A stretch of 64,000 nucleotides of DNA from Agreia sp. COWG. GTDB taxonomy: Bacteria; Actinomycetota; Actinomycetes; Actinomycetales; Microbacteriaceae. Within the stretch, counting starts at the first letter, position 1. Every line of letters starts with the position of its first letter. Positions 1 to 64,000 of the stretch are shown piece by piece. Made by a program: the position numbers and the translations under genes. The stretch spans positions 2,418,001-2,482,000 of the forward strand of contig NZ_LR882035.1 in assembly GCF_904528075.1 (NCBI RefSeq), written 5' to 3'. A model generated the notes under the pieces. It was given only the letters and a program-made list of their open reading frames with translations, was not told the origin of the DNA and ran no database searches.

Positions 1-1219
1 CGAGGACGACCTGGTGCTGTGAATCGCTGAGGGTGTCTCCGGTGGTCGTGTCCTTGAGGCCGATGACCGCGTAGATGTGGCCGGCGGTGACCGAGTCGAC
101 CGGGTTCTCCTTGTTGGCGTGCATCTGGAAGATCTTCCCGATGCGCTCCTTCTTGCCCTTGGTTGAGTTCATGATCTGTCCGCCGGACTCGAGCTGGCCC
201 GAGTAGACGCGGATGTACGTGAGTCGACCGAAGAACGGGTGAACCGCGACCTTGAACGCGAGTGCCGTGAACGGCTCCGTGGCGTCGGGGTGGCGCAGAA
301 CGACCTTCTCCTCGTCACGCGCGTCGTGGGCCTCGGTGGCCGGCACGTCGAGCGGGGTGGGGAGGTAGTCGATGACGGCGTCGAGCATGGGCTGGACGCC
401 GCGGTTCTTGAACGCGGAACCGCAGAGGACCGGGTAGATCTCGCTGTTGACCGTGAGCTTGCGGATGGCACCCTTAATCTCGGCGACGGTCAGCTCTTCG
501 CCCGAGAAGAACTTCTCGAGCAGAGCGTCGTCGGTCTCGGCGACGGTCTCGAGCAGCAGCTGGCGATACTCGTCAGCCTTCTCCTTGAGGTCGGCCGGGA
601 TCTCTTCGATCTCGTACTTGGCGCCCATCTGCACATCACCCTTGGAGTCTCCACGCCAGGTGAGTGCGCGCATCTCGACGAGGTCGATGACGCCCTCGAA
701 GCTCGACTCCGCGCCGATCGGCAGCTGGATGACCAGCGGCTTGGCGCCGAGGCGGTTGATGATGGTGTCGACCGTGTAGTAGAAGTCGGCTCCGAGCTTG
801 TCCATCTTGTTGACGAAGCAGATGCGCGGAACGTCGTACTTGTCGGCCTGGCGCCAGACGGTCTCGGACTGGGGCTCGACGCCCTCTTTTCCGTCGAAGA
901 CCGCGACGGCACCGTCGAGTACGCGAAGCGAACGCTCCACCTCGACCGTGAAGTCGACGTGACCCGGGGTGTCGATGATGTTGATCTGGTTCTTGTTCCA
1001 GAAGCAGGTCGTCGCTGCGGACGTGATGGTGATTCCACGTTCCTGTTCCTGCGCCATCCAGTCCATGGTGGCTGCACCATCGTGGACTTCACCGATCTTG
1101 TGCGTGATACCCGTGTAGAACAGGATGCGCTCGGTGGTGGTGGTCTTGCCGGCATCGATGTGAGCCATGATGCCGATGTTGCGGACCTTGTTCAGGTCGG
1201 TGAGCACGTCCTGTGCCAC
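1..1219 (-). CDS. fusA: Elongation factor G, N-terminal part (cut by window edge)
   Basis: Encodes the N-terminal 406 residues of EF-G, the GTPase that drives ribosome translocation; the rest lies before base 1. The reverse strand from the GTG at 1219 reads as the conserved EF-G start, followed by the P-loop region [15 protein letters not shown], so this is the G domain. The GTG start is chosen because a GGAGG Shine-Dalgarno sequence sits 6 bases upstream and the protein begins as its homologues do. It is the third gene of the str operon (rpsL-rpsG-fusA), 90 bases after rpsG. A perfect stem-loop sits in that gap. Identification is certain; only the missing C-terminal part limits the annotation. 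Confidence 0.97.
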
Positions 1220-1269
1220 AGATTGCCTCCGGTTGTTTACTAGGGTTTGGTCGAACGCCAGACAGTGAC

Positions 1270-1301
1270 CGAGTCGTCCGGCCCGAGGGCCGGACGACTC
1301 G
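1270..1301 (-). other. Stem-loop between rpsG and fusA
   Basis: A perfect 14-bp inverted repeat (1270-1283 and 1288-1301) with a 4-base loop lies just after the rpsG stop. It has no T-run on the minus strand, so it is more likely an mRNA-processing, stability or partial-attenuation element inside the str operon than a full terminator. Confidence 0.7.
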
Positions 1302-1309
1302 AATCGCTA

Positions 1310-1780
1310 CTACCAGCGGTAGTGAGCGAATGCCTTGTTCGACTCGGCCATCTTGTGCGTGTCTTCGCGGCGCTTGACCGCGGCGCCGAGGCCGTTCGAT
1401 GCGTCGAGGATCTCGTTGGTGAGACGCTCGGTCATGGTCTTCTCGCGACGGCTCTTCGCGTAGCTCGTGAGCCAACGCAGCGCCAGCGTGTTCGCGCGGT
1501 GAGGCTTGACCTCGACGGGGACCTGGTAGGTCGATCCGCCGACGCGGCGCGAGCGCACCTCGAGCGTGGGGCGCACGTTGTCGAGCGCCTTCTTCAGGGT
1601 GACGACGGCATCTGCGCCGTTCTTGGCCGCTACTCCCTCGAGTGCGTCGTAGACGATGCGCTCGGCGAGGCCCTTCTTGCCATCAAGAAGGATCTTGTTG
1701 ACGAGCTGGCTGACGATGGGTGCGCCGTAGACGGGGTCTGCGACGACGGGGCGCTTGGGGGCTGGTCCCTTACGAGGCAT
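1310..1780 (-). CDS. rpsG: 30S ribosomal protein S7
   Basis: 156-residue S7 protein, the 16S rRNA 3'-domain assembly protein of the small subunit. It starts [12 protein letters not shown] and contains the conserved [14 protein letters not shown] segment and the C-terminal [14 protein letters not shown] typical of bacterial S7. Length matches the family. Its ATG shares a base with the rpsL stop (TAATG, 1778-1782), so translation is very likely coupled. In other bacteria S7 autoregulates the str operon; no specific S7-binding mimic was identified here, though the stem-loop at 1270-1301 lies directly downstream. Confidence 0.98.
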
Positions 1781-2154
1781 TACTTCTTCTCCATCTTCGC
1801 GCCGTAACGGCTGCGAGCCTGCTTGCGGCCCTTGACGGCCTGGGTGTCCAGGGCGCCGCGGACGATCTTGTAGCGAACACCGGGGAGGTCTTTGACTCGA
1901 CCGCCGCGCACGAGCACCATCGAGTGCTCCTGCAGGTTGTGGCCCTCTCCGGGGATGTAGGCGGTGACCTCTGTGCCGTTGGACAGCTTGACGCGGGCGA
2001 CCTTGCGGAGGGCCGAGTTGGGCTTCTTGGGCGTGGTGGTGTACACGCGGGTGCAGACGCCGCGCTGCTGCGGGTTGGCCTTCAGGGCCGGCGTCTTGGT
2101 CTTGGTGACCTTCGGAGTTCGGCCCTTACGGACCAACTGCTGAATGGTTGGCAC
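1780..2154 (-). CDS. rpsL: 30S ribosomal protein S12
   Basis: 124-residue S12, part of the decoding centre of the 30S subunit. The sequence [12 protein letters not shown], the [17 protein letters not shown] segment around the lysine linked to streptomycin resistance, and [12 protein letters not shown] are all present. The conserved lysines in KKPN and in [11 protein letters not shown] look wild type, so nothing suggests streptomycin resistance. The start is GTG at 2154 with an AAGGAG ribosome-binding site 5-6 bases upstream. First gene of the str operon, preceded by an unusually long leader (2155 to about 2387). Confidence 0.98.
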
Positions 2155-2393
2155 TGCTTCTCCTTGTATTTACTGCACGGTGACAGCTTGCTTTCGCGTA
2201 GCAATCGACTCCTCCGCATGATGCGGATCTCGTCGAGTTCTCAGTGGACCCACCGCACCGCGCACGCGAACGCACACGAAGATTTTGATGATGGGTATGC
2301 CGTGGGAGCCGACCCCAGAGAGGGTCTGCCCGTATCTACCCCGGACGGATCCGGTGTGGAAAGTGGGCGTGCAAGAATGCACACACCCGGGCA
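2155..2393 (-). other. Long str-operon leader with small hairpins
   Basis: About 230 bases separate the predicted transcription start (near 2387) from the rpsL start. No coding frame is convincing here. On the transcript, a hairpin with 5-bp arms and a 4-base loop (2369-2382) lies near the 5' end and can be extended by flanking G/C runs. A second 5-bp hairpin with a tetraloop lies at 2341-2354. This may be a regulatory leader, but no known riboswitch or r-protein motif was recognised. Confidence 0.45.
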
Positions 2394-2423
2394 ATATTAG
2401 CTGCAGTTAGCGGTCGCGGTCAA
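2394..2423 (-). promoter_or_regulatory. Predicted str operon promoter
   Basis: On the minus strand TTGACC (2423-2418) is followed after 18 bases by TAATAT (2399-2394), a near-consensus housekeeping-sigma promoter aimed at rpsL. Predicted start of transcription is near 2387. Confidence 0.75.
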
Positions 2424-2461
2424 GCGACGCCGATCCGCTCCAGGCCGCCGTCGAAGGCGGC

Positions 2462-2929
2462 TCACTTCTCCCACGGCCAGGCTGCCCGTCCCGCCGATCC
2501 GCCGAGCAGACCGAGCCCCACCGAGGTGATGAACGCCGCACCGATGACGACCAGCGTGTACGCCGTGGCGGCCTGGGCCGCGATGACGAGGATCAGCGCG
2601 GTGATGCGCCCGGTCGAGACGAATTGCAGGATGCCGAGCGCTGCGAGGTAGGCGGCGGTGCAGCCGAGCGCCAAGACGATGGAGGATCCCGTCAGCGCGC
2701 CGACTCCGCGCCCTGCGACGGACGACCAGCGGGGCGCGGCCAGCGCGAAGAACATCGCGACGGCGGCGATGGCTACGGCCACCGGGACCACGACGGGCCC
2801 GACGCTGTGATCGGCCATGACGTCGGTGTTCGTCAGGAGGCTCACGAACCCCCAGCCCGCCACGATGAGTGCGACGAAGAGCGCCGTGGCGAAGACCGAC
2901 CGGCCGTACCTCGCCGCGCGGTCGGCCAC
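2462..2929 (-). CDS. Small four-helix membrane protein, function unknown
   Basis: 155-residue hydrophobic protein starting at GTG 2929, five bases after the stop of the upstream gene, so the two are probably translated together. Four membrane segments can be seen, at roughly residues 11-31, 46-66, 80-102 and 109-133, with short loops and a WPWEK C-terminus. A longer in-frame reading upstream of the GTG is rejected because it would overlap the upstream gene and is arginine-rich nonsense. I do not recognise a characterised family. It may be the last gene of the envelope locus running from 17805 downwards, or part of a two-gene unit with its neighbour. Confidence 0.75.
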   Translation of the reverse strand: MADRAARYGRSVFATALFVALIVAGWGFVSLLTNTDVMADHSVGPVVVPVAVAIAAVAMFFALAAPRWSSVAGRGVGALTGSSIVLALGCTAAYLAALGILQFVSTGRITALILVIAAQAATAYTLVVIGAAFITSVGLGLLGGSAGRAAWPWEK

Positions 2930-2934
2930 GGGCG

Positions 2935-3873
2935 CTACCAGGCGGGCGTGTTGGCAGGGGCGGCGCTCGACGCAACCGGCGCAGGCGCTGCGCCGGAGGC
3001 ATCCGGTCGGGCGCCGTCGAACTCTTCTCGCGCCGCCGCGTTTCTGGCCTTCACCTTGCGCCCGCGAGAGGCGATCCATGCGCCCGTCCAGACCGATACC
3101 TCGCGCGCGACGACGGCGGCGGTGAGGGGAAGCGGATCCATGAGCAGCGACCGCAGGAACGTGGTGAGCGACTCCTGGCTCATCTGCCATCCGGAGACCG
3201 AGAGGTAGGCACCCACGAAGGCACCCGCGTAGACCACGACGCCGACGACGAAGCCGCCGAGGATGAAAGCCCACCAGCCGGCCCTGTTGAGGATGAGGAC
3301 GAGGAGGACGGACGCGATCGCGAAGAACGCGACGGGCACGATGAACGCGAGGTTCGAGAGGAACCGCAGCAGCGTGAGCACGGCATCGTTCACGGAGGGG
3401 TTGAAGGCGAAGAACAGGAAGGCGACGGCTGCGTAGACGACGGCGAAGACGACGGTGCCGATCAGGGCGACGACCGTTCCGAACTTGCGGTTGCCCTTCT
3501 TCGCCGGCGGGATCGAGGGAGCGACGACGACGGGGGTGGGTGCGGCGGCATAGATCTCGCCTCCGGGAATGCTTCCGGTCGGCGCGGCGTAGCTCGCACC
3601 AGAGGGTGGCGCGACGGGCGGCGCGGGCTCGGTGTGGGTGGACAGCGGTGCACCCGTGGTGTGCGGATTCATGGGGGGCACGGTCGTACGGACGACATAG
3701 GGGTTCGCCTCGGGCTCGACCGGCTCCCGCACAACGACGGGCTCGAGAGTGCCCGGCTCGACACTCGACGGCTCGGCGATCACCCTCCTCTCCGGCTCGC
3801 CGGAATCCGGCCGAAGGGGCACCGGCCCTGTCGAGGTGGACAGGTCGCGCTCGGAATCGCTATTCGTGCTCAT
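2935..3873 (-). CDS. Membrane protein with long proline-rich N-terminus
   Basis: 312 residues. The first ~125 are low-complexity and rich in Pro, Glu, Val and Thr, probably a disordered cytoplasmic region. About four membrane segments follow (roughly 132-158, 170-196, 199-225 and 248-268), then a basic stretch GRKVKARN and an Ala/Pro-rich tail. An AGGA ribosome-binding site precedes the ATG. It lies 70 bases after the transglutaminase-fold gene and is coupled to the next small membrane protein. The architecture resembles membrane proteins common in Microbacteriaceae, but no function can be assigned. It could belong to the kinase/MoxR envelope locus or be an independent pair. Confidence 0.8.
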   Translation of the reverse strand: MSTNSDSERDLSTSTGPVPLRPDSGEPERRVIAEPSSVEPGTLEPVVVREPVEPEANPYVVRTTVPPMNPHTTGAPLSTHTEPAPPVAPPSGASYAAPTGSIPGGEIYAAAPTPVVVAPSIPPAKKGNRKFGTVVALIGTVVFAVVYAAVAFLFFAFNPSVNDAVLTLLRFLSNLAFIVPVAFFAIASVLLVLILNRAGWWAFILGGFVVGVVVYAGAFVGAYLSVSGWQMSQESLTTFLRSLLMDPLPLTAAVVAREVSVWTGAWIASRGRKVKARNAAAREEFDGARPDASGAAPAPVASSAAPANTPAW

Positions 3874-3943
3874 GCACCCATCCTGCCGTCACCCGCACCG
3901 CAAGGCCAGAAGGCGCGGCGGGCGAGCACGCATGCGGATGGAT

Positions 3944-6226
3944 TCAGCGGGTGCGTCTGAGGGACCGCAGGCTGAGCGCCGCCCTGAGGCGCTCCCAGCG
4001 TGTGTAGTCCGACGCCCACGACACGCGAAGCGCCTCGAGGTCGCGCCAGTACTCCGCGGCCGCGCGCGGGGAGACCTCGTCATCGGCGAACACAGCCCTG
4101 TCGGCCTCGACGGCCAGGGTGGCGACCTCTGTCTTTGCTATGACGGCGGCGAACTCCCGCCTCGTGGCGGTCTGAGGCACGGCGTAGCCGTAGTCGAGGG
4201 CGGCGTCGACCACCTCGTTCCAGGCGCCCGCGATGCGGCCGGCGGCGCGGGTCTCGTTGCGCCGTCGTCTGCGCCGGGCAAGCTTCGTGATGCCGATCGC
4301 GAGAGCGGGGGCGGCCAGCACGAGCAGCACCAGCCCGGCCGTCCCCACGATGCGCACGACAGCCAGGACCGCCGGCCAGAACTCGTCGACCGGCTTCTGC
4401 GCCTTCTCATCGGACTCGGGCCTGTTCGGCTCCACCGGTGTGTCATCGGAGGCGGGCGGTGGCGGGATCACGACCTGGGGACGGGAGACCTGTTGGGTGG
4501 CATCCGGCAACTGCTCCGGAATCTCCCGGTCGTCGGGCGTCGCGTCGACGGCAACCCAGCCATATGCATCCGTGTCGACCTCGACCCACGCTGAGACATC
4601 CGAGCCGGTCACCGTGTTCTGGCCCTCCCGCGGTTCGAAACCGAGCACGACCCGCGCGGGGAACCCGAGCTCGTCGGCCATCAGGGCCACCGCGGTCGCA
4701 TACTGCTCGCCGTCGCCCAGCATCACCGGCGCGGTGAGTAGTTCGGTGATCCGGTCCGCCGCATGACCCGATCGGCTGTAGGGGCGCGAATCATCTATCC
4801 CGTGGCTGATGTAGCCGGTCGAGCGCACGTAGGAGATGATCGCCGAGAGCTTCTCCCCCGGAGAGTCCTGGCCGGCCGCGACCTTCTCGACGGTGTCGCG
4901 CACTGCACTGGGCACGTTCTCGGGAGCGGGTACCTTCTCGGTGCCGGGCGAGGCGGACAGCAGCTCTTCGTCACTCGGCGCCGGCCTCTGGATGGCGTCG
5001 AGCGTGTAGCTGTCGCCCGGCTGCACGCCGCCGAGCAGGGCGGCCGCTCCCGAGGCACGGTTGAAGTAGAAGGCGTCGGCGAGCGTTGCCGACCTCGGTC
5101 CGGCGAAGTCCACCGACGAGAGCTCACCGACCGTCGGCAGCCACACACCCCTGTAATTCTCGATGGTGATAGACGCGGAGACGGGGGTACCCGCCTCGCC
5201 CGCGCGATCCACCGTCGACGGCACCCGCGCGAAGAAGCCCGACTCGCTCTCTGTGGCGCCATCACCCACGCTGTAGACCACCCCGTTGTAGGTGTCGAGG
5301 GTGGCCAGTCGGATGCGGGACTTCTCGACAAGCCCGGTGATCGTGAACAGCGGCTCTGCAGACTCGTCGGCCGACCAGAACGCACGGAAGCCGCTGAGCG
5401 GGCTCGCGTAGTCGCGGGGGTCGAAGGGCCTCTCGATGGACGCGCGCACCACGTCTCGTCCCCCGCTGGGGGGCAGAAGCGCGGCGGCCGATACCCCTGC
5501 CCCGACGGCGAGCGCCACCACAACGACCGCCGTGACCGCAGGCCGCACCGCCGGGCGACCGGGCATCCCCCGCTCGCCGCGCGGCGCATCCGGCCCTGTC
5601 TCTCCAGCAAGAACCCTGATGGCCACGCGGCGTCGACGCCACGCGCGCCAGGAGATCCAGGCGATGGACACCAGGAGGGCGGACAGACCGAGCAACTGCG
5701 GGTACCAGGCCACGGGCGAGCCCAGGGCGATGCCGGCGACGATGACCACGATCGGCGCGACGATTCCGAACTCGCCACGGCGCACGCGGAGCACGATCGA
5801 GAGACCGGCGACGGTGCCTCCGAGCAACAGCACGAGGGCGGGGACGAGCAGCGCCTGGTACGAGGCCACCGGGAGGTCGACGGTGACGAGCTGCTTCCAG
5901 CCGAGGGCGGCCGAGGCCACGAGGTCGCGCACGCCCTCGAAGCTGGGAAGCACTCCGGAGACAGCCCGGTCGGGCACGGCCAAGGGCACCCCGACGGCGA
6001 TGAACAGGGCGAGGGCGGCTGCGAGCACCGCGTATCCGGGCCAACGGAAGAGCGCGCCGAGCCAGGCCAGGACTGCACCGGCCACCAGGCTCACGGCGGC
6101 GAGAACGACCAGGCGAGGAGTCTGATAGATGGGCCACAGCGCGACCGCACCGATGGCCATGAGAGCGAGGAAGAACGCCGTGTCGATCAGGGCGGGGCGC
6201 GCGGCGAAGCTGCGGACAGACCTCAT
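3944..6226 (-). CDS. Transglutaminase-fold membrane protein, catalytic residues lost
   Basis: 760 residues, TgpA-like layout: several N-terminal membrane helices, a large outside domain with a transglutaminase-like core, a Pro-rich linker, one more membrane helix (about 620-645) and a cytoplasmic C-terminal domain. In active relatives the core has a catalytic Cys in a GDCEQ/GNCE-like motif and a His in HAWVEV. Here these read GDGEQ (Gly506) and SAWVEV (Ser545), while the Asp of VDATP (Asp561) remains. I checked the two codons directly: GGC at 4711-4709 and TCA at 4594-4592. The protein is therefore probably not a cysteine transamidase/protease. ATG start at 6226 overlaps the DUF58 stop (ATGA). 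Partner genes MoxR and DUF58 lie immediately upstream, a grouping seen widely in bacteria. Confidence 0.9.
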   Translation of the reverse strand: MRSVRSFAARPALIDTAFFLALMAIGAVALWPIYQTPRLVVLAAVSLVAGAVLAWLGALFRWPGYAVLAAALALFIAVGVPLAVPDRAVSGVLPSFEGVRDLVASAALGWKQLVTVDLPVASYQALLVPALVLLLGGTVAGLSIVLRVRRGEFGIVAPIVVIVAGIALGSPVAWYPQLLGLSALLVSIAWISWRAWRRRRVAIRVLAGETGPDAPRGERGMPGRPAVRPAVTAVVVVALAVGAGVSAAALLPPSGGRDVVRASIERPFDPRDYASPLSGFRAFWSADESAEPLFTITGLVEKSRIRLATLDTYNGVVYSVGDGATESESGFFARVPSTVDRAGEAGTPVSASITIENYRGVWLPTVGELSSVDFAGPRSATLADAFYFNRASGAAALLGGVQPGDSYTLDAIQRPAPSDEELLSASPGTEKVPAPENVPSAVRDTVEKVAAGQDSPGEKLSAIISYVRSTGYISHGIDDSRPYSRSGHAADRITELLTAPVMLGDGEQYATAVALMADELGFPARVVLGFEPREGQNTVTGSDVSAWVEVDTDAYGWVAVDATPDDREIPEQLPDATQQVSRPQVVIPPPPASDDTPVEPNRPESDEKAQKPVDEFWPAVLAVVRIVGTAGLVLLVLAAPALAIGITKLARRRRRRNETRAAGRIAGAWNEVVDAALDYGYAVPQTATRREFAAVIAKTEVATLAVEADRAVFADDEVSPRAAAEYWRDLEALRVSWASDYTRWERLRAALSLRSLRRTR

Positions 6227-7698
6227 CGCGCTGCCCTCGCGAGGGACTTCTGCAGGTCGTCGAGGTACCCGATGGTGAGTACCCGCAGCTCGCCGATGCG
6301 GCGCATGCTCGGAACGATGCCCGGGTTGCAGACGATGACGAGCACCTCGACGCCGGCACCGAAGGCGGTCGACGCCGCGCGAAGCTCGTGCGCCCTCGGA
6401 ACGGACCCGCACACCATGAACGCCACCGACGCACCGGAGACGGACTCCGCACCACCCCGGGCGAGCTCGACCAGCCCCGCCGCAAGATCGGCGTGCTGCA
6501 CGGAAGCCAGGTCATCGAGCAGCCTCGTTCGACTGACGGTGCGGAGACGACGGGCGCTGGCGCCCCCGCGCACGCCGAACTCTGACCTGACCTCGCTTGC
6601 GAGGACGGTGACATCGCGGGCATCGCGGATTGCCCGAATGCCGAGCGATCCGGCGACGCTGACCGCCAGCTCGAACTCCTCCTCCGACAGGTAGTCTGCG
6701 CTGGCCAGCGAGAGAACCACGACGAGGTGGCTACGGCGGGTCTCCTCGAACTGGCGCACCATGAGCTGTCCCGTGCGCGCGGTGCTCTTCCAGTGGATGT
6801 GTCGCCGGTCGTCGCCGGGCGCGTACTCGCGCAGCGCGTGGAATGAGACGTCGGAGTCGGTGAGATCCCTGGTCGGATTGCCTTCGAGATCGCGGATGAG
6901 GCCGGTGCTCGTGGCGGGGATCGACGTCGTGCTCGGATGGACGAACAGCTCGAGGAACGCCGTCCACTCATACTCTCTCCTCACCAGGCCGACGGGGTCT
7001 CCGCGCACGGTACGCACCGGTCCGACCCGGATGACGCCGCGGCGCGATGTGGGCACGGAGAACATCCGCGCGGCGCGCCCGCCGCTCGGGATTCCACCCA
7101 GGTGGAACGCCGCGAGGCCCTGACCGACGGGGACCTCCGCTGAAACGGGAGGAAGCGTGAAACGACTCGGATTCGACACTGTCAGCGTGGCAGCCACGGC
7201 CTCACCGACCACGACGCGGTCGCGATCGAGCGAGAGGCCGACGTCATAGGCGTTGCGGCCGATGAGAAAGAAGACGCCGAGCACGATCAGGGCGAGCCCG
7301 GTAAAGGCCACGACGACGAGTTCGAGCCAGCCGAGCAGGTAGCCGAACACGGCGCAGAGCACGACGAGCACGGCGAGCGAACGACCCAGCCCGGTCACCG
7401 TCGAGGCGAACCACCGCGCCGAGGCGTCGAAGATCGACCGGATGCCGCGCTTCGCGCGGATCCAGAGGATGCGCGTCTGCTGCTGCCTCCCCTCCGCTTC
7501 GTCGTCACGCCGGGCTGTACGGGTTCTCGTATACGCGTGGGATCTCGTGTAGACGGTCGAATCGCCGTTCGCCTCGGTTCTCTCCGAGGGGCCGGAGGCC
7601 GGGGCCGCAGCACGGCCTCGTCGAACGGCGCGGCGCCCGAACGGAGTGCGCCGGGCCCTCACCTCGTTCCGGGGGCCGGCGGGTCGCTCGTCGCTCAC
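6223..7698 (-). CDS. DUF58 domain protein (MoxR partner)
   Basis: 491 residues. A charged N-terminal region of about 90 residues is followed by two adjacent membrane helices (near SLAVLVVLCAVFGYLLG and the next hydrophobic stretch), then an outside-type beta region and the DUF58 signature FHALREYAPGDDRRHIHWKS with RQFEE. The rest resembles a von Willebrand A-like fold. DUF58 proteins are typically encoded with MoxR AAA+ ATPases and are thought to act with them in assembling or activating envelope complexes; the molecular role is not established. Start is GTG at 7698, overlapping the MoxR stop (GTGA), and its own stop overlaps the next ATG, so MoxR, DUF58 and the transglutaminase-fold protein are tightly coupled. 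Confidence 0.93.
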   Translation of the reverse strand: MSDERPAGPRNEVRARRTPFGRRAVRRGRAAAPASGPSERTEANGDSTVYTRSHAYTRTRTARRDDEAEGRQQQTRILWIRAKRGIRSIFDASARWFASTVTGLGRSLAVLVVLCAVFGYLLGWLELVVVAFTGLALIVLGVFFLIGRNAYDVGLSLDRDRVVVGEAVAATLTVSNPSRFTLPPVSAEVPVGQGLAAFHLGGIPSGGRAARMFSVPTSRRGVIRVGPVRTVRGDPVGLVRREYEWTAFLELFVHPSTTSIPATSTGLIRDLEGNPTRDLTDSDVSFHALREYAPGDDRRHIHWKSTARTGQLMVRQFEETRRSHLVVVLSLASADYLSEEEFELAVSVAGSLGIRAIRDARDVTVLASEVRSEFGVRGGASARRLRTVSRTRLLDDLASVQHADLAAGLVELARGGAESVSGASVAFMVCGSVPRAHELRAASTAFGAGVEVLVIVCNPGIVPSMRRIGELRVLTIGYLDDLQKSLARAAR

Positions 7699-8669
7699 CC
7701 GGCGCGCATCCGCTCTGCGGGTGGCGGCGTCTCGAGCAGGATCTGGCCGATGATGGCGGACGCGGTCACTCCGTCGAACTCGGCCTCGGGATCGAGCACG
7801 AGCCGATGCGCCAGCACGTTGTCCGCGAGCGTCTTCACATCGTCGGGGATGACGAAGTGCCGACCGTGCGCGGCCGCCCAGGTCTTCGAGGCGCGCACCA
7901 GGGCGACGGCGCCGCGCACGCTCGCACCGAGACGCACCTCGACGGCGTTGCGTGTCGCATCCACGATGTCTGCGACGTAGTCGAGAACGGCGGGGCTTAC
8001 ATGCACCGAGCGGGCGAGATCGGCCATCTCGACGATGTTGCCGCTCGTAACGACGGCCGGGATCGTGCTGTCATGGGTGCGCGTGGAGGCCCCCTCGAGG
8101 ATCGCGATAGTGGATGCGCGATCGGGATATCCGAGTGATGCCTTCATCATGAAACGGTCGAGCTGCGCCTCGGGAAGTCGATAGGTGCCCGCTTGTTCGA
8201 TGGGGTTCTGGGTGGCGACCACCATGAAGGGCAGCCCGACTCCGTGGGTCGAGCCGTCGACGGTGACGCGCCCCTCCTCCATGACCTCGAGCAGCGCGGA
8301 CTGGGTCTTCGGGCTGGCCCTGTTGATCTCGTCTGCGAGCACGATCGAGGCGAACACCGGTCCGCGGTGGAACTCGAAAACCCCCTGCTTCTGGTCGTAG
8401 ACGCTCATGCCCGTGACATCGCCGGGCAGAAGATCGGGGGTGAACTGGATCCGGCTGGATGTGCCCCGGACCGACTGCGCCATGGCACGCGCCAGCGAGG
8501 TCTTGCCCGTGCCAGGGGAGTCCTCGAGCAACAGGTGTCCCTCGCTCAGGAGGGTGGCGAACGCGAGCTTGACGACGTGGGTCTTGCCCAGCACAACGCG
8601 CTCGACGTTCGACACGAGTCGGGAGAAGACGTCGGTGAACCAGACGGCCTGTTCGGGGGTCATGGTCAT
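7695..8669 (-). CDS. MoxR family AAA+ ATPase
   Basis: 324 residues. Walker A is EDSPGTGKTS (about 49-58), Walker B with the MoxR-type sequence LADEINRASPKTQ follows near 111, and the sensor region ATQNPIEQAGTYRLPEAQLDRF is present. MoxR ATPases act as chaperone-like remodelling machines, usually with VWA or DUF58 partners. I chose the ATG at 8669 because AAGGAG lies 8 bases upstream; longer starts (for example ATG 8702) would run into the preceding gene. It follows the giant surface protein by 34 bases and is coupled to DUF58 by a GTGA overlap. Likely role, by context: maturation of surface proteins made by the same operon. Confidence 0.95.
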   Translation of the reverse strand: MTMTPEQAVWFTDVFSRLVSNVERVVLGKTHVVKLAFATLLSEGHLLLEDSPGTGKTSLARAMAQSVRGTSSRIQFTPDLLPGDVTGMSVYDQKQGVFEFHRGPVFASIVLADEINRASPKTQSALLEVMEEGRVTVDGSTHGVGLPFMVVATQNPIEQAGTYRLPEAQLDRFMMKASLGYPDRASTIAILEGASTRTHDSTIPAVVTSGNIVEMADLARSVHVSPAVLDYVADIVDATRNAVEVRLGASVRGAVALVRASKTWAAAHGRHFVIPDDVKTLADNVLAHRLVLDPEAEFDGVTASAIIGQILLETPPPAERMRAG

Positions 8670-8703
8670 GGGGCGCACTCCTTGTTGTTCGGCGATCGTC
8701 ATG

Positions 8704-11700
8704 TTAGCCGCAGACCTTGCCCGAGCCGGCGAAGACCGCGTCGGGCGTCGGGCCGTTCGTGAACCTGCCGTCGGCGGAGACGGATTGTACGGCGACTCGC
8801 TTGGTTCCGGGGGGTACAAGAGAGCTGTCGCCGAACGCCACGAATCCGAGACCGATGTCGAAGGCGTACCGGAAAGTCCACGACTTTCCCTGGCCGCCCG
8901 GCACGGTGACGATCTGGCCCTCTGACAGGTCTTGCCCCGCCTGACAGGTCGCGATCGAGACGTTCGCGTCCACAGGCGCCAACGAATTCGTCGGTGCGGC
9001 CGCCGCGCTGCAGAGGTTGGAGATGCACGAGAAGAAGGTCCACGGCCCGTTGCCGTTCAGGGGCGTCCCCGAGGCCACGGCGCCGCCGCCCGACACCGAG
9101 ATGGTGTACTCGGACGGCTCCGTGTTCGGAAGCGGCTTCGGCACGGCATCCTCGACCGCCACCGCATAGCGTCCCCCGACCGGATTCTGGTAGGCCAGCG
9201 AGACGGACGGGGACGGCGGGGGGCCGAGTACGCGGAGGGGAGCGGACTGCGCCTGGCTGCAGCCCCACCCGTTGTCGGCGTAGACGACGTAGACGAAGAC
9301 GAGGCCCATCTGGGCGGAGGACGTGCTGAGGGTCGCGCCCGATGTCGCCCTCGCGCCCTCGCCCTGCGTGCAGGAGGGAATCGCCTGCGATGCGGTGTAC
9401 CTCGCCAGGCGGTACTGCGGCTCGGCCCCTCCGTTCGCCGAGAAGCCGGGCCACTCGACGCGCACGGTGCCGGAGTCGTCGACGACGGTGGCGCTCGGAG
9501 TCGACGGCACGGGCTTTCCCGCCGCGGTCGCAGCCGGAGAGGTCGCCGTGTTCCAGGGAATCTGTCCCGGATAGAGCGCATCGGCGCCGTTCTCGGCCCA
9601 GACCGTCGCCGTGTACTCGGTCCCCGGCACTCCCTGGTATCGAGCGGAGGTCGCGGTGCGCGGCACGGACAGTGTCGTCCCGCCGATCTGCACGGTGATG
9701 CCCCGGATAGCGCTCCCCGGGGCCGGATCGGGGATGGCGTTCCACGAGACGACGACCACGCCCTCGTTGCCCTGGCCCGCGTCGGCCGCCTCACGCCCGA
9801 TGCGGACGTTCTGGGGCGCCGCCGGAATGTAGTCGCTGCGCAGCTCGGTGCTGAGCGGGCTGGCCGGTGACTGGCCGTACTGGTTGACCGCGATCGAGGA
9901 GAACCGGTACCCGACACCCGCCGGAAGGTCGGTCAGGACGCAGGTCGCCGACGCCCCGCAGTCCTTCGAGTAGCCGCCGTTGTCGTCGCTCTTGATGATG
10001 AACGAGGTGATCGGTGCGCCGTTCGGATAGGGCAGGGGCGCAGCCGTGAGGGTCAGCTGGCCGTTCACGAAGCCGCCGCCTGCCAGCACGGGGGCCACCG
10101 GGGTGTCGGGCACATCGACGATGGTGATCGTCACCGTGCCCCACGTGTAGCGATTGGGATCGTTGGTGGCGTCGGCCACCTGGTACTGCAGCGACACCTG
10201 GCCCGTGGCGGCGATGTCTACACCCTGCGCGACGCTGACGGCCAGAGTGCTCTTGTCGGCGCTCGGCGTGACCGTCACCCCCGGCGGCACGACACCCGCC
10301 ACGGCCACGACGGAGAGAGGAGTGTCGGGGAAGGGGTTAGTCGCCTGGTCGTTGGCCAGCACGGGCACGGATGCCGACTGGCCGCGCCTGATGGTGAGCG
10401 TGTCGGCGCCCGGGCTGGTGACGGGCCGATTCGACGTGACGACCGCGAGCCTGATGACGCCCGCCTTGCCGTCGTTCGCCGCGTCGCGCACACCCACCTG
10501 GAACTCGGTCGCGGTTCCGGCCACGGCGTTGGCCGCTGCGGCGATGGTCAGACGCGTTCCGTCGAGCCGCGCGCTGAAGGCCCCGCCCGGCTGCGAGTTG
10601 ACGGCGTAGGCGAGCTGTCCGACGTCGTCGGGGTACGGGTAGCGCGTCAGGTCGCGCAATTCGAGCACACGCTCGTCGCCCGGCTGGAGGCTGACCTGAG
10701 CTCCGGTGAAGACGGGCGGTTGGTTCTCTGTCGGCAGCACCGAAATAGGCAGCACGATAACGGCCCTGTGCCCTGAGGGATCGGTGGCGGAGGAGCCGTC
10801 GGTGACTTCGAACGAGATCGAGGCGGGACCCCAATAGCCGTCTCTGCTGGTGAACTGCAGCGTGCGGTCGTCGATCACGAGGCTCGCCGCGCTCGCGTTG
10901 CTCGCCTTGACCGTGGCCTGGTCGGTGAGCTGCACGCTGCGGGCACCGCCGGCGACGACGTAGTCGTTGATGGCGATCCTGATGCTGTCACCACTCGACA
11001 CCTGCAGCGGAGGCGCCGTCGTCCGCACCTCGGGGAGCGCGTCTTCGAGCCCAGGCACCCGGATGAATGCCCTCGCGCTCACCGACGGGTCGTCGGGGCG
11101 TGCGACCTGGAAGGGAACCACCTGGCTCTTCTGGGTCACTCGTATCTGGATGCGCCCATCGGAGAGGACGGTGGCCCCCGCGTCGTAGCCGGGTACCAGA
11201 GAGACGGCGAGGTCGTTCACCCCGCCTTCCGCGTAGAAGACGTTCTTCATCACGTCGACCGTCACCGTGTCCCTGTCGATGATGTCGCTGAGACGCACGA
11301 CGGTGTCATCCGCCTCCGGCCTGACGGGCGGCGCGTCGTCGTCGACCCGTACGCGCAGCCACGCGGAGGCCTGCTGAGCGCTGTCGTTCTGAATCGTGTA
11401 GAGCACGGCGTAATCACCCGGTGCGGCGGGGGCCACGAGGGTGATCGTGTCCTTCGTGTTCGTCACGGCGACGAGGGGGTCGCTCGAGTCGACGTCGGCG
11501 ATCCGAAGCGGACTCGCGTTCGGATCCGAGTCGTTCTCGAGCACCCTGACGGTGAGCGACGTGCCGGGTCTGGTGATGAGCACGTCGTCCATGGCCACGG
11601 GGCTGCTCGCCGTGTCGAGGCCCTGGGTGATACCCACCCGCACCGTGCCCGTTGCCCTGGCCCCGAGGCTGTCGACGACCTCGTACGTGAAACTGTCCGT

Positions 11701-14520
11701 GCCCTGAGAGGCCGCTCCCGCCGTGTAGGTGAGGGTGTCACCCGATACCGTGACATTGCCCTGTTGCGGGTTCGATGCGGCGCCGACGAGCCTGACCGTG
11801 TCGCCGTCGGCATCCATCGATGTCACCGGCACGTCGATCGCGACGGACTCGCCCGCAACCACCCTGGCCGACAGTACGGGCGGGACCGGCGCCGTATTGG
11901 TCTCGGCATCGGCCTCGCGCACCGTGATCGTCACCTGCGCGGTGTCGAACTGCACGTCGGCCGTCGTGCCGACCCGATACGTCGCCGTGAAGTCGCCGGG
12001 CTCGTCGGGCGCCAGGTATCGCAGCACCGATCCCGAGGCGAACAGGAGTCCTCCCCCGTCTGGCACCGAGCTCACGAGCTCGGGATCGAGGACGAGCGGC
12101 TTGCGATTCGGGTGGCTGTCGTTCGCAAGCACGGGGATGTCGACGACCTCGCCCGTGCGCACCGACACCCTGTCAGGCACGGCGACGGGGGCCTGCAGCC
12201 GCGGAGGCTCCGGCACCTGGAAGACGGTGACAAGGCCCTCGGAGCTCGAGAATCCGTTCGTGACGGTGTAGGTGAACTGCAGTGGCCCGGCGAGCAGGTT
12301 GTTCAGTCGCACGCGCAGGATGCGGTGCTCCAGGATCTCGACGACGGCGCCGGATGCGGCGGGCACCCCCGACGTGGCGGTGATGCTCAGAACGCCGCCG
12401 GCCGGGTCGATGTCGCTCGCCAGCACGTCGACGAGCTCGGTCTGCTGCTGGTAGAGGAACGCCACCGTCGGCACCGTGATCGGCCGTGTTGAGGCATCCG
12501 GCGCCTGGGCGATGTCTATGCGTACCGTGCCGGTGGCGGTCTGCTGGGCCGCGTCGGTCACCGAGTAGGTGAGATAGAAGATGCCCGTCTTCGCACTCGT
12601 GAAGGTGAAGGTTCCCTTGGCATAGTTCGGAACGATCCGGGCATCGGGGTAGTCGGCCACGTTGCTGAGACGAAGCGCCCCGGTGCCGCCGCGAACGTTC
12701 GGCAACGGCGCCACCGGCACATCTTGGCCCGTGTATCCCTGCACCAGGAATCCCTCAGCGGTGATCGGGACTGTTCCGGGAGTGGAGACGGCGACCTGCA
12801 CGGTTCCGGTACCCGATTCCGTGAAGTCCGACACCTGCAGGCTGATCTGCTTGTCGGCAGCGACCTGCCCTTTGTCGTGGTAGTCGATCGAGCCGTCGGG
12901 CGAGAACGACACCCGGTCGGGGTCGTCGGTCTGGGCGTCGGCGAGGTACATCGGGTCGCCGTCGGGGTCGTACCAGTCCCCCAGGACGTCTGTGCTGAAG
13001 GACCCCCCGGCCGCGACCTGAGCGGAGTGCGCACGGGCCTGCACCGGCGCCGAGTTCTCCCCCGGCGCCCGTACGGTCACGGTCACCGCCGCCGAGGCCG
13101 TACCTCCCCGGCCGTCTGCGATGGTGTAGTCGAAGGTCAGCGTTCCGGTGGCCTGGGGGGTGAGCGTGATCTGCAACTGCTGCGAGGTGTTGACGATGTC
13201 GACCGAGCCCTGCGCGGGGTCGGGTTGCGTCACCGCCGTGATCGACAGCACGTCTCCGTTCGGGTCGTAATCGTTCAGCAGCACAGGCAGCACCGATGCC
13301 CGGCCGCCCCGTGCGCCGAGCTCGTCGGCTATGGCGACCGGCGGCAGCTGATCCTTCTCGATGATGGGGGGCGAATCGTTGGTGGCCGGCGCGTCTTGCT
13401 GCTGCACGTCGGTGCTGTCGATCAACTGGTCCCAGTTGTCGATGACCCGGTTGTCGTGCTGCACCGCCCAGACGCGGCCGCCCTTCTCGTCGTTGAGCAC
13501 GACGTAGTGGCCGTTTGATCGGAAGCTCAGGTCGTCGACCGCGGTGGCGCCGGTGAGCTCGCCGCGCACAGAGGCCCCGGAGCCGCACCGCTGCCAGGTC
13601 GACCCATCCGACCAGGCCGCGTAGGAGCAGTCGCCGTTGGCGACCGGCTGGGCCGGCACCCCCTGCACGCCGTCGACGAGCGAGTCGATGGCGCCGGACG
13701 AGGGGTCGATGCCCAGGAGACCGCCGGCGTGCGCCAGAAGCAGGGTGGCGGCCTCGTCGCTCGCCGCGGGCAGGCGAAGGGCCGCGGATGCGGCCACGGA
13801 GCCGCCGAGCGAGACCGTGCGACCGCCGACGGCGAGGGTGCGGGTGACGACGTCGAGAACGGCGGGCACGCCCCCGATGATGGTGATCTGCAGCTCGTCT
13901 GCTTCTCCCGGCTCGAAACCCTCGATGGATCGCGATGCGGGTTCCTCGCCCGTTGTCACGTCGACGGTCACGAGCCTCGACGACTGCCTGTCGAAGCCGG
14001 CCAGCGCCCCGTCGTTCGACACGGCGACGACGCTGCCCTTCTCGAGGCTGAGCGTCGGCTCGGTACCGGGGTCGAAGGAGTCGAGGGCGGATTCCCGGAC
14101 GACCCACACTCCGCCCGTCTCGCTCGAGTGGATCACCACGAAACCGTCGATGAGCGAGACGTCGTTCTCTCCTGCGGGGAGAGGCACCGTGGACACGACG
14201 ACCGAGGCCGCCGGGTCGATGAGCTGAAGGGTGTTGCTCGTGCGGTCGTGGGTGAGCACCGTGGAGCCGCGCTGGAGCACGTCGATGTCGGTGCCCTCGC
14301 TGCGCACCACCGTGTTGAGCTCGAAGACATCGGTGTTCGCGCGCCCCACGACCTGGCGCGAACCGTTCGTCACCCACACCGAGGCGTCGTCGAGTTCGAG
14401 CTTCTGCTCCGTGTATCCCGTCGACACCAGCGCGAGCACGGTCACGAGGGAGCCCACGACGAGCACGCTCGCCGTGGTGATCGCGCTGGAAGCGTGGGCA
14501 CGCAGCCACCGGAAGATCAC
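8704..14520 (-). CDS. Giant membrane-anchored surface protein with Ig-like and FN3-like repeats
   Basis: About 1,938 residues, starting at GTG 14520, which overlaps the kinase stop (GTGA). A short cytoplasmic start (VIFRWLRAHA) leads into one membrane helix (about 12-33). Residues ~40-400 form a repetitive beta region that could be a propeller. From ~405 to ~1470 tandem cadherin/Ig-like modules recur, recognisable by repeated motifs such as NDYDPNGD, WYDPDGDP, SDIDPAGG, ENDSDPN and MDADGD. From ~1470 to the end the modules look like fibronectin type III. Cysteines are confined mainly to the C-terminal third, consistent with disulphides outside the cell. No LPXTG sorting signal; the chain ends KVCG. 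Placed between a membrane kinase and MoxR/DUF58, it is probably a major envelope or adhesion structure. Ligand unknown. Confidence 0.9.
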   Translation of the reverse strand: MIFRWLRAHASSAITTASVLVVGSLVTVLALVSTGYTEQKLELDDASVWVTNGSRQVVGRANTDVFELNTVVRSEGTDIDVLQRGSTVLTHDRTSNTLQLIDPAASVVVSTVPLPAGENDVSLIDGFVVIHSSETGGVWVVRESALDSFDPGTEPTLSLEKGSVVAVSNDGALAGFDRQSSRLVTVDVTTGEEPASRSIEGFEPGEADELQITIIGGVPAVLDVVTRTLAVGGRTVSLGGSVAASAALRLPAASDEAATLLLAHAGGLLGIDPSSGAIDSLVDGVQGVPAQPVANGDCSYAAWSDGSTWQRCGSGASVRGELTGATAVDDLSFRSNGHYVVLNDEKGGRVWAVQHDNRVIDNWDQLIDSTDVQQQDAPATNDSPPIIEKDQLPPVAIADELGARGGRASVLPVLLNDYDPNGDVLSITAVTQPDPAQGSVDIVNTSQQLQITLTPQATGTLTFDYTIADGRGGTASAAVTVTVRAPGENSAPVQARAHSAQVAAGGSFSTDVLGDWYDPDGDPMYLADAQTDDPDRVSFSPDGSIDYHDKGQVAADKQISLQVSDFTESGTGTVQVAVSTPGTVPITAEGFLVQGYTGQDVPVAPLPNVRGGTGALRLSNVADYPDARIVPNYAKGTFTFTSAKTGIFYLTYSVTDAAQQTATGTVRIDIAQAPDASTRPITVPTVAFLYQQQTELVDVLASDIDPAGGVLSITATSGVPAASGAVVEILEHRILRVRLNNLLAGPLQFTYTVTNGFSSSEGLVTVFQVPEPPRLQAPVAVPDRVSVRTGEVVDIPVLANDSHPNRKPLVLDPELVSSVPDGGGLLFASGSVLRYLAPDEPGDFTATYRVGTTADVQFDTAQVTITVREADAETNTAPVPPVLSARVVAGESVAIDVPVTSMDADGDTVRLVGAASNPQQGNVTVSGDTLTYTAGAASQGTDSFTYEVVDSLGARATGTVRVGITQGLDTASSPVAMDDVLITRPGTSLTVRVLENDSDPNASPLRIADVDSSDPLVAVTNTKDTITLVAPAAPGDYAVLYTIQNDSAQQASAWLRVRVDDDAPPVRPEADDTVVRLSDIIDRDTVTVDVMKNVFYAEGGVNDLAVSLVPGYDAGATVLSDGRIQIRVTQKSQVVPFQVARPDDPSVSARAFIRVPGLEDALPEVRTTAPPLQVSSGDSIRIAINDYVVAGGARSVQLTDQATVKASNASAASLVIDDRTLQFTSRDGYWGPASISFEVTDGSSATDPSGHRAVIVLPISVLPTENQPPVFTGAQVSLQPGDERVLELRDLTRYPYPDDVGQLAYAVNSQPGGAFSARLDGTRLTIAAAANAVAGTATEFQVGVRDAANDGKAGVIRLAVVTSNRPVTSPGADTLTIRRGQSASVPVLANDQATNPFPDTPLSVVAVAGVVPPGVTVTPSADKSTLAVSVAQGVDIAATGQVSLQYQVADATNDPNRYTWGTVTITIVDVPDTPVAPVLAGGGFVNGQLTLTAAPLPYPNGAPITSFIIKSDDNGGYSKDCGASATCVLTDLPAGVGYRFSSIAVNQYGQSPASPLSTELRSDYIPAAPQNVRIGREAADAGQGNEGVVVVSWNAIPDPAPGSAIRGITVQIGGTTLSVPRTATSARYQGVPGTEYTATVWAENGADALYPGQIPWNTATSPAATAAGKPVPSTPSATVVDDSGTVRVEWPGFSANGGAEPQYRLARYTASQAIPSCTQGEGARATSGATLSTSSAQMGLVFVYVVYADNGWGCSQAQSAPLRVLGPPPSPSVSLAYQNPVGGRYAVAVEDAVPKPLPNTEPSEYTISVSGGGAVASGTPLNGNGPWTFFSCISNLCSAAAAPTNSLAPVDANVSIATCQAGQDLSEGQIVTVPGGQGKSWTFRYAFDIGLGFVAFGDSSLVPPGTKRVAVQSVSADGRFTNGPTPDAVFAGSGKVCG

Positions 14521-15959
14521 GGAGCGTCCGCCGTCGAGGCGCACTTCTGGGCCGACGGCTCTCCGACCCGACCATCCCGGCTCACGCGCACGGTCACGCA
14601 GGCGGTACCGGAGGCATCCGGCTGCACGGTGAATTCGTTCGACGACTGGGTCGAGCTGCGCCCGTCGGGCGAGCGGATGACGTAGACGTCGCCGCCCGCG
14701 AGGCCGGGGTCTTTCCATGCAAACTCCACCGCGTCGGCGGTCACCGTCGCCTGCACGTCGCTCACGACGGGAATCGAGGTGTCGCGCCCGCCGACGACGA
14801 AGACGACGGCCGTCGCGATCACCGCGAGCAGCACGACCGCGCCGCCTGACACGGCGACGATCGCGCCGGGGCGCATGGCCGCCCTGCGGCGCGGAGGCGC
14901 CACCTGCCGGATGACGGTGACGCTCGAGTCGGTCGACTCCCGAACTTCGTCTGCGGCGCGGCCTCGGTGTCGAAGGCGGCCCTCTCCCGGTGCGCGCACC
15001 GAGACTCCGCCCCGCGCCGCGCGCGTCAGCGCCACGACGGGCGCGCCCGATACGGGCCTCGCAGAGAGGCTGCTGGCGGCCGAGGCCTCGGCGGCGATGT
15101 CCGCCGAGGTCTGGGGCAGACCGATGGTGGATTCGATCAGCTGGAGGCCACGCACGACGTCGAGCACGCTCGCCGGCCGCGCCGCGGGATCTTTGTCGAG
15201 ACCGGCCGCGAGAAGCGCCTCCAACTCGGCGGGAACGTCGGGTCTGCCCGTGGGCTGCACGCGATCGCGACCGACGATGCGCCGCTGGAGCTCGTCACGG
15301 GTATTGCCCTTGCCCGGGTACTCGAACGGGCTTCGACCGGCGAGCATCGTGTAGAGCGTCGCCGAGAGCGACCAGACCTCGCTGCGCACCGTGCCGCGCG
15401 AGGTGGACTGCAGCACCTCTGGCGCAGACCAGGGCACGCTCATCCCCTCTGCCTCGTCGCGCTCCGCCTCGGCCAGCGTCGCCGCGATTCCGAAGTCTGC
15501 CAGCACCGGGTGGTTGTAGCGGGTGAGAAGGATGTTCGAGGGCTTGATATCGCGGTGCAGAAACCCCTGACGGTGAGCGCTCTCGAGCGCGCTGCCGATT
15601 CGCACTCCGGTCTTCAGCACCTCGGCGAGCGAGATGCGCTCCGTCTTGTAGCGCGAGCCGTACGACGAGGGGCAGTACTCCATCACGAGGTAGGGGCGAC
15701 CGTCGGGAGCGATGCTCGCGGCGTGCACCGTGACAACCGAGGGATGCGTCGCGAGCTGAGACATGAGGTTGGCTTCAGAGAGGAACATCGCCCGCACGCT
15801 GTTGCTGGCGACGTCTGGCAACAGCACCTTCACGGCGACCTCAGCCCTGGGAAGGGCCTGCTCGTAGAGGAACACATCGGCGAAGCCACCCTTGCCGATG
15901 GCACGGAGGTGGGTATAGCCGCCGAGCACAGGCGGCGTCGACGGCAGCCTGCGGCCCAT
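14517..15959 (-). CDS. Membrane Ser/Thr protein kinase with FN3-like ectodomain
   Basis: 480 residues, PknB-type eukaryotic-like kinase. The glycine loop GKGGFADV (22-29), lysine in VAVKV (44), catalytic HRDIKPSN (135-142), DFG (155-157) and APE (179-181) are all present, so it should be active. A juxtamembrane linker rich in Ser, Ala and Arg leads to one membrane helix (about 366-390). The outside ~90 residues look like a single FN3/Ig-like fold with two Cys, not PASTA repeats. The segment equivalent to the usual DVWSLG reads EVWSLS. A purine-rich AGAGG precedes the ATG. Upstream lie PP2C and FHA genes; downstream, overlapping by GTGA, is the giant surface protein, which its ectodomain may sense. 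Confidence 0.95.
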   Translation of the reverse strand: MGRRLPSTPPVLGGYTHLRAIGKGGFADVFLYEQALPRAEVAVKVLLPDVASNSVRAMFLSEANLMSQLATHPSVVTVHAASIAPDGRPYLVMEYCPSSYGSRYKTERISLAEVLKTGVRIGSALESAHRQGFLHRDIKPSNILLTRYNHPVLADFGIAATLAEAERDEAEGMSVPWSAPEVLQSTSRGTVRSEVWSLSATLYTMLAGRSPFEYPGKGNTRDELQRRIVGRDRVQPTGRPDVPAELEALLAAGLDKDPAARPASVLDVVRGLQLIESTIGLPQTSADIAAEASAASSLSARPVSGAPVVALTRAARGGVSVRAPGEGRLRHRGRAADEVRESTDSSVTVIRQVAPPRRRAAMRPGAIVAVSGGAVVLLAVIATAVVFVVGGRDTSIPVVSDVQATVTADAVEFAWKDPGLAGGDVYVIRSPDGRSSTQSSNEFTVQPDASGTACVTVRVSRDGRVGEPSAQKCASTADAP

Positions 15960-16105
15960 CAGCGCACCTCTTTCAGCAGGGTCGGGTCAGTGTTCACCCC
16001 GAGGTGATCCCCCCGGTCAAACTACTCTCCCACCCTACCGACGCCCTCGAGTCGTGCAGCCGACGCCTGTGCACGGTGGGATGCCCCCAATGAGGGTGAC
16101 GTCGC

Positions 16106-16927
16106 TCAGCCCAGCCTCGGCAGCGTCGTGTCGGATTCGATCGCGTCGTCGGCCCGTACGACCTCGACGACGACCGTGGTCACGTTGTCTCGACCACCCG
16201 CGGTCAGCGCCGCCTCGAGCAGAAGACCGGCAGCATCGTCGGCGTCTCTGCCCTCACTCAGGAGCAGCCGGATGAGGTCGTTGTCGACCTCCTTCGTGAG
16301 CCCGTCGGAGCACACCAGAAGGCGTGATCCCATCATGACCGGCACGAACCACAGATCGGGGACGGGATCGTGTCCGAAGCCGACTGCCCTGGTGATGATG
16401 TTCCGGCTCGGGTGGGCCTCAGCCTCTGCCGTGGTCAGCTGTCCTGCGTCGACCATCGTCTGCACGGCGGAATGGTCCACGGTGAGCTGCGTCAGGACGC
16501 CGTCGACGAGCGAGTAGACCCTCGAATCCCCGATATTGAACACCGCCCAGTACGCCTGGCCGGACAGCAGCGTCAGCGCGACGCCGGTGGCGGTCGTTCC
16601 CGCGCCCGCACCGTCCTGGCGCAAGGCGATTCCGTCGATATCGACACCGGCGCGGCGAAGGGCGAGCTGCACGGCATCGACGTCGGTGAAGCCCTGGGAC
16701 AGATTCTCGGCGAGGCGCTCGACCACAGCAGCGCTCGCCTCGTCTCCGGCTGCGTGCCCGCCCATGCCGTCGGCCACGGCGAAGACGGGAGATGCGGCGA
16801 GGAAGCTGTCCTGGTTGTCGACGCGCTTCCTGCCCGTGTGCGTCTGGGCCGCCCAGGAGAGGGCGACAACTCCGCCTCCGGGCAGGGCCACGTCGGTGGC
16901 GCCCACCGCTGGCCCGAGCGCCGTCAC
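16106..16927 (-). CDS. PP2C-type Ser/Thr phosphatase
   Basis: 273 residues, metal-dependent protein phosphatase that would reverse the nearby kinase. The family motifs are in order: RVDNQD (about 35-40), ADGMGGHAAGDEAS (52-65), GDSRVY, LLVCSDGLT and GRDNVT near the end. The acidic residues that bind Mn/Mg are conserved. No membrane helix, so it is cytoplasmic. The GTG start at 16927 overlaps the FHA stop (GTGA), giving translational coupling. The frame continues open far upstream but that part is arginine-rich and out of register with real genes. A 146-base gap (15960-16105) separates it from the kinase start and may contain a second promoter (a TTGACC is visible), otherwise nothing recognisable. 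Confidence 0.95.
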   Translation of the reverse strand: MTALGPAVGATDVALPGGGVVALSWAAQTHTGRKRVDNQDSFLAASPVFAVADGMGGHAAGDEASAAVVERLAENLSQGFTDVDAVQLALRRAGVDIDGIALRQDGAGAGTTATGVALTLLSGQAYWAVFNIGDSRVYSLVDGVLTQLTVDHSAVQTMVDAGQLTTAEAEAHPSRNIITRAVGFGHDPVPDLWFVPVMMGSRLLVCSDGLTKEVDNDLIRLLLSEGRDADDAAGLLLEAALTAGGRDNVTTVVVEVVRADDAIESDTTLPRLG

Positions 16928-17805
16928 CACGAGGCGCCGCCTGCCGTGCCAGGCACGATCTCGAGCACGGTGCTGTCGCCGAGATCGAGCAGGGTACCGA
17001 TGGGCACGACTCGACTGTCGCCGGGGCTCAGCAGGCTGCGGAGAGCGCCAGGAAGGCTCACGTGGGTTCCATTGGTGCTCCCCAGGTCTCGCACCACCAC
17101 AACGCCGCCCTGCACCTCGATCTCGAGGTGGGTTCCCGAGATCTCGCGAAGCGGCGATGGCACAGCCACGAGCTCCGGAACGGTGCCGGAGGTGATGCGC
17201 GGGCTCCGGGGAGACCGTCCGACGTAGACGATACGGTCGAGGGGCACGACGCGACCGTCGGGAAAGCGCACGGCATGGCGCGCTGCCACTCCGCCGGCCG
17301 CCTGGGCGCGTGGGCGCGGGCCTGGCACCCCGATGATGGTGTCGGCCGCCGCGTCGTCGCCCCCCGCACGACCGAGGATCGTGTCGGCGACGTCGTTTTC
17401 GACCCGGGTGTGCGCTGCTGCCGGGGGCCGCTCGCTCGCTGCCCGGACGCCGGCAGGACTGAGGATCGTGTCGTCGGTCTCCGCCGCTTCGAGCGCGACC
17501 GGGGTCGCCTCCGGAACGTGCGACGAGGAGGCGTGCGGCGAGGGGCCGTGCGACGAGGGAGCGGCGAGGCTGGCGGCAAAGACCTCCACCGCGATCACCG
17601 AAGGCACGATCGAGCCGGGCAGTGCGAGAACCGGCTCCGTGGCATCCGGCTGCCACACGCGCACCCGCACGGAGGAGCCGACGAGCAGTTGAACCACGCC
17701 GAGGCCCGAGCCGCGAAGCTGGTAGCCGTCGGGATCGAGTACATCGAGATCGACGTGAAGCGAGATGGCTGCCGGCCATTCGACGCGCGTGCCCGCATGC
17801 TCCAT
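16924..17805 (-). CDS. FHA-domain protein with repeated Asp-Thr-Ile motifs
   Basis: 293 residues. The C-terminal third (about 178-290) is a forkhead-associated phosphothreonine-binding domain: GRS (196-198), SGTHLEI (223-229) and DLGSTNGT (240-247) supply the usual Arg, Ser, His and Asn. The N-terminal ~75 residues form a separate small beta-rich region. The linker between them contains three similar acidic motifs, DDTIL (Thr113), ADTIL (Thr142) and ADTII (Thr156), which look like kinase acceptor sites. GAGGAG lies 5 bases before the ATG. It is the first gene of the FHA-PP2C pair upstream of the membrane kinase, and is likely its substrate or adaptor. Confidence 0.93.
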   Translation of the reverse strand: MEHAGTRVEWPAAISLHVDLDVLDPDGYQLRGSGLGVVQLLVGSSVRVRVWQPDATEPVLALPGSIVPSVIAVEVFAASLAAPSSHGPSPHASSSHVPEATPVALEAAETDDTILSPAGVRAASERPPAAAHTRVENDVADTILGRAGGDDAAADTIIGVPGPRPRAQAAGGVAARHAVRFPDGRVVPLDRIVYVGRSPRSPRITSGTVPELVAVPSPLREISGTHLEIEVQGGVVVVRDLGSTNGTHVSLPGALRSLLSPGDSRVVPIGTLLDLGDSTVLEIVPGTAGGASW

Positions 17806-17895
17806 GTGAACTCCTCATCGTGAGGGCATGGGACCGTCGCCGTCGCCTGCCGTGCCACAGCCTATTACGCCGACGGACATCGGGCCCCGCCCGTT

Positions 17896-17901
17896 TACAC
17901 T
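17896..17901 (+). promoter_or_regulatory. -10 element for leaderless gene at 17909
   Basis: TACACT lies 7 bases before the GTG at 17909, placing the transcription start at the start codon. This also argues against a longer start at 17828, which would leave only 22 bases to the divergent FHA gene. Confidence 0.55.
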
Positions 17902-17908
17902 CGAGGCT

Positions 17909-18715
17909 GTGACGGCACCCACCACGACGAGGCTGCCCTCGGGCTCCGTCGCCGAGCTCTCGCCGGACCCGTTCGTGGCCGGCGCCCTGACCCTGAGCAT
18001 CGACGGCGTTCCCCAGTCCCACCTCTCCGTGCGCAACCCGCGCGATCTCTTCTACGACTACGTTCGGCGCATGGGCACCGTTGTCGACACGGTTGCTCCC
18101 GTCGGCGCACCCATCGGCATCGTGCACCTGGGCGCTGGCGCACTCACCCTGGCCCGCTACGTGGCCGAGACGAGACCGGGCTCGCGTCAGCTCGTCGTCG
18201 AGTACGAGGTGGGCCTGGTCTCGTTCGTGCTGGCAGCCGCACCGCTCCCCCGCGCGGCGACGGTGTCCCTCATCGAGGCCGACGCCCTCGACGCCCTCCG
18301 AACCGCGCACACCACCATCGACGACAGGGTCTGGGCCGCGGGGGCCCACGTGGTGGTCTGCGACCTCTACGCGGGCCTCGAGACGCCCCCGCACCTCACG
18401 ACGTCGCAGTTCTACGAGTGCGTCGACAGGGTACTGTCGCCGGGCGGTGTGGCGCTCGTGAACGTCGCCGATGACGCCGGCCTCGCGCACACGACGGTGC
18501 AGGCAGCCGCGCTCGGCGCGGTGTTTCCCGTCGTCGCCCTTCTCGGCCCGTCCGCCGTGCTCGACGGCTCGGAGGGCGGAAACGTGGTTCTGGTCGCCGG
18601 GCACGACGCAGCCATCTACGACCGGATGCCCGCGCTCGCGGCTGCGGGACCGCATCCGGCCGCCTGGCGGGTCGCCGCAGTACCGGGTGGCACGCTCCCG
18701 GGTGCGTGGGGGTGA
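17909..18715 (+). CDS. Spermidine-synthase-like (class I methyltransferase fold) protein
   Basis: 268 residues with a Rossmann-type aminopropyl/methyltransferase core. The glycine motif is VHLGAGALTLARY, followed by an acidic strand end (VVEYE), an Asp-bearing strand (VVVCDLYAG) and the TSQFYECVDRVLSPGGVALVNVADD segment typical of spermidine-synthase-like proteins. It lacks the N-terminal region and some substrate residues of true spermidine synthases, so the substrate is unknown. A paralogue with the same layout is at 29010-29900. The GTG start is chosen because of the -10 hexamer 7 bases upstream and the distance to the divergent FHA gene. The TetR gene follows after 19 bases. Confidence 0.85.
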   Translation: MTAPTTTRLPSGSVAELSPDPFVAGALTLSIDGVPQSHLSVRNPRDLFYDYVRRMGTVVDTVAPVGAPIGIVHLGAGALTLARYVAETRPGSRQLVVEYEVGLVSFVLAAAPLPRAATVSLIEADALDALRTAHTTIDDRVWAAGAHVVVCDLYAGLETPPHLTTSQFYECVDRVLSPGGVALVNVADDAGLAHTTVQAAALGAVFPVVALLGPSAVLDGSEGGNVVLVAGHDAAIYDRMPALAAAGPHPAAWRVAAVPGGTLPGAWG

Positions 18716-18722
18716 AGCGCGG

Positions 18723-18728
18723 TACGGT
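18723..18728 (+). promoter_or_regulatory. -10 element for leaderless TetR gene
   Basis: TACGGT ends 6 bases before the ATG at 18735, with no Shine-Dalgarno sequence in between. It suggests the regulator has its own leaderless transcript. Confidence 0.5.
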
Positions 18729-18734
18729 CGCCTC

Positions 18735-19238
18735 ATGAGAAGTACCGCCGTCGAGCGCCGTTCCGACGCCTCCCGCGTCGCCCTCTCGCACTTCGCCCGC
18801 GGGGGCTATGACGGAACGGCCGTGAGCGCCATCGCGGCGGAGCTCGGCGTCTCGCAGCCCTACCTCTTCAAACTATTCGCCAGCAAGTCGGCGCTCTTCG
18901 TCGCCTGTGTGCACCTCTGCTACGACATGATCGAGCAGAATGCCGTCGACTCCCTCGACGCGGCCGCCGCCGACGGGCGCACGCCCACCCTCGACGACAT
19001 CGGCGCGGCCTACCGGCAGAGCATCGCCGACTCAGACCTGCTGATGTTCCAGCTGCAGGCCTGGGCGGCATCGGGTGCGCACCCCGAGATCAAGGCGGTC
19101 GTTGCCGAACGCTTCGTGCACTCGCTCGAACTGGGCAGGAAGCTGACCGGCTCGAGTGCCGACCAGATGAACGACGTGTTCGCCCGAGGCACCAGGCTCG
19201 TCGTCACCTCGGTGCTCGGAATCGAGCTGCTGGCCTGA
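18735..19238 (+). CDS. TetR family transcriptional regulator
   Basis: 167 residues. The N-terminal helix-turn-helix is clear: the stretch from ALSHFARGGYDGTAVSAIAAE through LGVSQPYLFKLFASKSALF (about 14-55) matches the TetR signature. The remaining helices form the ligand/dimer domain, whose ligand cannot be predicted. It follows the spermidine-synthase-like gene by 19 bases and probably has its own promoter. The convergent gene is the membrane alpha/beta hydrolase, separated by a strong hairpin. Targets are unknown; the adjacent genes are candidates. Confidence 0.92.
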   Translation: MRSTAVERRSDASRVALSHFARGGYDGTAVSAIAAELGVSQPYLFKLFASKSALFVACVHLCYDMIEQNAVDSLDAAAADGRTPTLDDIGAAYRQSIADSDLLMFQLQAWAASGAHPEIKAVVAERFVHSLELGRKLTGSSADQMNDVFARGTRLVVTSVLGIELLA

Positions 19239-19250
19239 CGACCGCACGAA

Positions 19251-19293
19251 CGGATGCGCCGGGCCGGCCTCGTTGGCCGGCCCGGCGCATCCG
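19251..19293. terminator. Bidirectional hairpin terminator
   Basis: A perfect 19-bp inverted repeat (19251-19269 and 19275-19293) with a 5-base loop sits between the convergent TetR and alpha/beta hydrolase genes. There is no T-run on either side, as is common in high-GC actinobacteria. Confidence 0.85.
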
Positions 19294-19321
19294 GAACGTC
19301 AGATCATTCAGCGAGCGGTCG

Positions 19322-21172
19322 TCAGCCTGTCACCGTCAGGGTGTTGCTCACCGAGACGAGCGCCACCGTGGCCGCCATGATGAAGCCGCCGATGTAGGGG
19401 TTGTTCGTCGCCCGGTAGATCTTGCGCGACACGATCGCGGCCACCGCGAGGATGACGATCACGGGGAACAGCCAGATGCTGTTGATGCCGGGGAATCCGG
19501 GAATCAGCTCACCGGTGACGAAGAACGTGGTGTATTGAGCCACGACCAGCACCAGTGGTGCGAGGCAGTTGAACAACGCGAGGATCGCCGTGTTCACCCA
19601 TTCCTTGCCTCCGATGGCGAAGCGGCTGAACACGTTGATCGCGATGGAGTTCGACACGAAGTAGACCAGGAAGAACGGCAGGTAGAGGAATGACCACCAG
19701 ATCTTGTCGGGCGTGAACCACTTGACCGCCAGCACCCAGATGCGGAAGTCGGTCTTGAAGAAGTAGTCCACGATCGCGACGATGCCGAAGGCGGCGATGA
19801 CGACGATCGCGCCGAGGCCGATGCCCTGGAAGAACTTCTTCCAGCCAGGCAGGAGGCCGGTGGCACGAAGGTCGACCCCGGTGCGTCGTCCGTAGGCAAA
19901 GTACGAGATCGCCGCGACCAGCAGGGTCACCGCTCCGTTGATGGCGGCCCAGAGTGCGATGAAGAACACCGCACCCTGCGGGAACGCCGATGGCACGGAG
20001 TTGAAGGACAGCGCCCCGATGCTCTCGTTCTGTGCGAGGGCGATGTAGCTCACCCCCGACACGATGGCCGACACCACCAGTCCGCCCCAGAACCAGGCGA
20101 GGCCGGCGCGAGTGCGGGCCTCCAGCGGCACAGACTCGGTGCGGCGTAGCCCGGCGAATGCTCGGGTGCCCAGAAGCGCCTTGGCGAAGGCGACCAAGAA
20201 GATGCCGAAGCCGACAAGGCCCAGTGCGTTGAACGCCTCCTTCCACTGCCAGACCTGAGACTCTGCAGCGACCGGGTTGGGGCTGCCGAGAGTCTTCTCG
20301 AAGTAGTCCACGGTGTCTTCGACGGTCTGCTTCGAGAAGGGGCCCCACGGGTGCGTCTGGGCCGGCGTGTAGAGAACGCGCGAGGCATCCTCGCCGTCGA
20401 TCGTGTCGCTGTAGAACTCACCGGCGACGCGCTTCTCGGTCAGGGTGCTCGGGTCTTGACCGAAGCCGAGGAACGACTGGGCGTTGGGGGTGGTGACGAA
20501 GTCCCGCGGCTTGGTGATGGCGGTGCCGCTCGCGTCGTAGCTGCGGAAGAAGAACTCGTCGTACTGGTCGGCGACGAGTCCGACGTCACGCGAGCCGTAC
20601 AGGTTGAAGTAGGAGCCGTCCTCCTGCGCGTAGAACGCCTCGTTGTCGACCAGCAGTACAGACGAGATGAGCTGGGTGTCGGCAGCGTTGTCGGCGACCA
20701 CGCTGTAGTTCGCGGCGCGGGCCCCGTTCGAGTGCCCCTCGATTCCGATGCTGTTCACGTCGACGTAGGGCAGCTCGGCCACGAGCTTCACCGCGTCGTA
20801 CATGCCCGTGCCGTTGACGGGGATGTCCTTCTGATCGAGCGGGCCGGAGTTACCGTGGCCGTAGAGGTCGACCGAGACGACGACGAATCCGCGCCGGGCG
20901 AGCTCCACGTACACCGCGTCTTGCATCTCGCGGTTGTTCCACCAGCCGTGGGCGACCACGACGGCGGGTGCCTTGCTGTCGGCTGTCGCCGTGTCGGGCT
21001 TGAACAGGAGCGCGCTCAGCGTCTCACCCGACGAGGTCTCCCACTCCATGTCTTTTGTGGTCACGTGCCCGCCGTCGTTCTGGACGAAGAAGGCGCCGAG
21101 CGCCGAGACCAGGCAGAGTGCGAGAGCGAGCACCAGCATGAATGCGTTGGTGCGCAGGAATGTGCGTTTCAT
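19322..21172 (-). CDS. Alpha/beta hydrolase fused to a polytopic membrane domain
   Basis: 616 residues. A membrane helix (about 11-31) anchors an outside alpha/beta hydrolase domain: AHGWWNN oxyanion region (74-80), VDLYGHGNSG, and the nucleophile elbow GHSNGAR (Ser148). From about residue 310 to the end there are around seven to eight hydrophobic helices, ending near SVSNTLTVTG. The combination of a secreted-side esterase/dienelactone-hydrolase-like head with a multispan membrane tail is unusual; the tail is not a recognised transporter. AAAGGGG lies 4 bases before the ATG. It has a long gap upstream containing the rpoC terminator, so it is a single-gene unit. Substrate unknown; a membrane lipid or envelope ester is plausible. 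Confidence 0.87.
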   Translation of the reverse strand: MKRTFLRTNAFMLVLALALCLVSALGAFFVQNDGGHVTTKDMEWETSSGETLSALLFKPDTATADSKAPAVVVAHGWWNNREMQDAVYVELARRGFVVVSVDLYGHGNSGPLDQKDIPVNGTGMYDAVKLVAELPYVDVNSIGIEGHSNGARAANYSVVADNAADTQLISSVLLVDNEAFYAQEDGSYFNLYGSRDVGLVADQYDEFFFRSYDASGTAITKPRDFVTTPNAQSFLGFGQDPSTLTEKRVAGEFYSDTIDGEDASRVLYTPAQTHPWGPFSKQTVEDTVDYFEKTLGSPNPVAAESQVWQWKEAFNALGLVGFGIFLVAFAKALLGTRAFAGLRRTESVPLEARTRAGLAWFWGGLVVSAIVSGVSYIALAQNESIGALSFNSVPSAFPQGAVFFIALWAAINGAVTLLVAAISYFAYGRRTGVDLRATGLLPGWKKFFQGIGLGAIVVIAAFGIVAIVDYFFKTDFRIWVLAVKWFTPDKIWWSFLYLPFFLVYFVSNSIAINVFSRFAIGGKEWVNTAILALFNCLAPLVLVVAQYTTFFVTGELIPGFPGINSIWLFPVIVILAVAAIVSRKIYRATNNPYIGGFIMAATVALVSVSNTLTVTG

Positions 21173-21277
21173 GTTTCCCCTTTGAAAGTACGCGGTAGTG
21201 ACTGCTCGCTAACTTTACTGAGTGCCGGGCAGGAGCTGCCCCGCGCAGGGTGCACATCTGTGCAGGTCGTGGCGCGA

Positions 21278-21315
21278 CGAAGGGCCCCTCACCAGTGCTG
21301 GTGAGGGGCCCTTCG
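21278..21315. terminator. Terminator after rpoC
   Basis: A perfect 18-bp inverted repeat (21278-21295 and 21298-21315), G/C-rich in the middle, begins 14 bases after the rpoC stop on the minus strand. It is well placed to end rpoBC transcription. Confidence 0.85.
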
Positions 21316-21329
21316 TGTGTGGCAGCTAC

Positions 21330-24300
21330 TTAGTTGTAGGTACCGGGGGTGTAGTCGTCGCTCGAGAAGCTGTCGAAGTCGACGAACGACAGATCGGCTT
21401 CTGAGAACGACGCGTCATCGGTGAAGATGCGGTTCGGGTACCGCTCCGCCTTCGCCTCATCCGTGGCCTCGACGGCGACGTCGCGGTAACGCGGCAGTCC
21501 CGTTCCGGCGGGGATGAGCTTTCCGATGATGACGTTCTCCTTCAGACCCATCAGCGGGTCGCTCTTGCCTTCCATGGCGGCCTGCGTGAGAACACGCGTG
21601 GTCTCCTGGAACGACGCGGCGGAAAGCCACGACTCGGTCGCGAGCGACGCCTTGGTGATACCCATGACCTCTTGACGAGCGGATGCCGTCTTCTTGCCCT
21701 GGGTGAGCGCCTCGCGGTTGAGCGTGTTGTAACGCGCCCGGTCGACGAGCTCGCCCGGCAGCAGGTCGGTGTCACCGTGCTCGACGACAGTCACCTTGCG
21801 GAGCATCTGACGAACGATGACCTCGATGTGCTTGTCGTGAATCGGCACACCCTGCGAGCGGTAGACGCCCTGGACACCACCGACGAGGTGCTTCTGCACC
21901 TCGCGGACACCCTTGACGCGCAGGACCTCTTTCGGGTCGACCGCGCCGATGATGATCTGGTGGCCGAGCTCGACGTGCTGACCGTCCTCGATGAGAAGCG
22001 TCGAACGCTTCAGCACCGGGTACGCGATCGGCTCGTCGCCGTTGTCGGGGGTCAGGATGACCTTGCGGCTACGGTCGGTGTCCTCGATGTGCACGCGGCC
22101 CGCTGCTTCGGCGATCGGGGACGCACCCTTGGGGGTACGAGCCTCGAACAGCTCCTGCACGCGGGGCAGACCCTGCGTGATGTCGTCTGCCGATGCCGAA
22201 CCACCCGTGTGGAAGGTACGCATCGTCAGCTGGGTTCCGGGCTCACCGATCGACTGGGCCGCGATGATACCGACGGCCTCGCCGATGTCGACGAGAAGAC
22301 CCGTGGCGAGCGAGCGGCCGTAGCAGGCAGCACACACACCGACGGCCGACTCGCAGGTCAGGACCGAGCGCACCTTGATGTGGTTCACTCCGGCCGCAAC
22401 CAGCTTGTCGATCAGAACGTCTCCGACATCGTCTCCGGCCTCGGCCACGACAGTGCCCTTGGCGTCGACGGCGTCAGCGGCCAGCGAACGAGCGAACACC
22501 GAGTTCTCGACGTTCGGGTCCTTGGTCCATGTGCCGTCCGCGCCCTCGAGCGCGATCGGCAGGTCGAGTCCCTTGGTAGTTCCGCAGTCGTCTTCGCGGA
22601 TGATGACGTCCTGCGAGACGTCGACGAGACGACGCGTGAGGTATCCCGAGTCGGCCGTACGGAGGGCCGTGTCGGCCAGACCCTTGCGGGCACCGTGCGT
22701 CGCGATGAAGTACTCGGCGACCGAGAGTCCCTCGCGGTAGCTCGAGATGATCGGGCGAGGGATGATCTCACCCTTCGGGTTGTTCACCAGGCCTCGCATA
22801 CCGGCGATGTTGCGCACCTGCAGCCAGTTACCACGGGCACCGGAGGTCACCATGCGGTTGATGGTGTTGTCCTTCGGGAAGTTGTCGCGCATGGCCTGCG
22901 CGACCTCTTCGGTTGCCTTGGTCCAGATCTGGATGAGCTCCTGGCGACGCTCGAGGTCGGTCGTGAGACCCTTCTCGAACTGGCCCTGAACCTTGGCGGC
23001 CTGCTTCTCGTAGCCCTGCACGATCTCGCGCTTGTTCGGCGGGGTCAGGATGTCGCTGAGCGCGACGGTCACACCGGAACGGCTGGCCCAGTAGAAGCCG
23101 GCGTCCTTGATGCGGTCGAGCGATGCAGCGACCTCGACCTTGGGGTAGCGCTCGGCGAGGTCATTGACGATCTCGGAGAGCTGGCCCTTGTCTGCGACAG
23201 CCTGGATGTAGGGGTAGTCGGCCGGAAGCGCCTCGTTGAAGAGGGCGCGACCCAGCGTGGTCTCGACGATGACGGGGCCGTCGACGTAGTCTGCCGGACC
23301 CTCGTTCTCGCCGAAGTGCACGTCGTGCAGACGGATCTTCACGGGTGCGTTGAGGTCGAGCGACTTCTGGTCGTGCGCCAGGATCGCCTCGGCGACGGAG
23401 GAGAACGCGCGGCCTTCGCCGATCGCCCCTTCCTTCACCGTGGTGAGGTGGTGCAGGCCGATGATCATGTCCTGGGTGGGCAGGGTCACCGGACGACCGT
23501 CGGACGGCTTCAGGATGTTGTTCGACGCGAGCATCAGGATGCGCGCCTCGGCCTGGGCCTCGACACTCAGCGGAAGGTGTACGGCCATCTGGTCACCGTC
23601 GAAGTCGGCGTTGAACGCCGCACACACGAGCGGGTGGAGCTGGATGGCCTTGCCCTCGACGAGCTGGGGCTCGAAAGCCTGGATGCCCAGTCGGTGCAGC
23701 GTGGGTGCGCGGTTCAGAAGAACCGGGCGCTCGCGGATGATCTCTTCGAGTACGTCCCACACCTGCGGACGGCTGCGCTCGACCATGCGCTTCGCTGCCT
23801 TGATGTTCTGAGCGTGGCTCAGATCGATGAGGCGCTTGATCACGAACGGCTTGAATAGCTCGAGTGCCATCTGCTTGGGCAGACCGCACTGGTGCAGCTT
23901 CAGCTGCGGGCCGACGATGATGACCGAACGACCGGAGTAGTCGACGCGCTTTCCGAGCAGGTTCTGGCGGAAACGACCCTGCTTTCCCTTGAGCATGTCA
24001 CTCAGGGACTTCAGGGCGCGGTTGCCGGTACCCGTGACGGGGCGACCACGACGACCGTTGTCGAACAGTGCGTCGACGGCCTCCTGCAGCATGCGCTTCT
24101 CGTTGTTCACGATGATCTCGGGAGCACCGAGGTCGAGCAGGCGACGCAGGCGGTTGTTGCGGTTGATGACACGACGGTAGAGGTCGTTCAGGTCGCTCGT
24201 CGCGAACCGGCCACCGTCGAGCTGCACCATCGGGCGCAGTTCCGGCGGAATGACGGGAACGACGTCGAGCACCATGGCGGCCGGCGAGTTGCCGGTCGCG

Positions 24301-25208
24301 AGGAAGGAGGACACCACGCGCAGTCGCTTGATGGCGCGGATCTTCTTCTGGCCCTTGCCCTCGGCGATCTGCAGGTGCAGGTTCTCACCCTCGGTCACCA
24401 GGTCGAAGGCCTCGAGGCGCTTCTTGATGGCCTCGGCACCCATGTAGGCGCTGAAGTACTGGCCGTAGCGGTCCTGAAGCTCGTGGAAGACGGCGTCTTC
24501 CGGCTTGAGCTCGCCGACCTTGAGGCTGCGGAAGTCCTCCCACACGCGCTCGAGCTGGCCGATCTGCTCGTCGTACGCCTTGCGGGTCTGTCCCATCTCC
24601 TTCTCGGCGGAGTCCTTCGTGCGACGCTTCTGGTCGCTCTTGGCTCCCTCTGCCTCCAGGGCAGCGAGATCGGTCTCGAGGCGCTCGAGGCGCTTCGCGA
24701 TCGTGGAGTCGCGCTGGTCGGACAGCGTCTTGATCTCGAGCCGAAGCTCGTTCTCAAGGCCGGGCATGTCCTCGTGGCGTGCATCTTCGTCGACCGAGAT
24801 GATCATGTACGCGGCGAAGTAGATGACCTTCTCGAGGTCTTTCGGCGCCATGTCGAGCAGGTAGCCCAAGCGCGACGGAACGCCCTTGAAGTACCAGATG
24901 TGGGTGACGGGGGCGGCGAGCTCGATGTGGCCCATGCGCTCGCGACGGACCGAGGACTTGGTGACCTCGACGCCGCAGCGCTCGCAGACGATTCCCTTGA
25001 ATCGCACCCGCTTGTACTTGCCGCAGGAACACTCCCAGTCACGGCTCGGCCCGAAGATCTGCTCTCCGAAGAGACCGTCCTTCTCGGGCTTCAGCGTGCG
25101 GTAGTTGATCGTTTCCGGCTTCTTTACCTCACCGTGTGACCACTTGCGGATGTCGTCTGCCGTGGCAAGTCCGATTCGCAGTTCGTCAAAAGTTGTAACG
25201 TCCAGCAA
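21330..25208 (-). CDS. rpoC: RNA polymerase beta' subunit
   Basis: 1,292 residues. The N-terminal zinc ribbon ([20 protein letters not shown]) and the catalytic [12 protein letters not shown] loop that binds the active-site Mg ions are intact, as are the clamp and the C-terminal domain (TEAAIKGA-type region followed by YTPGTYN end). Length fits the actinobacterial subunit. Translation begins at TTG 25208, giving the conserved [20 protein letters not shown] start; AGGAG lies about 10 bases upstream. rpoB precedes it by 49 bases, so both are on one transcript ending at the hairpin 21278-21315. Confidence 0.98.
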
Positions 25209-25257
25209 TGTTTTCTTCTCTCCTGAAGGGTGCGTCAGCTAAGTAACTAAGCCGGAT

Positions 25258-28200
25258 CTAGATGTCGTCGATCGACGACGACTCGAACCGGGTGGAGATG
25301 TTGATGCCGAGTTCCTCGGCGGCACGGAAGACCTCGTCATCCGTGTCGCGCAGGCTCACTGCTGTTCCGTCGGCCGAGAGAACCTCGACGTTCAGACACA
25401 GCGACTGCATCTCCTTGATGAGCACCTTGAAGCTCTCGGGAATACCGGGCTCCTGGATGTTCTCGCCCTTGACGATCGCCTCGTAGACCTTCACACGGCC
25501 GAGGATGTCGTCGGACTTGATGGTCAGAAGCTCCTGGAGCGCGTACGCGGCTCCATAGGCCTCGAGGGCCCAGACCTCCATCTCACCGAAACGCTGTCCA
25601 CCGAACTGCGCCTTACCACCCAGCGGCTGCTGCGTGATCATGGAGTACGGACCCGTCGAGCGAGCGTGGATCTTGTCGTCGACGAGGTGGTGCAGCTTCA
25701 GGATGTACATGTAACCGACGGAGATTGGCTCCGGGTACGGCTCGCCGGAGCGGCCGTCGAAGAGACGGGCCTTTCCAGACGATCCGATCAGGCGGTCGCC
25801 ATCACGGGTCTTGGTGGTCGAATCGAGCAGACCGGCGATCTCCTCTTCAAAAGCACCGTCGAACACCGGGGTCGCGACCTTGGTGTTCGGGGCGGCCTGG
25901 CGGGCCTGTTCTGGCAGCTCGGCTGCCCACTTGGGCTTGCCTTCGACCTCCCAGCCCTGCTTGGCGATCCAGCCGAGGTGGGTCTCGAGAACCTGGCCGA
26001 AGTTCATTCGTCCAGGAATACCCAGCGGGTTCAGCACGATGTCGACGGGCGTGCCGTCTGCCAGGAACGGCATGTCTTCGACCGGGAGGATCTTGGAGAT
26101 GACGCCCTTGTTACCGTGACGACCGGCGAGCTTGTCGCCCTCGGTGATCTTGCGCTTCTGGGCGATGTAGACCACAACACGCTGGTTGACACCCGAACCG
26201 AGCTCGTCGTCGTTCTCTGCCGAGAACTCCTTGACGGCGATGATCGTTCCCTGCTCGCCGTGGGGCACCTTCAGGGACGTGTCACGAACCTCGCGGCTCT
26301 TCTCGTTGAAGATGGCGCGCAGCAGGCGCTCCTCGGCAGAAAGCTCGGTCTCGCCCTTCGGCGTGACCTTGCCCACGAGGATGTCGCCGGGGCGCACCTC
26401 GGCACCGATGCGGATGATGCCGCGCTCGTCGAGGTCTGCGAGCAGCTCGGGCGAGACGTTGGGGAGGTCACGGGTGATCTCCTCTTTACCCAGCTTGGTG
26501 TCGCGCGCGTCGACCTCGTACTCCTCGATGTGGATCGAGGAGAGCACGTCGTCTTTCACCAGGTTCTGGCTCAGGATCATCGCGTCTTCGAAGTTGTAGC
26601 CCTCCCATGGCATGAATGCCACGAGCAGGTTCTTTCCGAGCGCGAGCTCGCCGTTCTCGGTGGCAGGACCATCGGCCAGAACCTGGCCGACCTCTACCCG
26701 CTCACCCTCGGAGACGATGACGCGGTGGTTGTAGCTCGTGCCCTGGTTCGAGCGGTCGAACTTGCGCAGGTAGTAGTCCTGGGTTCCGCCCTCGTCGAGC
26801 TGGATGGTGACGACGTCTGCCGACACCTCGGAGACGACACCGGCCTTCAGCGTGGTGACGACGTCACCCGCGTCGATGGCGGCGTAGCCCTCCATACCGG
26901 TACCGACGAGCGGGCTCTCGCTGCGCAAGAGCGGAACGGCCTGGCGCTGCATGTTCGCACCCATGAGGGCGCGGTTCGCATCGTCGTGCTCGAGGAACGG
27001 GATGAGGCTGGTCGCGACCGACACCATCTGGCGCGGCGAGACATCCATGTAGCCGATGTCTTCGGCCGGGAACAGGTCGACCTCTCCGCCCTTGCGGCGG
27101 GCGAGGACGCGGGGCTCGGCGAAGCGGGCATCGCTGGTGAGCGGCGCGTTCGCCTGGGCGACGATGTACTCGTCTTCTTCGCTCGCGGTCAGGTAGTCGA
27201 TGGTCGCCGTGACCACGCCGTCGACGACGCGACGGTAGGGGGTCTCGATGAAACCGAACGAGTTGATGCGCGCGAATGATGCCAGCGAGCCGATCAGGCC
27301 GATGTTCGGGCCTTCCGGGGTCTCGATCGGGCACATGCGGCCATAGTGCGAGGGGTGGACGTCTCGCACCTCGACGCCGGCGCGCTCGCGGCTCAGACCA
27401 CCCGGGCCCAGCGCAGAGAGGCGACGCTTGTGCGTCAGTCCCGCGAGGGGGTTGTTCTGGTCCATGAACTGCGACAGCTGGCTGGTTCCGAAGAACTCCT
27501 TGATCGCGGCGACGACGGGGCGCACGTTGATCAGGGTCTGCGGCGTGATCGCCTCGATGTCCTGCGTGGTCATGCGCTCGCGAACGACGCGCTCCATGCG
27601 GGAGAGTCCGGTGCGCACCTGGTTCTGAATGAGCTCGCCCACGGCGCGGATGCGACGGTTTCCGAAGTGGTCGATGTCGTCGACGTCGAGCCGGATGTCG
27701 ACCTTCTTGCCCTCGCGGGTTCCGGGGATCGTGGTCTGGTTGTCGTGGAGGGCGACCAGGTACTTGATCGTGGCGATGATGTCCTCGGTGGTGAGAACCG
27801 AGTTGCTCAGCGCGCTCTCGATGCCGAGCTTGCGGTTGATCTTGTACCGACCGACCTTCGCCAGGTCATACCGCTTCGAGTTGAAGTAGAAGTTGTCGAG
27901 CAGCGCACGCGCGGCCTCGGCGGCAACCTGCTCGCCCGGACGCAGCTTGCGGTAGATGTCCTTGAGCGCCTCTTCCTTCGTGAGGATCGTGTCCTTTTCG
28001 AGGGTGGCCTCGATCGAGGCGTAGCCCTTGAACTCCGAGAGGATCTCTTCGCTCGTGAGGCCGAGGGCCTTGAGGAAGACGGTGACGCTCTGCTTGCGCT
28101 TGCGGTCGATGCGCACACCGACCTGGTCGCGCTTGTCGATCTCGAACTCGAGCCAGGCACCACGGCTCGGGATGATGCGCGAGGAGTAGATGTCCTTGTC

Positions 28201-28746
28201 GGAGGTCTTCTCCTGGGCGCGCTCGAAGTAGACGCCCGGGCTGCGGACGAGCTGCGACACGACGACACGCTCGGTGCCGTTGATGATGAACGTTCCACGC
28301 TCGGTCATCAGCGGGAAGTCACCCATGAAGACGGTCTGGGTCTTGATCTCACCGGTCTGGTGGTTCATGAACTCGGCCTCGACATAGAGGGGAGCCGCGT
28401 AGGTCTTGCCGCGCTCCTTGCACTCGTCGATCGTGTACTTCTCGGGCTCGAGGAACGGAGCGGTGAAGCTCAGCTGCATCGTCTCGCCGAGGTCTTCGAT
28501 CGGAGAGATCTCCTCGAAGATCTCTTCGAGTCCCGAGTTGTTGGCCAGGTCTTGACGACCGGCCTTCTTCGCCTCGGCGACGCGCTCTTTCCAGATGTCG
28601 TTTCCGACGAGCCAGTCGAAGCTCTCGGTCTGCAGAGCGAGCAGATCCGGGACCGTCAGAGTGTCTGTGATCTTCGCGAACGAGAGACGCGATGCGTTTC
28701 TCCCGGTCTTGGGTGAGTTGGTGGTTGCGTTGCGCGCAGCAGCCAA
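25258..28746 (-). CDS. rpoB: RNA polymerase beta subunit
   Basis: 1,162 residues, the beta subunit of core RNA polymerase. The rifampicin region ([27 protein letters not shown]) keeps the residues seen in sensitive bacteria, including the His and Ser that most often mutate. The start is TTG at 28746: GGAGG lies 8 bases upstream (28755-28759), and the next in-frame residues AAARNATT match actinobacterial homologues better than an internal Met. A promoter at 28923-28951 gives an untranslated leader of about 170 bases, including a 5-bp hairpin next to the ribosome-binding site. Co-transcribed with rpoC. Confidence 0.98.
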
Positions 28747-28922
28747 GGAAATAACCTCCGTGGACCCCGTCGGGTCTCAGTACTGTCGGTTGACTAAATA
28801 AGGATGTTTCGTTTGCGTTCGCACCCGGCTTCGACCTACATTTGTCGAGAAGTTCGGGGATGTAAGACCATGGCTGCCGACCGCGATATGAGGGCATGGT
28901 TTTACTGGGAGCGCAAAGGTCA

Positions 28923-28951
28923 ACTATATGCGCACGCGACGCGCCTGTCCA
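28923..28951 (-). promoter_or_regulatory. Predicted rpoBC promoter
   Basis: TGGACA (28951-28946) and TATAGT (28928-28923) on the minus strand are separated by 17 bases. Transcription should start near 28916, leaving a leader of about 170 bases before rpoB. Confidence 0.7.
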
Positions 28952-28960
28952 GCCGATTTC

Positions 28961-29003
28961 TTGATTAGTTTCGCCATCTCCGGTATAACGCGATTTCTAT
29001 ACT
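28961..29003 (+). promoter_or_regulatory. Promoter(s) for the gene at 29010
   Basis: TTGATT (28961-28966) and TATAAC (28984-28989) are spaced by 17 bases. A second -10-like TATACT (28998-29003) lies 6 bases before the ATG and would give a leaderless transcript. Either or both could act; the site is divergent from the rpoB promoter. Confidence 0.6.
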
Positions 29004-29009
29004 GATCTG

Positions 29010-29900
29010 ATGAGCAGATCTCCGCGAGGCACAGACAGGGCTGAGACGCAGCATCCTTATGCAACGCTGTCGAAGAGCGGCTTCCAGGCGCGCATCGAGG
29101 CCGACCGCTACTCGCCCGGCTCCTTCCTCTTGGTCGTCGACGGAACCCCGCAGTCGCACGTCGACCTCGACGATCCCACCCACCTCTCGTTCGAATACGT
29201 GCGCCGAATCGGCCATGGCATCGACCTCGTGCGGCCCGACGGCGAGTCCATCACCGCGGTGCACCTCGGAGGCGGCGGACTCACGCTGCCCCGCTACGTG
29301 GCCGCGACGCGACCGGGTTCGCGCCAGCAGGTCGTCGAGTACGAGAGCGACCTCGTCGAACTCGTGCGCCGGGAGCTGCCGCTACCGAAGGACGCGCAGA
29401 TCCGCATCCGGCACGGCGACGCCCGCGAGGTGCTCGGTGCCCTTCCCCCCGGCCTTGTCGGCAACGTCGACCTGCTGGTGGTGGATGTCTTCAGCGGCGC
29501 CCGCACGCCAGCACACGTGACGAGCGCCGAGTTCTATACGCTCGGCCGCACCCTGCTCGCGGCCGACGGGCTCATCGCGGTGAACGTCGCCGACGGCGCG
29601 GGCCTCGCGTTCGCCCGCGGCCAGGCCGCCACCCTCTCGAGCGTGTTCGATCACGTGGCGATCGTGCTCGACTCACAGATGTTGAAGGCAAAGCGCTTCG
29701 GCAATGTGGTGATGTTCGCCTCACGCGAGCCGCTGCCGTTCGACCGGATGCCCCGGCTCGTCGCGGGCGATCCCGTCGCGTCGAAGGTGGTCACGGGCAA
29801 GGAACTGGTCAACTTCATAGCCGGCGCCCCGGTGGTGACCGACCAGACCGCGGTGAAATCGCCTCCCCCCGGTCGCAGCATCTTCCAGATCAAGCCCTGA
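29010..29900 (+). CDS. Spermidine-synthase-like protein (paralogue)
   Basis: 296 residues, the same fold and order of motifs as the product of 17909-18715: a shared DGTPQSH/DGVPQSH segment, the glycine motif VHLGGGGLTLPRYVAATRPGSRQQVVEYE, the acidic strand VVDVFSGA and a SAEFYTLGRTLLAADGLIAVNVADG segment. The glycine motif and downstream acidic residue should bind SAM or decarboxylated SAM, but polyamine specificity cannot be inferred. No membrane helices. ATG start at 29010 is supported by a -10 element 6 bases upstream. The lipoprotein gene follows 24 bases later behind its own ribosome-binding site, so the two may be co-transcribed. Confidence 0.88.
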   Translation: MSRSPRGTDRAETQHPYATLSKSGFQARIEADRYSPGSFLLVVDGTPQSHVDLDDPTHLSFEYVRRIGHGIDLVRPDGESITAVHLGGGGLTLPRYVAATRPGSRQQVVEYESDLVELVRRELPLPKDAQIRIRHGDAREVLGALPPGLVGNVDLLVVDVFSGARTPAHVTSAEFYTLGRTLLAADGLIAVNVADGAGLAFARGQAATLSSVFDHVAIVLDSQMLKAKRFGNVVMFASREPLPFDRMPRLVAGDPVASKVVTGKELVNFIAGAPVVTDQTAVKSPPPGRSIFQIKP

Positions 29901-29924
29901 CCCGCGGCCCCCGAGGAGAACAGC

Positions 29925-31136
29925 ATGAGCATCCGCCACACCGCATCGGCTCTCGCCATGACGGCCATCGCCGCGCTCGTCCTCACGGCCTGCGAGGCTC
30001 CGCGCCCGGAGCGCACCGTGCCGACTGCGACAGCATCTCCGACGGCGACGGCGACGACATTTCCGACGCCGTCGCCCACCCCCAGCACGCCCACGCTCAC
30101 GGGCGCGTATGCGCCCACGGGAGAGCTCACGCCCCTGGCCAACGACCTCGCAGCCCCCTGGTCGATCGCACCCCTCGGCGCCGACGGCATCCTCGTCTCC
30201 GAGCGTGACTCCGGGCAGATCGTACTCGTCGACCCGGCGGGGGCCAAACGGGCCGTCGGGGCGGTGGGCGGGGTGTCCGCCGTCGGCGAGGGCGGCCTGC
30301 TCGGAATCGCCGTGCAGATCGCCGGCGCGGAGGGTGCCGCCGCGCCGGGCGGTCCGGAGCAGCGCACGCTGTTCGTCTACTTCACGACCGATGTCGACAA
30401 CAGGGTGGTGTCCTTTCCTCTCTCCGGAACCGGTGCATCCCTCGCCCTCGGGCCCGCGACCGAGGTGATCACCGGCATCCCCAAGGCCTCAAACCACAAC
30501 GGCGGCCGAATAGCGTTCGGCCCAGACGGGCTGCTCTACATCACCACGGGAGACGCCAACCGGCGAGACAGCGCCCAAGACGTCGCCTACCTGGGCGGCA
30601 AGATTCTGCGAGTGGATGCCGCGGGCGGCGTGCCCGCAGACAACCCGTTCCCGAATTCCCCGGTCTACAGCATCGGTCACCGCAATCCGCAGGGCATCGC
30701 GTGGGGCCGAGACGGAACCATGTTCGCCGCGGAGTTCGGTCAGGACACGTGGGACGAGCTCAACGTCATCACGGCGGGGGCCAACTACGGCTGGCCGACC
30801 GTCGAGGGACAAGGATCGGCCGATGCCCGATTCACCCTGCCGATCGCGCAGTGGGGCACCGACGATGCGAGCCCGAGCGGCATCGCGGTGGTCGGCGACA
30901 CCGTGTTCATGGCCGGCCTCGGAGGAGAGCGACTGTGGACGATCGACAGCACGCCCGGCGAGCCTGCAGCCGCAACCCGGGAGTTCTTCGGCGGCCAGCT
31001 CGGCCGCGTCCGGGATGTGTACACGCTCGAAGACGGCACGCTGCTGCTGATCACGAACAACACCGACGGACGGGGCTCGCCCCGGCCCGGAGACGACACG
31101 CTGTATCGGGTCACGGTCGCCGCCACCGCCGGTTAG
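29925..31136 (+). CDS. Lipoprotein, PQQ-dependent sugar dehydrogenase family
   Basis: 403 residues. The signal peptide ends in the lipobox LTAC (Cys23), so the mature protein is probably lipid-anchored outside the membrane, followed by a Thr/Pro/Ser-rich spacer to about residue 60. The rest is a six-bladed propeller of the soluble glucose/sorbosone dehydrogenase type: LANDLAAPWSIAPL, EGGLLGIAV, SNHNGGRIAFGPDGLLYITTGD, GHRNPQGIAW and ELNVITAGANYGWP. These match the PQQ- and Ca-binding framework; actual substrate is unknown, and some members may not use PQQ. GAGGAG precedes the ATG. Confidence 0.92.
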   Translation: MSIRHTASALAMTAIAALVLTACEAPRPERTVPTATASPTATATTFPTPSPTPSTPTLTGAYAPTGELTPLANDLAAPWSIAPLGADGILVSERDSGQIVLVDPAGAKRAVGAVGGVSAVGEGGLLGIAVQIAGAEGAAAPGGPEQRTLFVYFTTDVDNRVVSFPLSGTGASLALGPATEVITGIPKASNHNGGRIAFGPDGLLYITTGDANRRDSAQDVAYLGGKILRVDAAGGVPADNPFPNSPVYSIGHRNPQGIAWGRDGTMFAAEFGQDTWDELNVITAGANYGWPTVEGQGSADARFTLPIAQWGTDDASPSGIAVVGDTVFMAGLGGERLWTIDSTPGEPAAATREFFGGQLGRVRDVYTLEDGTLLLITNNTDGRGSPRPGDDTLYRVTVAATAG

Positions 31137-31186
31137 GGTTGTTTCCATCCCGAAACTCGACGTCTCGCGTCGCTCGGGAGCACCAC

Positions 31187-31729
31187 GTGTCGAGCAACGG
31201 AGTACCTGAGAACGTGAGCATCATCACCGGCTACGACCCTCGCAACCTGAGGGAGAAGATCGACGTCACGGCGGCCTCCGCCCGCCTCGGAGAACTCGGC
31301 CAGCTGCGCAGCCTGAGCGCGCTCAACGAGAAGGTCGGGCTCTATCGTCTGCTCGGTCGGCTCGACGAGGCGTGGGCCGTGGCCAATGAGGCCGTGCGGC
31401 ACACGCGCTTCTCCGGCGATCGCGAGCAGCTGCTCGGCGCCCGCATCCGTCGGGCACAGGTGCAGCAGTACCAGGGCAAGCTGCAGGCTGCACTCAGCGA
31501 GCTCTCGCTCTGCGTCGACGAGGCGCGCGTGCACGAGTGGGGCCCGCTCGAGGCCGCATCACAGCTCACCCGCGGCAAGGTCCTGTTCGACATGGGCGAC
31601 TACGCGAGCGCCCTAGCCGACTTCAAGGCCACCGTTTTTCTCTACGAGAAGATGGGCGCCTCCCTCGACCAGCTCGAGAGCTCACTTGTCGCCGTGGCCG
31701 TCACGGAATCGTTCCTCAACGAGGCGTGA
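31187..31729 (+). CDS. TPR-like helical protein, function unknown
   Basis: 180 residues, almost entirely alpha-helical by composition. Helix pairs such as YRLLGRLDEAWAVANEAVRHTR, QQYQGKLQAALSELSLCVDEAR and LFDMGDYASALADFKATVFLYEKMG resemble three tetratricopeptide repeats, implying a protein-binding role. I chose GTG at 31187 because GGGAG lies 6 bases upstream; a second GTG at 31214 is possible. A TAGGGT at 31134-31139 could be its -10 element. No enzyme motifs. It lies between the sugar dehydrogenase and the SprT-like gene on the same strand, 50 bases after the former; no specific partner can be named. Confidence 0.8.
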   Translation: MSSNGVPENVSIITGYDPRNLREKIDVTAASARLGELGQLRSLSALNEKVGLYRLLGRLDEAWAVANEAVRHTRFSGDREQLLGARIRRAQVQQYQGKLQAALSELSLCVDEARVHEWGPLEAASQLTRGKVLFDMGDYASALADFKATVFLYEKMGASLDQLESSLVAVAVTESFLNEA

Positions 31730-31775
31730 GTGGCCCCATGGCGTTGGGCTGCCTGCCGATGTCGCAGGCTCGTTC

Positions 31776-31781
31776 TAGGGT
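31776..31781 (+). promoter_or_regulatory. -10 element for leaderless SprT-like gene
   Basis: TAGGGT ends 6 bases before the GTG at 31788; no ribosome-binding site is present. Confidence 0.5.
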
Positions 31782-31787
31782 CGACGC

Positions 31788-32279
31788 GTGGCTGACCTGA
31801 CGAAAGTACGCATCTGGGCCAACGCCCTAATCGCGCTGCACCTCGATGCGCATGAATGGTCGTTCGGCTTCGACAACGCGAAGACCCGCGCGGGACTGTG
31901 CAGCTTCACCACCAAACGCATCACCGTGTCGCGCTACCTCGCCACCACCTTCGACGACGACGAGGTGCACCAGGTGCTGCTGCACGAGGTCGCCCACGCA
32001 CTCGCCGGCCACCGGGCAGGGCACGGCCCGACGTGGCGGAGCGTCGCCGAGTCCATCGGCTGCGACGGTTCCCGCACGCACGACGGCTCGGTCGCGAATG
32101 AGCTCGCGCCGTGGATCGGCGTCTGCCCCGGGGGTCACCCCCACTACCGCTATCGCAAGCCGGCACGGCCCATGGCGTGCGGCACCTGCTCGAAGAAGTA
32201 CGATCCCGCTTACGCGATCATCTGGCAGCACCGAGAGGTCGACACCGGGCGCCGCCGCCTAGCATCGTCGGGCTCCTAG
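31788..32279 (+). CDS. SprT-like zinc metalloprotease domain protein
   Basis: 163 residues. The zinc-protease signature HEVAHALAGH (from residue 66) with a further His at about 79 matches SprT/Spartan-type domains. C-terminal Cys/His residues (VCPGGH and ACGTC) look like a small zinc ribbon, also typical of the family. Spartan-like enzymes in eukaryotes cut DNA-protein crosslinks; the bacterial function is less clear. GTG start at 31788 is supported by a -10 hexamer 6 bases before it. No membrane segment. Downstream, the HD-domain gene is convergent, about 60 bases away. Confidence 0.9.
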   Translation: MADLTKVRIWANALIALHLDAHEWSFGFDNAKTRAGLCSFTTKRITVSRYLATTFDDDEVHQVLLHEVAHALAGHRAGHGPTWRSVAESIGCDGSRTHDGSVANELAPWIGVCPGGHPHYRYRKPARPMACGTCSKKYDPAYAIIWQHREVDTGRRRLASSGS

Positions 32280-32340
32280 ACAGTCGCGCTGAGGAGGGCT
32301 CAGACCGGCGGCAGGGGGTCGTATTGGATACCTCGGACGC

Positions 32341-32952
32341 CTAGAACGCGTCGCTCACGCCGGTGTTGTGCGGGTCGTCGGCGTGAGCGCGCACGAGGCT
32401 CGCCGGCCACGAGTTACGGGGGGCCTTCTCGGGGGTGCGCAGCGCCTGCTGCAGCACCGCGTCGCCGAGGTGCTTCTCGACGTCGAGTCGCGGGTAGGCC
32501 TCCTCGATGGCTCGACGCTCGGCCTCCGTTGCGGTCTCGAGGCCGAAGTCTGCACGCACACCGAGGCGCGTCAGCCGCGTGATGGGCCCGCGACGCTCCG
32601 CGATCTGCGGCGATGTGTGCAGCGCGATCGCCTCCCAGATCAGATCCGTGTCGGCGGCCGAGAGCCCCTCTGCCGCGAGGAAGCGCGCCGCGGCGTCGGC
32701 GCCGTCGACCTCGAAGCGCAGCTCGCCATCGGCCTCGTCGGTCGTGCCGATGTCGTGCAGCACGCAAGCGAGAAACAGCAGATCGAGGTCGACGTCGTGC
32801 CCCGCGACCAGGCCGTCGGATGCCGCGACCACTCTGGCGTGCAGATACGTGCGCACGCTGTGGTTGGCTATCGAACGCTGCTCTGTGCGCTCGACCCACT
32901 CGAGGGCGCGGAGGGCGGTCTCACCGCCCGGAATCGCCAGAAGTTCGGTCAT
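32341..32952 (-). CDS. HD-domain hydrolase
   Basis: 203 residues. The metal-dependent phosphohydrolase pattern is visible as IANHSVRTYLHA, then LFLACVLHDIGTTDEA (the HD pair) and a later His-containing helix AIALHTSP. It resembles small stand-alone HD proteins annotated as phosphohydrolases or cyanamide-hydratase-like; the substrate is not predictable. ATG at 32952 has a TAGCGT 6 bases upstream and no ribosome-binding site, so it is probably transcribed leaderless as a single gene. Confidence 0.88.
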   Translation of the reverse strand: MTELLAIPGGETALRALEWVERTEQRSIANHSVRTYLHARVVAASDGLVAGHDVDLDLLFLACVLHDIGTTDEADGELRFEVDGADAAARFLAAEGLSAADTDLIWEAIALHTSPQIAERRGPITRLTRLGVRADFGLETATEAERRAIEEAYPRLDVEKHLGDAVLQQALRTPEKAPRNSWPASLVRAHADDPHNTGVSDAF

Positions 32953-32958
32953 TCTCCG

Positions 32959-32964
32959 ACGCTA
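32959..32964 (-). promoter_or_regulatory. -10 element for leaderless HD gene
   Basis: TAGCGT on the minus strand (32964-32959), 6 bases before the ATG at 32952. Confidence 0.5.
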
Positions 32965-33024
32965 GCGCTGCGGCGCCAGCATCATCCGGCACCTGTCGGT
33001 CAACCGCACACAAATTACCGCCGA

Positions 33025-33075
33025 GTTGCCCGAAACGCCGCCTCGCGATGGGCTGAGGCGGCGTTTTCAGGCAAC
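33025..33075 (-). terminator. Terminator after the DUF427 gene
   Basis: A 12-bp perfect stem (33033-33044 region with 33055-33066, 10-base loop) flanked by further complementary bases (33025-33030 with 33070-33075). It lies about 25 bases past the DUF427 stop. The outer arm makes an extended hairpin. Confidence 0.75.
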
Positions 33076-33100
33076 GTGACGTGCCGGATGCCTGTCGGGC

Positions 33101-33403
33101 CTAGTCGGTGACCTGGACTTCTTTCCAGAAGGCCACATAGTTGCTGAAGTCCTTGCCGACCCGGTCGAACGACGCGGGATACGGGGTGGGGTAGCTCCAG
33201 GCGCGATCCTTGAGGCTCACGCCGCTGTCGCTCACGCTGAAGTACTGGCACTCGCCCTTCCACGGGCAGGTGTAGGGCGTGTCGCTCGGGGTGAGCAGAT
33301 CGAAGTTCACGCTCGACGGCGGAAAATACCAATTGCCCTCGATCGCGATCAGATCTTCCTTTGGTGCCTCGGCGATGACGGTGCCGTTGACGACTGCTTT
33401 CAT
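33101..33403 (-). CDS. DUF427 domain protein
   Basis: 100 residues, a complete stand-alone DUF427 domain. Typical sequence features are EGNWYFPPSSVNFDLL, TPYTCPWKGECQYFSV and AWSYPTPYPA, followed by YVAFWKEVQV. The family has a compact beta fold and no established biochemical role. GGAGG precedes the ATG by about 8 bases. It lies between the HD gene and the AI-2E gene on the same strand; a hairpin follows it, so it probably forms a short unit. Confidence 0.93.
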   Translation of the reverse strand: MKAVVNGTVIAEAPKEDLIAIEGNWYFPPSSVNFDLLTPSDTPYTCPWKGECQYFSVSDSGVSLKDRAWSYPTPYPASFDRVGKDFSNYVAFWKEVQVTD

Positions 33404-33477
33404 GATGAAACCTCCACCCGCAACGCTACGCCGCCCGAGCGGTCAGTGGGCCTCGATATTCGAGACTGCTCGAATGG

Positions 33478-34644
33478 TCAGTGCGAGTCGGCGATGGGCC
33501 TGACCACCCGCTGGAAGATCAGGATGCCGGCCGCCACCACGGGAACGGCGACGAGTGCGCCGAGGATGCCCCCGAGGGACGCACCACCGATCGCGGCCAC
33601 GATCACCAGGATGCCGGGAACGGCGACGGCCTTCGCCATCACCCGCGGCGTCAGCACGTAGGCCTCGATCTGCATGTAGACGAGCATCACGCCGAGCACG
33701 ATCACGGCGCCGAGGGGATTGGCCGTGAGGGTCGCGATGGCGGCGATGGCCGTGCCGAGAATCGGGCCGACCACGGGGATGAGCGCACAGATGAAGGCGA
33801 CGAGCGCCAGCAGCAGGGGCGCCGGACCGCCGACGATCGTCACGAGGATGAGCGTGACGAAGGCATTCGCCAGCGCCAGCGTGAATTGTCCGGCCACGTA
33901 CTTGCCGACAGATTCGAGGATCTCCTCGGTGACCGAGGTGAATCCGGCGCGCCGCGACTGGGGCACGGCCTGGTAGATGGCGTTCATGACGGTGGGCAGG
34001 GTGAGCGTGAGGTAGATCGTGAGCACGGTCACGACGATGACGGCGGTGACCCCCTCGAAGACGCCAGAGCCCACAGAGAGCAGCCCGCCCCCGATCGAGA
34101 GCAGCTTCTGCGGATCGGCGAGGAAGGAGGTGAGGTCGGTCAACAACGAGTCGAGATCGAGGGAGGTGCCGAGCTGCTCGCCGATCCACGTGACCCACGG
34201 CTGGCTCAGCAGCTGTTTGGTGAGCTCCGGGCCGTTGGCGATGAGGTAGTTCACCTGGCGCACGAAGTTCGGTACGACGGCCAGCAGCACTCCCCCGACG
34301 ATCGCGAGTGCGACGAGGGCGAGAATGATCGACGCCACCCAGCGCGGGATGTTGTACTTCTCTGCCCGCTTCATCAGCGGCTCGAGCGCGAGCGCGATGA
34401 AGAACGCGATGCCGATGTAGACGAGAACGGTCGACAGCGTTCCGACGGCACCCCAGATGCCCAGGCCCACGCTCGCGCCGAGCGCCGCCAGCAGCCCCAC
34501 GAGGAAGGCGTTGAACCGGATGCGCCGCTGCGGCATTCGATCGAGCTCGGATCGCTTCTGGGTTGACCGCCTCAGCAAGGCGCCCCTGGATCGTGGCACT
34601 GACGCCACCCGGACAGACCTGGGACGCGGGTCGGATCGTGTCAT
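33478..34644 (-). CDS. AI-2E family membrane transporter/permease
   Basis: 388 residues. A basic N-terminus of ~45 residues precedes seven to eight membrane helices with the large loop after helix three (LTKQLLSQPWVTW to SLLTDLTSF) characteristic of the AI-2E/UPF0118 family. The motif ALIPVVGPILGT and the PLGAVIVLGVMLVYMQIEAYVLTPRVM region are family hallmarks. Members export varied compounds, some being Na/H antiporters; the substrate here is unknown. ATG 34644 has TAGCCT 6 bases upstream, which supports this long start although MPQRRIRF further in is an alternative. Confidence 0.92.
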   Translation of the reverse strand: MTRSDPRPRSVRVASVPRSRGALLRRSTQKRSELDRMPQRRIRFNAFLVGLLAALGASVGLGIWGAVGTLSTVLVYIGIAFFIALALEPLMKRAEKYNIPRWVASIILALVALAIVGGVLLAVVPNFVRQVNYLIANGPELTKQLLSQPWVTWIGEQLGTSLDLDSLLTDLTSFLADPQKLLSIGGGLLSVGSGVFEGVTAVIVVTVLTIYLTLTLPTVMNAIYQAVPQSRRAGFTSVTEEILESVGKYVAGQFTLALANAFVTLILVTIVGGPAPLLLALVAFICALIPVVGPILGTAIAAIATLTANPLGAVIVLGVMLVYMQIEAYVLTPRVMAKAVAVPGILVIVAAIGGASLGGILGALVAVPVVAAGILIFQRVVRPIADSH

Positions 34645-34650
34645 TGCTCG

Positions 34651-34656
34651 AGGCTA
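34651..34656 (-). promoter_or_regulatory. -10 element for leaderless AI-2E gene
   Basis: TAGCCT (34656-34651) lies 6 bases before the ATG at 34644 on the minus strand. Confidence 0.5.
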
Positions 34657-34700
34657 GCGGCTCGCGAGAAAAACCGTGCGGAGTATTTCTCGCTCTTTCA

Positions 34701-34730
34701 TTGACCGCCCGGGGTCCCCTCCACTAAAAA
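34701..34730 (+). promoter_or_regulatory. Promoter of the small membrane protein gene
   Basis: TTGACC (34701-34706) and TAAAAA (34725-34730) with an 18-base spacer. Predicted start near 34737 gives a leader of about 67 bases. Confidence 0.65.
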
Positions 34731-34803
34731 GATCAAGACACCGGCAGGCTGGCTTATTCGCGTAGCCCGAATGCCGACTTCCGCCTCAATCAAAGGACGC
34801 TTC

Positions 34804-35070
34804 GTGAGTAACCTCCAGACCCCGACGCCCGGCACCGACTATCCGGGCAAGACCCTCGGCATCGTCGGCCTTGTGCTGGCGATCGTTTTCAACCTCGTCG
34901 GCCTGATCATCAGCATCGTCGCCCTGCAGCAGTCGAAGGCCGCCGGCTACAAGAACACCCCGGCGAAGATCGGCATCATCGTCGGGGCCATCCTGCTTGT
35001 TCTCGGCATCATCGTCTCGATCATCTCGTTCACGGCGGCCGCATCGATGGTCGGCACCACGACATACTGA
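34804..35070 (+). CDS. Small two-helix membrane protein (DUF4190-like)
   Basis: 88 residues from GTG 34804, which has AAAGGA 6 bases upstream. A short polar N-terminus (SNLQTPTPGTDYPGK) is followed by two membrane helices, LGIVGLVLAIVFNLVGLIISIVAL and IGIIVGAILLVLGIIVSIISF, separated by a basic loop. This resembles DUF4190-type proteins of actinobacteria. The function is unknown. It has its own promoter (34701-34730) and a strong terminator (35114-35150), so it is a single-gene unit and may be well expressed. Confidence 0.85.
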   Translation: MSNLQTPTPGTDYPGKTLGIVGLVLAIVFNLVGLIISIVALQQSKAAGYKNTPAKIGIIVGAILLVLGIIVSIISFTAAASMVGTTTY

Positions 35071-35113
35071 CGCCTCGGATGGGGCCGACTGCTCCATCCG
35101 CCCCATCGACAAC

Positions 35114-35150
35114 AGAAGGGGCCCGCCGCGATCCGCGCTGGGCCCCTTCT
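35114..35150 (+). terminator. Rho-independent terminator
   Basis: A perfect 11-bp G/C-rich stem (35114-35124 with 35140-35150), a 15-base loop and a following T-rich stretch. It ends the small membrane protein transcript and may also serve the convergent oxygenase gene. Confidence 0.85.
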
Positions 35151-35171
35151 TTATTTCCCCGATGAGGGGGA

Positions 35172-36176
35172 CTACAGCAGATCGGCGTGGTGGATGGCCG
35201 CGACGTCGGGGTGCGCGCGGAGCCGGTAGCGCAGAACGTTCTCGCCGTACACGCCGAGGATCGGGCTGTCATCCGGGTCGACCGTCGTTCCGGTCGCCTC
35301 TGCGCTCAGTTCGGCAGGCAATGGAATGACGGGCATCTCGGCGTCGAGGGCCGGGTTGAAGAAGAACGGGATCGACATGCGGTCGGTACCGATCGAGGGG
35401 CTGATGACGCGGTGCACGGTTGCCTTGAGGTAACCGTTCGTGGCGTACTCCAGCAACTCGCCGATGTTCACGACGAAAGCGCCGGTGATGGGCGGCGCGT
35501 CGATCCACTCGTCGCCGTGGGCGACCTGCAGCCCACCCTTTCCGGGCTCGACGAGCAGCAGCGTCAACGCTCCACCGTCGCGGTGGGCTCCCACACCCTG
35601 TTTCGGCATCGGATCGCTCTTGCCCGGGTAGCGCACGATCTTGATGAGCGTCGACGGGCGCTCGGCGAAGGCGTCGTCGAACACGTGCGGGTCGGCCCCG
35701 AGCGACTCAGCCCAGGCGCGCAGCAACCGGATGCTGACGGCGCTGAGCGCCTCTCGCCAGCGGGTGACGACGTCCTCGAGCTCGGGTAGCGCCTCGGGCC
35801 ACAGGTTCGGACCTTCGAGACGCCAGTAGTCGGGCACACCCTCGCCACGCTCGACGGGCTCCCTCTCACTGCCCACGTCGATCTGCTCGCGCCAGTCCAC
35901 GGTGCCCTGCGTCAGCTCGCCGCCCACGCGGGTGTAGCCGCGGAAGTGCGGGCTCAGAACGTTCTCGATCGACAGCTTGTCGGCGTCCGGCAGGGCGAAG
36001 AAGCGACGCGACGTCTCGAGCAGCTGCGTGACGAGTTTCTCGGGAACACCGTGACCGGCGAGGTAGAAGAAGCCGTAGTCGTGGGTCGCGCGACGCAGTT
36101 CGGCGCGGAATTCCGCCGCCTCCTGCTCGCCCTTGTCGAGGCGGGAGAAATCGAGGACGGGCAGGTTATGGGTCAT
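35172..36176 (-). CDS. 2-oxoglutarate/Fe(II)-dependent oxygenase, isopenicillin-N-synthase-like
   Basis: 334 residues, the IPNS/2OG-oxygenase fold: N-terminal DIOX_N region (DYGFFYLAGHGVPEKL), then the iron ligands His198 and Asp200 in GAHRDGGALTLL and His255 in TVHRVI, with Arg266 of DRMSIPFF as the likely 2OG carboxylate anchor. The family oxidises small molecules; the substrate is unknown and a role in nucleobase or antibiotic metabolism is not implied. No signal peptide. It has its own promoter with the start codon 8 bases after the -10, and no neighbour suggests a pathway. Confidence 0.9.
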   Translation of the reverse strand: MTHNLPVLDFSRLDKGEQEAAEFRAELRRATHDYGFFYLAGHGVPEKLVTQLLETSRRFFALPDADKLSIENVLSPHFRGYTRVGGELTQGTVDWREQIDVGSEREPVERGEGVPDYWRLEGPNLWPEALPELEDVVTRWREALSAVSIRLLRAWAESLGADPHVFDDAFAERPSTLIKIVRYPGKSDPMPKQGVGAHRDGGALTLLLVEPGKGGLQVAHGDEWIDAPPITGAFVVNIGELLEYATNGYLKATVHRVISPSIGTDRMSIPFFFNPALDAEMPVIPLPAELSAEATGTTVDPDDSPILGVYGENVLRYRLRAHPDVAAIHHADLL

Positions 36177-36184
36177 ATAACCAA

Positions 36185-36213
36185 TGCTTACACCTCACAT
36201 CGGCGTCGTCCAA
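36185..36213 (-). promoter_or_regulatory. Promoter of the 2OG oxygenase gene
   Basis: TTGGAC (36213-36208) and TAAGCA (36190-36185), 17 bases apart on the minus strand. The ATG begins 8 bases after the -10, so the transcript is leaderless or nearly so. Confidence 0.6.
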
Positions 36214-36306
36214 ATCCATTACGCGGTATCGAGGGTCGCCGCAATGCCGGCGACCCGAAGTGGCGCATCAAGCGCGAGCCGCCCACACTGGAGACGGAGG
36301 CAACCC

Positions 36307-36816
36307 ATGAGAGTTCTGCTGAAGTTCGTGCTCGACACCGATCCGGATGCCGCGTGGCGCGCCATCCGGAGCCCCGCCGTCTTCCAGGAGGTGTCGAGCC
36401 CCTTCCTGAAGGTGCGCTCGCTCGAGGCCGACGGCTTCCCCACCATGTGGACCCCGGGCGAGCACCCCGTAGAGATCTCGGGTGGCGGGCTGGTTCCCCT
36501 CGGCAAACAGGTCATCGACCTCCGGTTCATCGAACGGCCGGATGGCGTGCGCATCGTGCGCGACTCCGGTCGCGGCCTCACGGGCGCCGTCTCGGTGCCG
36601 ACGGAGTGGGACCACCAGATGGCCATCGCCCCCGACCCCGCCGGGACCGGCAAGACCCTCTACCGTGACCGGCTCATCATCGGCGCCGGCCTCCTGACCC
36701 CCGCCGCCTGGTACGGCATGTGGGCGTTCTGGCAGTGGCGGGGTGCGCGCATCCGGCAGCTGGCCAAGGGTTGGGCCTTCGACCCCGAGATCGACAACCT
36801 GGGGCCCGCCGCGTGA
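36307..36816 (+). CDS. SRPBCC-like (START-fold) protein
   Basis: 169 residues. The N-terminus (VLLKFVLDTDPDAAWRAIRSPAVFQEVSSPF) and alternating beta strands with a C-terminal helix resemble polyketide-cyclase/START-type ligand-binding proteins. The ligand is unknown. The ATG at 36307 is preceded by GGAGG 6 bases upstream; the open frame to 36184 is not supported. Its stop overlaps the next gene's GTG (GTGA), so the two are co-translated. This suggests a functional pair with the DUF1684 protein. Confidence 0.78.
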   Translation: MRVLLKFVLDTDPDAAWRAIRSPAVFQEVSSPFLKVRSLEADGFPTMWTPGEHPVEISGGGLVPLGKQVIDLRFIERPDGVRIVRDSGRGLTGAVSVPTEWDHQMAIAPDPAGTGKTLYRDRLIIGAGLLTPAAWYGMWAFWQWRGARIRQLAKGWAFDPEIDNLGPAA

Positions 36817-37442
36817 CGACCGCCACCACCGCCGTCGAGACGGCCGACTGGCGCCGCCGGGTGTTCGTCATCTACGACCAGGTGCGCTCGCTCGCGGCAT
36901 CCGATGCCGCCGGGGCCCACTCCCACTGGCGCGAGGCGCGCGACGAGCTGTTCCGCACCCACCCGCAGACCCCGCTGCTGCCCGAGCACAGGCCGGGCTT
37001 CAGCGGCCTGCCCATCGCACCGTACGACCCCGCGTGGCGCTTCGAGGTCGAGATCGAGGCGCCGGATGCCCCGGGCGGCTTCGACTTCGAGACCGGCACC
37101 GACGGGGTCGTGCCGTTCGAACTCGTCGGCGTGGCGACCATCGCCGATGTCGGCACCCTCGACGTCTGGCGTCTGCGCTCCTACGGAGGCGGACTATTCG
37201 TTCCGGTGCGCGACGGCCTCGCCGGAACCCCCGGCGGCACCTATGGCGGCGGCCGCTACCTGCTCGACACCATCAAGGGCGCCCACCTCGGCGAAGGCGC
37301 GACGCCCGCATCCCTGGTGCTGGACTTCAACTTCGCCTACAACCCGTCGTGCGCCTACGACCCGGCCTGGGCGTGCCCGCTCGCGCCACTCGGCAACCGA
37401 GTATCGACCGCCATTCCGGTCGGCGAGTTGTATGTGCGCTAG
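36813..37442 (+). CDS. DUF1684 domain protein
   Basis: 209 residues. Conserved DUF1684 features are LFRTHPQTPL near the start, LRSYGGGLFVPVRDGLAG, GGRYLLDTIKG and the cysteine-containing end LDFNFAYNPSCAYDPAWACPLAPLGNRVSTAIPVGE. The family is widespread but uncharacterised; the conserved acidic and Cys residues hint at an enzyme. The GTG start at 36813 overlaps the upstream stop. No signal peptide. After it there is a 237-base gap before the helicase with an RNA structure. Confidence 0.93.
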   Translation: MTTATTAVETADWRRRVFVIYDQVRSLAASDAAGAHSHWREARDELFRTHPQTPLLPEHRPGFSGLPIAPYDPAWRFEVEIEAPDAPGGFDFETGTDGVVPFELVGVATIADVGTLDVWRLRSYGGGLFVPVRDGLAGTPGGTYGGGRYLLDTIKGAHLGEGATPASLVLDFNFAYNPSCAYDPAWACPLAPLGNRVSTAIPVGELYVR

Positions 37443-37538
37443 GCTGTAAGAACTTGCGAGTACGTTCTGTGCTCCCTGCGTCGTAGAACGCACCTCTGGA
37501 TGATCGACATCGTCGGCTTCACAGAAAACTGATCTCAC

Positions 37539-37580
37539 GGCGAACGGATGTGTCTTCTGGCACGTTCGCCATCACATCCG
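37539..37580 (+). promoter_or_regulatory. Possible H-type RNA pseudoknot upstream of the DEAD-box helicase
   Basis: Two perfect complementary pairs interlock in the order A-B-A'-B'. A (37539-37545) pairs with A' (37564-37570), 7 bp. B (37546-37552, extendable by one base) pairs with B' (37573-37579), 7-8 bp. They could form a pseudoknot or two exclusive hairpins in the leader of the helicase mRNA, about 100 bases before its ATG. The rest of 37443-37679 contains another short inverted repeat (37463-37468 with 37485-37490) and no convincing gene. Confidence 0.5.
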
Positions 37581-37679
37581 CACTGTCGCGGCGTCGCCGA
37601 GATCCTGTGTGAAAGACTAGCTCGAACGATGCCGCCGAGAGCTGTGCGGATCCGATGCCCGAAAGGCACCGAAACAGCT

Positions 37680-39230
37680 ATGTCAACACCCACCTTCTCT
37701 TCGCTCGGCGTTCCCGCGCCCGTCGTCGCCGCACTGACGAACGCCGGAATCACCGAGCCCTTCCCCATCCAGCTCGACACGCTCCCCGACACACTCGCCG
37801 GCCGCGACGTGCTCGGCCGCGGCAAGACGGGCTCCGGCAAGACGCTGGCGTTCTCCATCCCGATGGTCGCCCGCCTCGGTGGCGCCCTCTCCGGCGGACA
37901 GCGCCGCTCGGGCCGTCCGCTCGGACTGGTCCTCGCCCCCACCCGCGAGCTCGCCACGCAGATCTCCGCCGTCTTGCAGCCCCTGGCCGACGCGTACGGC
38001 CTGAAGTCGACCACCATCTTCGGCGGAGTGTCGCAGCAGCGCCAGGTCGCCGCCCTCAAGGCCGGCGTCGACATCATCGTCGCCTGCCCCGGCCGCCTCG
38101 AAGACCTCATGAAGCAGGGCTTCGTGTCGCTCGACGCCATCGAGATCACCGTGCTCGACGAGGCCGACCACATGGCCGACCTGGGCTTCTTGCCCGTCGT
38201 CACGCGCATCCTCGACAAGACCCCCCGCGGCGGACAGCGCCTGCTGTTCTCGGCCACCCTCGATAACGGCGTAGACAAGCTGGTGCGCAAGTTCCTGCAG
38301 AACGAGGTGCTGCACTCGGTCGACGAGGCCACCAGCCACGTCGAGCTCATGACCCACCACGTGTTCGAGGTCGACGGCGCCACCGCCAAGACCGAGCTCG
38401 TGCAGAAGCTCGCCTCCGGCACCGGCCGCCGCATCCTGTTCATGCGCACCAAGCACCACGCCAAGAAGCTGGCCCGCCAGCTGATCGACGCCGGCATCCC
38501 CGCCGTCGACCTGCACGGAAACCTGTCGCAGGTGGCCCGTGACCGCAACCTCGCCGCCTTCTCGGCCGGCGACGTGAAGGTTCTCGTCGCCACCGACGTC
38601 GCAGCCCGCGGCGTTCACGTCGACGACATCGAGCTCGTGATCCACGTCGACCCGCCGGCAGAGCACAAGGCGTACCTGCACCGCTCGGGCCGCACCGCTC
38701 GCGCCGGAAGCGCCGGAGACGTCGTCACCGTGATGCTGCCGACCCAGAAGAAGGACACGGCGGACCTGCTGCGCAAGGCGGCCATCCAGGTCACCCCCCA
38801 GCGCGTCACGGCCGACTCCCCGGCCGTGAACGCGCTCGTCGGCGAGCTGGCCGAGTGGGTCAAGCCCGCTCCGCGCGCCGCAGTGCAGGTTCAGGGCACC
38901 CCTCGTCGCCAGGGCGGATCGCAGGGTGCCAACGCCCAGCGCAAGCGCACCCAGCGCGACGGGTCGGCTCCCGCAGCCGGTGGCGAAGGCCGCCCCCGTC
39001 GCGATCGTTCGGGTCGCCCGGCCACCGCCGGCGCTCCGGCCTCATCCGGCGGAGCACGTCGCGGAGGCAACGGTGGTTCTCGCGCAGCGGCTCCCGCCGG
39101 CGGCTCCTCGCGCACCTACTCCACGTCGACCGGCGGACAGGGCGGCTACGCAGCCGGCGCCTCCGCATCCGGCGGCAATGGTGGCGGCGCGAACGGCGCT
39201 CGTCGCCAGGGACGCCGCGCCCAGGGCTAA
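37680..39230 (+). CDS. DEAD-box RNA helicase with Gly/Arg-rich tail
   Basis: 516 residues. The Q motif (ITEPFPIQ), Walker A GKTGSGKT (48-55), motif Ia APTREL, DEAD (160-163), SAT (FSATL) and the C-terminal motifs VATDVAARG and HRSGRTAR are all present, so it is an ATP-dependent RNA helicase, of a kind often induced by cold or linked to ribosome assembly. From about residue 395 the protein is low-complexity, rich in Gly, Arg, Ala and Ser, likely an RNA-binding tail. ATG 37680 (MSTPTFSSLG) fits homologues; the earlier in-frame ATG at 37548 would add 44 unusual residues. Confidence 0.95.
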   Translation: MSTPTFSSLGVPAPVVAALTNAGITEPFPIQLDTLPDTLAGRDVLGRGKTGSGKTLAFSIPMVARLGGALSGGQRRSGRPLGLVLAPTRELATQISAVLQPLADAYGLKSTTIFGGVSQQRQVAALKAGVDIIVACPGRLEDLMKQGFVSLDAIEITVLDEADHMADLGFLPVVTRILDKTPRGGQRLLFSATLDNGVDKLVRKFLQNEVLHSVDEATSHVELMTHHVFEVDGATAKTELVQKLASGTGRRILFMRTKHHAKKLARQLIDAGIPAVDLHGNLSQVARDRNLAAFSAGDVKVLVATDVAARGVHVDDIELVIHVDPPAEHKAYLHRSGRTARAGSAGDVVTVMLPTQKKDTADLLRKAAIQVTPQRVTADSPAVNALVGELAEWVKPAPRAAVQVQGTPRRQGGSQGANAQRKRTQRDGSAPAAGGEGRPRRDRSGRPATAGAPASSGGARRGGNGGSRAAAPAGGSSRTYSTSTGGQGGYAAGASASGGNGGGANGARRQGRRAQG

Positions 39231-39247
39231 GAGCCCCCGCTTCGCCC

Positions 39248-39312
39248 GAACGGGAGGAGATCTGAAGAACCGATGCGCTAATCGCGCCGGTTCAGCGGAT
39301 CTCCTCCCGTTC
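39248..39312. terminator. Long bidirectional hairpin between convergent genes
   Basis: Perfect 15-bp arms (39248-39262 and 39298-39312) enclose a second inner stem (39267-39272 with 39288-39293). It lies between the helicase stop (39230) and the Nudix-like gene stop (39348), so it can end both transcripts. Confidence 0.82.
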
Positions 39313-39347
39313 TGTCGTGAGGCGAGGTGCCGCTCGCGCGGGAGTCG

Positions 39348-39944
39348 CTAGGTGAGGCGACCGACGCTCGCGAGCGCGCTGCGAAGCAGCGAGCCGCGGC
39401 CGCCCTCGAACTCGGCGGAGAGGGCGTCGGATGCCGCTTCCTGCGGGTTCATCCACGTCACCTCGAGCGCGTCCTGCCGGGGCTCGCACGTGCCCGTGAC
39501 GGGAACGACGTAGGCGAGCGAGACGGCGTGCTGCCGCTCGTCGTAGAACTGCGTGACGCCGGGCAGTGGGAAGTACTCCGCGACCGAGAACGGGATGGGG
39601 CTGGCCGGCAGCTGCGGGAAGGCCATCGGGCCGAGGTCCTTCTCGAGGTGGCGGAAGAGGGCGTCCCGAATCGTCTCGCCGTACATCACGCGGCCCGAGA
39701 CGAGGGTGCGCGTGATCGAGCCCGTGGGGGTGGCCCGCAGCAGCATGCCAACCTCTGTCACCTGGCCGAGTCCGTCTACCCGCACGGGCACGGCCTCCAC
39801 GTAGAGCAGCGGAAGCCGGCGGCGGATCTCGGCGAGTTCGACGTCGCTCAGCCAGCCGGGGTTGCCGTTCGCAGAGGGGGCGGGCGGGATTCCGCTTCCC
39901 TCGGGGGTCCACTCGGGATCGGGGTCTGGAGTTCTCACGCTCAT
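39348..39944 (-). CDS. Nudix-fold protein with degenerate Nudix box (DUF4916)
   Basis: 198 residues. The sequence PLLYVEAVPVRVD, GRVMYGETIRDALFRHLEKDLG and PFSVAEYFP/FYDERQHAVSLAYVVPV match DUF4916 proteins, which have a Nudix fold. In the box, the usual GX5EX7REUXEEXGU keeps the G and first E, but REUXEE is replaced by RHLEKD, so the metal-binding glutamates are missing. Catalysis by the normal Nudix mechanism is unlikely. A binding or regulatory role is possible. The N-terminal ~30 residues are Pro/Gly-rich. Confidence 0.85.
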   Translation of the reverse strand: MSVRTPDPDPEWTPEGSGIPPAPSANGNPGWLSDVELAEIRRRLPLLYVEAVPVRVDGLGQVTEVGMLLRATPTGSITRTLVSGRVMYGETIRDALFRHLEKDLGPMAFPQLPASPIPFSVAEYFPLPGVTQFYDERQHAVSLAYVVPVTGTCEPRQDALEVTWMNPQEAASDALSAEFEGGRGSLLRSALASVGRLT

Positions 39945-40020
39945 AGTCCATTCTTACCCACTGCGACAAGCGGCCAGCGCGCGGGACACACTGTCGGCGG
40001 CATACGTGAGGATGGAAACC

Positions 40021-43000
40021 ATGAGCGACGTGCTCCAGAGATTCTCCCCCGCCACGCAGCAGTGGTTCCGCGGGGCGTTCAGCGCGCCCACCGCGGCGCA
40101 GCTCGGGGCGTGGGAGGCCGTGTCCTCAGGAGCCAACGCCCTCGTCGTGGCACCGACGGGCTCCGGCAAGACCCTGTCGGCGTTCCTGTGGTCGATCGAC
40201 AGGCTCACGTCGCAGCCCACTCCAGACAAACCCGGCGTGCGTGTGCTCTACATCTCTCCACTGAAGGCACTCGCCGTCGATGTGGAGCGCAACCTGCGCT
40301 CGCCCCTGGTGGGCATCACCCAGACGGCCAAGCGCCTCGGCACCGAGCCCCCGAACATCCACGTGGGCGTGCGCAGCGGCGACACGACCCAGGCAGACCG
40401 ACGAAACCAGTCGAAGAACCCTCCCGACATCCTCATCACGACGCCCGAGTCTCTCTTTCTCATGCTCACCTCAGCCGCACGGGAATCGCTCGCCACCGTC
40501 GAGACGGTCATCATCGACGAGGTGCACGCCGTCGCCGCCACCAAGCGCGGGGCCCACCTGGCCGTGTCTCTCGAACGGCTCGACCAACTGCTCGAGAAGC
40601 CGGCCCAGCGCATCGGACTGTCGGCCACGGTTCGGCCCCGTGAAGAGGTGGCTCGCTTTCTGGCGGGCGGGCGTCCTGTCACGATCGTGGCCCCCGTGTC
40701 GACGAAGAAGTTCGACCTGCGCGTCGTCGTTCCCGTCGATGACATGACGGCACTGCCGATGGCGACTGAGCGCGAAGGGTCTGCGGCGGGTGCACTGAGA
40801 GAAGACGACGGTTCGGGCGGCGGGCAGGGTTCGATCTGGCCGCACGTCGAAGAGAGCATCGTCGACCGTATTCTGGCCCACCGCTCCTCCATCGTGTTCG
40901 CCAATTCGAGGCGGCTCGCCGAGCGGCTCACGGCGCGGCTCAACGAGATCTATGCCGAGCGGCTCGAGGGCGTATCCACACAGGCTCAGGCCATGAAGGC
41001 GCCCGCGCAGGTGATGGGGCAGGCCGGGCAGACGAAGGGGCTCCCTGCAAGCGTGAGCTCCCGCGCGGGCGACGGGGCAGACGAGGCCATCCTCGCCCGG
41101 GCTCACCACGGCTCGGTCTCGAAAGAGCAGCGGGCGGTCATCGAAGACGATCTCAAGACCGGCCGGCTGCGCTGCGTCGTCGCCACCTCCAGCCTCGAGC
41201 TCGGCATCGACATGGGCGCCGTCGACCTGGTGGTGCAGGTCGAGTCACCGCCGTCCGTCGCCAGCGGCCTGCAGCGCGTGGGCCGCGCCGGGCACCAGGT
41301 GGGCGAAGTCTCCCGCGGCATCCTGTACCCCAAGCACCGGGCCGACCTGCTGCACTCGGCCGTGGCCTCGCTGCGCATGACAGCGGGCCTCATCGAGTCG
41401 CTGCAGGTGCCAACGAACCCGCTCGACATCCTCGCCCAGCAGACCGTGGCCGCGTGCGCCCTCGAGCCGATCGACGTCGAGGAGTGGTTCGACACGGTGC
41501 GCAGAAGCGCACCCTTCGCCGGCCTTCCCCGCTCGGCCTACGAGGCCACGCTCGATCTGCTCGCCGGGCGCTATCCGTCCGACGAGTTCGCCGAGCTCAG
41601 GCCCCGGCTGGTCTGGGACAGAGACGCAGGAACCCTCACCGGCCGGCCCGGCGCCCAGCGCCTCGCGGTCACGAGTGGTGGAACCATCCCCGACCGCGGC
41701 CTCTTCGGGGTCTTCATGGTCGGCGGCGCGGCGAGCGAACAGGCCTCCGGTACCGCGTCGACCGCCAAAGGCGGCAACCGCGTCGGCGAGCTCGACGAAG
41801 AGATGGTCTACGAGTCGCGCGTGGGCGACGTGTTCGCGCTCGGCGCCACGAGCTGGCGCATCCAAGAGATCACCCACGACAGGGTGCTGGTCACCCCGGC
41901 GTTCGGTGAGCCCGGTCGACTGCCGTTCTGGCGAGGTGACGGCCAGGGCAGGCCCGCAGAGCTGGGTCGCGCCATCGGCGAGTTCACCCGCACGATGGAC
42001 GGGGCCTCCGACGACGATGCGGCAGCCATGTCCGCGAGCGCCGGTCTCGACGAGCGGGCGGCGAACAACCTCGTGACCTTCGTGAGAGAACAGCGCGAGG
42101 CCACGGGGCATGTGCCGAGCGACAAGACCCTCGTCATCGAGCGCTTCCGCGACGAGCTGGGCGACTGGCGGGTCATCCTGCATTCCCCCTTCGGCATGCA
42201 GGTGCACTCACCCTGGTCGCTGGCCATCGGAGCTCGACTGCGCGAGCGCTTCGGCATCGACGGAGCCTCCGTCGCCAACGACGACGGCATCATCCTGCGC
42301 CTGCCAGACACCGAGAGCGAACCGCCCGGCGCCGATCTGTTCCTCTTCGAGGCAGACGAGCTCGAGCAGATCGTCACGACAGAGGTGGGCGGCTCCGCCC
42401 TCTTCGCGTCGAGGTTCCGCGAGAACGCGGCCCGTGCACTGCTCCTGCCCAGGCAGAACCCGGGCAAGCGCTCGCCGCTGTGGCAACAGAGACAGCGCAG
42501 CGCGCAGCTGCTCGACGTGGCCCGCAAGTTCCCCACCTTCCCGATCATCCTCGAGACCATTCGCGAGTGCCTGCAAGACGTCTACGACCTGCCCGCCCTC
42601 ATCGGCCTGGCCCGTGACCTCGAGGCGCGGCGCATCCGGGTCGTCGAGGCCGAGACCCAAGACCCGTCTCCGTTCGCCCGCTCGCTGCTCTTCGGCTACG
42701 TCGCCTCGTTCGTGTACGAGGGCGACAGCCCCCTGGCCGAGCGACGGGCGGCGGCGCTGTCGCTCGATCCGACGCTTCTCTCCGAGCTCTTGGGCCGGGC
42801 AGAGCTGCGCGAGCTGCTCGATCCCGGTGTCATCGCGCAGACCGAGCTCGAACTGCAGCGGCTCGCACCCGACCGCAAGGCCCGAGACGTCGAGGGCGTC
42901 GCAGACCTCATCCGCGTGCTGGGGCCGCTGAGCCTGGCCGAGGTCACGGCGAGGCTCGTCGACGAGGCCGCGCCGCGGGCATCCGGCCTGCTCGCCGAAC

Positions 43001-44742
43001 TCGTCGATGCCCGCCGGGCACTCGTGGTCAACATCGCCGGCGCCGAGCGCTGGGCGGCCATCGAAGACGCGAGCCGGCTGCGCGACGCCCTGGGCGTTCC
43101 CCTCCCCTACGGGGTGCCGGATGCCTTCATCGAGCCGGTCCCCGACCCCGTGACCGATCTCGTGGCCCGCTACGCTCGCACCCACACGCCCTTCACCGTG
43201 GCCGAGGCGGCCGCCCGCTACGGACTCGGCACGGCGGTCGTGCTCGACGCGCTGCGACGGCTCGAGAGCGCCCGTCGTGTTCTCGAGGGCGAGTTCAGGC
43301 CGTTCGGCTCCGACACCATCGGGAGCGAGGCCCCGGGCAATGCAAGCGACGCGGTCCCGTCCTCGATCAGCGCCTCTCGCACCGAGTGGAGCGATGTCGA
43401 GGTTCTGCGTCGCCTGCGTCGGCGTTCCCTCGCCGCTCTGCGGCACGAGGTCGAGCCCGTCGACACCACCACCCTGGCCCGCTTCCTGCCGTCGTGGCAG
43501 CACATCGGCGGCGGCCTTCGCGGCGTCGACGGCGTGGCCACCGTCATCGACCAGCTGGCGGGGGTCCCGATCCCGGCCTCCGCGTGGGAGACGCTCATTC
43601 TGCCGAGTCGCATCCGCGGCTACACCCCGGCCCTGCTCGACGAACTCACCGCCACGGGCGAGGTCGTCTGGTCGGGAGCCGGGTCGCTGCCGGGTAACGA
43701 CGGCTGGGTCGCCCTGCACCTCGCCGAGACGGCACCGCTCACGATTCCGCTCGCGGAACCCCTCGAGGCGACGACCCTGCAGCACGCGATATTGGGGGCG
43801 CTCGACGGCGGCGGCGCGTTCTTCTTCCGCACGCTCTCCGACACGGTGGGCGCTGCGATGGGCTCGGCGGTCGACGACTCCGAGCTCGTGACAGCGCTCT
43901 GGGATCTGGTCTGGGCCGGGCGCATCACGAACGACACCCTCGCTCCACTGCGCCTGCTCACCGGGGCGGGCAAGTCCGCCCACAGCACCAAGCGCGCAGC
44001 TCCCCGCTCGAAGCTGTACCGGGGCCGGTCCTACGCGCGACCGACGATGGTCACTCGCATCGGACCGCCGACAGCAGGCGGCCGCTGGTCGCTCCTGCCC
44101 GCGCCAGAGTCCGACGCCACCGTTCGAGGGCACGCCCTCGGCGACATGCTGCTCGAGCGCTACGGCGTCGTCACCAAGGGCTCCGTCATGGCAGAACGTA
44201 TCGTCGGCGGCTTCGCCCTGGCCTACCGCGTTCTGTCGGGCTTCGAAGAGACGGGCCGCGCCCGCAGGGGGTATTTCGTCGAGACGCTGGGTGCGTCTCA
44301 GTTCGCCACGGGCGGCACGATCGACAGGCTGCGCTCGTTCACCGCGGACGCCCTCGCCGAGCGCAAGAACGACGGCGACGATCGCGCCGTCACTCTCGCG
44401 GCCACCGACCCCGCAAACCCTTATGGCGCCGCCCTCGCCTGGCCCGGCGGTACCGGTCACCGGCCGGGCCGCAAGGCGGGCGCCCTCGTTGTGCTCGTCG
44501 ACGGCCGGCTCGTGCTCTACGTGGAACGCGGCGGCAAGACGCTGCTCTCGTTCGCCGAGAACGACGACGACCTGGCCGCCGCATCGTCGTCGCTGGCGGC
44601 CACCGTCATCGCGGGCAGAGTCGCCAAGCTCACGGTCGAGAAGGTGAACGGCGAGTACGCCCTCGGCACCGACATCGGCCGGGCGCTCGAGGCCGCCGGC
44701 TTCGGCGCCACCCCGCAGGGCCTTCGCCTGCGGGCCTCGTAG
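40021..44742 (+). CDS. lhr: Lhr-type large ATP-dependent DNA helicase
   Basis: 1,573 residues. Superfamily 2 motifs are in place: APTGSGKT (44-51), SPLKALAVD, TTPESL, DEVH (166-169), SATV and, in the second RecA domain, SSLELGIDMG and QRVGRAGH. The long C-terminal half contains the Lhr winged-helix and 'DEAD/H associated' regions. In mycobacteria Lhr is a 3'-5' DNA-repair helicase next to a Nei-type glycosylase, and the same order occurs here with only 10 bases between. The ATG at 40021 has GAGGA 8 bases upstream; METMSDV nine bases earlier is possible. Confidence 0.95.
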   Translation: MSDVLQRFSPATQQWFRGAFSAPTAAQLGAWEAVSSGANALVVAPTGSGKTLSAFLWSIDRLTSQPTPDKPGVRVLYISPLKALAVDVERNLRSPLVGITQTAKRLGTEPPNIHVGVRSGDTTQADRRNQSKNPPDILITTPESLFLMLTSAARESLATVETVIIDEVHAVAATKRGAHLAVSLERLDQLLEKPAQRIGLSATVRPREEVARFLAGGRPVTIVAPVSTKKFDLRVVVPVDDMTALPMATEREGSAAGALREDDGSGGGQGSIWPHVEESIVDRILAHRSSIVFANSRRLAERLTARLNEIYAERLEGVSTQAQAMKAPAQVMGQAGQTKGLPASVSSRAGDGADEAILARAHHGSVSKEQRAVIEDDLKTGRLRCVVATSSLELGIDMGAVDLVVQVESPPSVASGLQRVGRAGHQVGEVSRGILYPKHRADLLHSAVASLRMTAGLIESLQVPTNPLDILAQQTVAACALEPIDVEEWFDTVRRSAPFAGLPRSAYEATLDLLAGRYPSDEFAELRPRLVWDRDAGTLTGRPGAQRLAVTSGGTIPDRGLFGVFMVGGAASEQASGTASTAKGGNRVGELDEEMVYESRVGDVFALGATSWRIQEITHDRVLVTPAFGEPGRLPFWRGDGQGRPAELGRAIGEFTRTMDGASDDDAAAMSASAGLDERAANNLVTFVREQREATGHVPSDKTLVIERFRDELGDWRVILHSPFGMQVHSPWSLAIGARLRERFGIDGASVANDDGIILRLPDTESEPPGADLFLFEADELEQIVTTEVGGSALFASRFRENAARALLLPRQNPGKRSPLWQQRQRSAQLLDVARKFPTFPIILETIRECLQDVYDLPALIGLARDLEARRIRVVEAETQDPSPFARSLLFGYVASFVYEGDSPLAERRAAALSLDPTLLSELLGRAELRELLDPGVIAQTELELQRLAPDRKARDVEGVADLIRVLGPLSLAEVTARLVDEAAPRASGLLAELVDARRALVVNIAGAERWAAIEDASRLRDALGVPLPYGVPDAFIEPVPDPVTDLVARYARTHTPFTVAEAAARYGLGTAVVLDALRRLESARRVLEGEFRPFGSDTIGSEAPGNASDAVPSSISASRTEWSDVEVLRRLRRRSLAALRHEVEPVDTTTLARFLPSWQHIGGGLRGVDGVATVIDQLAGVPIPASAWETLILPSRIRGYTPALLDELTATGEVVWSGAGSLPGNDGWVALHLAETAPLTIPLAEPLEATTLQHAILGALDGGGAFFFRTLSDTVGAAMGSAVDDSELVTALWDLVWAGRITNDTLAPLRLLTGAGKSAHSTKRAAPRSKLYRGRSYARPTMVTRIGPPTAGGRWSLLPAPESDATVRGHALGDMLLERYGVVTKGSVMAERIVGGFALAYRVLSGFEETGRARRGYFVETLGASQFATGGTIDRLRSFTADALAERKNDGDDRAVTLAATDPANPYGAALAWPGGTGHRPGRKAGALVVLVDGRLVLYVERGGKTLLSFAENDDDLAAASSSLAATVIAGRVAKLTVEKVNGEYALGTDIGRALEAAGFGATPQGLRLRAS

Positions 44743-44745
44743 GCT
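44740..44745 (+). promoter_or_regulatory. -10 element for leaderless nei gene
   Basis: TAGGCT, whose first three bases are the lhr stop codon, lies 7 bases before the ATG at 44753. The glycosylase may be transcribed both with lhr and alone. Confidence 0.45.
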
Positions 44746-44752
44746 GGTCGAC

Positions 44753-45541
44753 ATGCCCGAGGGAGACACCGTCTACCGCACCGCCCGCCACCTCGACCAG
44801 GCGCTCGCGGGTTCGGAGCTGACTCGAAGCGACTTTCGCGTGCCTCAGTACGCCGAGCTCAATCTCGTGGGCCAGACCGTCGAGGGCGTGGCCAGCGTCG
44901 GCAAGCACCTGCTCGCCCGCGTCGGCGAGGTCAGCATCCACACGCATCTCAAGATGGAGGGCTCCTGGCACCTCTACCGCCACGGCTCCGCGTGGAAGCG
45001 TCCCGCCTACACTGCCCGCATCGTGCTCGAGACGGCCGACTGGGTGGCCGTGGGCTTCGATATGGGCACCGTCGAGGTCGTGGCCCGCTCCGACGAAGAG
45101 AGTGTCGTGGGCCATCTGGGCCCCGACGTCCTCGATCCGAACTGGAATGACGAGCTCGCCGCCGAGGCCGTCTTCCGACTCTCGACGCGGCCCGAGCGCG
45201 AGGCCCACGTTGCGCTGCTCGACCAGCGCAACCTGGCGGGCCTCGGCAACGTCTACGCCAACGAGCTCTGCTTCCTGCGCGGCATCCTGCCCAGCCGCCC
45301 CCTCGGCGAGATACCGGATGTTGCGGCTCTCGTCGCCCTCGGACATCGCGTCATCCTGGCCAACAGGGATCGCACGGAGCGCTCCACCACGGGCGATCTG
45401 CGCACGGGCCGACAGAGCTGGGTCTACCGCCGCGACGGCCAACCGTGCCGCCGGTGCGGCACGCGCATCCTGTCTGGGCAACTGGGCCGTGATGCGCTGT
45501 CGTTGCGCGACGTGTACTGGTGTCCTCGCTGTCAGAGCTGA
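44753..45541 (+). CDS. nei: Fpg/Nei family DNA glycosylase
   Basis: 262 residues. It begins MPEGDTVYR: Pro2 and Glu3 are the catalytic pair, and the MPEGD form is that of endonuclease VIII rather than Fpg. A helix-two-turn-helix segment (LLDQRNLAGLGNVYANE) and a C-terminal zinc finger (CRRCGT with WCPRCQ) complete the enzyme. It removes oxidised bases and nicks the abasic site. Following lhr, as in mycobacteria, it likely works in base-excision repair with that helicase. Confidence 0.94.
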   Translation: MPEGDTVYRTARHLDQALAGSELTRSDFRVPQYAELNLVGQTVEGVASVGKHLLARVGEVSIHTHLKMEGSWHLYRHGSAWKRPAYTARIVLETADWVAVGFDMGTVEVVARSDEESVVGHLGPDVLDPNWNDELAAEAVFRLSTRPEREAHVALLDQRNLAGLGNVYANELCFLRGILPSRPLGEIPDVAALVALGHRVILANRDRTERSTTGDLRTGRQSWVYRRDGQPCRRCGTRILSGQLGRDALSLRDVYWCPRCQS

Positions 45542-45550
45542 CTGCGCGGG

Positions 45551-45556
45551 TATTCT
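45551..45556 (+). promoter_or_regulatory. -10 element for leaderless CsoR/RcnR-type gene
   Basis: TATTCT ends 7 bases before GTG 45564; no ribosome-binding site is visible. Confidence 0.55.
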
Positions 45557-45563
45557 TACCCGC

Positions 45564-45842
45564 GTGATCGACGACATCAAGAAGCGCGCCCTGCACCGCA
45601 CCCGCATCCTCGAAGGACAGCTGCGCGGGCTCGAGAAGATGATCGAGAACGAGGACTACTGCGTCGACATCATCACCCAGTCGCTCGCCATTCAGAAGTC
45701 GCTCGGCTCGCTGAACAAGCTCATGGTCGAGAACCACCTGAAGACGCATGTCACCGAGATGTTCGAGGCCGGCGGAGAGACCCGCGACGGTGCGATCGAC
45801 GAGCTCGTCAAGATCTACGAGCTGAGCCGCAACCGCTCGTAA
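45564..45842 (+). CDS. CsoR/RcnR family metal-sensing repressor
   Basis: 92 residues, an all-helical DNA-binding regulator that senses metals or aldehydes. RTRILEGQLRGLEKMI matches the family. The ligand positions are Cys33 (DYC), His58 and His62 (ENHLKTHV). Copper CsoRs have Cys at the last position, whereas RcnR/InrS-like nickel/cobalt sensors have His, so the pattern -C-H-H favours the latter, but no His lies at the N-terminal position. No metal transporter is next to it. GTG 45564 is supported by the -10 hexamer. Confidence 0.9.
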   Translation: MIDDIKKRALHRTRILEGQLRGLEKMIENEDYCVDIITQSLAIQKSLGSLNKLMVENHLKTHVTEMFEAGGETRDGAIDELVKIYELSRNRS

Positions 45843-45862
45843 CCATCGCTCCGTCGGGTCGG

Positions 45863-45970
45863 CCCTTCGCCCTTTCGCGGATGAGGAAAAAATCGCGCCA
45901 CGCCGATCAGGGCGTCGCACACTACGGCGTGTCGCCAGCATTTCCTCATCCGTGAAGGGGATAAGGGGCA
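45863..45970. repeat. Long imperfect inverted repeat
   Basis: Perfect 12-bp arms (45878-45889 and 45941-45952) continue outward imperfectly as pyrimidine/purine runs and inward with a second arm pair (about 45895-45904 with 45926-45935, one mismatch). The whole ~100-base element could fold as one long hairpin. It may terminate the repressor gene, or be a small repeat element or RNA. Confidence 0.55.
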
Positions 45971-45993
45971 GGCAGGCGGGCGCGGGCATCCGG

Positions 45994-45999
45994 TAGCGT
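45994..45999 (+). promoter_or_regulatory. -10 element for leaderless esterase gene
   Basis: TAGCGT ends 7 bases before GTG 46007. Confidence 0.5.
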
Positions 46000-46006
46000 C
46001 GACACC

Positions 46007-46714
46007 GTGACCGACTTCTCGCAGACCCAGCCCATCATCGACGAGAAGGCCGTTGTGTGGTCGGTGGCTCGCGAGGAGCTCGCGCAGCGCCTGCCCGGCT
46101 CGCGCTTGCTCGTCATCATGCACGGCTACGGATCGCACGAGGCCGACCTCATCTCGTTGGCGCCACACCTGCCCGGCGACATCGTGTGCGCGAGCCTGCG
46201 GGCCCCGCTGATCGCCCCGGCACCGATCCAGAACGGCTTCGCCTGGTTTCAGATCGGCGAGTCGGGAAACCCAGAGCCCAGCGCCGTGGATGCCGCCGCC
46301 CGAGGGGTCATCGACTGGCTCGACGGCCTCACGACGACCCACGGCGCCCCGGCCGCCGTGTCGACGCTCGGCTTCTCGCAGGGCGGAGCGATGGCTCTGC
46401 AGCTCCTGCGTCACGAGCCGCAGCGCTTCGCCTCAACCGTGAACCTGTCGGGCTTCTCCGTCTCTGGCGATGCCCCGGCAGACGAGGAGCTCACCTCGAT
46501 CCGCCCGCGCGTGTTCTGGGGACGCGACGAGCGCGATCCCATCATCCCGCCCTCGGCTATCGCCCGCACCTCCACGTGGCTCGAAGCCCACGCGACGGTC
46601 GATGCTCGCCTGTACCCGGGTGCCGGACACGGTATCACCGGCGACGAGATCACCGACGTGCGTCGGTTCCTCGAACAGACACTCCTCGCAGCTCCCTCTT
46701 CCGCAACGGCCTGA
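46007..46714 (+). CDS. Alpha/beta hydrolase, carboxylesterase/phospholipase type
   Basis: 235 residues. HGYGSHEADL (39-48) is the oxyanion loop, GFSQGG (122-127) contains the nucleophile Ser124, and Asp177 (RDERDP) and His208 (GAGHGI) complete the triad. The closest family is the small carboxylesterases of the PlaP/YpfH type; the ester substrate is unknown. No signal peptide, so cytoplasmic. It is followed by ybaK after 10 bases, and the two are probably co-transcribed. Confidence 0.92.
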   Translation: MTDFSQTQPIIDEKAVVWSVAREELAQRLPGSRLLVIMHGYGSHEADLISLAPHLPGDIVCASLRAPLIAPAPIQNGFAWFQIGESGNPEPSAVDAAARGVIDWLDGLTTTHGAPAAVSTLGFSQGGAMALQLLRHEPQRFASTVNLSGFSVSGDAPADEELTSIRPRVFWGRDERDPIIPPSAIARTSTWLEAHATVDARLYPGAGHGITGDEITDVRRFLEQTLLAAPSSATA

Positions 46715-46724
46715 GGCCCGGCCC

Positions 46725-47225
46725 ATGGCGAAGAAGTCGTCGGCGGCGGGGCCGACCACCGCGGCCACGATCGCGCTCGCTCGCGCCGGCATCTCGTTCG
46801 TGCCTCACGCCTACGCCCACGACTCCGCCGTGACCGACTTCGGCGGCGAGGCCGCATCGGAACTGGGCGTCGACCCCTCGCGCGTGTTCAAGACGCTGAT
46901 GGTCGACACCGACGCGGGACTCGGCATCGGCGTCGTCCCTGTGTCGGGGATGCTCGATCTGAAGGCCGTGGCGGCGGCCCTCGGCGGCAAGCGAGCTGCG
47001 CTGGCCGAGATCGCCCTGGCCGAGCGCAAGAGCGGCTACGTCGTCGGCGGAATCAGCCCATTCGGGCAGAAGACTCCTCTGCCGACCGTGCTCGACGACT
47101 CCGCGCTGGAGTTCGTCACGATCTACGTCTCCGGGGGCCGGCGCGGCTTCGACCTCGAGCTGAGCCCCACCGACATGCTCGCCGCCACCAGGGGAACGAC
47201 GGCGCGCATCCGGCGCCTCGCCTGA
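46725..47225 (+). CDS. ybaK: YbaK-type Cys-tRNA(Pro) deacylase
   Basis: 166 residues. YbaK/EbsC fold with SRVFKTLMVD (the catalytic Lys), GVVPVSGMLDLKAVAAALGGKRA, GYVVGGISPFGQKTPLPTVLD and the C-terminal LELSPTDML. It hydrolyses Cys mischarged on tRNA-Pro. ATG at 46725 follows the esterase by 10 bases. The C-terminal codons and stop lie in a 15-bp perfect tandem duplication (47213-47242), so a second stop follows 12 bases later. Confidence 0.93.
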   Translation: MAKKSSAAGPTTAATIALARAGISFVPHAYAHDSAVTDFGGEAASELGVDPSRVFKTLMVDTDAGLGIGVVPVSGMLDLKAVAAALGGKRAALAEIALAERKSGYVVGGISPFGQKTPLPTVLDDSALEFVTIYVSGGRRGFDLELSPTDMLAATRGTTARIRRLA

Positions 47226-47242
47226 CTGCGCCTCGCCTGACT
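47213..47242. repeat. 15-bp perfect tandem duplication at the ybaK stop
   Basis: Two adjacent identical 15-base copies (47213-47227 and 47228-47242) each contain an in-frame TGA for ybaK. It looks like a recent slippage event, harmless because the first stop is used. Confidence 0.85.
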
Positions 47243-47252
47243 GCGGATGGGC

Positions 47253-48155
47253 TCAGAGGTCGAGGTCGTCGTCGTCGAGAGACTCGTCGGTGAGCATCTC
47301 GACCCAGCGCGCGAGGAACGCGGCACCCGCATCGTCGTGGATGAGGTCTCCGGCCGTCAGCACGGGGTACGCGGTCTCTGGTACGCCGTCGGCCGGGCGC
47401 ACATCGACGTGGGCGACGCGCTCACCCCGCGAGTGCAGCCAGGTCGCCATGGCGTAGTCGCCCCGGGAATCGCCCATCGTGCGCCACTCGAGCGGCATGT
47501 CGCTCGTGCCCTCGAGCAGCGAGAACGCGCGCGCGGCGCCGAAGTCCTTGCCCACCACGAGCGACTCGAAGTCGGTCGAGATGATCGACGGGTCTGCCCG
47601 ATACTGCACGGCGCCGGATGCGTCGGGATAGTCCATCGTTCCCCGTCGAGCCCCGAAACCACGCGCGTTCAGGAGCGCGATCGCGGCCTCGTCCATCTCG
47701 TGCTGACGCCCGAGGAAGGCCTCCGACGACACGTCCTTGCGCTGCTCGAACGTGACCGTCGCCCGCTTGGTGTCGTCGTAGAACACCAGGTCCGAATACT
47801 GGTGCGCCACCAGGGTCCGCACATCGTCGGCGAAGCCGGGCGGCGGCGCGACCGATTCGTCGATCGAGACCGTACCGGCGCCATCCGGAGTGATCTCGAA
47901 CCAGGTGGCGCCCTTCTCGCAGACGGCGAACACGCGGGCGTGTGCCTCGAGGCCCGCCGCGAGCAGGGGCCCGACGACCTCGTCCGCGATGAACAGATCG
48001 GAGCGCCCCGTGTTGAAGATAACGGGAACCCCGGCGTTCGCGAGGGCGACCAGGTCATGGCCGATCGACGAGATGTTGATCGATCGGGTCACCGGGCTCG
48101 CGAGCGGCCCATCGACATCGAGCAGAAGGCCGAGGCGGGGCGGGGTCATAGTCAC
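47253..48155 (-). CDS. HAD-superfamily hydrolase
   Basis: 300 residues. Motif I is LLLDVDGPLA (Asp13, Asp15), FNTGRS (Thr48 region) is motif II, and WRTMGDSRGDYAMA contains the metal-binding motif III. The cap is of the type seen in Cof/sucrose-phosphatase-like members. Substrate unknown. The C-terminus is an acidic run of Asp. GTG at 48155 with a second possible start at the following ATG. Convergent with ybaK. Confidence 0.85.
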   Translation of the reverse strand: MTMTPPRLGLLLDVDGPLASPVTRSINISSIGHDLVALANAGVPVIFNTGRSDLFIADEVVGPLLAAGLEAHARVFAVCEKGATWFEITPDGAGTVSIDESVAPPPGFADDVRTLVAHQYSDLVFYDDTKRATVTFEQRKDVSSEAFLGRQHEMDEAAIALLNARGFGARRGTMDYPDASGAVQYRADPSIISTDFESLVVGKDFGAARAFSLLEGTSDMPLEWRTMGDSRGDYAMATWLHSRGERVAHVDVRPADGVPETAYPVLTAGDLIHDDAGAAFLARWVEMLTDESLDDDDLDL

Positions 48156-48175
48156 GACCCCATTGTTGCGTATGC

Positions 48176-49198
48176 TCAGCGCCCCTTCTGGCGGTATCCC
48201 CCGGATGGCCGGGGCTTACGCGCCGTGCCGAGCGGGCGGGGCGTCTTGCTCGGGGTGCCCTTTGCTCCCTTCGCGCCGGTGCGCGGCTTCTTCGACTCGG
48301 CGCGCGACTTCTCGGCACGCGCCTTCTCGGCGCGCATCTTCTCTGCGGCGAGCTGCTCGTCGTTGCCCGCCTTGGGCGACGAACTCGTCGTGCCCGAACG
48401 GGAACTCGATGCCTTTCGACCTCGCACGATGCCGATGAACTCGTCGATGCGCTCGTCTGCATCGCCCGCGATCCACGCTATGGCGATCTGCGTCTCGGGC
48501 AGGTCGAGAACGGGGCGTGCCACCACGTCTTTTCGGGCGTGCAGGCGTGCGACGGAGTGCGGCAGCACGATGACCCCGGTGCCGGCGGCCACGAGGTCGA
48601 TGGCGTCGTCGACGGTGGCCGATTCGGTCAGCATGTTCTCGTCTGCCAGTTCGGCCACGCGCACCTCCTCGAGCAGCGACAGCGGGTTGTCCTTCGACAC
48701 GACGACCACCGGCACCTCGTCGTAGAGCCGGATGGCGGAGAGCCCCTCTGACTCGATCGGCAGGCGCACGAAGGCCACGTCGACCAGGTCGTCTCGCAAA
48801 CCGGCCACGCGCTCGTCGCTCGCGACCGGCCGTACCTCGAGGGGGATGTCGGGGTGCCGCTCCGCCCACTCCGTGGTCCACTTGGTGACCGTCACCCCCG
48901 GAACGAACGACAGCCTGAACGGCACAGGCTTCGCCGCTTCCTCGGCCGCGAGGGCAGCCCGCTCGTCACCCTCGGCGATCAGGCCCGGAGCCTGCTCGAG
49001 CAACGCGCGTCCGGCATCCGTGAGCTGCGTACCCTGCTGCTCGCGATCAAACAGCGGGTACCCGAGTGATCCCTCCAGCTCGACGATCGCCTTGCTCAAT
49101 CGTGTGCGGGCGATGCCCAGAGCGAGGGCCGCGCGCCCGAAGTGCAGCTCGGTGGCCACGGCCGTGTACCAGCGAAGGGTGGTCGGATCGATGTGCAC
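48176..49198 (-). CDS. LysR family regulator with Lys/Ala-rich tail
   Basis: 340 residues. A winged helix-turn-helix is visible (LRWYTAVATELHFGRAALALGIARTRLSKAIVELEGSLGYPLFDRE, about 8-52), followed by a periplasmic-binding-like effector domain to about 255. Residues ~261-340 are a low-complexity basic tail with the repeat AEK.RAEKARAEKSRAE and a GAKGAKGTPSKTPRPLG segment, similar to histone-H1-like tails, which most LysR proteins lack. GTG 49198 has AGGAG 6 bases upstream. It is divergent from the DUF5997 gene (61 bases). Confidence 0.9.
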   Translation of the reverse strand: MHIDPTTLRWYTAVATELHFGRAALALGIARTRLSKAIVELEGSLGYPLFDREQQGTQLTDAGRALLEQAPGLIAEGDERAALAAEEAAKPVPFRLSFVPGVTVTKWTTEWAERHPDIPLEVRPVASDERVAGLRDDLVDVAFVRLPIESEGLSAIRLYDEVPVVVVSKDNPLSLLEEVRVAELADENMLTESATVDDAIDLVAAGTGVIVLPHSVARLHARKDVVARPVLDLPETQIAIAWIAGDADERIDEFIGIVRGRKASSSRSGTTSSSPKAGNDEQLAAEKMRAEKARAEKSRAESKKPRTGAKGAKGTPSKTPRPLGTARKPRPSGGYRQKGR

Positions 49199-49246
49199 GG
49201 GTGGCTCCTCACGCCTTACCACCGGGATTCCGGCGCGGTCTCAGGC

Positions 49247-49252
49247 TACCCT
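49247..49252 (+). promoter_or_regulatory. -10 element for leaderless DUF5997 gene
   Basis: TACCCT ends 7 bases before ATG 49260. Confidence 0.5.
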
Positions 49253-49259
49253 TGGCATC

Positions 49260-49694
49260 ATGACGCCCGCGAAAACCCCCCAGACCATGAAGCCCGCGAC
49301 GGCGGCCAAGAAGCTCGGTGTGCTGCTCGAAGCCACCCCCACAGAATTCCAGCAGGGAACGATCACCCGCACCCAGCTCGACGAGCTGCTGACGAGCCCG
49401 CCCGAGTGGGTCGTCGAGCTGCGCCTGAATGGCCCGCACCCACGCCAGATCGTGGCCTCGAAGCTCGGCGTCACCATCTCGGGCCTCGCCCGCGGCGAGG
49501 TCACCGAGCCTCTCACGACAGCGCAGATCCAGGATCTGCTGGCCAACCGGCCCGAGTGGCTGGTGCGTGAGCGCGCCACGCAGGCCGAGGTGCGCCGAGA
49601 GGCGGCCCGCGTGAAGCAGCTGAACGAGGAGAAGGCCAGAAAGGCCGCCCACGTCGCACGCCAGGAGAGCCAGCGCGCCGCCGCCGGCAACTGA
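49260..49694 (+). CDS. DUF5997 family protein
   Basis: 144 residues. TAAKKLGVLLEATPTEFQQGTITRTQLDELL and LRLNGPHPRQIVASKLGVTISGLARGEV resemble a conserved actinobacterial family of unknown function (DUF5997, from memory of the sequence pattern). The second half has a helix-turn-helix look and the end is a charged coil (REAARVKQLNEEKARKAAHVARQE). It sits divergent to the LysR regulator, so one may regulate the other. Confidence 0.78.
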   Translation: MTPAKTPQTMKPATAAKKLGVLLEATPTEFQQGTITRTQLDELLTSPPEWVVELRLNGPHPRQIVASKLGVTISGLARGEVTEPLTTAQIQDLLANRPEWLVRERATQAEVRREAARVKQLNEEKARKAAHVARQESQRAAAGN

Positions 49695-49731
49695 GCCTGT
49701 CGAACAGCCGAACCCGAGAACCGAGCCCGCC

Positions 49732-50820
49732 ATGACAGGGTCGCCCCGCGCCGAGCCCCGCGCATCCGACATTCGCCGCTGGCGACGCTACCTGGCCGAC
49801 GAGCAGCTCGAGGCCGCCGTCTATCGCGACCTCGCCCAGCGCCGCACGGGCGAGGAGAGGGAGATTCTGCTCGCCCTGGCCGAGGCCGAGGCCAGGCACG
49901 AGCAGCACTGGCGCCTGTTGCTGGGCGACGACATCGGTCGAACGCTGCGCGGCGCCACTCGCACGCGCATCCTCGGCTTTCTGGCCCGCCGCTTCGGGTC
50001 GGTCTTCGTTCTCGCGCTCGCCCAGCGCGCCGAGTCCCGCTCCCCCTACGAGACCGACTCCGACGCCACGGCAGCCATGGCCGCCGATGAACGAATCCAC
50101 GAAGAGGTCGTCCGTGGCCTCGCCACGCGGGGCCGGATGCGTCTCAGCGGCACATTCCGCGCGGCCGTCTTCGGCGCGAACGACGGGCTGGTCTCGAATC
50201 TGGCCCTGGTGATCGGCATCTCGGCCAGTGGCGTGGCCAACCACGTCGTGCTGCTGACCGGCATCGCGGGCCTCCTCGCCGGCGCCCTTTCGATGGGAGC
50301 GGGCGAATACGTCTCGGTGCGCTCACAGCGTGAGTTGCTCGAGTCGTCGACACCCGATCCGGATGCGCGCAGCGCGGTCGCCGACCTCGACGTCGACGCG
50401 AACGAGCTGGCCCTCGTCTACCGGGCCCGAGGAATGTCCGAGGAGGAAGCCGACACCCACGCGGCCGAGGTCCTCCGCACGAACGACCTCGCCGTCGTCG
50501 CCGACCCGTCTGACCACCTCGAGGTGGACGAGCACGAGTCGGTCGGTACCGGCCTGAGTGCCGCCCTGTCGAGCTTCTGCTTCTTCGCCTCTGGCGCGAT
50601 CATCCCGGTGCTGCCGTACATCTTCGGACTGACCGGATTTCCGGCGCTCATCGTCGCCGCCGTCCTCGTGGGGCTCGCGCTGCTCGGAACGGGAGCCGTC
50701 GTCGGCATCCTGTCTGGCGCGTCACCGCTGAAGCGAGGCCTGCGCCAACTCGGCATCGGCTACGGAGCAGCCCTCGTCACCTACGTACTCGGGCTGCTCT
50801 TCGGCACGACCGGCGTCTGA
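49732..50820 (+). CDS. VIT1/CCC1 transporter with N-terminal ferritin-like domain
   Basis: 362 residues. The first ~95 are a ferritin-like helical bundle with Glu and ExxH-type residues (DEQLEAAVYRDL, EAEARHEQHW). The C-terminal ~240 form the CCC1/VIT membrane domain of five helices, with the usual GANDGLVSNLALVIG, AGALSMGAGEYVS and PYIFG motifs. Such proteins move Fe or Mn out of the cytoplasm and may oxidise the iron first. Start ATG 49732; no -10 hexamer close to it. It may follow DUF5997 in one transcript (37 bases). Confidence 0.92.
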   Translation: MTGSPRAEPRASDIRRWRRYLADEQLEAAVYRDLAQRRTGEEREILLALAEAEARHEQHWRLLLGDDIGRTLRGATRTRILGFLARRFGSVFVLALAQRAESRSPYETDSDATAAMAADERIHEEVVRGLATRGRMRLSGTFRAAVFGANDGLVSNLALVIGISASGVANHVVLLTGIAGLLAGALSMGAGEYVSVRSQRELLESSTPDPDARSAVADLDVDANELALVYRARGMSEEEADTHAAEVLRTNDLAVVADPSDHLEVDEHESVGTGLSAALSSFCFFASGAIIPVLPYIFGLTGFPALIVAAVLVGLALLGTGAVVGILSGASPLKRGLRQLGIGYGAALVTYVLGLLFGTTGV

Positions 50821-50834
50821 CCGGCCCACTCGGA

Positions 50835-50972
50835 CTACTTCTTCTTGACGTTCGTCACCGCGTCGGTCGAGTGGTTCGTCGAGCCGCTCTTCGTCTTCTT
50901 GTCGGCGCGCTTCTCTTTGAGTGAACGTGCTGCCGGTTTTGCCACTGCTTTGCGTGCTGATTTCTCGCCCAT
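50835..50972 (-). CDS. Small basic protein (45 aa), unknown
   Basis: Read directly on the minus strand from ATG 50972 to TAG 50837-50835: MGEKSARKAVAKPAARSLKE, then about 25 more residues ending KKK. It is Lys/Ala/Ser-rich with no hydrophobic core, and GAGGA lies 7 bases upstream of the ATG, so it is probably real. Similar very short basic proteins occur in Microbacteriaceae. It is too short for confident homology, and may bind nucleic acid or be a stress-related peptide. The neighbouring genes give no functional hint. Confidence 0.7.
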   Translation of the reverse strand: MGEKSARKAVAKPAARSLKEKRADKKTKSGSTNHSTDAVTNVKKK

Positions 50973-51078
50973 GGTGCATCCTCGATTCGAGAGCCCCTGT
51001 GACCCTGTACTCGACCCTAGGCCTCGTTCGCCCCGCGTGCTTACCGGCGAGGGTGAGTTGGCAGGATCCTCCGCCCAG

Positions 51079-51702
51079 TCAGGACAGGGTCGGTAAAACC
51101 GTCATCATCGTCGAGATCATCTGGGAGACCTTGACGCTCACGATGATCATGCTCAGCACGAAGACGCCGATGTACACCCAGATGGGCAGGAGTCCGGTGC
51201 CCGAGCGGCGGCGAACGATCACCGACCGGCCGATGATGTACACCACACCCCCGAGGAAGGTCCACGCCCAGTGAAACGGCCGATCGAATCCGCGCTGCAG
51301 TAGCACCCGGCGATCGAGGAAGGCGAAGACGACGCTCAAGCCGTACAGCACAAAGCCCACGCCCTGCACCAGGAGGTAGCCCGGGTCGGCCAATTGCACC
51401 ACGGGATCGTTCGGCGACTCCAGTGTCGCCCGAATGTAGGCGTCCATATCCCAGAACAGCAACGTGACCAGCGATAGGAGGGGCAACACCAGGGTGATGA
51501 GCCAGATGTAGGGCGTGTACACAGGGGTGGCCGGATCGACCTTGCCCGGCACAGCTGCGGCACCGAAAGCCTCGAGAGCCGGATCGGAGACGTGATCCGT
51601 CCACTGATGGCCGTCCCACCACCGACTTCCCGCGCCTCCGGAGGGATCCGGGAACCAACCGGCAGCCGGTGTGGGGGTGTGGGGATCGGACGGAATCGTC
51701 AT
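51079..51702 (-). CDS. DUF2510 membrane protein
   Basis: 207 residues. The N-terminal [25 protein letters not shown] is the DUF2510 motif (WxPDP...WWDG..WT). A linker leads to about four membrane helices (near [20 protein letters not shown], the [17 protein letters not shown] region, [15 protein letters not shown] and [17 protein letters not shown]). The motif occurs on many actinobacterial envelope proteins; role unknown. Its ATG overlaps the stop of the upstream gene (ATGA), so the two are co-translated. Confidence 0.88.
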
Positions 51703-52142
51703 TGAAAGTCCTTTTCGGTCAGCACGAAGACGGGAATTTCGCGGTCGGTGTTCTTCTGGTAGTCAGCGTAATCGGCATAGGCGGCCACGGCTCGCTGCCA
51801 CCACATGGCCTTCTCCTCGCCGGTGATCTCCCGCGCGACGTAGTCCTTCTTCACAGGCCCGTCCTGCAATTCGACATGGGGCTCAGCCAGCAGGTTGTAG
51901 TACCAGACCGGATGCTTGGGTGCGCCGCCGAGTGACGCGACCACGGCGTACTCGCCCTCGTGCTCGACGCGCATCAGCGCCGTCTTACGCAGCTTGCCCG
52001 ACTTCGCCCCGACGCTGGTGAGCACGATCACCGGCATGCCCCGCATCGTGGTGCCGGATGTTCCGCCCGACCCCTCGTACTCCTCCACCTGCTCGCGTGC
52101 CCACTGGGATGTGCTCGGTAGGTATTCTCCGGTCAACGGCAT
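51699..52142 (-). CDS. Deazaflavin (F420)-dependent nitroreductase-family protein
   Basis: 147 residues. The split-barrel of the Ddn family is recognisable from [52 protein letters not shown], followed by the [20 protein letters not shown] segment and the conserved aromatic AYADYADYQ. Family members use cofactor F420 to reduce diverse substrates. Start ATG 52142 with AAGGAG upstream. Coupled to the DUF2510 gene. Confidence 0.92.
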
Positions 52143-52260
52143 GGCAAAGCTCCTTCGTTCGGTGGTGCGTGCACCTCTACCATCCTCTTCCCTCTGCCGG
52201 CCGCGCGCTACGCTGGCACGGCCCGGCTCACCGTTCGGGTGAACGAGGGGTGGCACACGC

Positions 52261-52905
52261 ATGCGACGACAGGCGAACCGCGCCCTTTATGTGGAAACGG
52301 TGATCGGGGCCCACGTCGATGACGTCTGGAGGCTCACCCAGACCCCCGAGCTGCACTCCCGGTGGGACCTGCGCTTCAGCCGCATCGCCCCGCTGGCGGC
52401 AGCGACAGACGGCGAGCCCAGCCGCTTCGTCTACGAGCGGCGGCTGCCGCTTCACACCATCAGAGGCACGGGGGTCTCCCTCGGGGAGCGCGGAGGTACG
52501 GACGGCTCGAGAACCTCCGCCCTCGTCTTCTCCACCCGCGACCCGATCTCGCCGCTGGCATCCGGTCGCGGCTATTGGCGCTACGTTCCCACTGACGACG
52601 GTTCGACCCGATTCATCACCGGCTACGACTACGAGCCGTTCGCCGGGGCCATAGGCGCCGCGCTCGACCGCCTGGTCACGCGCCGCCTCGTCTGGTGGAT
52701 GACCGCGTGGAGCTTCGACCGCCTGCGCATCTGGGCCGAGACGGGCGTCGCTCCAGAACGCTGGCCCGTCGCATCCGTCGCGGCGTTCTGGATGCGCGAG
52801 CGACCGCGCGCCGCGCGGTGCCTGTCGCGGCCCGCCAGGGCCGGGCGAACGCACGACGCCATGGCCGACGCCCCCGCCTCGCTGACCGGACTGGTCGAGT
52901 CATGA
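52261..52905 (+). CDS. SRPBCC-like ligand-binding protein
   Basis: 214 residues. The beginning ([37 protein letters not shown]) is a START/SRPBCC fold, with strands to about 145 and a conserved helix ([31 protein letters not shown]). Ligand unknown. The C-terminus is Arg/Ala-rich. AGGGG lies about 10 bases before the ATG. The stop overlaps the DUF4166 start (ATGA), so the two act as a pair. Confidence 0.8.
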
Positions 52906-53576
52906 CGAGCGTGTTCCAGAGGGCCCTCGGCGACGACTTCGGAAAACTGCACCCCATGATGCAGAGGCGCTTCGGGGTGGGCCTAGACGCGGGCTACGCC
53001 TGCATGGGCGCGGGCACGATGACAAGCATCCGCCGCGGTCCGTGGTGGACCGTCCCCTTTCTCTGGATCGGCCGCATCCGCAACATCCTGGTGCCGATCC
53101 AGGGCAAGAGTGTGCCCTTCACCGTCGAGAATTTTCCCTACGTCGACCCGTTCGGCCGAGAGACGGTCACGTTCGTCCGCAGCTATGGAACCGGCACGCA
53201 TCCGCATCGCTTCGACGCCACGATGATCTACAGCGAGTCGGCCGGCCGGGTGATCGACTACCTCGGAACCCACCAGCACCTCGCCGTCGACCTCGATCTC
53301 TCGGTCGGCGACGACGGCTCCCTGCTGCTCGTCTCAGATGCCCAGCGCTTCTACGAGGGGCCGATCGCCTTTCGCTTCCCGATGCTTTTCAGCGGCAGGG
53401 CCGAGCTGCGCGAGAGCTTCGACGACGATGCCGGCGTGTACCGCATCCACCTTGAGGTCACCAACCGCCGCTTCGGCTTTCTCTTCGGCTACACCGGTAC
53501 GTTCGAGTGCACGTTCCCCGCTGCGCAGGATGCTCCGGCTCGGCTCAGACCACGTCGGCACGAGCGCCGGGAATAG
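52902..53576 (+). CDS. DUF4166 domain protein
   Basis: 224 residues. LGDDFGKLHPMMQRRFGVG, ENFPYVDPFGRETVTFVRSY and GTHQHLAVDLDLSVGDDGSLLL are typical of DUF4166, a beta-rich family of unknown function often found with SRPBCC or oxidoreductase genes. It starts at ATG 52902 in the SRPBCC stop. Its 3' end overlaps the convergent EamA gene by 32 bases (53545-53576). Confidence 0.88.
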   Translation: MTSVFQRALGDDFGKLHPMMQRRFGVGLDAGYACMGAGTMTSIRRGPWWTVPFLWIGRIRNILVPIQGKSVPFTVENFPYVDPFGRETVTFVRSYGTGTHPHRFDATMIYSESAGRVIDYLGTHQHLAVDLDLSVGDDGSLLLVSDAQRFYEGPIAFRFPMLFSGRAELRESFDDDAGVYRIHLEVTNRRFGFLFGYTGTFECTFPAAQDAPARLRPRRHERRE

Positions 53577-54438
53577 TCCCCGGCCTCGCGCTGCGCACCG
53601 CCCCGATGCTCGCCACGACCACCAGGCCGATGGCGATGACCCCCAGCACGCTCACGTGCTGGGCCAGCAGCACGACTCCGGCGAGTGCCGCCATGGCGGG
53701 CGCCAGGCTCATGAGAATGGCGAAGCTCGACGACGGGATGCGGCGCAGCGCGAAGAGCTCGAGCGCGTAGGGAATGGTCGACGAGAGCAGGGCGACGGCC
53801 GCGCCGAGCAGCAGGATGTCGGGGCGCACGATGGCGGGACCGGCCGCCAACACCCCGAACGGCAGGGTGAGCACCGCACCGATCGCCATGGCGAGCGCGA
53901 GACCGTCGAGGCGCGCGAAGCGACTGCCCGTTCGAGACGAGAGCAGGATGTAGCCGGCCCAGGTTGCCCCGGCCCCGACCGCGAAGAGCACGCCGACGGG
54001 GTCGAGGTCGCCGAAGCTGCCCTGGCCGAGCAGAAAGACGCCGACGAAGGCCAGCACCGCCCACAACCAGCTCGACGCGCGCCTACTCGTCACGACCGAG
54101 AGCACCAGGGGACCGAGAACCTCGATCGTCACTGTCGCCCCGAGCGGGATACGCGCGAGCGCCTCGTAGAACAGGGCATTCATGAGGGCGAGGGCCAGGC
54201 CGAAGCCGACCACCGTCATCCAGTCGCCTCGGCTACGACCGCGCACGGACGGCCGAGCGATGGCCAAGAGCACCAGCGCCGAAAAGGTCAGCCGCAGCGC
54301 GACCATGCCGAGGGCACCCACGCTCGGAAAGAGCAGCACGGCGAAGGCCGCCCCGACCTCCTGGCAGACGAGCCCCACGACGACGAGGCCCGCCGCCGCC
54401 GAGGGTCCGCCGAAGCGAGCGCCTCGGACAGTCGTCAC
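53545..54438 (-). CDS. EamA/RhtA-type membrane exporter
   Basis: 297 residues, ten membrane helices in two EamA halves. VGLVCQEVGAAFAVLLFPSVGALGMVALRLTFSALVLL and IPLGATVTIEVLGPLVLSVV are like RhtA amino-acid exporters. The substrate is unknown; the operon context is lipid synthesis. GTG 54438 overlaps the stop of the flavoprotein gene (GTGA), so it is the last gene of the minus-strand operon 57625-53545. Its stop lies inside the convergent DUF4166 gene. Confidence 0.9.
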   Translation of the reverse strand: MTTVRGARFGGPSAAAGLVVVGLVCQEVGAAFAVLLFPSVGALGMVALRLTFSALVLLAIARPSVRGRSRGDWMTVVGFGLALALMNALFYEALARIPLGATVTIEVLGPLVLSVVTSRRASSWLWAVLAFVGVFLLGQGSFGDLDPVGVLFAVGAGATWAGYILLSSRTGSRFARLDGLALAMAIGAVLTLPFGVLAAGPAIVRPDILLLGAAVALLSSTIPYALELFALRRIPSSSFAILMSLAPAMAALAGVVLLAQHVSVLGVIAIGLVVVASIGAVRSARPGTIPGARADVV

Positions 54439-56102
54439 TCGTCGAGCAGAACCTTGCCGGGGTTGAAGTGCCGACCGGGGTCGACCGCCCCGAAGAGCCC
54501 GCGCATGATCTTCACGCCCTCGGTCGAGATGTCCTGCTCCATCCACGGCGCATGCTCGAGGCCCACACCGTGGTGGTGAGAGAGCGTTCCGCCCGCGTCG
54601 ATGAAGGCCTGCTGGATGGCCCGCTTCACCACGTCGTAGTTCGCGATCGCATCGCCCGTGTCGAGGTACGCGAACGTGAAGTAGAGGCACGCCCCCGAGG
54701 TATAGGAGTGCGAGAGGTGGGCCATGATCCAGCCCTGGACGCCGATCTCGTCGAACGCACGGTTGGCGCTGGCGATCACGTTGCGGTAGAGCTCGGGCAG
54801 CTTCGACCACGGCGCGGCGGTCTCGGAGACATCGGCCGAACCGCCCCAGTCGAGGAACCAGTCCCGGATGTAGGGGGTGTCGAACTTCTTCTGGTCGTAG
54901 AGCACGCCGGGGCCCTTGCCCACGGTGATGCCGCCGTGCTTCTTGACGATGCCGGCGATGATCTTCTGGTTCGTGGCGACCAGCTCTTCGCCGCCCTCGT
55001 TGCCGACGAACGACAGGCACATCTTCTCCGTGTCCCAGCCCTTGGCCTTCAAGAAGACGCCGAGGCCCTTGGTGGCGAGGGCGGAGAAGCCCTTGCTCTT
55101 CTTCGACGTGGCGAACGAGAACAGCGTCTCGTTGCCGTCGGAGACGCGGGTGATCGAGGGCGTGGCGTCGCTCTCGGAGATCTCGCGCATGGCCGCGAGC
55201 CCGGCATCCCAGGTGGGGTACAGGTAGGCGAGGATCTCGCGCTTGGCCGGGATGCGGTGGATCTGCACGGTGACCTCGGTGATGACCCCGAGGCGCCCCT
55301 CGCTGCCGAGGATCATCTCGCGCACGCTTGGTCCGGTCGAGGTACTGGGCAGCGGCCGCAGCACGAGCACGCCACCGGGGCGCACGACACGAAGACCCTT
55401 GGCGATGTCGGCGATGTCACCGAACTTGTCGCTCTGCATGCCCGAGGAGCGCGTCGCCACCCAGCCACCCACCGTGGAGTGGGTGAAGCTGTCGGGAAAG
55501 TGCCCGAGGGTCCAACCGGCCTCGTTCAGCTCGGCCTCGAGGTCGGGACCCTGGGCGCCGCCCTGGATGCGCGCGAGGCTCGAGTCGGCATCGACCTCGA
55601 TGACGCGGTTGAGTCGGCCGAGGTCGAGAGACACCACGGTGCGCTGCTCACCCGCGAGGGGCTCGAGGCTGCCGGCGATGTTGCTGCCGCCGCCGAAGGG
55701 GATGAGCACGGCGTCGGCAGCGACGACCGCATCGACGACGAGGCGTACCTCTGCCTCGTTGGCCGGATACACGACGACGTCGACCGCTCGAGGGAACGCG
55801 CTGGTGCGAACGCGGATCAGATCGCGGATGCTCTTGCCGAAGGTGTGCACGACCCGGGACATGTCATCGGTCTCGATGTGCCCGTCGCCGACGATACCCG
55901 CGAGAAGGGCGACGAAGGCCTCGGGGGCGCGACCGGCGGGAACGTCGATGTCGGCGAAGACCGGCGGCTCGCCCTTGGTCTTGGTCAGGTCGAGGCCCAG
56001 GTTCTTCTTCACGAAGGGGGCGAATCCCGGCTTGTTCTCGTGGTGGAACGCGACGCCGTCGACTCCCCAGCCCCACCACTTCATGTGCTTGACATCGCTC
56101 AA
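54435..56102 (-). CDS. Alkyl-DHAP-synthase-like FAD protein
   Basis: 555 residues, VAO-type FAD-binding protein. It closely follows the alkylglycerone-phosphate synthase pattern: PFGGGSNIAG (135-144) in the FAD domain, the segment 202-230 with FPDSFTHST, GGWVATRSSGMQ and KFGDI, and the active-site triple histidine HHHGVG (509-514). Alkyl-DHAP synthase replaces the acyl chain of acyl-DHAP with a fatty alcohol, making the ether bond. M. tuberculosis has similar proteins annotated AgpS. TTG 56102, with GAGGAG 7 bases upstream and overlapping the acyltransferase stop (TTGA), is the likely start; MKWWGWG at 56084 is an alternative. Confidence 0.88.
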   Translation of the reverse strand: MSDVKHMKWWGWGVDGVAFHHENKPGFAPFVKKNLGLDLTKTKGEPPVFADIDVPAGRAPEAFVALLAGIVGDGHIETDDMSRVVHTFGKSIRDLIRVRTSAFPRAVDVVVYPANEAEVRLVVDAVVAADAVLIPFGGGSNIAGSLEPLAGEQRTVVSLDLGRLNRVIEVDADSSLARIQGGAQGPDLEAELNEAGWTLGHFPDSFTHSTVGGWVATRSSGMQSDKFGDIADIAKGLRVVRPGGVLVLRPLPSTSTGPSVREMILGSEGRLGVITEVTVQIHRIPAKREILAYLYPTWDAGLAAMREISESDATPSITRVSDGNETLFSFATSKKSKGFSALATKGLGVFLKAKGWDTEKMCLSFVGNEGGEELVATNQKIIAGIVKKHGGITVGKGPGVLYDQKKFDTPYIRDWFLDWGGSADVSETAAPWSKLPELYRNVIASANRAFDEIGVQGWIMAHLSHSYTSGACLYFTFAYLDTGDAIANYDVVKRAIQQAFIDAGGTLSHHHGVGLEHAPWMEQDISTEGVKIMRGLFGAVDPGRHFNPGKVLLDE

Positions 56103-56848
56103 CGCAGGGCTCCTCTGGTTCGTGGGGACTGGGAAAGAATACTCGCCGAGTGCATCTCGCGCAGGCGCACGATCTCCTGCTTCGTGCGTTCGGCGAAGTG
56201 ACCGGGGGTCTCGCCCTCTAAGGCACGCAGCGGCTCGCCGAAGACCACGCCCACCGGGTAGCGGCCGCGGCGCGGCCAGTTGGCGCCACGCGGATGTGCG
56301 ACGTGGGCGCCGATCAGGGCCATGGGAATGCAGGGAACGTCACAGGATGCCGCGAGCGCCGCGGCCCCCGGCTTGAAGTAACCGAGCTCGCCGTCTTTAG
56401 AGCGCGTCCCCTCGGGGAAGATGAGGATGGGGATGCCCCTGCTGAGAAGCGAGCGGGCGCTGATCGACTTGGCCTTCGATTCCATGCGCTTCACCGGGAA
56501 TGCGTTGAAGAACAGGGCGGTCAGTCCACGCCGCCACCAGACGGCGAAGAAGTAGTCTGCCGCTGCTCCGGTGGCGAGGTAACGCGCGAGGCGGCGCGGG
56601 AGCGAGCCGACGATCAGCGGCGCATCCAGGTGGCTGGAGTGGTTCGCCACGACCACGAAGCCGCCCGCCACGTCCTTGAGCTTCTCGCGACCGATGACGG
56701 TCACGCGGGTCAGCGACCAGATGAGCGGCTTGAGCAGACCACGCTGCACGACGAAGCGGGCAGCGGCGTGGGCGGGCGAGTTGAAGCGATCGCGCTGTTC
56801 CTCGCCCGAAGGCTGGGCCTTCTTGGCCTGGGATTCTTCTTCAGTCAT
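56099..56848 (-). CDS. PlsC-type glycerophosphate/DHAP acyltransferase
   Basis: 249 residues. The acyltransferase motif NHSSHLD (69-75, His70 and Asp75) and FPEGTRS (144-150) identify the PlsC/GPAT superfamily. A hydrophobic N-terminal helix suggests membrane association. In context it may acylate DHAP (GNPAT-like) before ether exchange, or acylate alkyl-glycerol-3-phosphate; sequence cannot decide. The ATG 56848 follows directly after the SDR stop (TAG-ATG, no gap) and its stop overlaps the AgpS-like start. Confidence 0.93.
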   Translation of the reverse strand: MTEEESQAKKAQPSGEEQRDRFNSPAHAAARFVVQRGLLKPLIWSLTRVTVIGREKLKDVAGGFVVVANHSSHLDAPLIVGSLPRRLARYLATGAAADYFFAVWWRRGLTALFFNAFPVKRMESKAKSISARSLLSRGIPILIFPEGTRSKDGELGYFKPGAAALAASCDVPCIPMALIGAHVAHPRGANWPRRGRYPVGVVFGEPLRALEGETPGHFAERTKQEIVRLREMHSASILSQSPRTRGALR

Positions 56849-57625
56849 CTAGGAGACCGGCTTCTTTCGACTCGACGAGATCGATCCGGAGACGCTGCGG
56901 ATCGCACTTCTCGGTGCGTGGCGAGCCAACCAGATGAGGGTTCGGTACCGAACAGAGGGTATGGAGATCACTTTGCCCCTTTCAACATCGCGGATGCACG
57001 CTGCGACAAGGTATTCGGCGTCGAGCCACAAGAAGTTTGGGATGCTCGACGCTGTAATTCCGGCTCGCTCGTGAAATTCCGTGCGCACCCAGCCAGGGCA
57101 GAGAGCCGTTACCCCGATTCCCGTACCGCGCAGTTCGACGGCGAGCCCCTCGGAGAACGACAGCACCCAGGACTTGATGGCCGAGTAGCTTCCCATGGTC
57201 ACGTGGGCCGCCGTGCTCGACACGTTGACGATCTTGCCCCGGCCGCGGGGAAGCATCCCGCGCGCCGCGGCCCCCGACAGCACGAGGACGGCGCGGCACA
57301 TCACCTCGAACGCGTGGTCGTGGGCCGAGATGTCTGTGTCGATGAGCGAGGTGTGCACGCCGAAACCGGCGTTGTTCACCAGCATGTCGATGGGCCGAGA
57401 CGGATCTTCCAGGCGTTCGGCGACACGCGTCACATCGGCGCGGTCGGCGAGGTCGGCCTGCAGGATCTCGACGGAGCGGCCGAGGGCTCGGATTTCGGCG
57501 GCCATGCTCTCGAGCCGGTCGGCCTGACGGGCCACGAGAACAAGGTCATATCCCTGGGAAGCGAGGGACCGGGAGAACGCAGCGCCGATGCCGGACGTTC
57601 CTCCCGTAACGAGAGCTACAGCCAT
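56849..57625 (-). CDS. Short-chain dehydrogenase/reductase
   Basis: 258 residues. Classical SDR: cofactor motif TGGTSGIG (7-14), NNAG (84-87), catalytic Ser136/137, Tyr147 and Lys151 (SYSAIK). The C-terminus (about 200-258) is basic and hydrophobic, possibly membrane-associated. In the ether-lipid context it fits an alkyl/acyl-DHAP reductase. ATG 57625 has TAACCT 6 bases upstream (leaderless). It leads the minus-strand operon SDR-acyltransferase-AgpS-like-EamA, divergent from the ferritin-like/FAR genes. Confidence 0.92.
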   Translation of the reverse strand: MAVALVTGGTSGIGAAFSRSLASQGYDLVLVARQADRLESMAAEIRALGRSVEILQADLADRADVTRVAERLEDPSRPIDMLVNNAGFGVHTSLIDTDISAHDHAFEVMCRAVLVLSGAAARGMLPRGRGKIVNVSSTAAHVTMGSYSAIKSWVLSFSEGLAVELRGTGIGVTALCPGWVRTEFHERAGITASSIPNFLWLDAEYLVAACIRDVERGKVISIPSVRYRTLIWLARHAPRSAIRSVSGSISSSRKKPVS

Positions 57626-57631
57626 GGGCTT

Positions 57632-57637
57632 AGGTTA
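57632..57637 (-). promoter_or_regulatory. -10 element for leaderless SDR operon
   Basis: TAACCT (57637-57632) lies 6 bases before ATG 57625. A small inverted repeat (GTCTG-CT-CAGAC, 57638-57650 region) lies behind it in the 74-base divergent gap and could be an operator for both directions. Confidence 0.5.
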
Positions 57638-57699
57638 GTCTGCTCAGACGGCGTCGTTTACGCACGCAGGTTTTCGACCAGTCGTTGGGGCTTGATTTC

Positions 57700-58518
57700 A
57701 TGACAACACGAGACGACACGTCTTCACCGCGATTCGATGTACGCGAGTTCGCCAGCACGGCCCGCGGAAACCACCGCTCCGAACTGCAGCTCGAGCGCTA
57801 CGCCGACGCACGCTTGAGCGACGACGCGGTGCACCTGCTCCGCTATCTCGGCCGGCTCGAGAGCGCCACCATGGAACAGCTGCGCAATCTGCTGGTGACG
57901 GCCACACACAAAGATGCCAGGGTCACCGCGTTTCTCGTGACCTGGGCCTTCGAGAAGTTCTGGATCGCGGACGCCATCGACCAGATCCTGATCGCCAATG
58001 GCAGCCAGGGAGCCCAGGTCGGCGAGGAGGGCCCTCCCCGCTCACTCCGCTCGGAGGGTGCCGACAGGCGCGGTCCCATCCGCCGAGCCGTGCTCGCGAT
58101 GGGCCAGGGCGTTCCACTCACCGGCATGCACATGGCCACCGGCCTGATCGACGAGTGGGTCATGCGCACCTCGTACCAGCGCCTGATCACCATCGCCGGC
58201 AGCCCCACCCTCGAGACGACGATCGAGATGTTCGTCGACATCAAGAGCCGTCACGAGAAGTTCTTCAGCGGCGAAGCCCGCCGCCGCCTGGCGGAGTCGA
58301 CCAAGACGGTCAAGCAGACTACGGCCCAACTGGCTCACGCGGCCTGGCCCATCGGCGCGGTCGACAGATCGCATGCCGACCGCACCTTCTTCGCCCACAC
58401 GGTCTTCGGCGGCGCCGACGGACTCCAGCGTGCAACATCGATCGGACACAGAGTGGCAGAACTCCCCGGCCTCACCCCGCAGACCGGCGACGCCGTCGCC
58501 CGAAAGCTGCGCTCGTGA
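57700..58518 (+). CDS. Ferritin-like protein lacking di-iron ligands (paralogue 1)
   Basis: 272 residues, helical bundle homologous to the product of 60848-61636 (about 25-30% by eye). The helix-1 Glu54 and helix-3 Glu152 are kept, but where the paralogue has EEFWH this one reads EKFWI (85-89), and where it has EARH this one reads KSRH (182-185). At least three of six iron ligands are lost, so it is probably a non-catalytic partner. The region 104-128 (Gly/Pro/Arg-rich) is an insertion. Start ATG 57700; stop overlaps the next GTG (GTGA). Confidence 0.85.
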   Translation: MTTRDDTSSPRFDVREFASTARGNHRSELQLERYADARLSDDAVHLLRYLGRLESATMEQLRNLLVTATHKDARVTAFLVTWAFEKFWIADAIDQILIANGSQGAQVGEEGPPRSLRSEGADRRGPIRRAVLAMGQGVPLTGMHMATGLIDEWVMRTSYQRLITIAGSPTLETTIEMFVDIKSRHEKFFSGEARRRLAESTKTVKQTTAQLAHAAWPIGAVDRSHADRTFFAHTVFGGADGLQRATSIGHRVAELPGLTPQTGDAVARKLRS

Positions 58519-60833
58519 CCGCGCCCGACGTGACCGTGCCAGACGCCTTCTCGGCCACGCTCGACGCCGTCGCCACCGCCGGCCTCGGCTCCTCCCACGT
58601 ATTCATCACGGGCGGCACCGGCTTCGTGGGTCAGGCGATCGTGGAGCGGCTGCTGTCATCGCATCCGCAGACGACCATCTCGCTGCTCATCAGAACCAAG
58701 GGCAGCACCTCGGCAGAGGATCGTCTGCGCAATCTTCTGCGCAAGCCCGTGTTCGGCCCGTGGCGCGAGCGGGTCGGCGAGGCCGAGGTCGAGCGCGCGA
58801 TCTCCGAGCGCCTTCGCGTGATCCAGGGAGACCTCGGCAATGTCCCCGCCCTGCCGGCCGACCTCGACGTCGTGATCCACAGCGCGTCGACCGTGTCGTT
58901 CGACCCGCCGATCGACCAGGCCTTCGAAACGAATCTCGGCGGCGCGATCGCCCTTTACACGGCCCTGGCCGAATCCGGCGGCGACCCCCACGTGGTGCAT
59001 GTGTCGACCGCGTACGTGGGTGGCCTTCGTAAGGGAATCGTGCCAGAGGGAAGGCTCAAGCACGACGTCGACTGGCGAGCAGAACTCGCGGCGGCGAGGG
59101 ATGCCCGGGTGCGGGTCGAGATGGCATCGCGGCAACCCGAGACGCTGCGCACCTTCATGTCGGATGCGCGGGCTGTCCACGGCAAGGAGGGCCCCCAGTC
59201 GGTGGCCACCGTCGCCGAGTCGAAGCGCGTCGAGTGGGTGCGCGAGCGCCTCGTCGACTACGGCCGCAGCCGCGCCCAGAGCCTCGGCTGGACCGATGTC
59301 TACACGCTCACCAAGTCGTTCGCCGAGCGCGCCGCCGAAGAGCTCTGGCATGCGGCCGGACACCGGCTCTCGGTCGTGCGCCCGGCGATCATCGAGAGCG
59401 CCCTCAGGCACCCGTATCCGGGCTGGATCGATGGCTTCAAGGTGGCCGACCCCCTGGTTCTCGCCTACGCGCGAGGCAACCTCGCGCAGTTCCCCGCCCT
59501 GCCCGACACCGTGCTCGACGTGATTCCCGTCGACTACGTGGTGAACGTCATCCTGGCCGTGGCCGCCAACCCGCCCGCCGCAGAGCCCGAGTATTACCAC
59601 GTGAGCTCGGGTGCGCGGAATCCGCTGCCGATCCACCGCATGTTCACGAACATGAACGAGTTCTTCACCGCCAACCCGCTGCCGCACGAGAGCGACGGCC
59701 ACATCGAGGTTCCGTACTGGACCTTCCCCGGCAGCCGCAAGGTCGACCGCGTGCTGCACCGCCAGGAGGTGTGGAACGGTCGCCTCGAGACGGCCCTCGA
59801 GCGCCTGCCTTCCACCGAGCGCACGCGGGCACACGTGAAGAAGGCGCTGAAACGGCGCGATGACCTCGAGAACCTGCGCACGTTCGTGGAGCTGTACCGC
59901 GCCTACGTGCAGACCGAGATCATCTTCGACGACCGCAACACCCGCGCGCTGCACGAGGCCCTGCCTGTGGAGCTCCGCGACGACATCGGCTTCGACGTCA
60001 CCGCCATCGACTGGGAGACCTACCTGCAGAAGGTGCACTTCCCGGCCATCACCGCCATGACCCGTGCGTTCGCGCTGCGCCCCGCAGCCTCCGAGCGCGT
60101 GGCCAAGGCCCTGCCCCAACGCAGCGATGTGCTCGCCGTCTTCGACTTCGAGGGCACGGTGGTCGACTCGAACATCGTGGAGCAGTACCTCTGGGTGCGC
60201 TCGGCCGGCTTCCGAAAGGCGGCGTGGCCCAGCGAGGTCGCCAGCCTCCTGGCCTCGCTCCCCGGCTATCTGAAGGCCGAGCACCGCGACAGGGGCGAGT
60301 TCATCCGTGCCTTCCTTCGTCGCTACAGCGGCATGCCCGTGCAACGCCTCAGAAAGGTCGTCGCCGGCGGCTATCGCGAGACGCTCCTGCGACACACCAT
60401 GCCCGCCGCCGTGGCGCGCATCGAGCAGCACCGCGCCGCCGGACATCGCACCGTTCTCGTGACCGGATCCATCGGCATCCTCGCCTCGCCGCTGGCGAGC
60501 CTGTTCGATGACGTCGTCGCCGGTTCGATGCATGAGCGCGATGGAATACTCACGGGCTATCTCGCGCAGCCTCCGCTGGTCGACGAGGCGCGCGCAGCGT
60601 GGCTGCGTCGCTACGCCGAGACGCACAACATGGATCTGTCGAAGTCGTACGGCTACGGCGACAGCCACGCCGATCTGGTGTGGCTGCAGCTTCTCGGCAA
60701 CCCCACCGCGATCAACCCCGACACCAATCTCTCGCGCGAGGCGCTCCGAAGAAGATGGAGCATTCACAACTGGAAGCGCGGCCCCCGCGGGGCCGTCGCC
60801 CTGCCCCGATTCTCGAAGGGATCCGGAGAGTAA
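58515..60833 (+). CDS. Fatty-acyl reductase fused to HAD hydrolase
   Basis: 772 residues. The N-terminal half is a male-sterility-type fatty acyl-CoA/ACP reductase: GGTGFVG (33-39), VHVSTAYVGG and YTLTK (Tyr263, Lys267), with a charged insertion (about 180-250) and a FAR_C-like helical region (430-520). From ~538 a HAD-IB phosphatase domain follows: motif I DFEGT (544-548, Asp then Glu instead of Asp), TGS (650-652) and YGYGDSHAD (712-720). It would make fatty alcohol and remove a phosphate. GTG 58515 overlaps the upstream stop. Fusion of the two is notable. Confidence 0.9.
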   Translation: MTAPDVTVPDAFSATLDAVATAGLGSSHVFITGGTGFVGQAIVERLLSSHPQTTISLLIRTKGSTSAEDRLRNLLRKPVFGPWRERVGEAEVERAISERLRVIQGDLGNVPALPADLDVVIHSASTVSFDPPIDQAFETNLGGAIALYTALAESGGDPHVVHVSTAYVGGLRKGIVPEGRLKHDVDWRAELAAARDARVRVEMASRQPETLRTFMSDARAVHGKEGPQSVATVAESKRVEWVRERLVDYGRSRAQSLGWTDVYTLTKSFAERAAEELWHAAGHRLSVVRPAIIESALRHPYPGWIDGFKVADPLVLAYARGNLAQFPALPDTVLDVIPVDYVVNVILAVAANPPAAEPEYYHVSSGARNPLPIHRMFTNMNEFFTANPLPHESDGHIEVPYWTFPGSRKVDRVLHRQEVWNGRLETALERLPSTERTRAHVKKALKRRDDLENLRTFVELYRAYVQTEIIFDDRNTRALHEALPVELRDDIGFDVTAIDWETYLQKVHFPAITAMTRAFALRPAASERVAKALPQRSDVLAVFDFEGTVVDSNIVEQYLWVRSAGFRKAAWPSEVASLLASLPGYLKAEHRDRGEFIRAFLRRYSGMPVQRLRKVVAGGYRETLLRHTMPAAVARIEQHRAAGHRTVLVTGSIGILASPLASLFDDVVAGSMHERDGILTGYLAQPPLVDEARAAWLRRYAETHNMDLSKSYGYGDSHADLVWLQLLGNPTAINPDTNLSREALRRRWSIHNWKRGPRGAVALPRFSKGSGE

Positions 60834-60847
60834 ACTCTCCTCACACC

Positions 60848-61636
60848 ATGGCATTCGACGTAGACAAATACACCGCCACTTCAGTGAGCGTGAACTGGGA
60901 CGATCTCGATCTCGAGCGATTCCGCGAACACCCACTCCCCGAGGGCTCCCTTCGCACCCTGCGCTACATGGCCGACGTGGAATATCACACGGTCTGCTAC
61001 ACGCGTGACCTGCTCACCACTCCCTCGCACAAAGAGGCCGAGATGGGCGCGTTCATGACCATGTGGAACCGCGAGGAGTTCTGGCACGGCGAGGCCTTGG
61101 CCACCGTCCTCGGCATCCACGGCATCGTCGTCGACTTCGACGAGCTGAAGGCCAAACGGCTCAAGCTCGGCTGGCGCGACAAGCTCGACCCCATCAAGCA
61201 GTCCGTGATCGGCAAGGTCGTCGGCGCCGACTTCGTGGCCGTGCACATGGCCTGGGGCGCGGCGAACGAGTGGTCGGCCATCACCGCGTACAACCGCATG
61301 GCGGCGCTCGAAGAAGACCCGGTCTTGGCTGAGCTCCTCAAGCGCATCGCGAAGCAGGAGGCCCGCCACGTTGCCTTCTACACCTCACAGGCACGCGAGC
61401 GCCTCGCCAAGAGCACAAAGGCGCAGAAGTTCGCGCGCTTCGCCCTGAGCAACTTCTGGGCTCCCGTCGGCTCCAGCATCATGGAGAAGAACGAGGTCAA
61501 GCACGTGATGGGTCACCTCATGGGTGGCGTCGAGGGTCGCAAGGCTGCCCGCAAGATCGACACGGCCATCAGCGGCCTGCCCGGTCTCGAGGGACTCACC
61601 ATCGTCGATGACTCCCTCAACGCGCTCGGGGTCTGA
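60848..61636 (+). CDS. Ferritin-like di-iron protein (paralogue 2)
   Basis: 262 residues, four-helix bundle with the full di-iron pattern Glu45, EEFWH (Glu77, His80), Glu141 and EARH (Glu171, His174), the E/ExxH/E/ExxH layout of soluble acyl-ACP desaturases and related di-iron oxygenases. It is therefore a candidate oxygen-dependent enzyme. No signal peptide. A TAAACT at 60831 overlapping the FAR stop could be a promoter. It follows the FAR-HAD gene by 14 bases, in the same direction; the Gfo/Idh gene begins 12 bases after it. Confidence 0.88.
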   Translation: MAFDVDKYTATSVSVNWDDLDLERFREHPLPEGSLRTLRYMADVEYHTVCYTRDLLTTPSHKEAEMGAFMTMWNREEFWHGEALATVLGIHGIVVDFDELKAKRLKLGWRDKLDPIKQSVIGKVVGADFVAVHMAWGAANEWSAITAYNRMAALEEDPVLAELLKRIAKQEARHVAFYTSQARERLAKSTKAQKFARFALSNFWAPVGSSIMEKNEVKHVMGHLMGGVEGRKAARKIDTAISGLPGLEGLTIVDDSLNALGV

Positions 61637-61648
61637 CACTCTGGCACT

Positions 61649-62641
61649 ATGCCTGATAGCTCGAAACTCAGAATCGGAATCCTCGGTGCGGCAGGAATTG
61701 CTCCGAACGCCATCATCATCCCTGCGCGTCGGCGAGACGATGTAGAGATCGTGGCCGTGGCATCCAGAAGCGCGTCGGGTGCGTCGGCCTATGCGAGCGA
61801 GCACACGATCCCGCGCGCCTACGGTGACTACGCTGCGCTGCTCGCAGACGCCGACATCGATCTGGTCTACGTGGCTCTGCCACCGTCGCAGCACGCGCGC
61901 TGGTCGATAGCCGCGCTCGAGGCCGGCAAGAACGTGCTGTGCGAGAAGCCGTTCGCCATGTCGGGCGACGAGGCCCAGCGTATGACGACCGCGGCAGCCG
62001 ACACGGGGTTACGCCTGATCGAGGCCTTCCACGACCGCTACCACCCGCTGAGCACCGAGGTCGACGGGATCGTGGCCTCGGGCCGACTCGGCGAGATCAC
62101 GTCGATACACGGCGACTTCTCCGCATCCATCGCCTTCGACCCCGCCTCGATCAGACACGACCCCGCGGTGGGCGGCGGCTCGCTCATGGATCTCGGCTGC
62201 TACCCCGTGCACTGGGTGCGGGCAGCTATGAACACCGAGCCCGAGATTATGGATGCGACGGGCACGGTCAATTCGCTCGGCGCCGACCTCAGCATGGATG
62301 CCTCACTGCGGTTCGCCTCGGGAGCGACCGGCCGCATCAGCTGCACGATGGTCGACGGCACCGCGCTGAACTCCTCGCTCGACATCGTCGGCACGCTCGG
62401 TACGCTGCACGTCGACAATATGGTCTTTCCGTCGAAGGGCCACACGCTGAGCGAGACGCGAGACGGCGTCACCCGCAACTGGACCGTCGGCGGCCTCGAG
62501 ACCTACGACCACCAGCTCAAGGCTGTGGTGACGGCGCTCGAGAGCGGCGAGCGGTTGCCCACCGAGGGCATCGACTCGATCGCGAACATGCGGGCCATCG
62601 ACGCCATCTACGCCGCGGCCGGATTCGACCGCTCGTTCTGA
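61649..62641 (+). CDS. Gfo/Idh/MocA family oxidoreductase
   Basis: 330 residues. Rossmann fold GILGAAGIAPNAIIIPA at the start, the signature CEKPFA (about 96-101) with its catalytic Lys, and the C-terminal domain with GGGSLMDLGCYPVHWVR. NAD(P)-dependent oxidation of a sugar or polyol is the usual role; the substrate is unknown. It follows the ferritin-like gene by 12 bases and might be co-transcribed, though a role in the lipid pathway is not evident. Convergent with the next gene. Confidence 0.92.
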   Translation: MPDSSKLRIGILGAAGIAPNAIIIPARRRDDVEIVAVASRSASGASAYASEHTIPRAYGDYAALLADADIDLVYVALPPSQHARWSIAALEAGKNVLCEKPFAMSGDEAQRMTTAAADTGLRLIEAFHDRYHPLSTEVDGIVASGRLGEITSIHGDFSASIAFDPASIRHDPAVGGGSLMDLGCYPVHWVRAAMNTEPEIMDATGTVNSLGADLSMDASLRFASGATGRISCTMVDGTALNSSLDIVGTLGTLHVDNMVFPSKGHTLSETRDGVTRNWTVGGLETYDHQLKAVVTALESGERLPTEGIDSIANMRAIDAIYAAAGFDRSF

Positions 62642-62653
62642 ACCGTGCAGCGC

Positions 62654-63163
62654 TCAGTCGAGCGTGAGCACACTCGCCCGGTCGGCGAGATACGCGTCGA
62701 GCGTCGAGCTGCCCCGTCCAGGGCTGCGCTGGTCCCAGTGCACGATCACGACCCCGTCGCGCACCGCCAAGGGCCCCTCACCTCGCAGCAGGCTGTCGTC
62801 ATCGATGGCCAGGGGCAGATAACGGTGGTTCACCACCTCACCCTCCGGAAACTTTCCACGGGCAGCCGCCCTCCTGTCGTCTCGCCGTGCCTCGGCCTCT
62901 GCCGAGCGGTTCGTGACGGCCCGAAAAGGCTCGATCGCCCGTGTCACGTCGCCCGTCTCGTAGACACCGCCGTCTCGATCGACGAGCAGCACGCCGAGTC
63001 GCCACACGCGTCCTGCGGGCATCAGCTTGGGTGCGCTGAACTTGGCGAGGCCGCGAGGCTCCCTCATCACCCCGAGGGCCTCATCGTGCACCCCGTTCTG
63101 CTCGAGGAAGGCGATCGTGCGATCCACGATCCGCCGCAGCTGCGCGGCCGGTGTCTCGTCCAT
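62654..63163 (-). CDS. Conserved protein of unknown function
   Basis: 169 residues from ATG 63163 (MDETPAAQLRRIVDRT). It contains a region GRVWRLGVLLVDRDGGVYETGDVTRAIEP and ends SPGRGSSTLDAYLADRASVLTLD. The composition is that of a soluble alpha/beta protein; I recognise no family motif. The TATCCT hexamer 6 bases before the ATG supports this start over longer in-frame ones. Convergent with the Gfo/Idh gene and divergent from the GIY-YIG gene (40-base gap). Confidence 0.8.
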   Translation of the reverse strand: MDETPAAQLRRIVDRTIAFLEQNGVHDEALGVMREPRGLAKFSAPKLMPAGRVWRLGVLLVDRDGGVYETGDVTRAIEPFRAVTNRSAEAEARRDDRRAAARGKFPEGEVVNHRYLPLAIDDDSLLRGEGPLAVRDGVVIVHWDQRSPGRGSSTLDAYLADRASVLTLD

Positions 63164-63169
63164 CCCTCG

Positions 63170-63175
63170 AGGATA
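63170..63175 (-). promoter_or_regulatory. -10 element for leaderless gene at 63163
   Basis: TATCCT (63175-63170), 6 bases before the ATG on the minus strand. Confidence 0.5.
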
Positions 63176-63191
63176 TGTCGGTGGCCGCTCG

Positions 63192-63197
63192 TACGAT
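63192..63197 (+). promoter_or_regulatory. -10 element for leaderless GIY-YIG gene
   Basis: TACGAT, 6 bases before ATG 63204; it nearly abuts the divergent -10 element at 63170-63175. Confidence 0.5.
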
Positions 63198-63203
63198 GGC
63201 AGC

Positions 63204-63794
63204 ATGACGGCCAGTGTTCGGGCGAACGCCTGCGGAATCGTGCTGGGCGGCGATGTCGCGCTCCCGTGTCTCCGGCAGGTTCCGGCTGGTGCAGCCCTCA
63301 ATCTCTGCGCGCAGCACCTGCTCGAGGCCTACGAGGCCGTGGCGGGCGAGGTGGGGGTCACCGACGTTCTGCCCTCCCCCTGCATCGCGTGCGGCTCGCG
63401 CCTGGGCGTGCGCTACGCATTCGGCTGGCTCTGCGCCGTGTGCGAGTGGCGCTACGGCGAGATGCCCGATGCCGAGTGGGCGCCTCCTCGGGTCGATGTC
63501 GTGTACTACATCGGCTACGGCGACCGCGTGAAGATCGGCACCTCGAGCAACCCCCGGGCGAGGCTCGCCCAGCTCTCGTACGAGCGGCTACTCGCCTTCG
63601 AGCACGGCGACCGCTCGCGTGAGCAGCGCCGCCACGCCCAGTTCGCCACTCATCGCATCGGGCGAGGAGAGTGGTTCGAGGCGAACGACGATCTGAGCCG
63701 CCACATCGAGACGCTGAGCGCCGGCGTCGACGACCCGTGGAGCCTCTACCAGCGCTGGCTCAGCGAGGCGATCGCGGCGGCAACGCCGCGCTGA
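63204..63794 (+). CDS. GIY-YIG (T5orf172/MUG113-like) domain protein with zinc ribbon
   Basis: 196 residues. Cys60, Cys63, Cys77 and Cys80 form a likely zinc ribbon. The C-terminal part has YYIGYGDRVKIGTSSNPRARL (101-121), the GIY-YIG-like core with the Arg, and later His144 and Glu156 in GEWFE, matching the T5orf172/MUG113 nuclease subfamily. It probably binds or cuts DNA or RNA, but cellular function is unknown. ATG 63204 is supported by the -10 hexamer. Confidence 0.83.
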   Translation: MTASVRANACGIVLGGDVALPCLRQVPAGAALNLCAQHLLEAYEAVAGEVGVTDVLPSPCIACGSRLGVRYAFGWLCAVCEWRYGEMPDAEWAPPRVDVVYYIGYGDRVKIGTSSNPRARLAQLSYERLLAFEHGDRSREQRRHAQFATHRIGRGEWFEANDDLSRHIETLSAGVDDPWSLYQRWLSEAIAAATPR

Positions 63795-63803
63795 TGTCGA
63801 CGG

Positions 63804-64000
63804 CTACGCCGACTCCCTCTTCACCAACTCAGTCGGCAGGGTGATGGCCGCGGCGGGCTGCCCGTCGATGACCTGCAGCAGCAGCCGCACCATCTCGTGG
63901 CTGATGCGCTCGAACGGCTGGCGCATCGTCGTGAGGGTCGGATCGGTCGAGAGGGCCACCGGCGAATCGTCGAAGCCGACGAGGGCCACATCGGTCGGCA
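63804..64000 (-). CDS. LacI family regulator, C-terminal end (cut by window edge)
   Basis: The last 65 codons only. PTDVALVGFDDSPVALSTDPTLTTMRQPFERISHEMVRLLLQ is the conserved C-terminal part of LacI/GalR repressors; the DNA-binding N-terminus is beyond base 64000. Effector and target unknown. Confidence 0.9.
   Translation of the reverse strand, partial: PTDVALVGFDDSPVALSTDPTLTTMRQPFERISHEMVRLLLQVIDGQPAAAITLPTELVKRESA

What the first reader, a model, noticed from the sequence alone, without database searches (positions are those of the whole stretch)
53545..61636. Divergent gene cluster that could make ether lipids, possibly plasmalogens, in an aerobe
The two facing transcripts carry, side by side, a fatty-acyl reductase (fatty alcohol), a PlsC-type acyltransferase (possible DHAP acylation), an alkyl-DHAP-synthase-like flavoprotein (ether bond), an SDR (possible alkyl-DHAP reduction), a HAD phosphatase domain, an exporter and two ferritin-like proteins. 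These match the four steps of the eukaryotic ether-lipid route. A di-iron protein is the kind of enzyme needed to introduce the vinyl-ether double bond with oxygen. From memory, dimethyl acetals, which come from plasmalogens on methanolysis, have been reported in some aerobic Microbacteriaceae such as Subtercola, but I know of no gene assignment there. The known aerobic desaturase (CarF/PEDS1) is a different, membrane His-rich family.
Basis: partly seen in the sequence, partly recalled or inferred. Interest (0 to 1): 0.85.

Follow-up and report, generated by a model that had tools for sequence, protein, structure and literature searches.

The report
Actinobacterial ether-lipid (plasmalogen) gene cluster
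A conserved set of six neighbouring genes in Agreia and related oxygen-breathing bacteria looks like a kit for making ether lipids, and it includes an iron-enzyme pair that may make plasmalogens in a way not described before.

Summary
The window lies in an Agreia genome (Microbacteriaceae). Divergent transcripts encode AgpS, PlsC and SDR on one side and ferritin-like FLP1, a fatty-acyl reductase fused to HAD, and FLP2 on the other. AgpS matches alkyl-DHAP synthase far better than other FAD oxidases. All six genes cluster together in 51 of the 61 Microbacteriaceae genomes (199 sampled) that hold FLP or FAR, and they recur, in four gene orders, as far as Streptomyces, Phytoactinopolyspora and Ruania. 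PlsC-AgpS fusions exist. The EamA exporter next door is an Agreia-only neighbour. Published lipid data report dimethyl acetals in Subtercola, Agreia and Frigoribacterium faeni, all of which carry the cluster. CarF/PEDS1 (PF10520) and PF09989 (recalled for anaerobic PlsA) are absent from the six genomes tested. FLP2 has an intact di-iron ligand set and an acyl-ACP-desaturase-like fold; FLP1 is a degenerate partner. Ether-lipid synthesis is well supported (about 0.85). FLP1/FLP2 as the vinyl-ether desaturase is a good but unproven candidate (about 0.45-0.5): five genomes keep the FLP pair without FAR or close AgpS, and acetals can also come from aldehydes. The MIDI peak 'C14:0 2-OH' in this family is probably often the C15 acetal.

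The parts
54435..56102 (-). AgpS: alkyl-DHAP(glycerone)-phosphate-synthase-like flavoprotein, TTG start; forms the ether bond (inferred)
   Evidence: PF01565+PF02913; PDB best hits Dictyostelium AGPS 2uuu E 3.5e-116 and guinea-pig AGPS 4bby E 1.5e-83, next a glycolate oxidase 2.2e-22; R419, R515, Y578 and H615-617 of guinea-pig AGPS align with identical residues (read by hand from the printed alignment; their role is recalled)
56099..56848 (-). PlsC-family acyltransferase; proposed DHAP acyltransferase (GNPAT role)
   Evidence: PF01553 E 2.8e-22; next to AgpS in 79 of 80 named AgpS loci, the other being cut at AgpS; fused N-terminally to AgpS in P0200 and P0202
56849..57625 (-). SDR; proposed 1-alkyl(acyl)-DHAP reductase
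   Evidence: PF00106 E 4.1e-44; best NCBIfam model mycolate reductase at 165.8 bits, far below its cut-off 380; in 78 of 80 named AgpS loci
57626..57699 (.). divergent intergenic region between the two transcripts
   Evidence: coordinates; no sigma-70-type promoter or terminator match
57700..58518 (+). FLP1: degenerate ferritin-like partner protein
   Evidence: no Pfam hit up to E 0.1 and no NCBIfam hit up to 0.01; AF2 model pLDDT 85.5, Foldseek matches to R2lox and acyl-ACP desaturases at E above 0.001; the positions of FLP2's E77, H80 and E171 are changed in 58 of 58 FLP1 rows from the fetched loci and in the window's FLP1
58515..60833 (+). FAR-HAD: fatty-acyl reductase (match aa 24-513) fused to a HAD-like domain (aa 541-723, nt 60135-60683)
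   Evidence: PF07993 E 4.5e-45, PF12710 E 4e-32; PDB fatty acyl-CoA reductase 7eoz E 8.1e-44 over aa 24-513; G[GA]TGF[VL]G and YxxxK conserved, HAD motif DxE in 56 of 56
60848..61636 (+). FLP2: di-iron ferritin-like protein with acyl-ACP-desaturase-like fold; candidate vinyl-ether (delta-1') desaturase
53545..54438 (-). EamA/RhtA-like exporter, neighbour only (not part of the conserved system)
   Evidence: PF00892; RhtA model below cut-off; beside AgpS only in same-genus loci

Best explanation
The six genes form an aerobic ether-glycerolipid pathway of the eukaryotic/myxobacterial type. FAR reduces branched acyl-CoA to a fatty alcohol. PlsC acylates dihydroxyacetone phosphate. AgpS swaps the acyl for the alcohol to make the ether bond. 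The SDR reduces alkyl-DHAP to alkyl-G3P, which enters normal phospholipid and glycolipid synthesis. FLP2, a soluble di-iron enzyme with an acyl-ACP-desaturase-like fold, works with its ligand-poor paralogue FLP1 as an O2-dependent desaturase that turns the alkyl ether into the vinyl ether (plasmalogen), in place of CarF/PEDS1. Shown here: gene content, homology, conserved linkage, predicted fold, ligand pattern, absence of the two tested known vinyl-ether families. Inferred: every reaction, and above all the FLP step. The HAD domain's role is open.
For: AGPS-level match and residues. FAR matches a solved fatty acyl-CoA reductase. Six genes together in 51 of 61 Microbacteriaceae genomes with FLP or FAR and in 56 of the 80 best named AgpS loci, in four gene orders if extra PlsC copies are ignored; in Ruania and Occultella all six run in one direction. 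PlsC-AgpS fusions. FLP2 and AgpS about 6 kb apart on a Streptomyces plasmid. Dimethyl acetals reported for Subtercola vilae, lobariae, boreus and frigoramans, at low level in Agreia, and for Frigoribacterium faeni; cluster present in S. vilae DB165 (the same strain), S. lobariae, three S. boreus strains, Agreia pratensis and F. faeni, FLP pair in 12 of 12 Subtercola genomes. PF10520 absent in 6 of 6 such genomes while it rings in the control genome of the same search and in 4 of 149 phylum genomes; PF09989 absent in 6 of 6 with controls ringing in 4 of 14. FLP2 ligands and desaturase-like fold.
Confidence: 0.5

Rival explanations
1. The cluster makes saturated alkyl-ether lipids only; FLP1/FLP2 desaturate or hydroxylate a carbon chain elsewhere (e.g. 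to an anteiso-15:1 chain), and the acetals in relatives come from another source.
For: FLP pair occurs without FAR or close AgpS in five genomes; FLP2's nearest fold is an in-chain acyl-ACP desaturase; anteiso-15:1 is reported alongside DMA or 14:0 2-OH in some actinobacteria; six Jiangella loci, Naasia, Segeticoccus and Phytoactinopolyspora halophila have AgpS-PlsC-SDR-FAR without FLP within the DNA held.
Against: FLP1 and FLP2 flank FAR in most loci and recur with the cluster in other families; every genome examined from the acetal-reporting genera Subtercola, Agreia and Frigoribacterium carries the pair, and the six tested lack PF10520 and PF09989.
Confidence: 0.3
2. The cluster makes ether lipids, and the acetals reflect free or bound fatty aldehydes made by FAR (released on methanolysis), not vinyl ethers; FLP handles the aldehyde (aldehyde-deformylating or oxidising role).
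Confidence: 0.12
3. The AgpS-like protein is an ordinary FAD oxidase and the neighbourhood is a wax-ester or fatty-alcohol pathway without ether lipids.
For: PF01565/PF02913 are shared with glycolate and lactate oxidases.
Against: AGPS structures score 392 and 285 bits against at most 83 for any other oxidase; PlsC-AgpS fusions; PlsC beside it in 79 of 80 and SDR in the locus in 78 of 80.
Confidence: 0.06

Closest known systems
Myxococcus xanthus MXAN_1676-1674 operon plus elb cluster and CarF (passages of PMC9131029)
   Same: AGPS, FAR, GNPAT-like acyltransferase, NAD-dependent epimerase/dehydratase-type proteins and a HAD protein; aerobic; alkyl- and vinyl-ether lipids with branched chains
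   Different: Here FAR is fused to HAD, PlsC is a separate gene, one compact six-gene cluster; no PF10520/CarF found; two ferritin-like proteins instead
Mammalian route FAR1-GNPAT-AGPS-AGNPR/PexRAP and PEDS1 (passages)
   Same: The same four pre-desaturation activities can be assigned one to one
   Different: Bacterial, soluble di-iron candidate instead of membrane PEDS1; published polar lipids of Subtercola, Agreia and Frigoribacterium name phosphatidylglycerol and diphosphatidylglycerol (plus unnamed lipids), not phosphatidylethanolamine
Anaerobic PlsA/PlsR reductive plasmalogen pathway (passages of PMC9702350)
   Same: End product is a vinyl ether lipid
   Different: PF09989 (linked to PlsA by recall) absent from 6 of 6 genomes; AGPS route and proposed O2 enzyme instead
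Soluble acyl-ACP desaturases (castor stearoyl-ACP desaturase, M. tuberculosis DesA2)
   Different: 14-19% identity in the ten best rows, PF03405 score just under cut-off; substrate would be an ether lipid; FLP1 partner lacks part of the metal site

Membership tests
Alkyl-DHAP synthase (AGPS) | Near full-length match to AGPS over FAD-binding and C-terminal domains, better than to other FAD oxidases | tested here: met
   aa 51-551 to 2uuu, 392 bits; best non-AGPS hit 83 bits
Alkyl-DHAP synthase (AGPS) | Residues R419, R515, Y578, H615-617 (guinea-pig numbering; roles recalled) | tested here: met
   identical residues in the printed alignment, read by hand; R319, R413, Y474 and H509-511 invariant in 12 actinobacterial AgpS (numbering of its first row)
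Alkyl-DHAP synthase (AGPS) | Catalyses acyl-to-alkyl exchange on DHAP | not testable with these tools
   no biochemistry
Fatty acyl-CoA reductase (alcohol-forming) | NAD_binding_4 domain with TGxxGFxG-type and YxxxK motifs | tested here: met
   PF07993 154.2 bits, cut-off 20.1; motifs in 56 of 56; 7eoz match
Fatty acyl-CoA reductase (alcohol-forming) | C-terminal Sterile domain (PF03015) | tested here: inconclusive
   32.3 bits against cut-off 35.4 in the window protein; 33.1 in S. vilae, 36.2 in Jiangella
HAD phosphatase | DxD catalytic motif | tested here: not met
   DxE in 56 of 56 sequences; PF12710 itself is matched
CarF/PEDS1 plasmanyl desaturase | PF10520 Lipid_desat domain in the genome | tested here: not met
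   0 matches in the own genome, S. vilae, S. lobariae, S. boreus P27479, F. faeni, A. pratensis; rings in G224 in the same search and in 4 of 149 phylum genomes
Anaerobic PlsA/PlsR pathway | PF09989 domain (link to PlsA recalled) | tested here: not met
   0 of 6 genomes; controls ring in 4 of 14
Soluble acyl-ACP desaturase (PF03405) | Pfam gathering score | tested here: not met
   22.3 bits against 22.7; several homologues carry PF03405 in the precomputed table
Soluble acyl-ACP desaturase (PF03405) | Di-iron ligand set E, ExxH, E, ExxH on a desaturase-like fold | tested here: met
GNPAT (DHAP acyltransferase) | Acylates DHAP rather than lyso-phosphatidate | not testable with these tools
   only PF01553 membership, adjacency and fusion with AgpS
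Plasmalogen producer | Dimethyl acetals or alkenyl lipids in the organism | tested here: inconclusive
   reported for the genus Agreia at up to 4%, not for the window's strain

The most novel reading that the evidence does not exclude
FLP1/FLP2 is a third, independent solution to the plasmalogen vinyl-ether bond: a soluble heteromeric di-iron (acyl-ACP-desaturase-like) enzyme with one metal-bearing and one metal-poor subunit, encoded inside an actinobacterial ether-lipid cluster. The 'C14:0 2-OH' listed in this family is largely anteiso-15:0 dimethyl acetal, so aerobic plasmalogens are widespread in Microbacteriaceae and have moved into Streptomyces and others.
Probability: 0.45. Interest if true: 0.88.

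Novelty: new variant of a known kind. Interest (0 to 1): 0.74.

Why it matters
A 2022 review calls myxobacteria the striking exception among aerobic bacteria for plasmalogens and says true CarF homologues beyond them were reported only in Leptospira (PMC9131029 passages). Dimethyl acetals in aerobic actinobacteria have been in print since 2000 (Mannisto et al., as cited in the papers) without a gene assignment that my searches found. This cluster gives such an assignment in testable form, in cultured strains with sequenced genomes and published lipid tables, and offers a candidate for a new class of vinyl-ether-forming enzyme. It also suggests that a chemotaxonomic marker ('C14:0 2-OH') is misread in this family.

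Tried and rejected
Exporter as a pathway part: rejected, genus-only neighbour. PF10520 and PF09989 as the source of acetals in relatives: not found. alone had no ringing control; supplied one. Neighbours of FLP outside the cluster: 18 proteins around three FLP-only pairs (L047, L054, L055) and five distant homologues (L126-L130) gave DNA ligase, LigD-type primase, NusA, luciferase-like, Mfd-like, tRNA synthetase, EAL, alpha/beta-hydrolase and the like, three with no family; no lipid theme that I could see. L048 and L053 were not scanned. Flanks of far AgpS (35-39%) outside the family: 11 loci (L115-L125) showed no PlsC or FAR and one weak SDR; the two loci with 57-58% AgpS (L113, L114) have PlsC beside it. 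Promoter scan of the divergent region: nothing. Paper searches for the phenotype of FLP-free taxa (Jiangella, Naasia, Ruania) and for 2-OH in other genera gave little. Kineococcus rubinsiae, a dimethyl-acetal maker outside the family, could not be checked: no locus of that genus was among the 80 kept.

Limits: one search found 385 AgpS relatives and kept 80, so the named survey is 80 of 385. One search scored 8000 candidates and listed 120 of 6390; one search listed 120 of 907. The first FLP2 alignment (A3) held a one-residue nonsense row by my mistake and was replaced by A5. In one search FAR rows of 700 aa or less (2 of 57) were dropped, and the FLP1 count there leaves out the window's own FLP1. 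In one search rows L039 (an FLP1 at a contig end) and L062 (same genome as L038) were left out; the tree program warned of long branches at the outgroup.
Full report
WHAT IS THERE. The window lies at G000:C1:2418001-2482000 of a 3.44 Mb genome. Its genus is Agreia: the same-genus genome G077 has a contig of 928,440 bases, the length of the contig of Agreia sp. Leaf210 (locus L207), and the seven window proteins are 78-100% identical to those of the named Agreia loci L167, L200, L204 and L207. They form two divergent transcripts that start 74 bases apart: SDR-PlsC-AgpS(-EamA) leftward and FLP1-FAR/HAD-FLP2 rightward, with overlapping or nearly touching genes.

ENZYME IDENTITIES. AgpS matches alkyl-DHAP synthase structures from Dictyostelium (392 bits) and guinea pig (285 bits) over almost its whole length, while the best other FAD oxidase reaches 83 bits. 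The guinea-pig residues R419, R515, Y578 and histidines 615-617, which I recall as active-site residues, align with identical residues in the printed alignment. FAR matches a solved fatty acyl-CoA reductase over aa 24-513 and has the nucleotide-binding and YxxxK motifs in 56 of 56 sequences; its Sterile domain scores just under the Pfam cut-off. Its fused C-terminal domain is HAD-like, but the usual DxD motif reads DxE in 56 of 56, so its activity is open. PlsC and SDR are clear family members whose substrates cannot be read from sequence.

LINKAGE. In 199 Microbacteriaceae genomes, FLP is found in 60, FAR in 56 and close AgpS in 55 (one search listed 59 at E 1e-60, of which G017, G063, G064 and G142 are only 34-37% identical and are not counted as close). 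FLP and FAR are both present in 55, FLP alone in 5, FAR alone in 1, neither in 138. Of the 61 genomes with either, 51 hold the whole divergent six-gene cluster (50 loci plus the window), 2 are cut by contig ends (L025, L039), 2 have the FLP pair about 7 kb from FAR (G097, G159), 1 lacks FLPs (G101, L060) and 5 hold only an adjacent FLP1-FLP2 pair. Nearly every FLP-bearing genome shows both FLP1 and FLP2 (G113 shows one because its contig ends, and G176 has a third, partial hit).

LINKAGE SURVIVES REARRANGEMENT. A scan of named genomes with an AgpS alignment found 385 relatives, of which the best 80 were kept. Of these 80, within at most 10 kb on each side, 56 have all six genes, 9 have AgpS-PlsC-SDR-FAR without FLPs (six Jiangella, Segeticoccus, Naasia, Phytoactinopolyspora halophila), 13 have AgpS-PlsC-SDR only (Propionibacteriaceae and Microlunatus among them; some contigs are short) and 2 are cut short. 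Ignoring extra PlsC copies there are four orders of the six genes: the common divergent one; all six in one direction in Ruania and Occultella; one Streptomyces with SDR diverging from FLP1-FAR-FLP2-PlsC-AgpS; and Phytoactinopolyspora alkaliphila with yet another. A 2.35 Mb Streptomyces plasmid carries FLP2 and AgpS about 6 kb apart. Two proteins, one from Phytoactinopolyspora halotolerans, fuse PlsC to AgpS, which argues that PlsC makes the AgpS substrate. The modules look nested: SDR-PlsC-AgpS, then FAR, then the FLP pair.

LIPID PHENOTYPE IN PRINT (only passages found by term were read in every paper cited). PMC5945732 reports dimethyl acetals in four Subtercola species (for example i-16:0 DMA 17.0% in S. 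vilae DB165), i-15:0 DMA at up to 4% in Agreia, and none in Frondihabitans. PMC12823222 reports anteiso-15:0 aldehyde/DMA in Frigoribacterium adelgis and says it was reported in F. faeni, but not in two other Frigoribacterium species. PMC7472656 reports by GC-MS that the MIDI peak called C14:0 2-OH in Kineococcus rubinsiae is anteiso-15:0 DMA. I find a similar pattern across two Subtercola papers: PMC9287328 (MIDI) gives '2OH-C14:0' 10.4% in S. boreus and 9.9% in S. frigoramans, where PMC5945732 gives a-15:0 DMA 11.0% and 10.3% and no 14:0 2-OH; for S. vilae the numbers are 15.6 and 3.2, for S. lobariae 3.9 and 9.7, so the match is good in two of four. For S. lobariae PMC5945732 lists both compounds (14:0 2-OH 10.3); its column adds up to about 114%, so two analyses seem to have been merged. 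On this reading the '14:0 2-OH' of Frondihabitans (major), F. faeni (17.0%) and Glaciihabitans tibetensis (4.2%) (PMC7033078) would also be the acetal; the same table gives only traces in Lacisediminihabitans profunda and Lysinibacter cavernae, whose genomes I did not examine (an FLP2 from another Lacisediminihabitans species, P0102, is in the database).

GENES VERSUS PHENOTYPE. The cluster is present in S. vilae DB165 (the strain analysed), S. lobariae, three S. boreus strains, Agreia pratensis and F. faeni NBRC 103066, and both FLPs in 12 of 12 genomes of the genus of S. vilae. PF10520 (CarF/PEDS1) is absent from the own genome and five named ones while it rings in 4 of 149 actinobacterial-phylum genomes and in the control genome of the same search; PF09989 is absent from the same six with controls ringing in 4 of 14. 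So the acetals in these genera need another source, and this cluster is the obvious one.

RESULTS AGAINST. The five FLP-only genomes show that the pair can be kept without FAR and close AgpS. A tree of 68 FLP2 rows puts them inside the cluster-borne sequences, in a well-supported clade with Agreia, Glaciihabitans and the Frigoribacterium/Frondihabitans group; if the root lies outside that clade, as drawn, the state is derived, by loss of the other genes or regain in one branch. More distant FLP2 homologues in other classes, mostly single copies, showed no FAR or AgpS beside them (17 short loci, 7 longer ones; neighbours); three of those genomes (G338, G469, G559) have a distant AgpS elsewhere. 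So the wider family need not be an ether-lipid family. S. endophyticus has no '2OH-C14:0' in PMC9287328, yet a 4.3 Mb one-contig Subtercola genome, which I take to be that strain (4,318,731 bases in the paper), has both FLPs; that paper's profiles are odd for the genus (76.7% summed feature 8), but it remains a miss. Two Frigoribacterium species without a reported acetal are a further one. Acetals can also arise from aldehydes.

VERDICT. An ether-lipid cluster: about 0.85. Plasmalogen end product in these genera: about 0.65. FLP1/FLP2 as the vinyl-ether desaturase: about 0.45-0.5. I file AgpS as an AGPS-family member, FAR as a FAR-family member, and FLP2 only as desaturase-like, since it narrowly fails the PF03405 cut-off. 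In my searches (open-licence papers only) I saw no paper that ties a ferritin-like protein to plasmalogens or assigns genes to these acetals; none of the 25 papers listed of 49 holds 'ferritin-like'.

Noticed in passing
L143:621-1724(-), L143:3501-5201(-); also L140-L142, L149, L162: In Subtercola vilae a DAGK-like kinase gene lies just past FLP2 and a Lar_N (lactate racemase N-terminal) protein lies between FAR and FLP2; a second PlsC-like stretch sits there in several Subtercola and one Labedella locus. An extended version of the cluster.
   Followed up: partly
P0200, P0202: Natural PlsC-AgpS fusions of about 800 aa, one from Phytoactinopolyspora halotolerans.
   Followed up: yes
window 60135-60683: The HAD domain fused to FAR has DxE instead of the usual DxD motif in 56 of 56 sequences, so it may not be an ordinary phosphatase.
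   Followed up: partly
L047, L048, L053, L054, L055: Adjacent FLP1-FLP2 pairs with no FAR or AgpS in Leifsonia-, Agromyces- and Humibacter-like genomes; their role is unknown.
   Followed up: partly
literature: PMC7472656, PMC5945732, PMC9287328: The MIDI peak named C14:0 2-OH in several actinobacterial species descriptions may be anteiso-15:0 dimethyl acetal.
   Followed up: partly
G327:C68:3197-3664 and G327:C69:3023-4507: An actinobacterial genome of another class holds both a CarF/PEDS1-family gene (PF10520) and an AgpS-like gene (38%) on separate contigs.
   Followed up: no
NZ_CP109481.1:1074759-1082735: A Streptomyces 2.35 Mb plasmid carries FLP2 and AgpS about 6 kb apart.
   Followed up: no
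L020:4546-6200: The AgpS gene of genome G135 matches in two pieces, possibly a frameshift or assembly error.
   Followed up: no
window 52695-53576: DUF4166 protein upstream of the cluster, seen beside it only in other Agreia loci.
   Followed up: no
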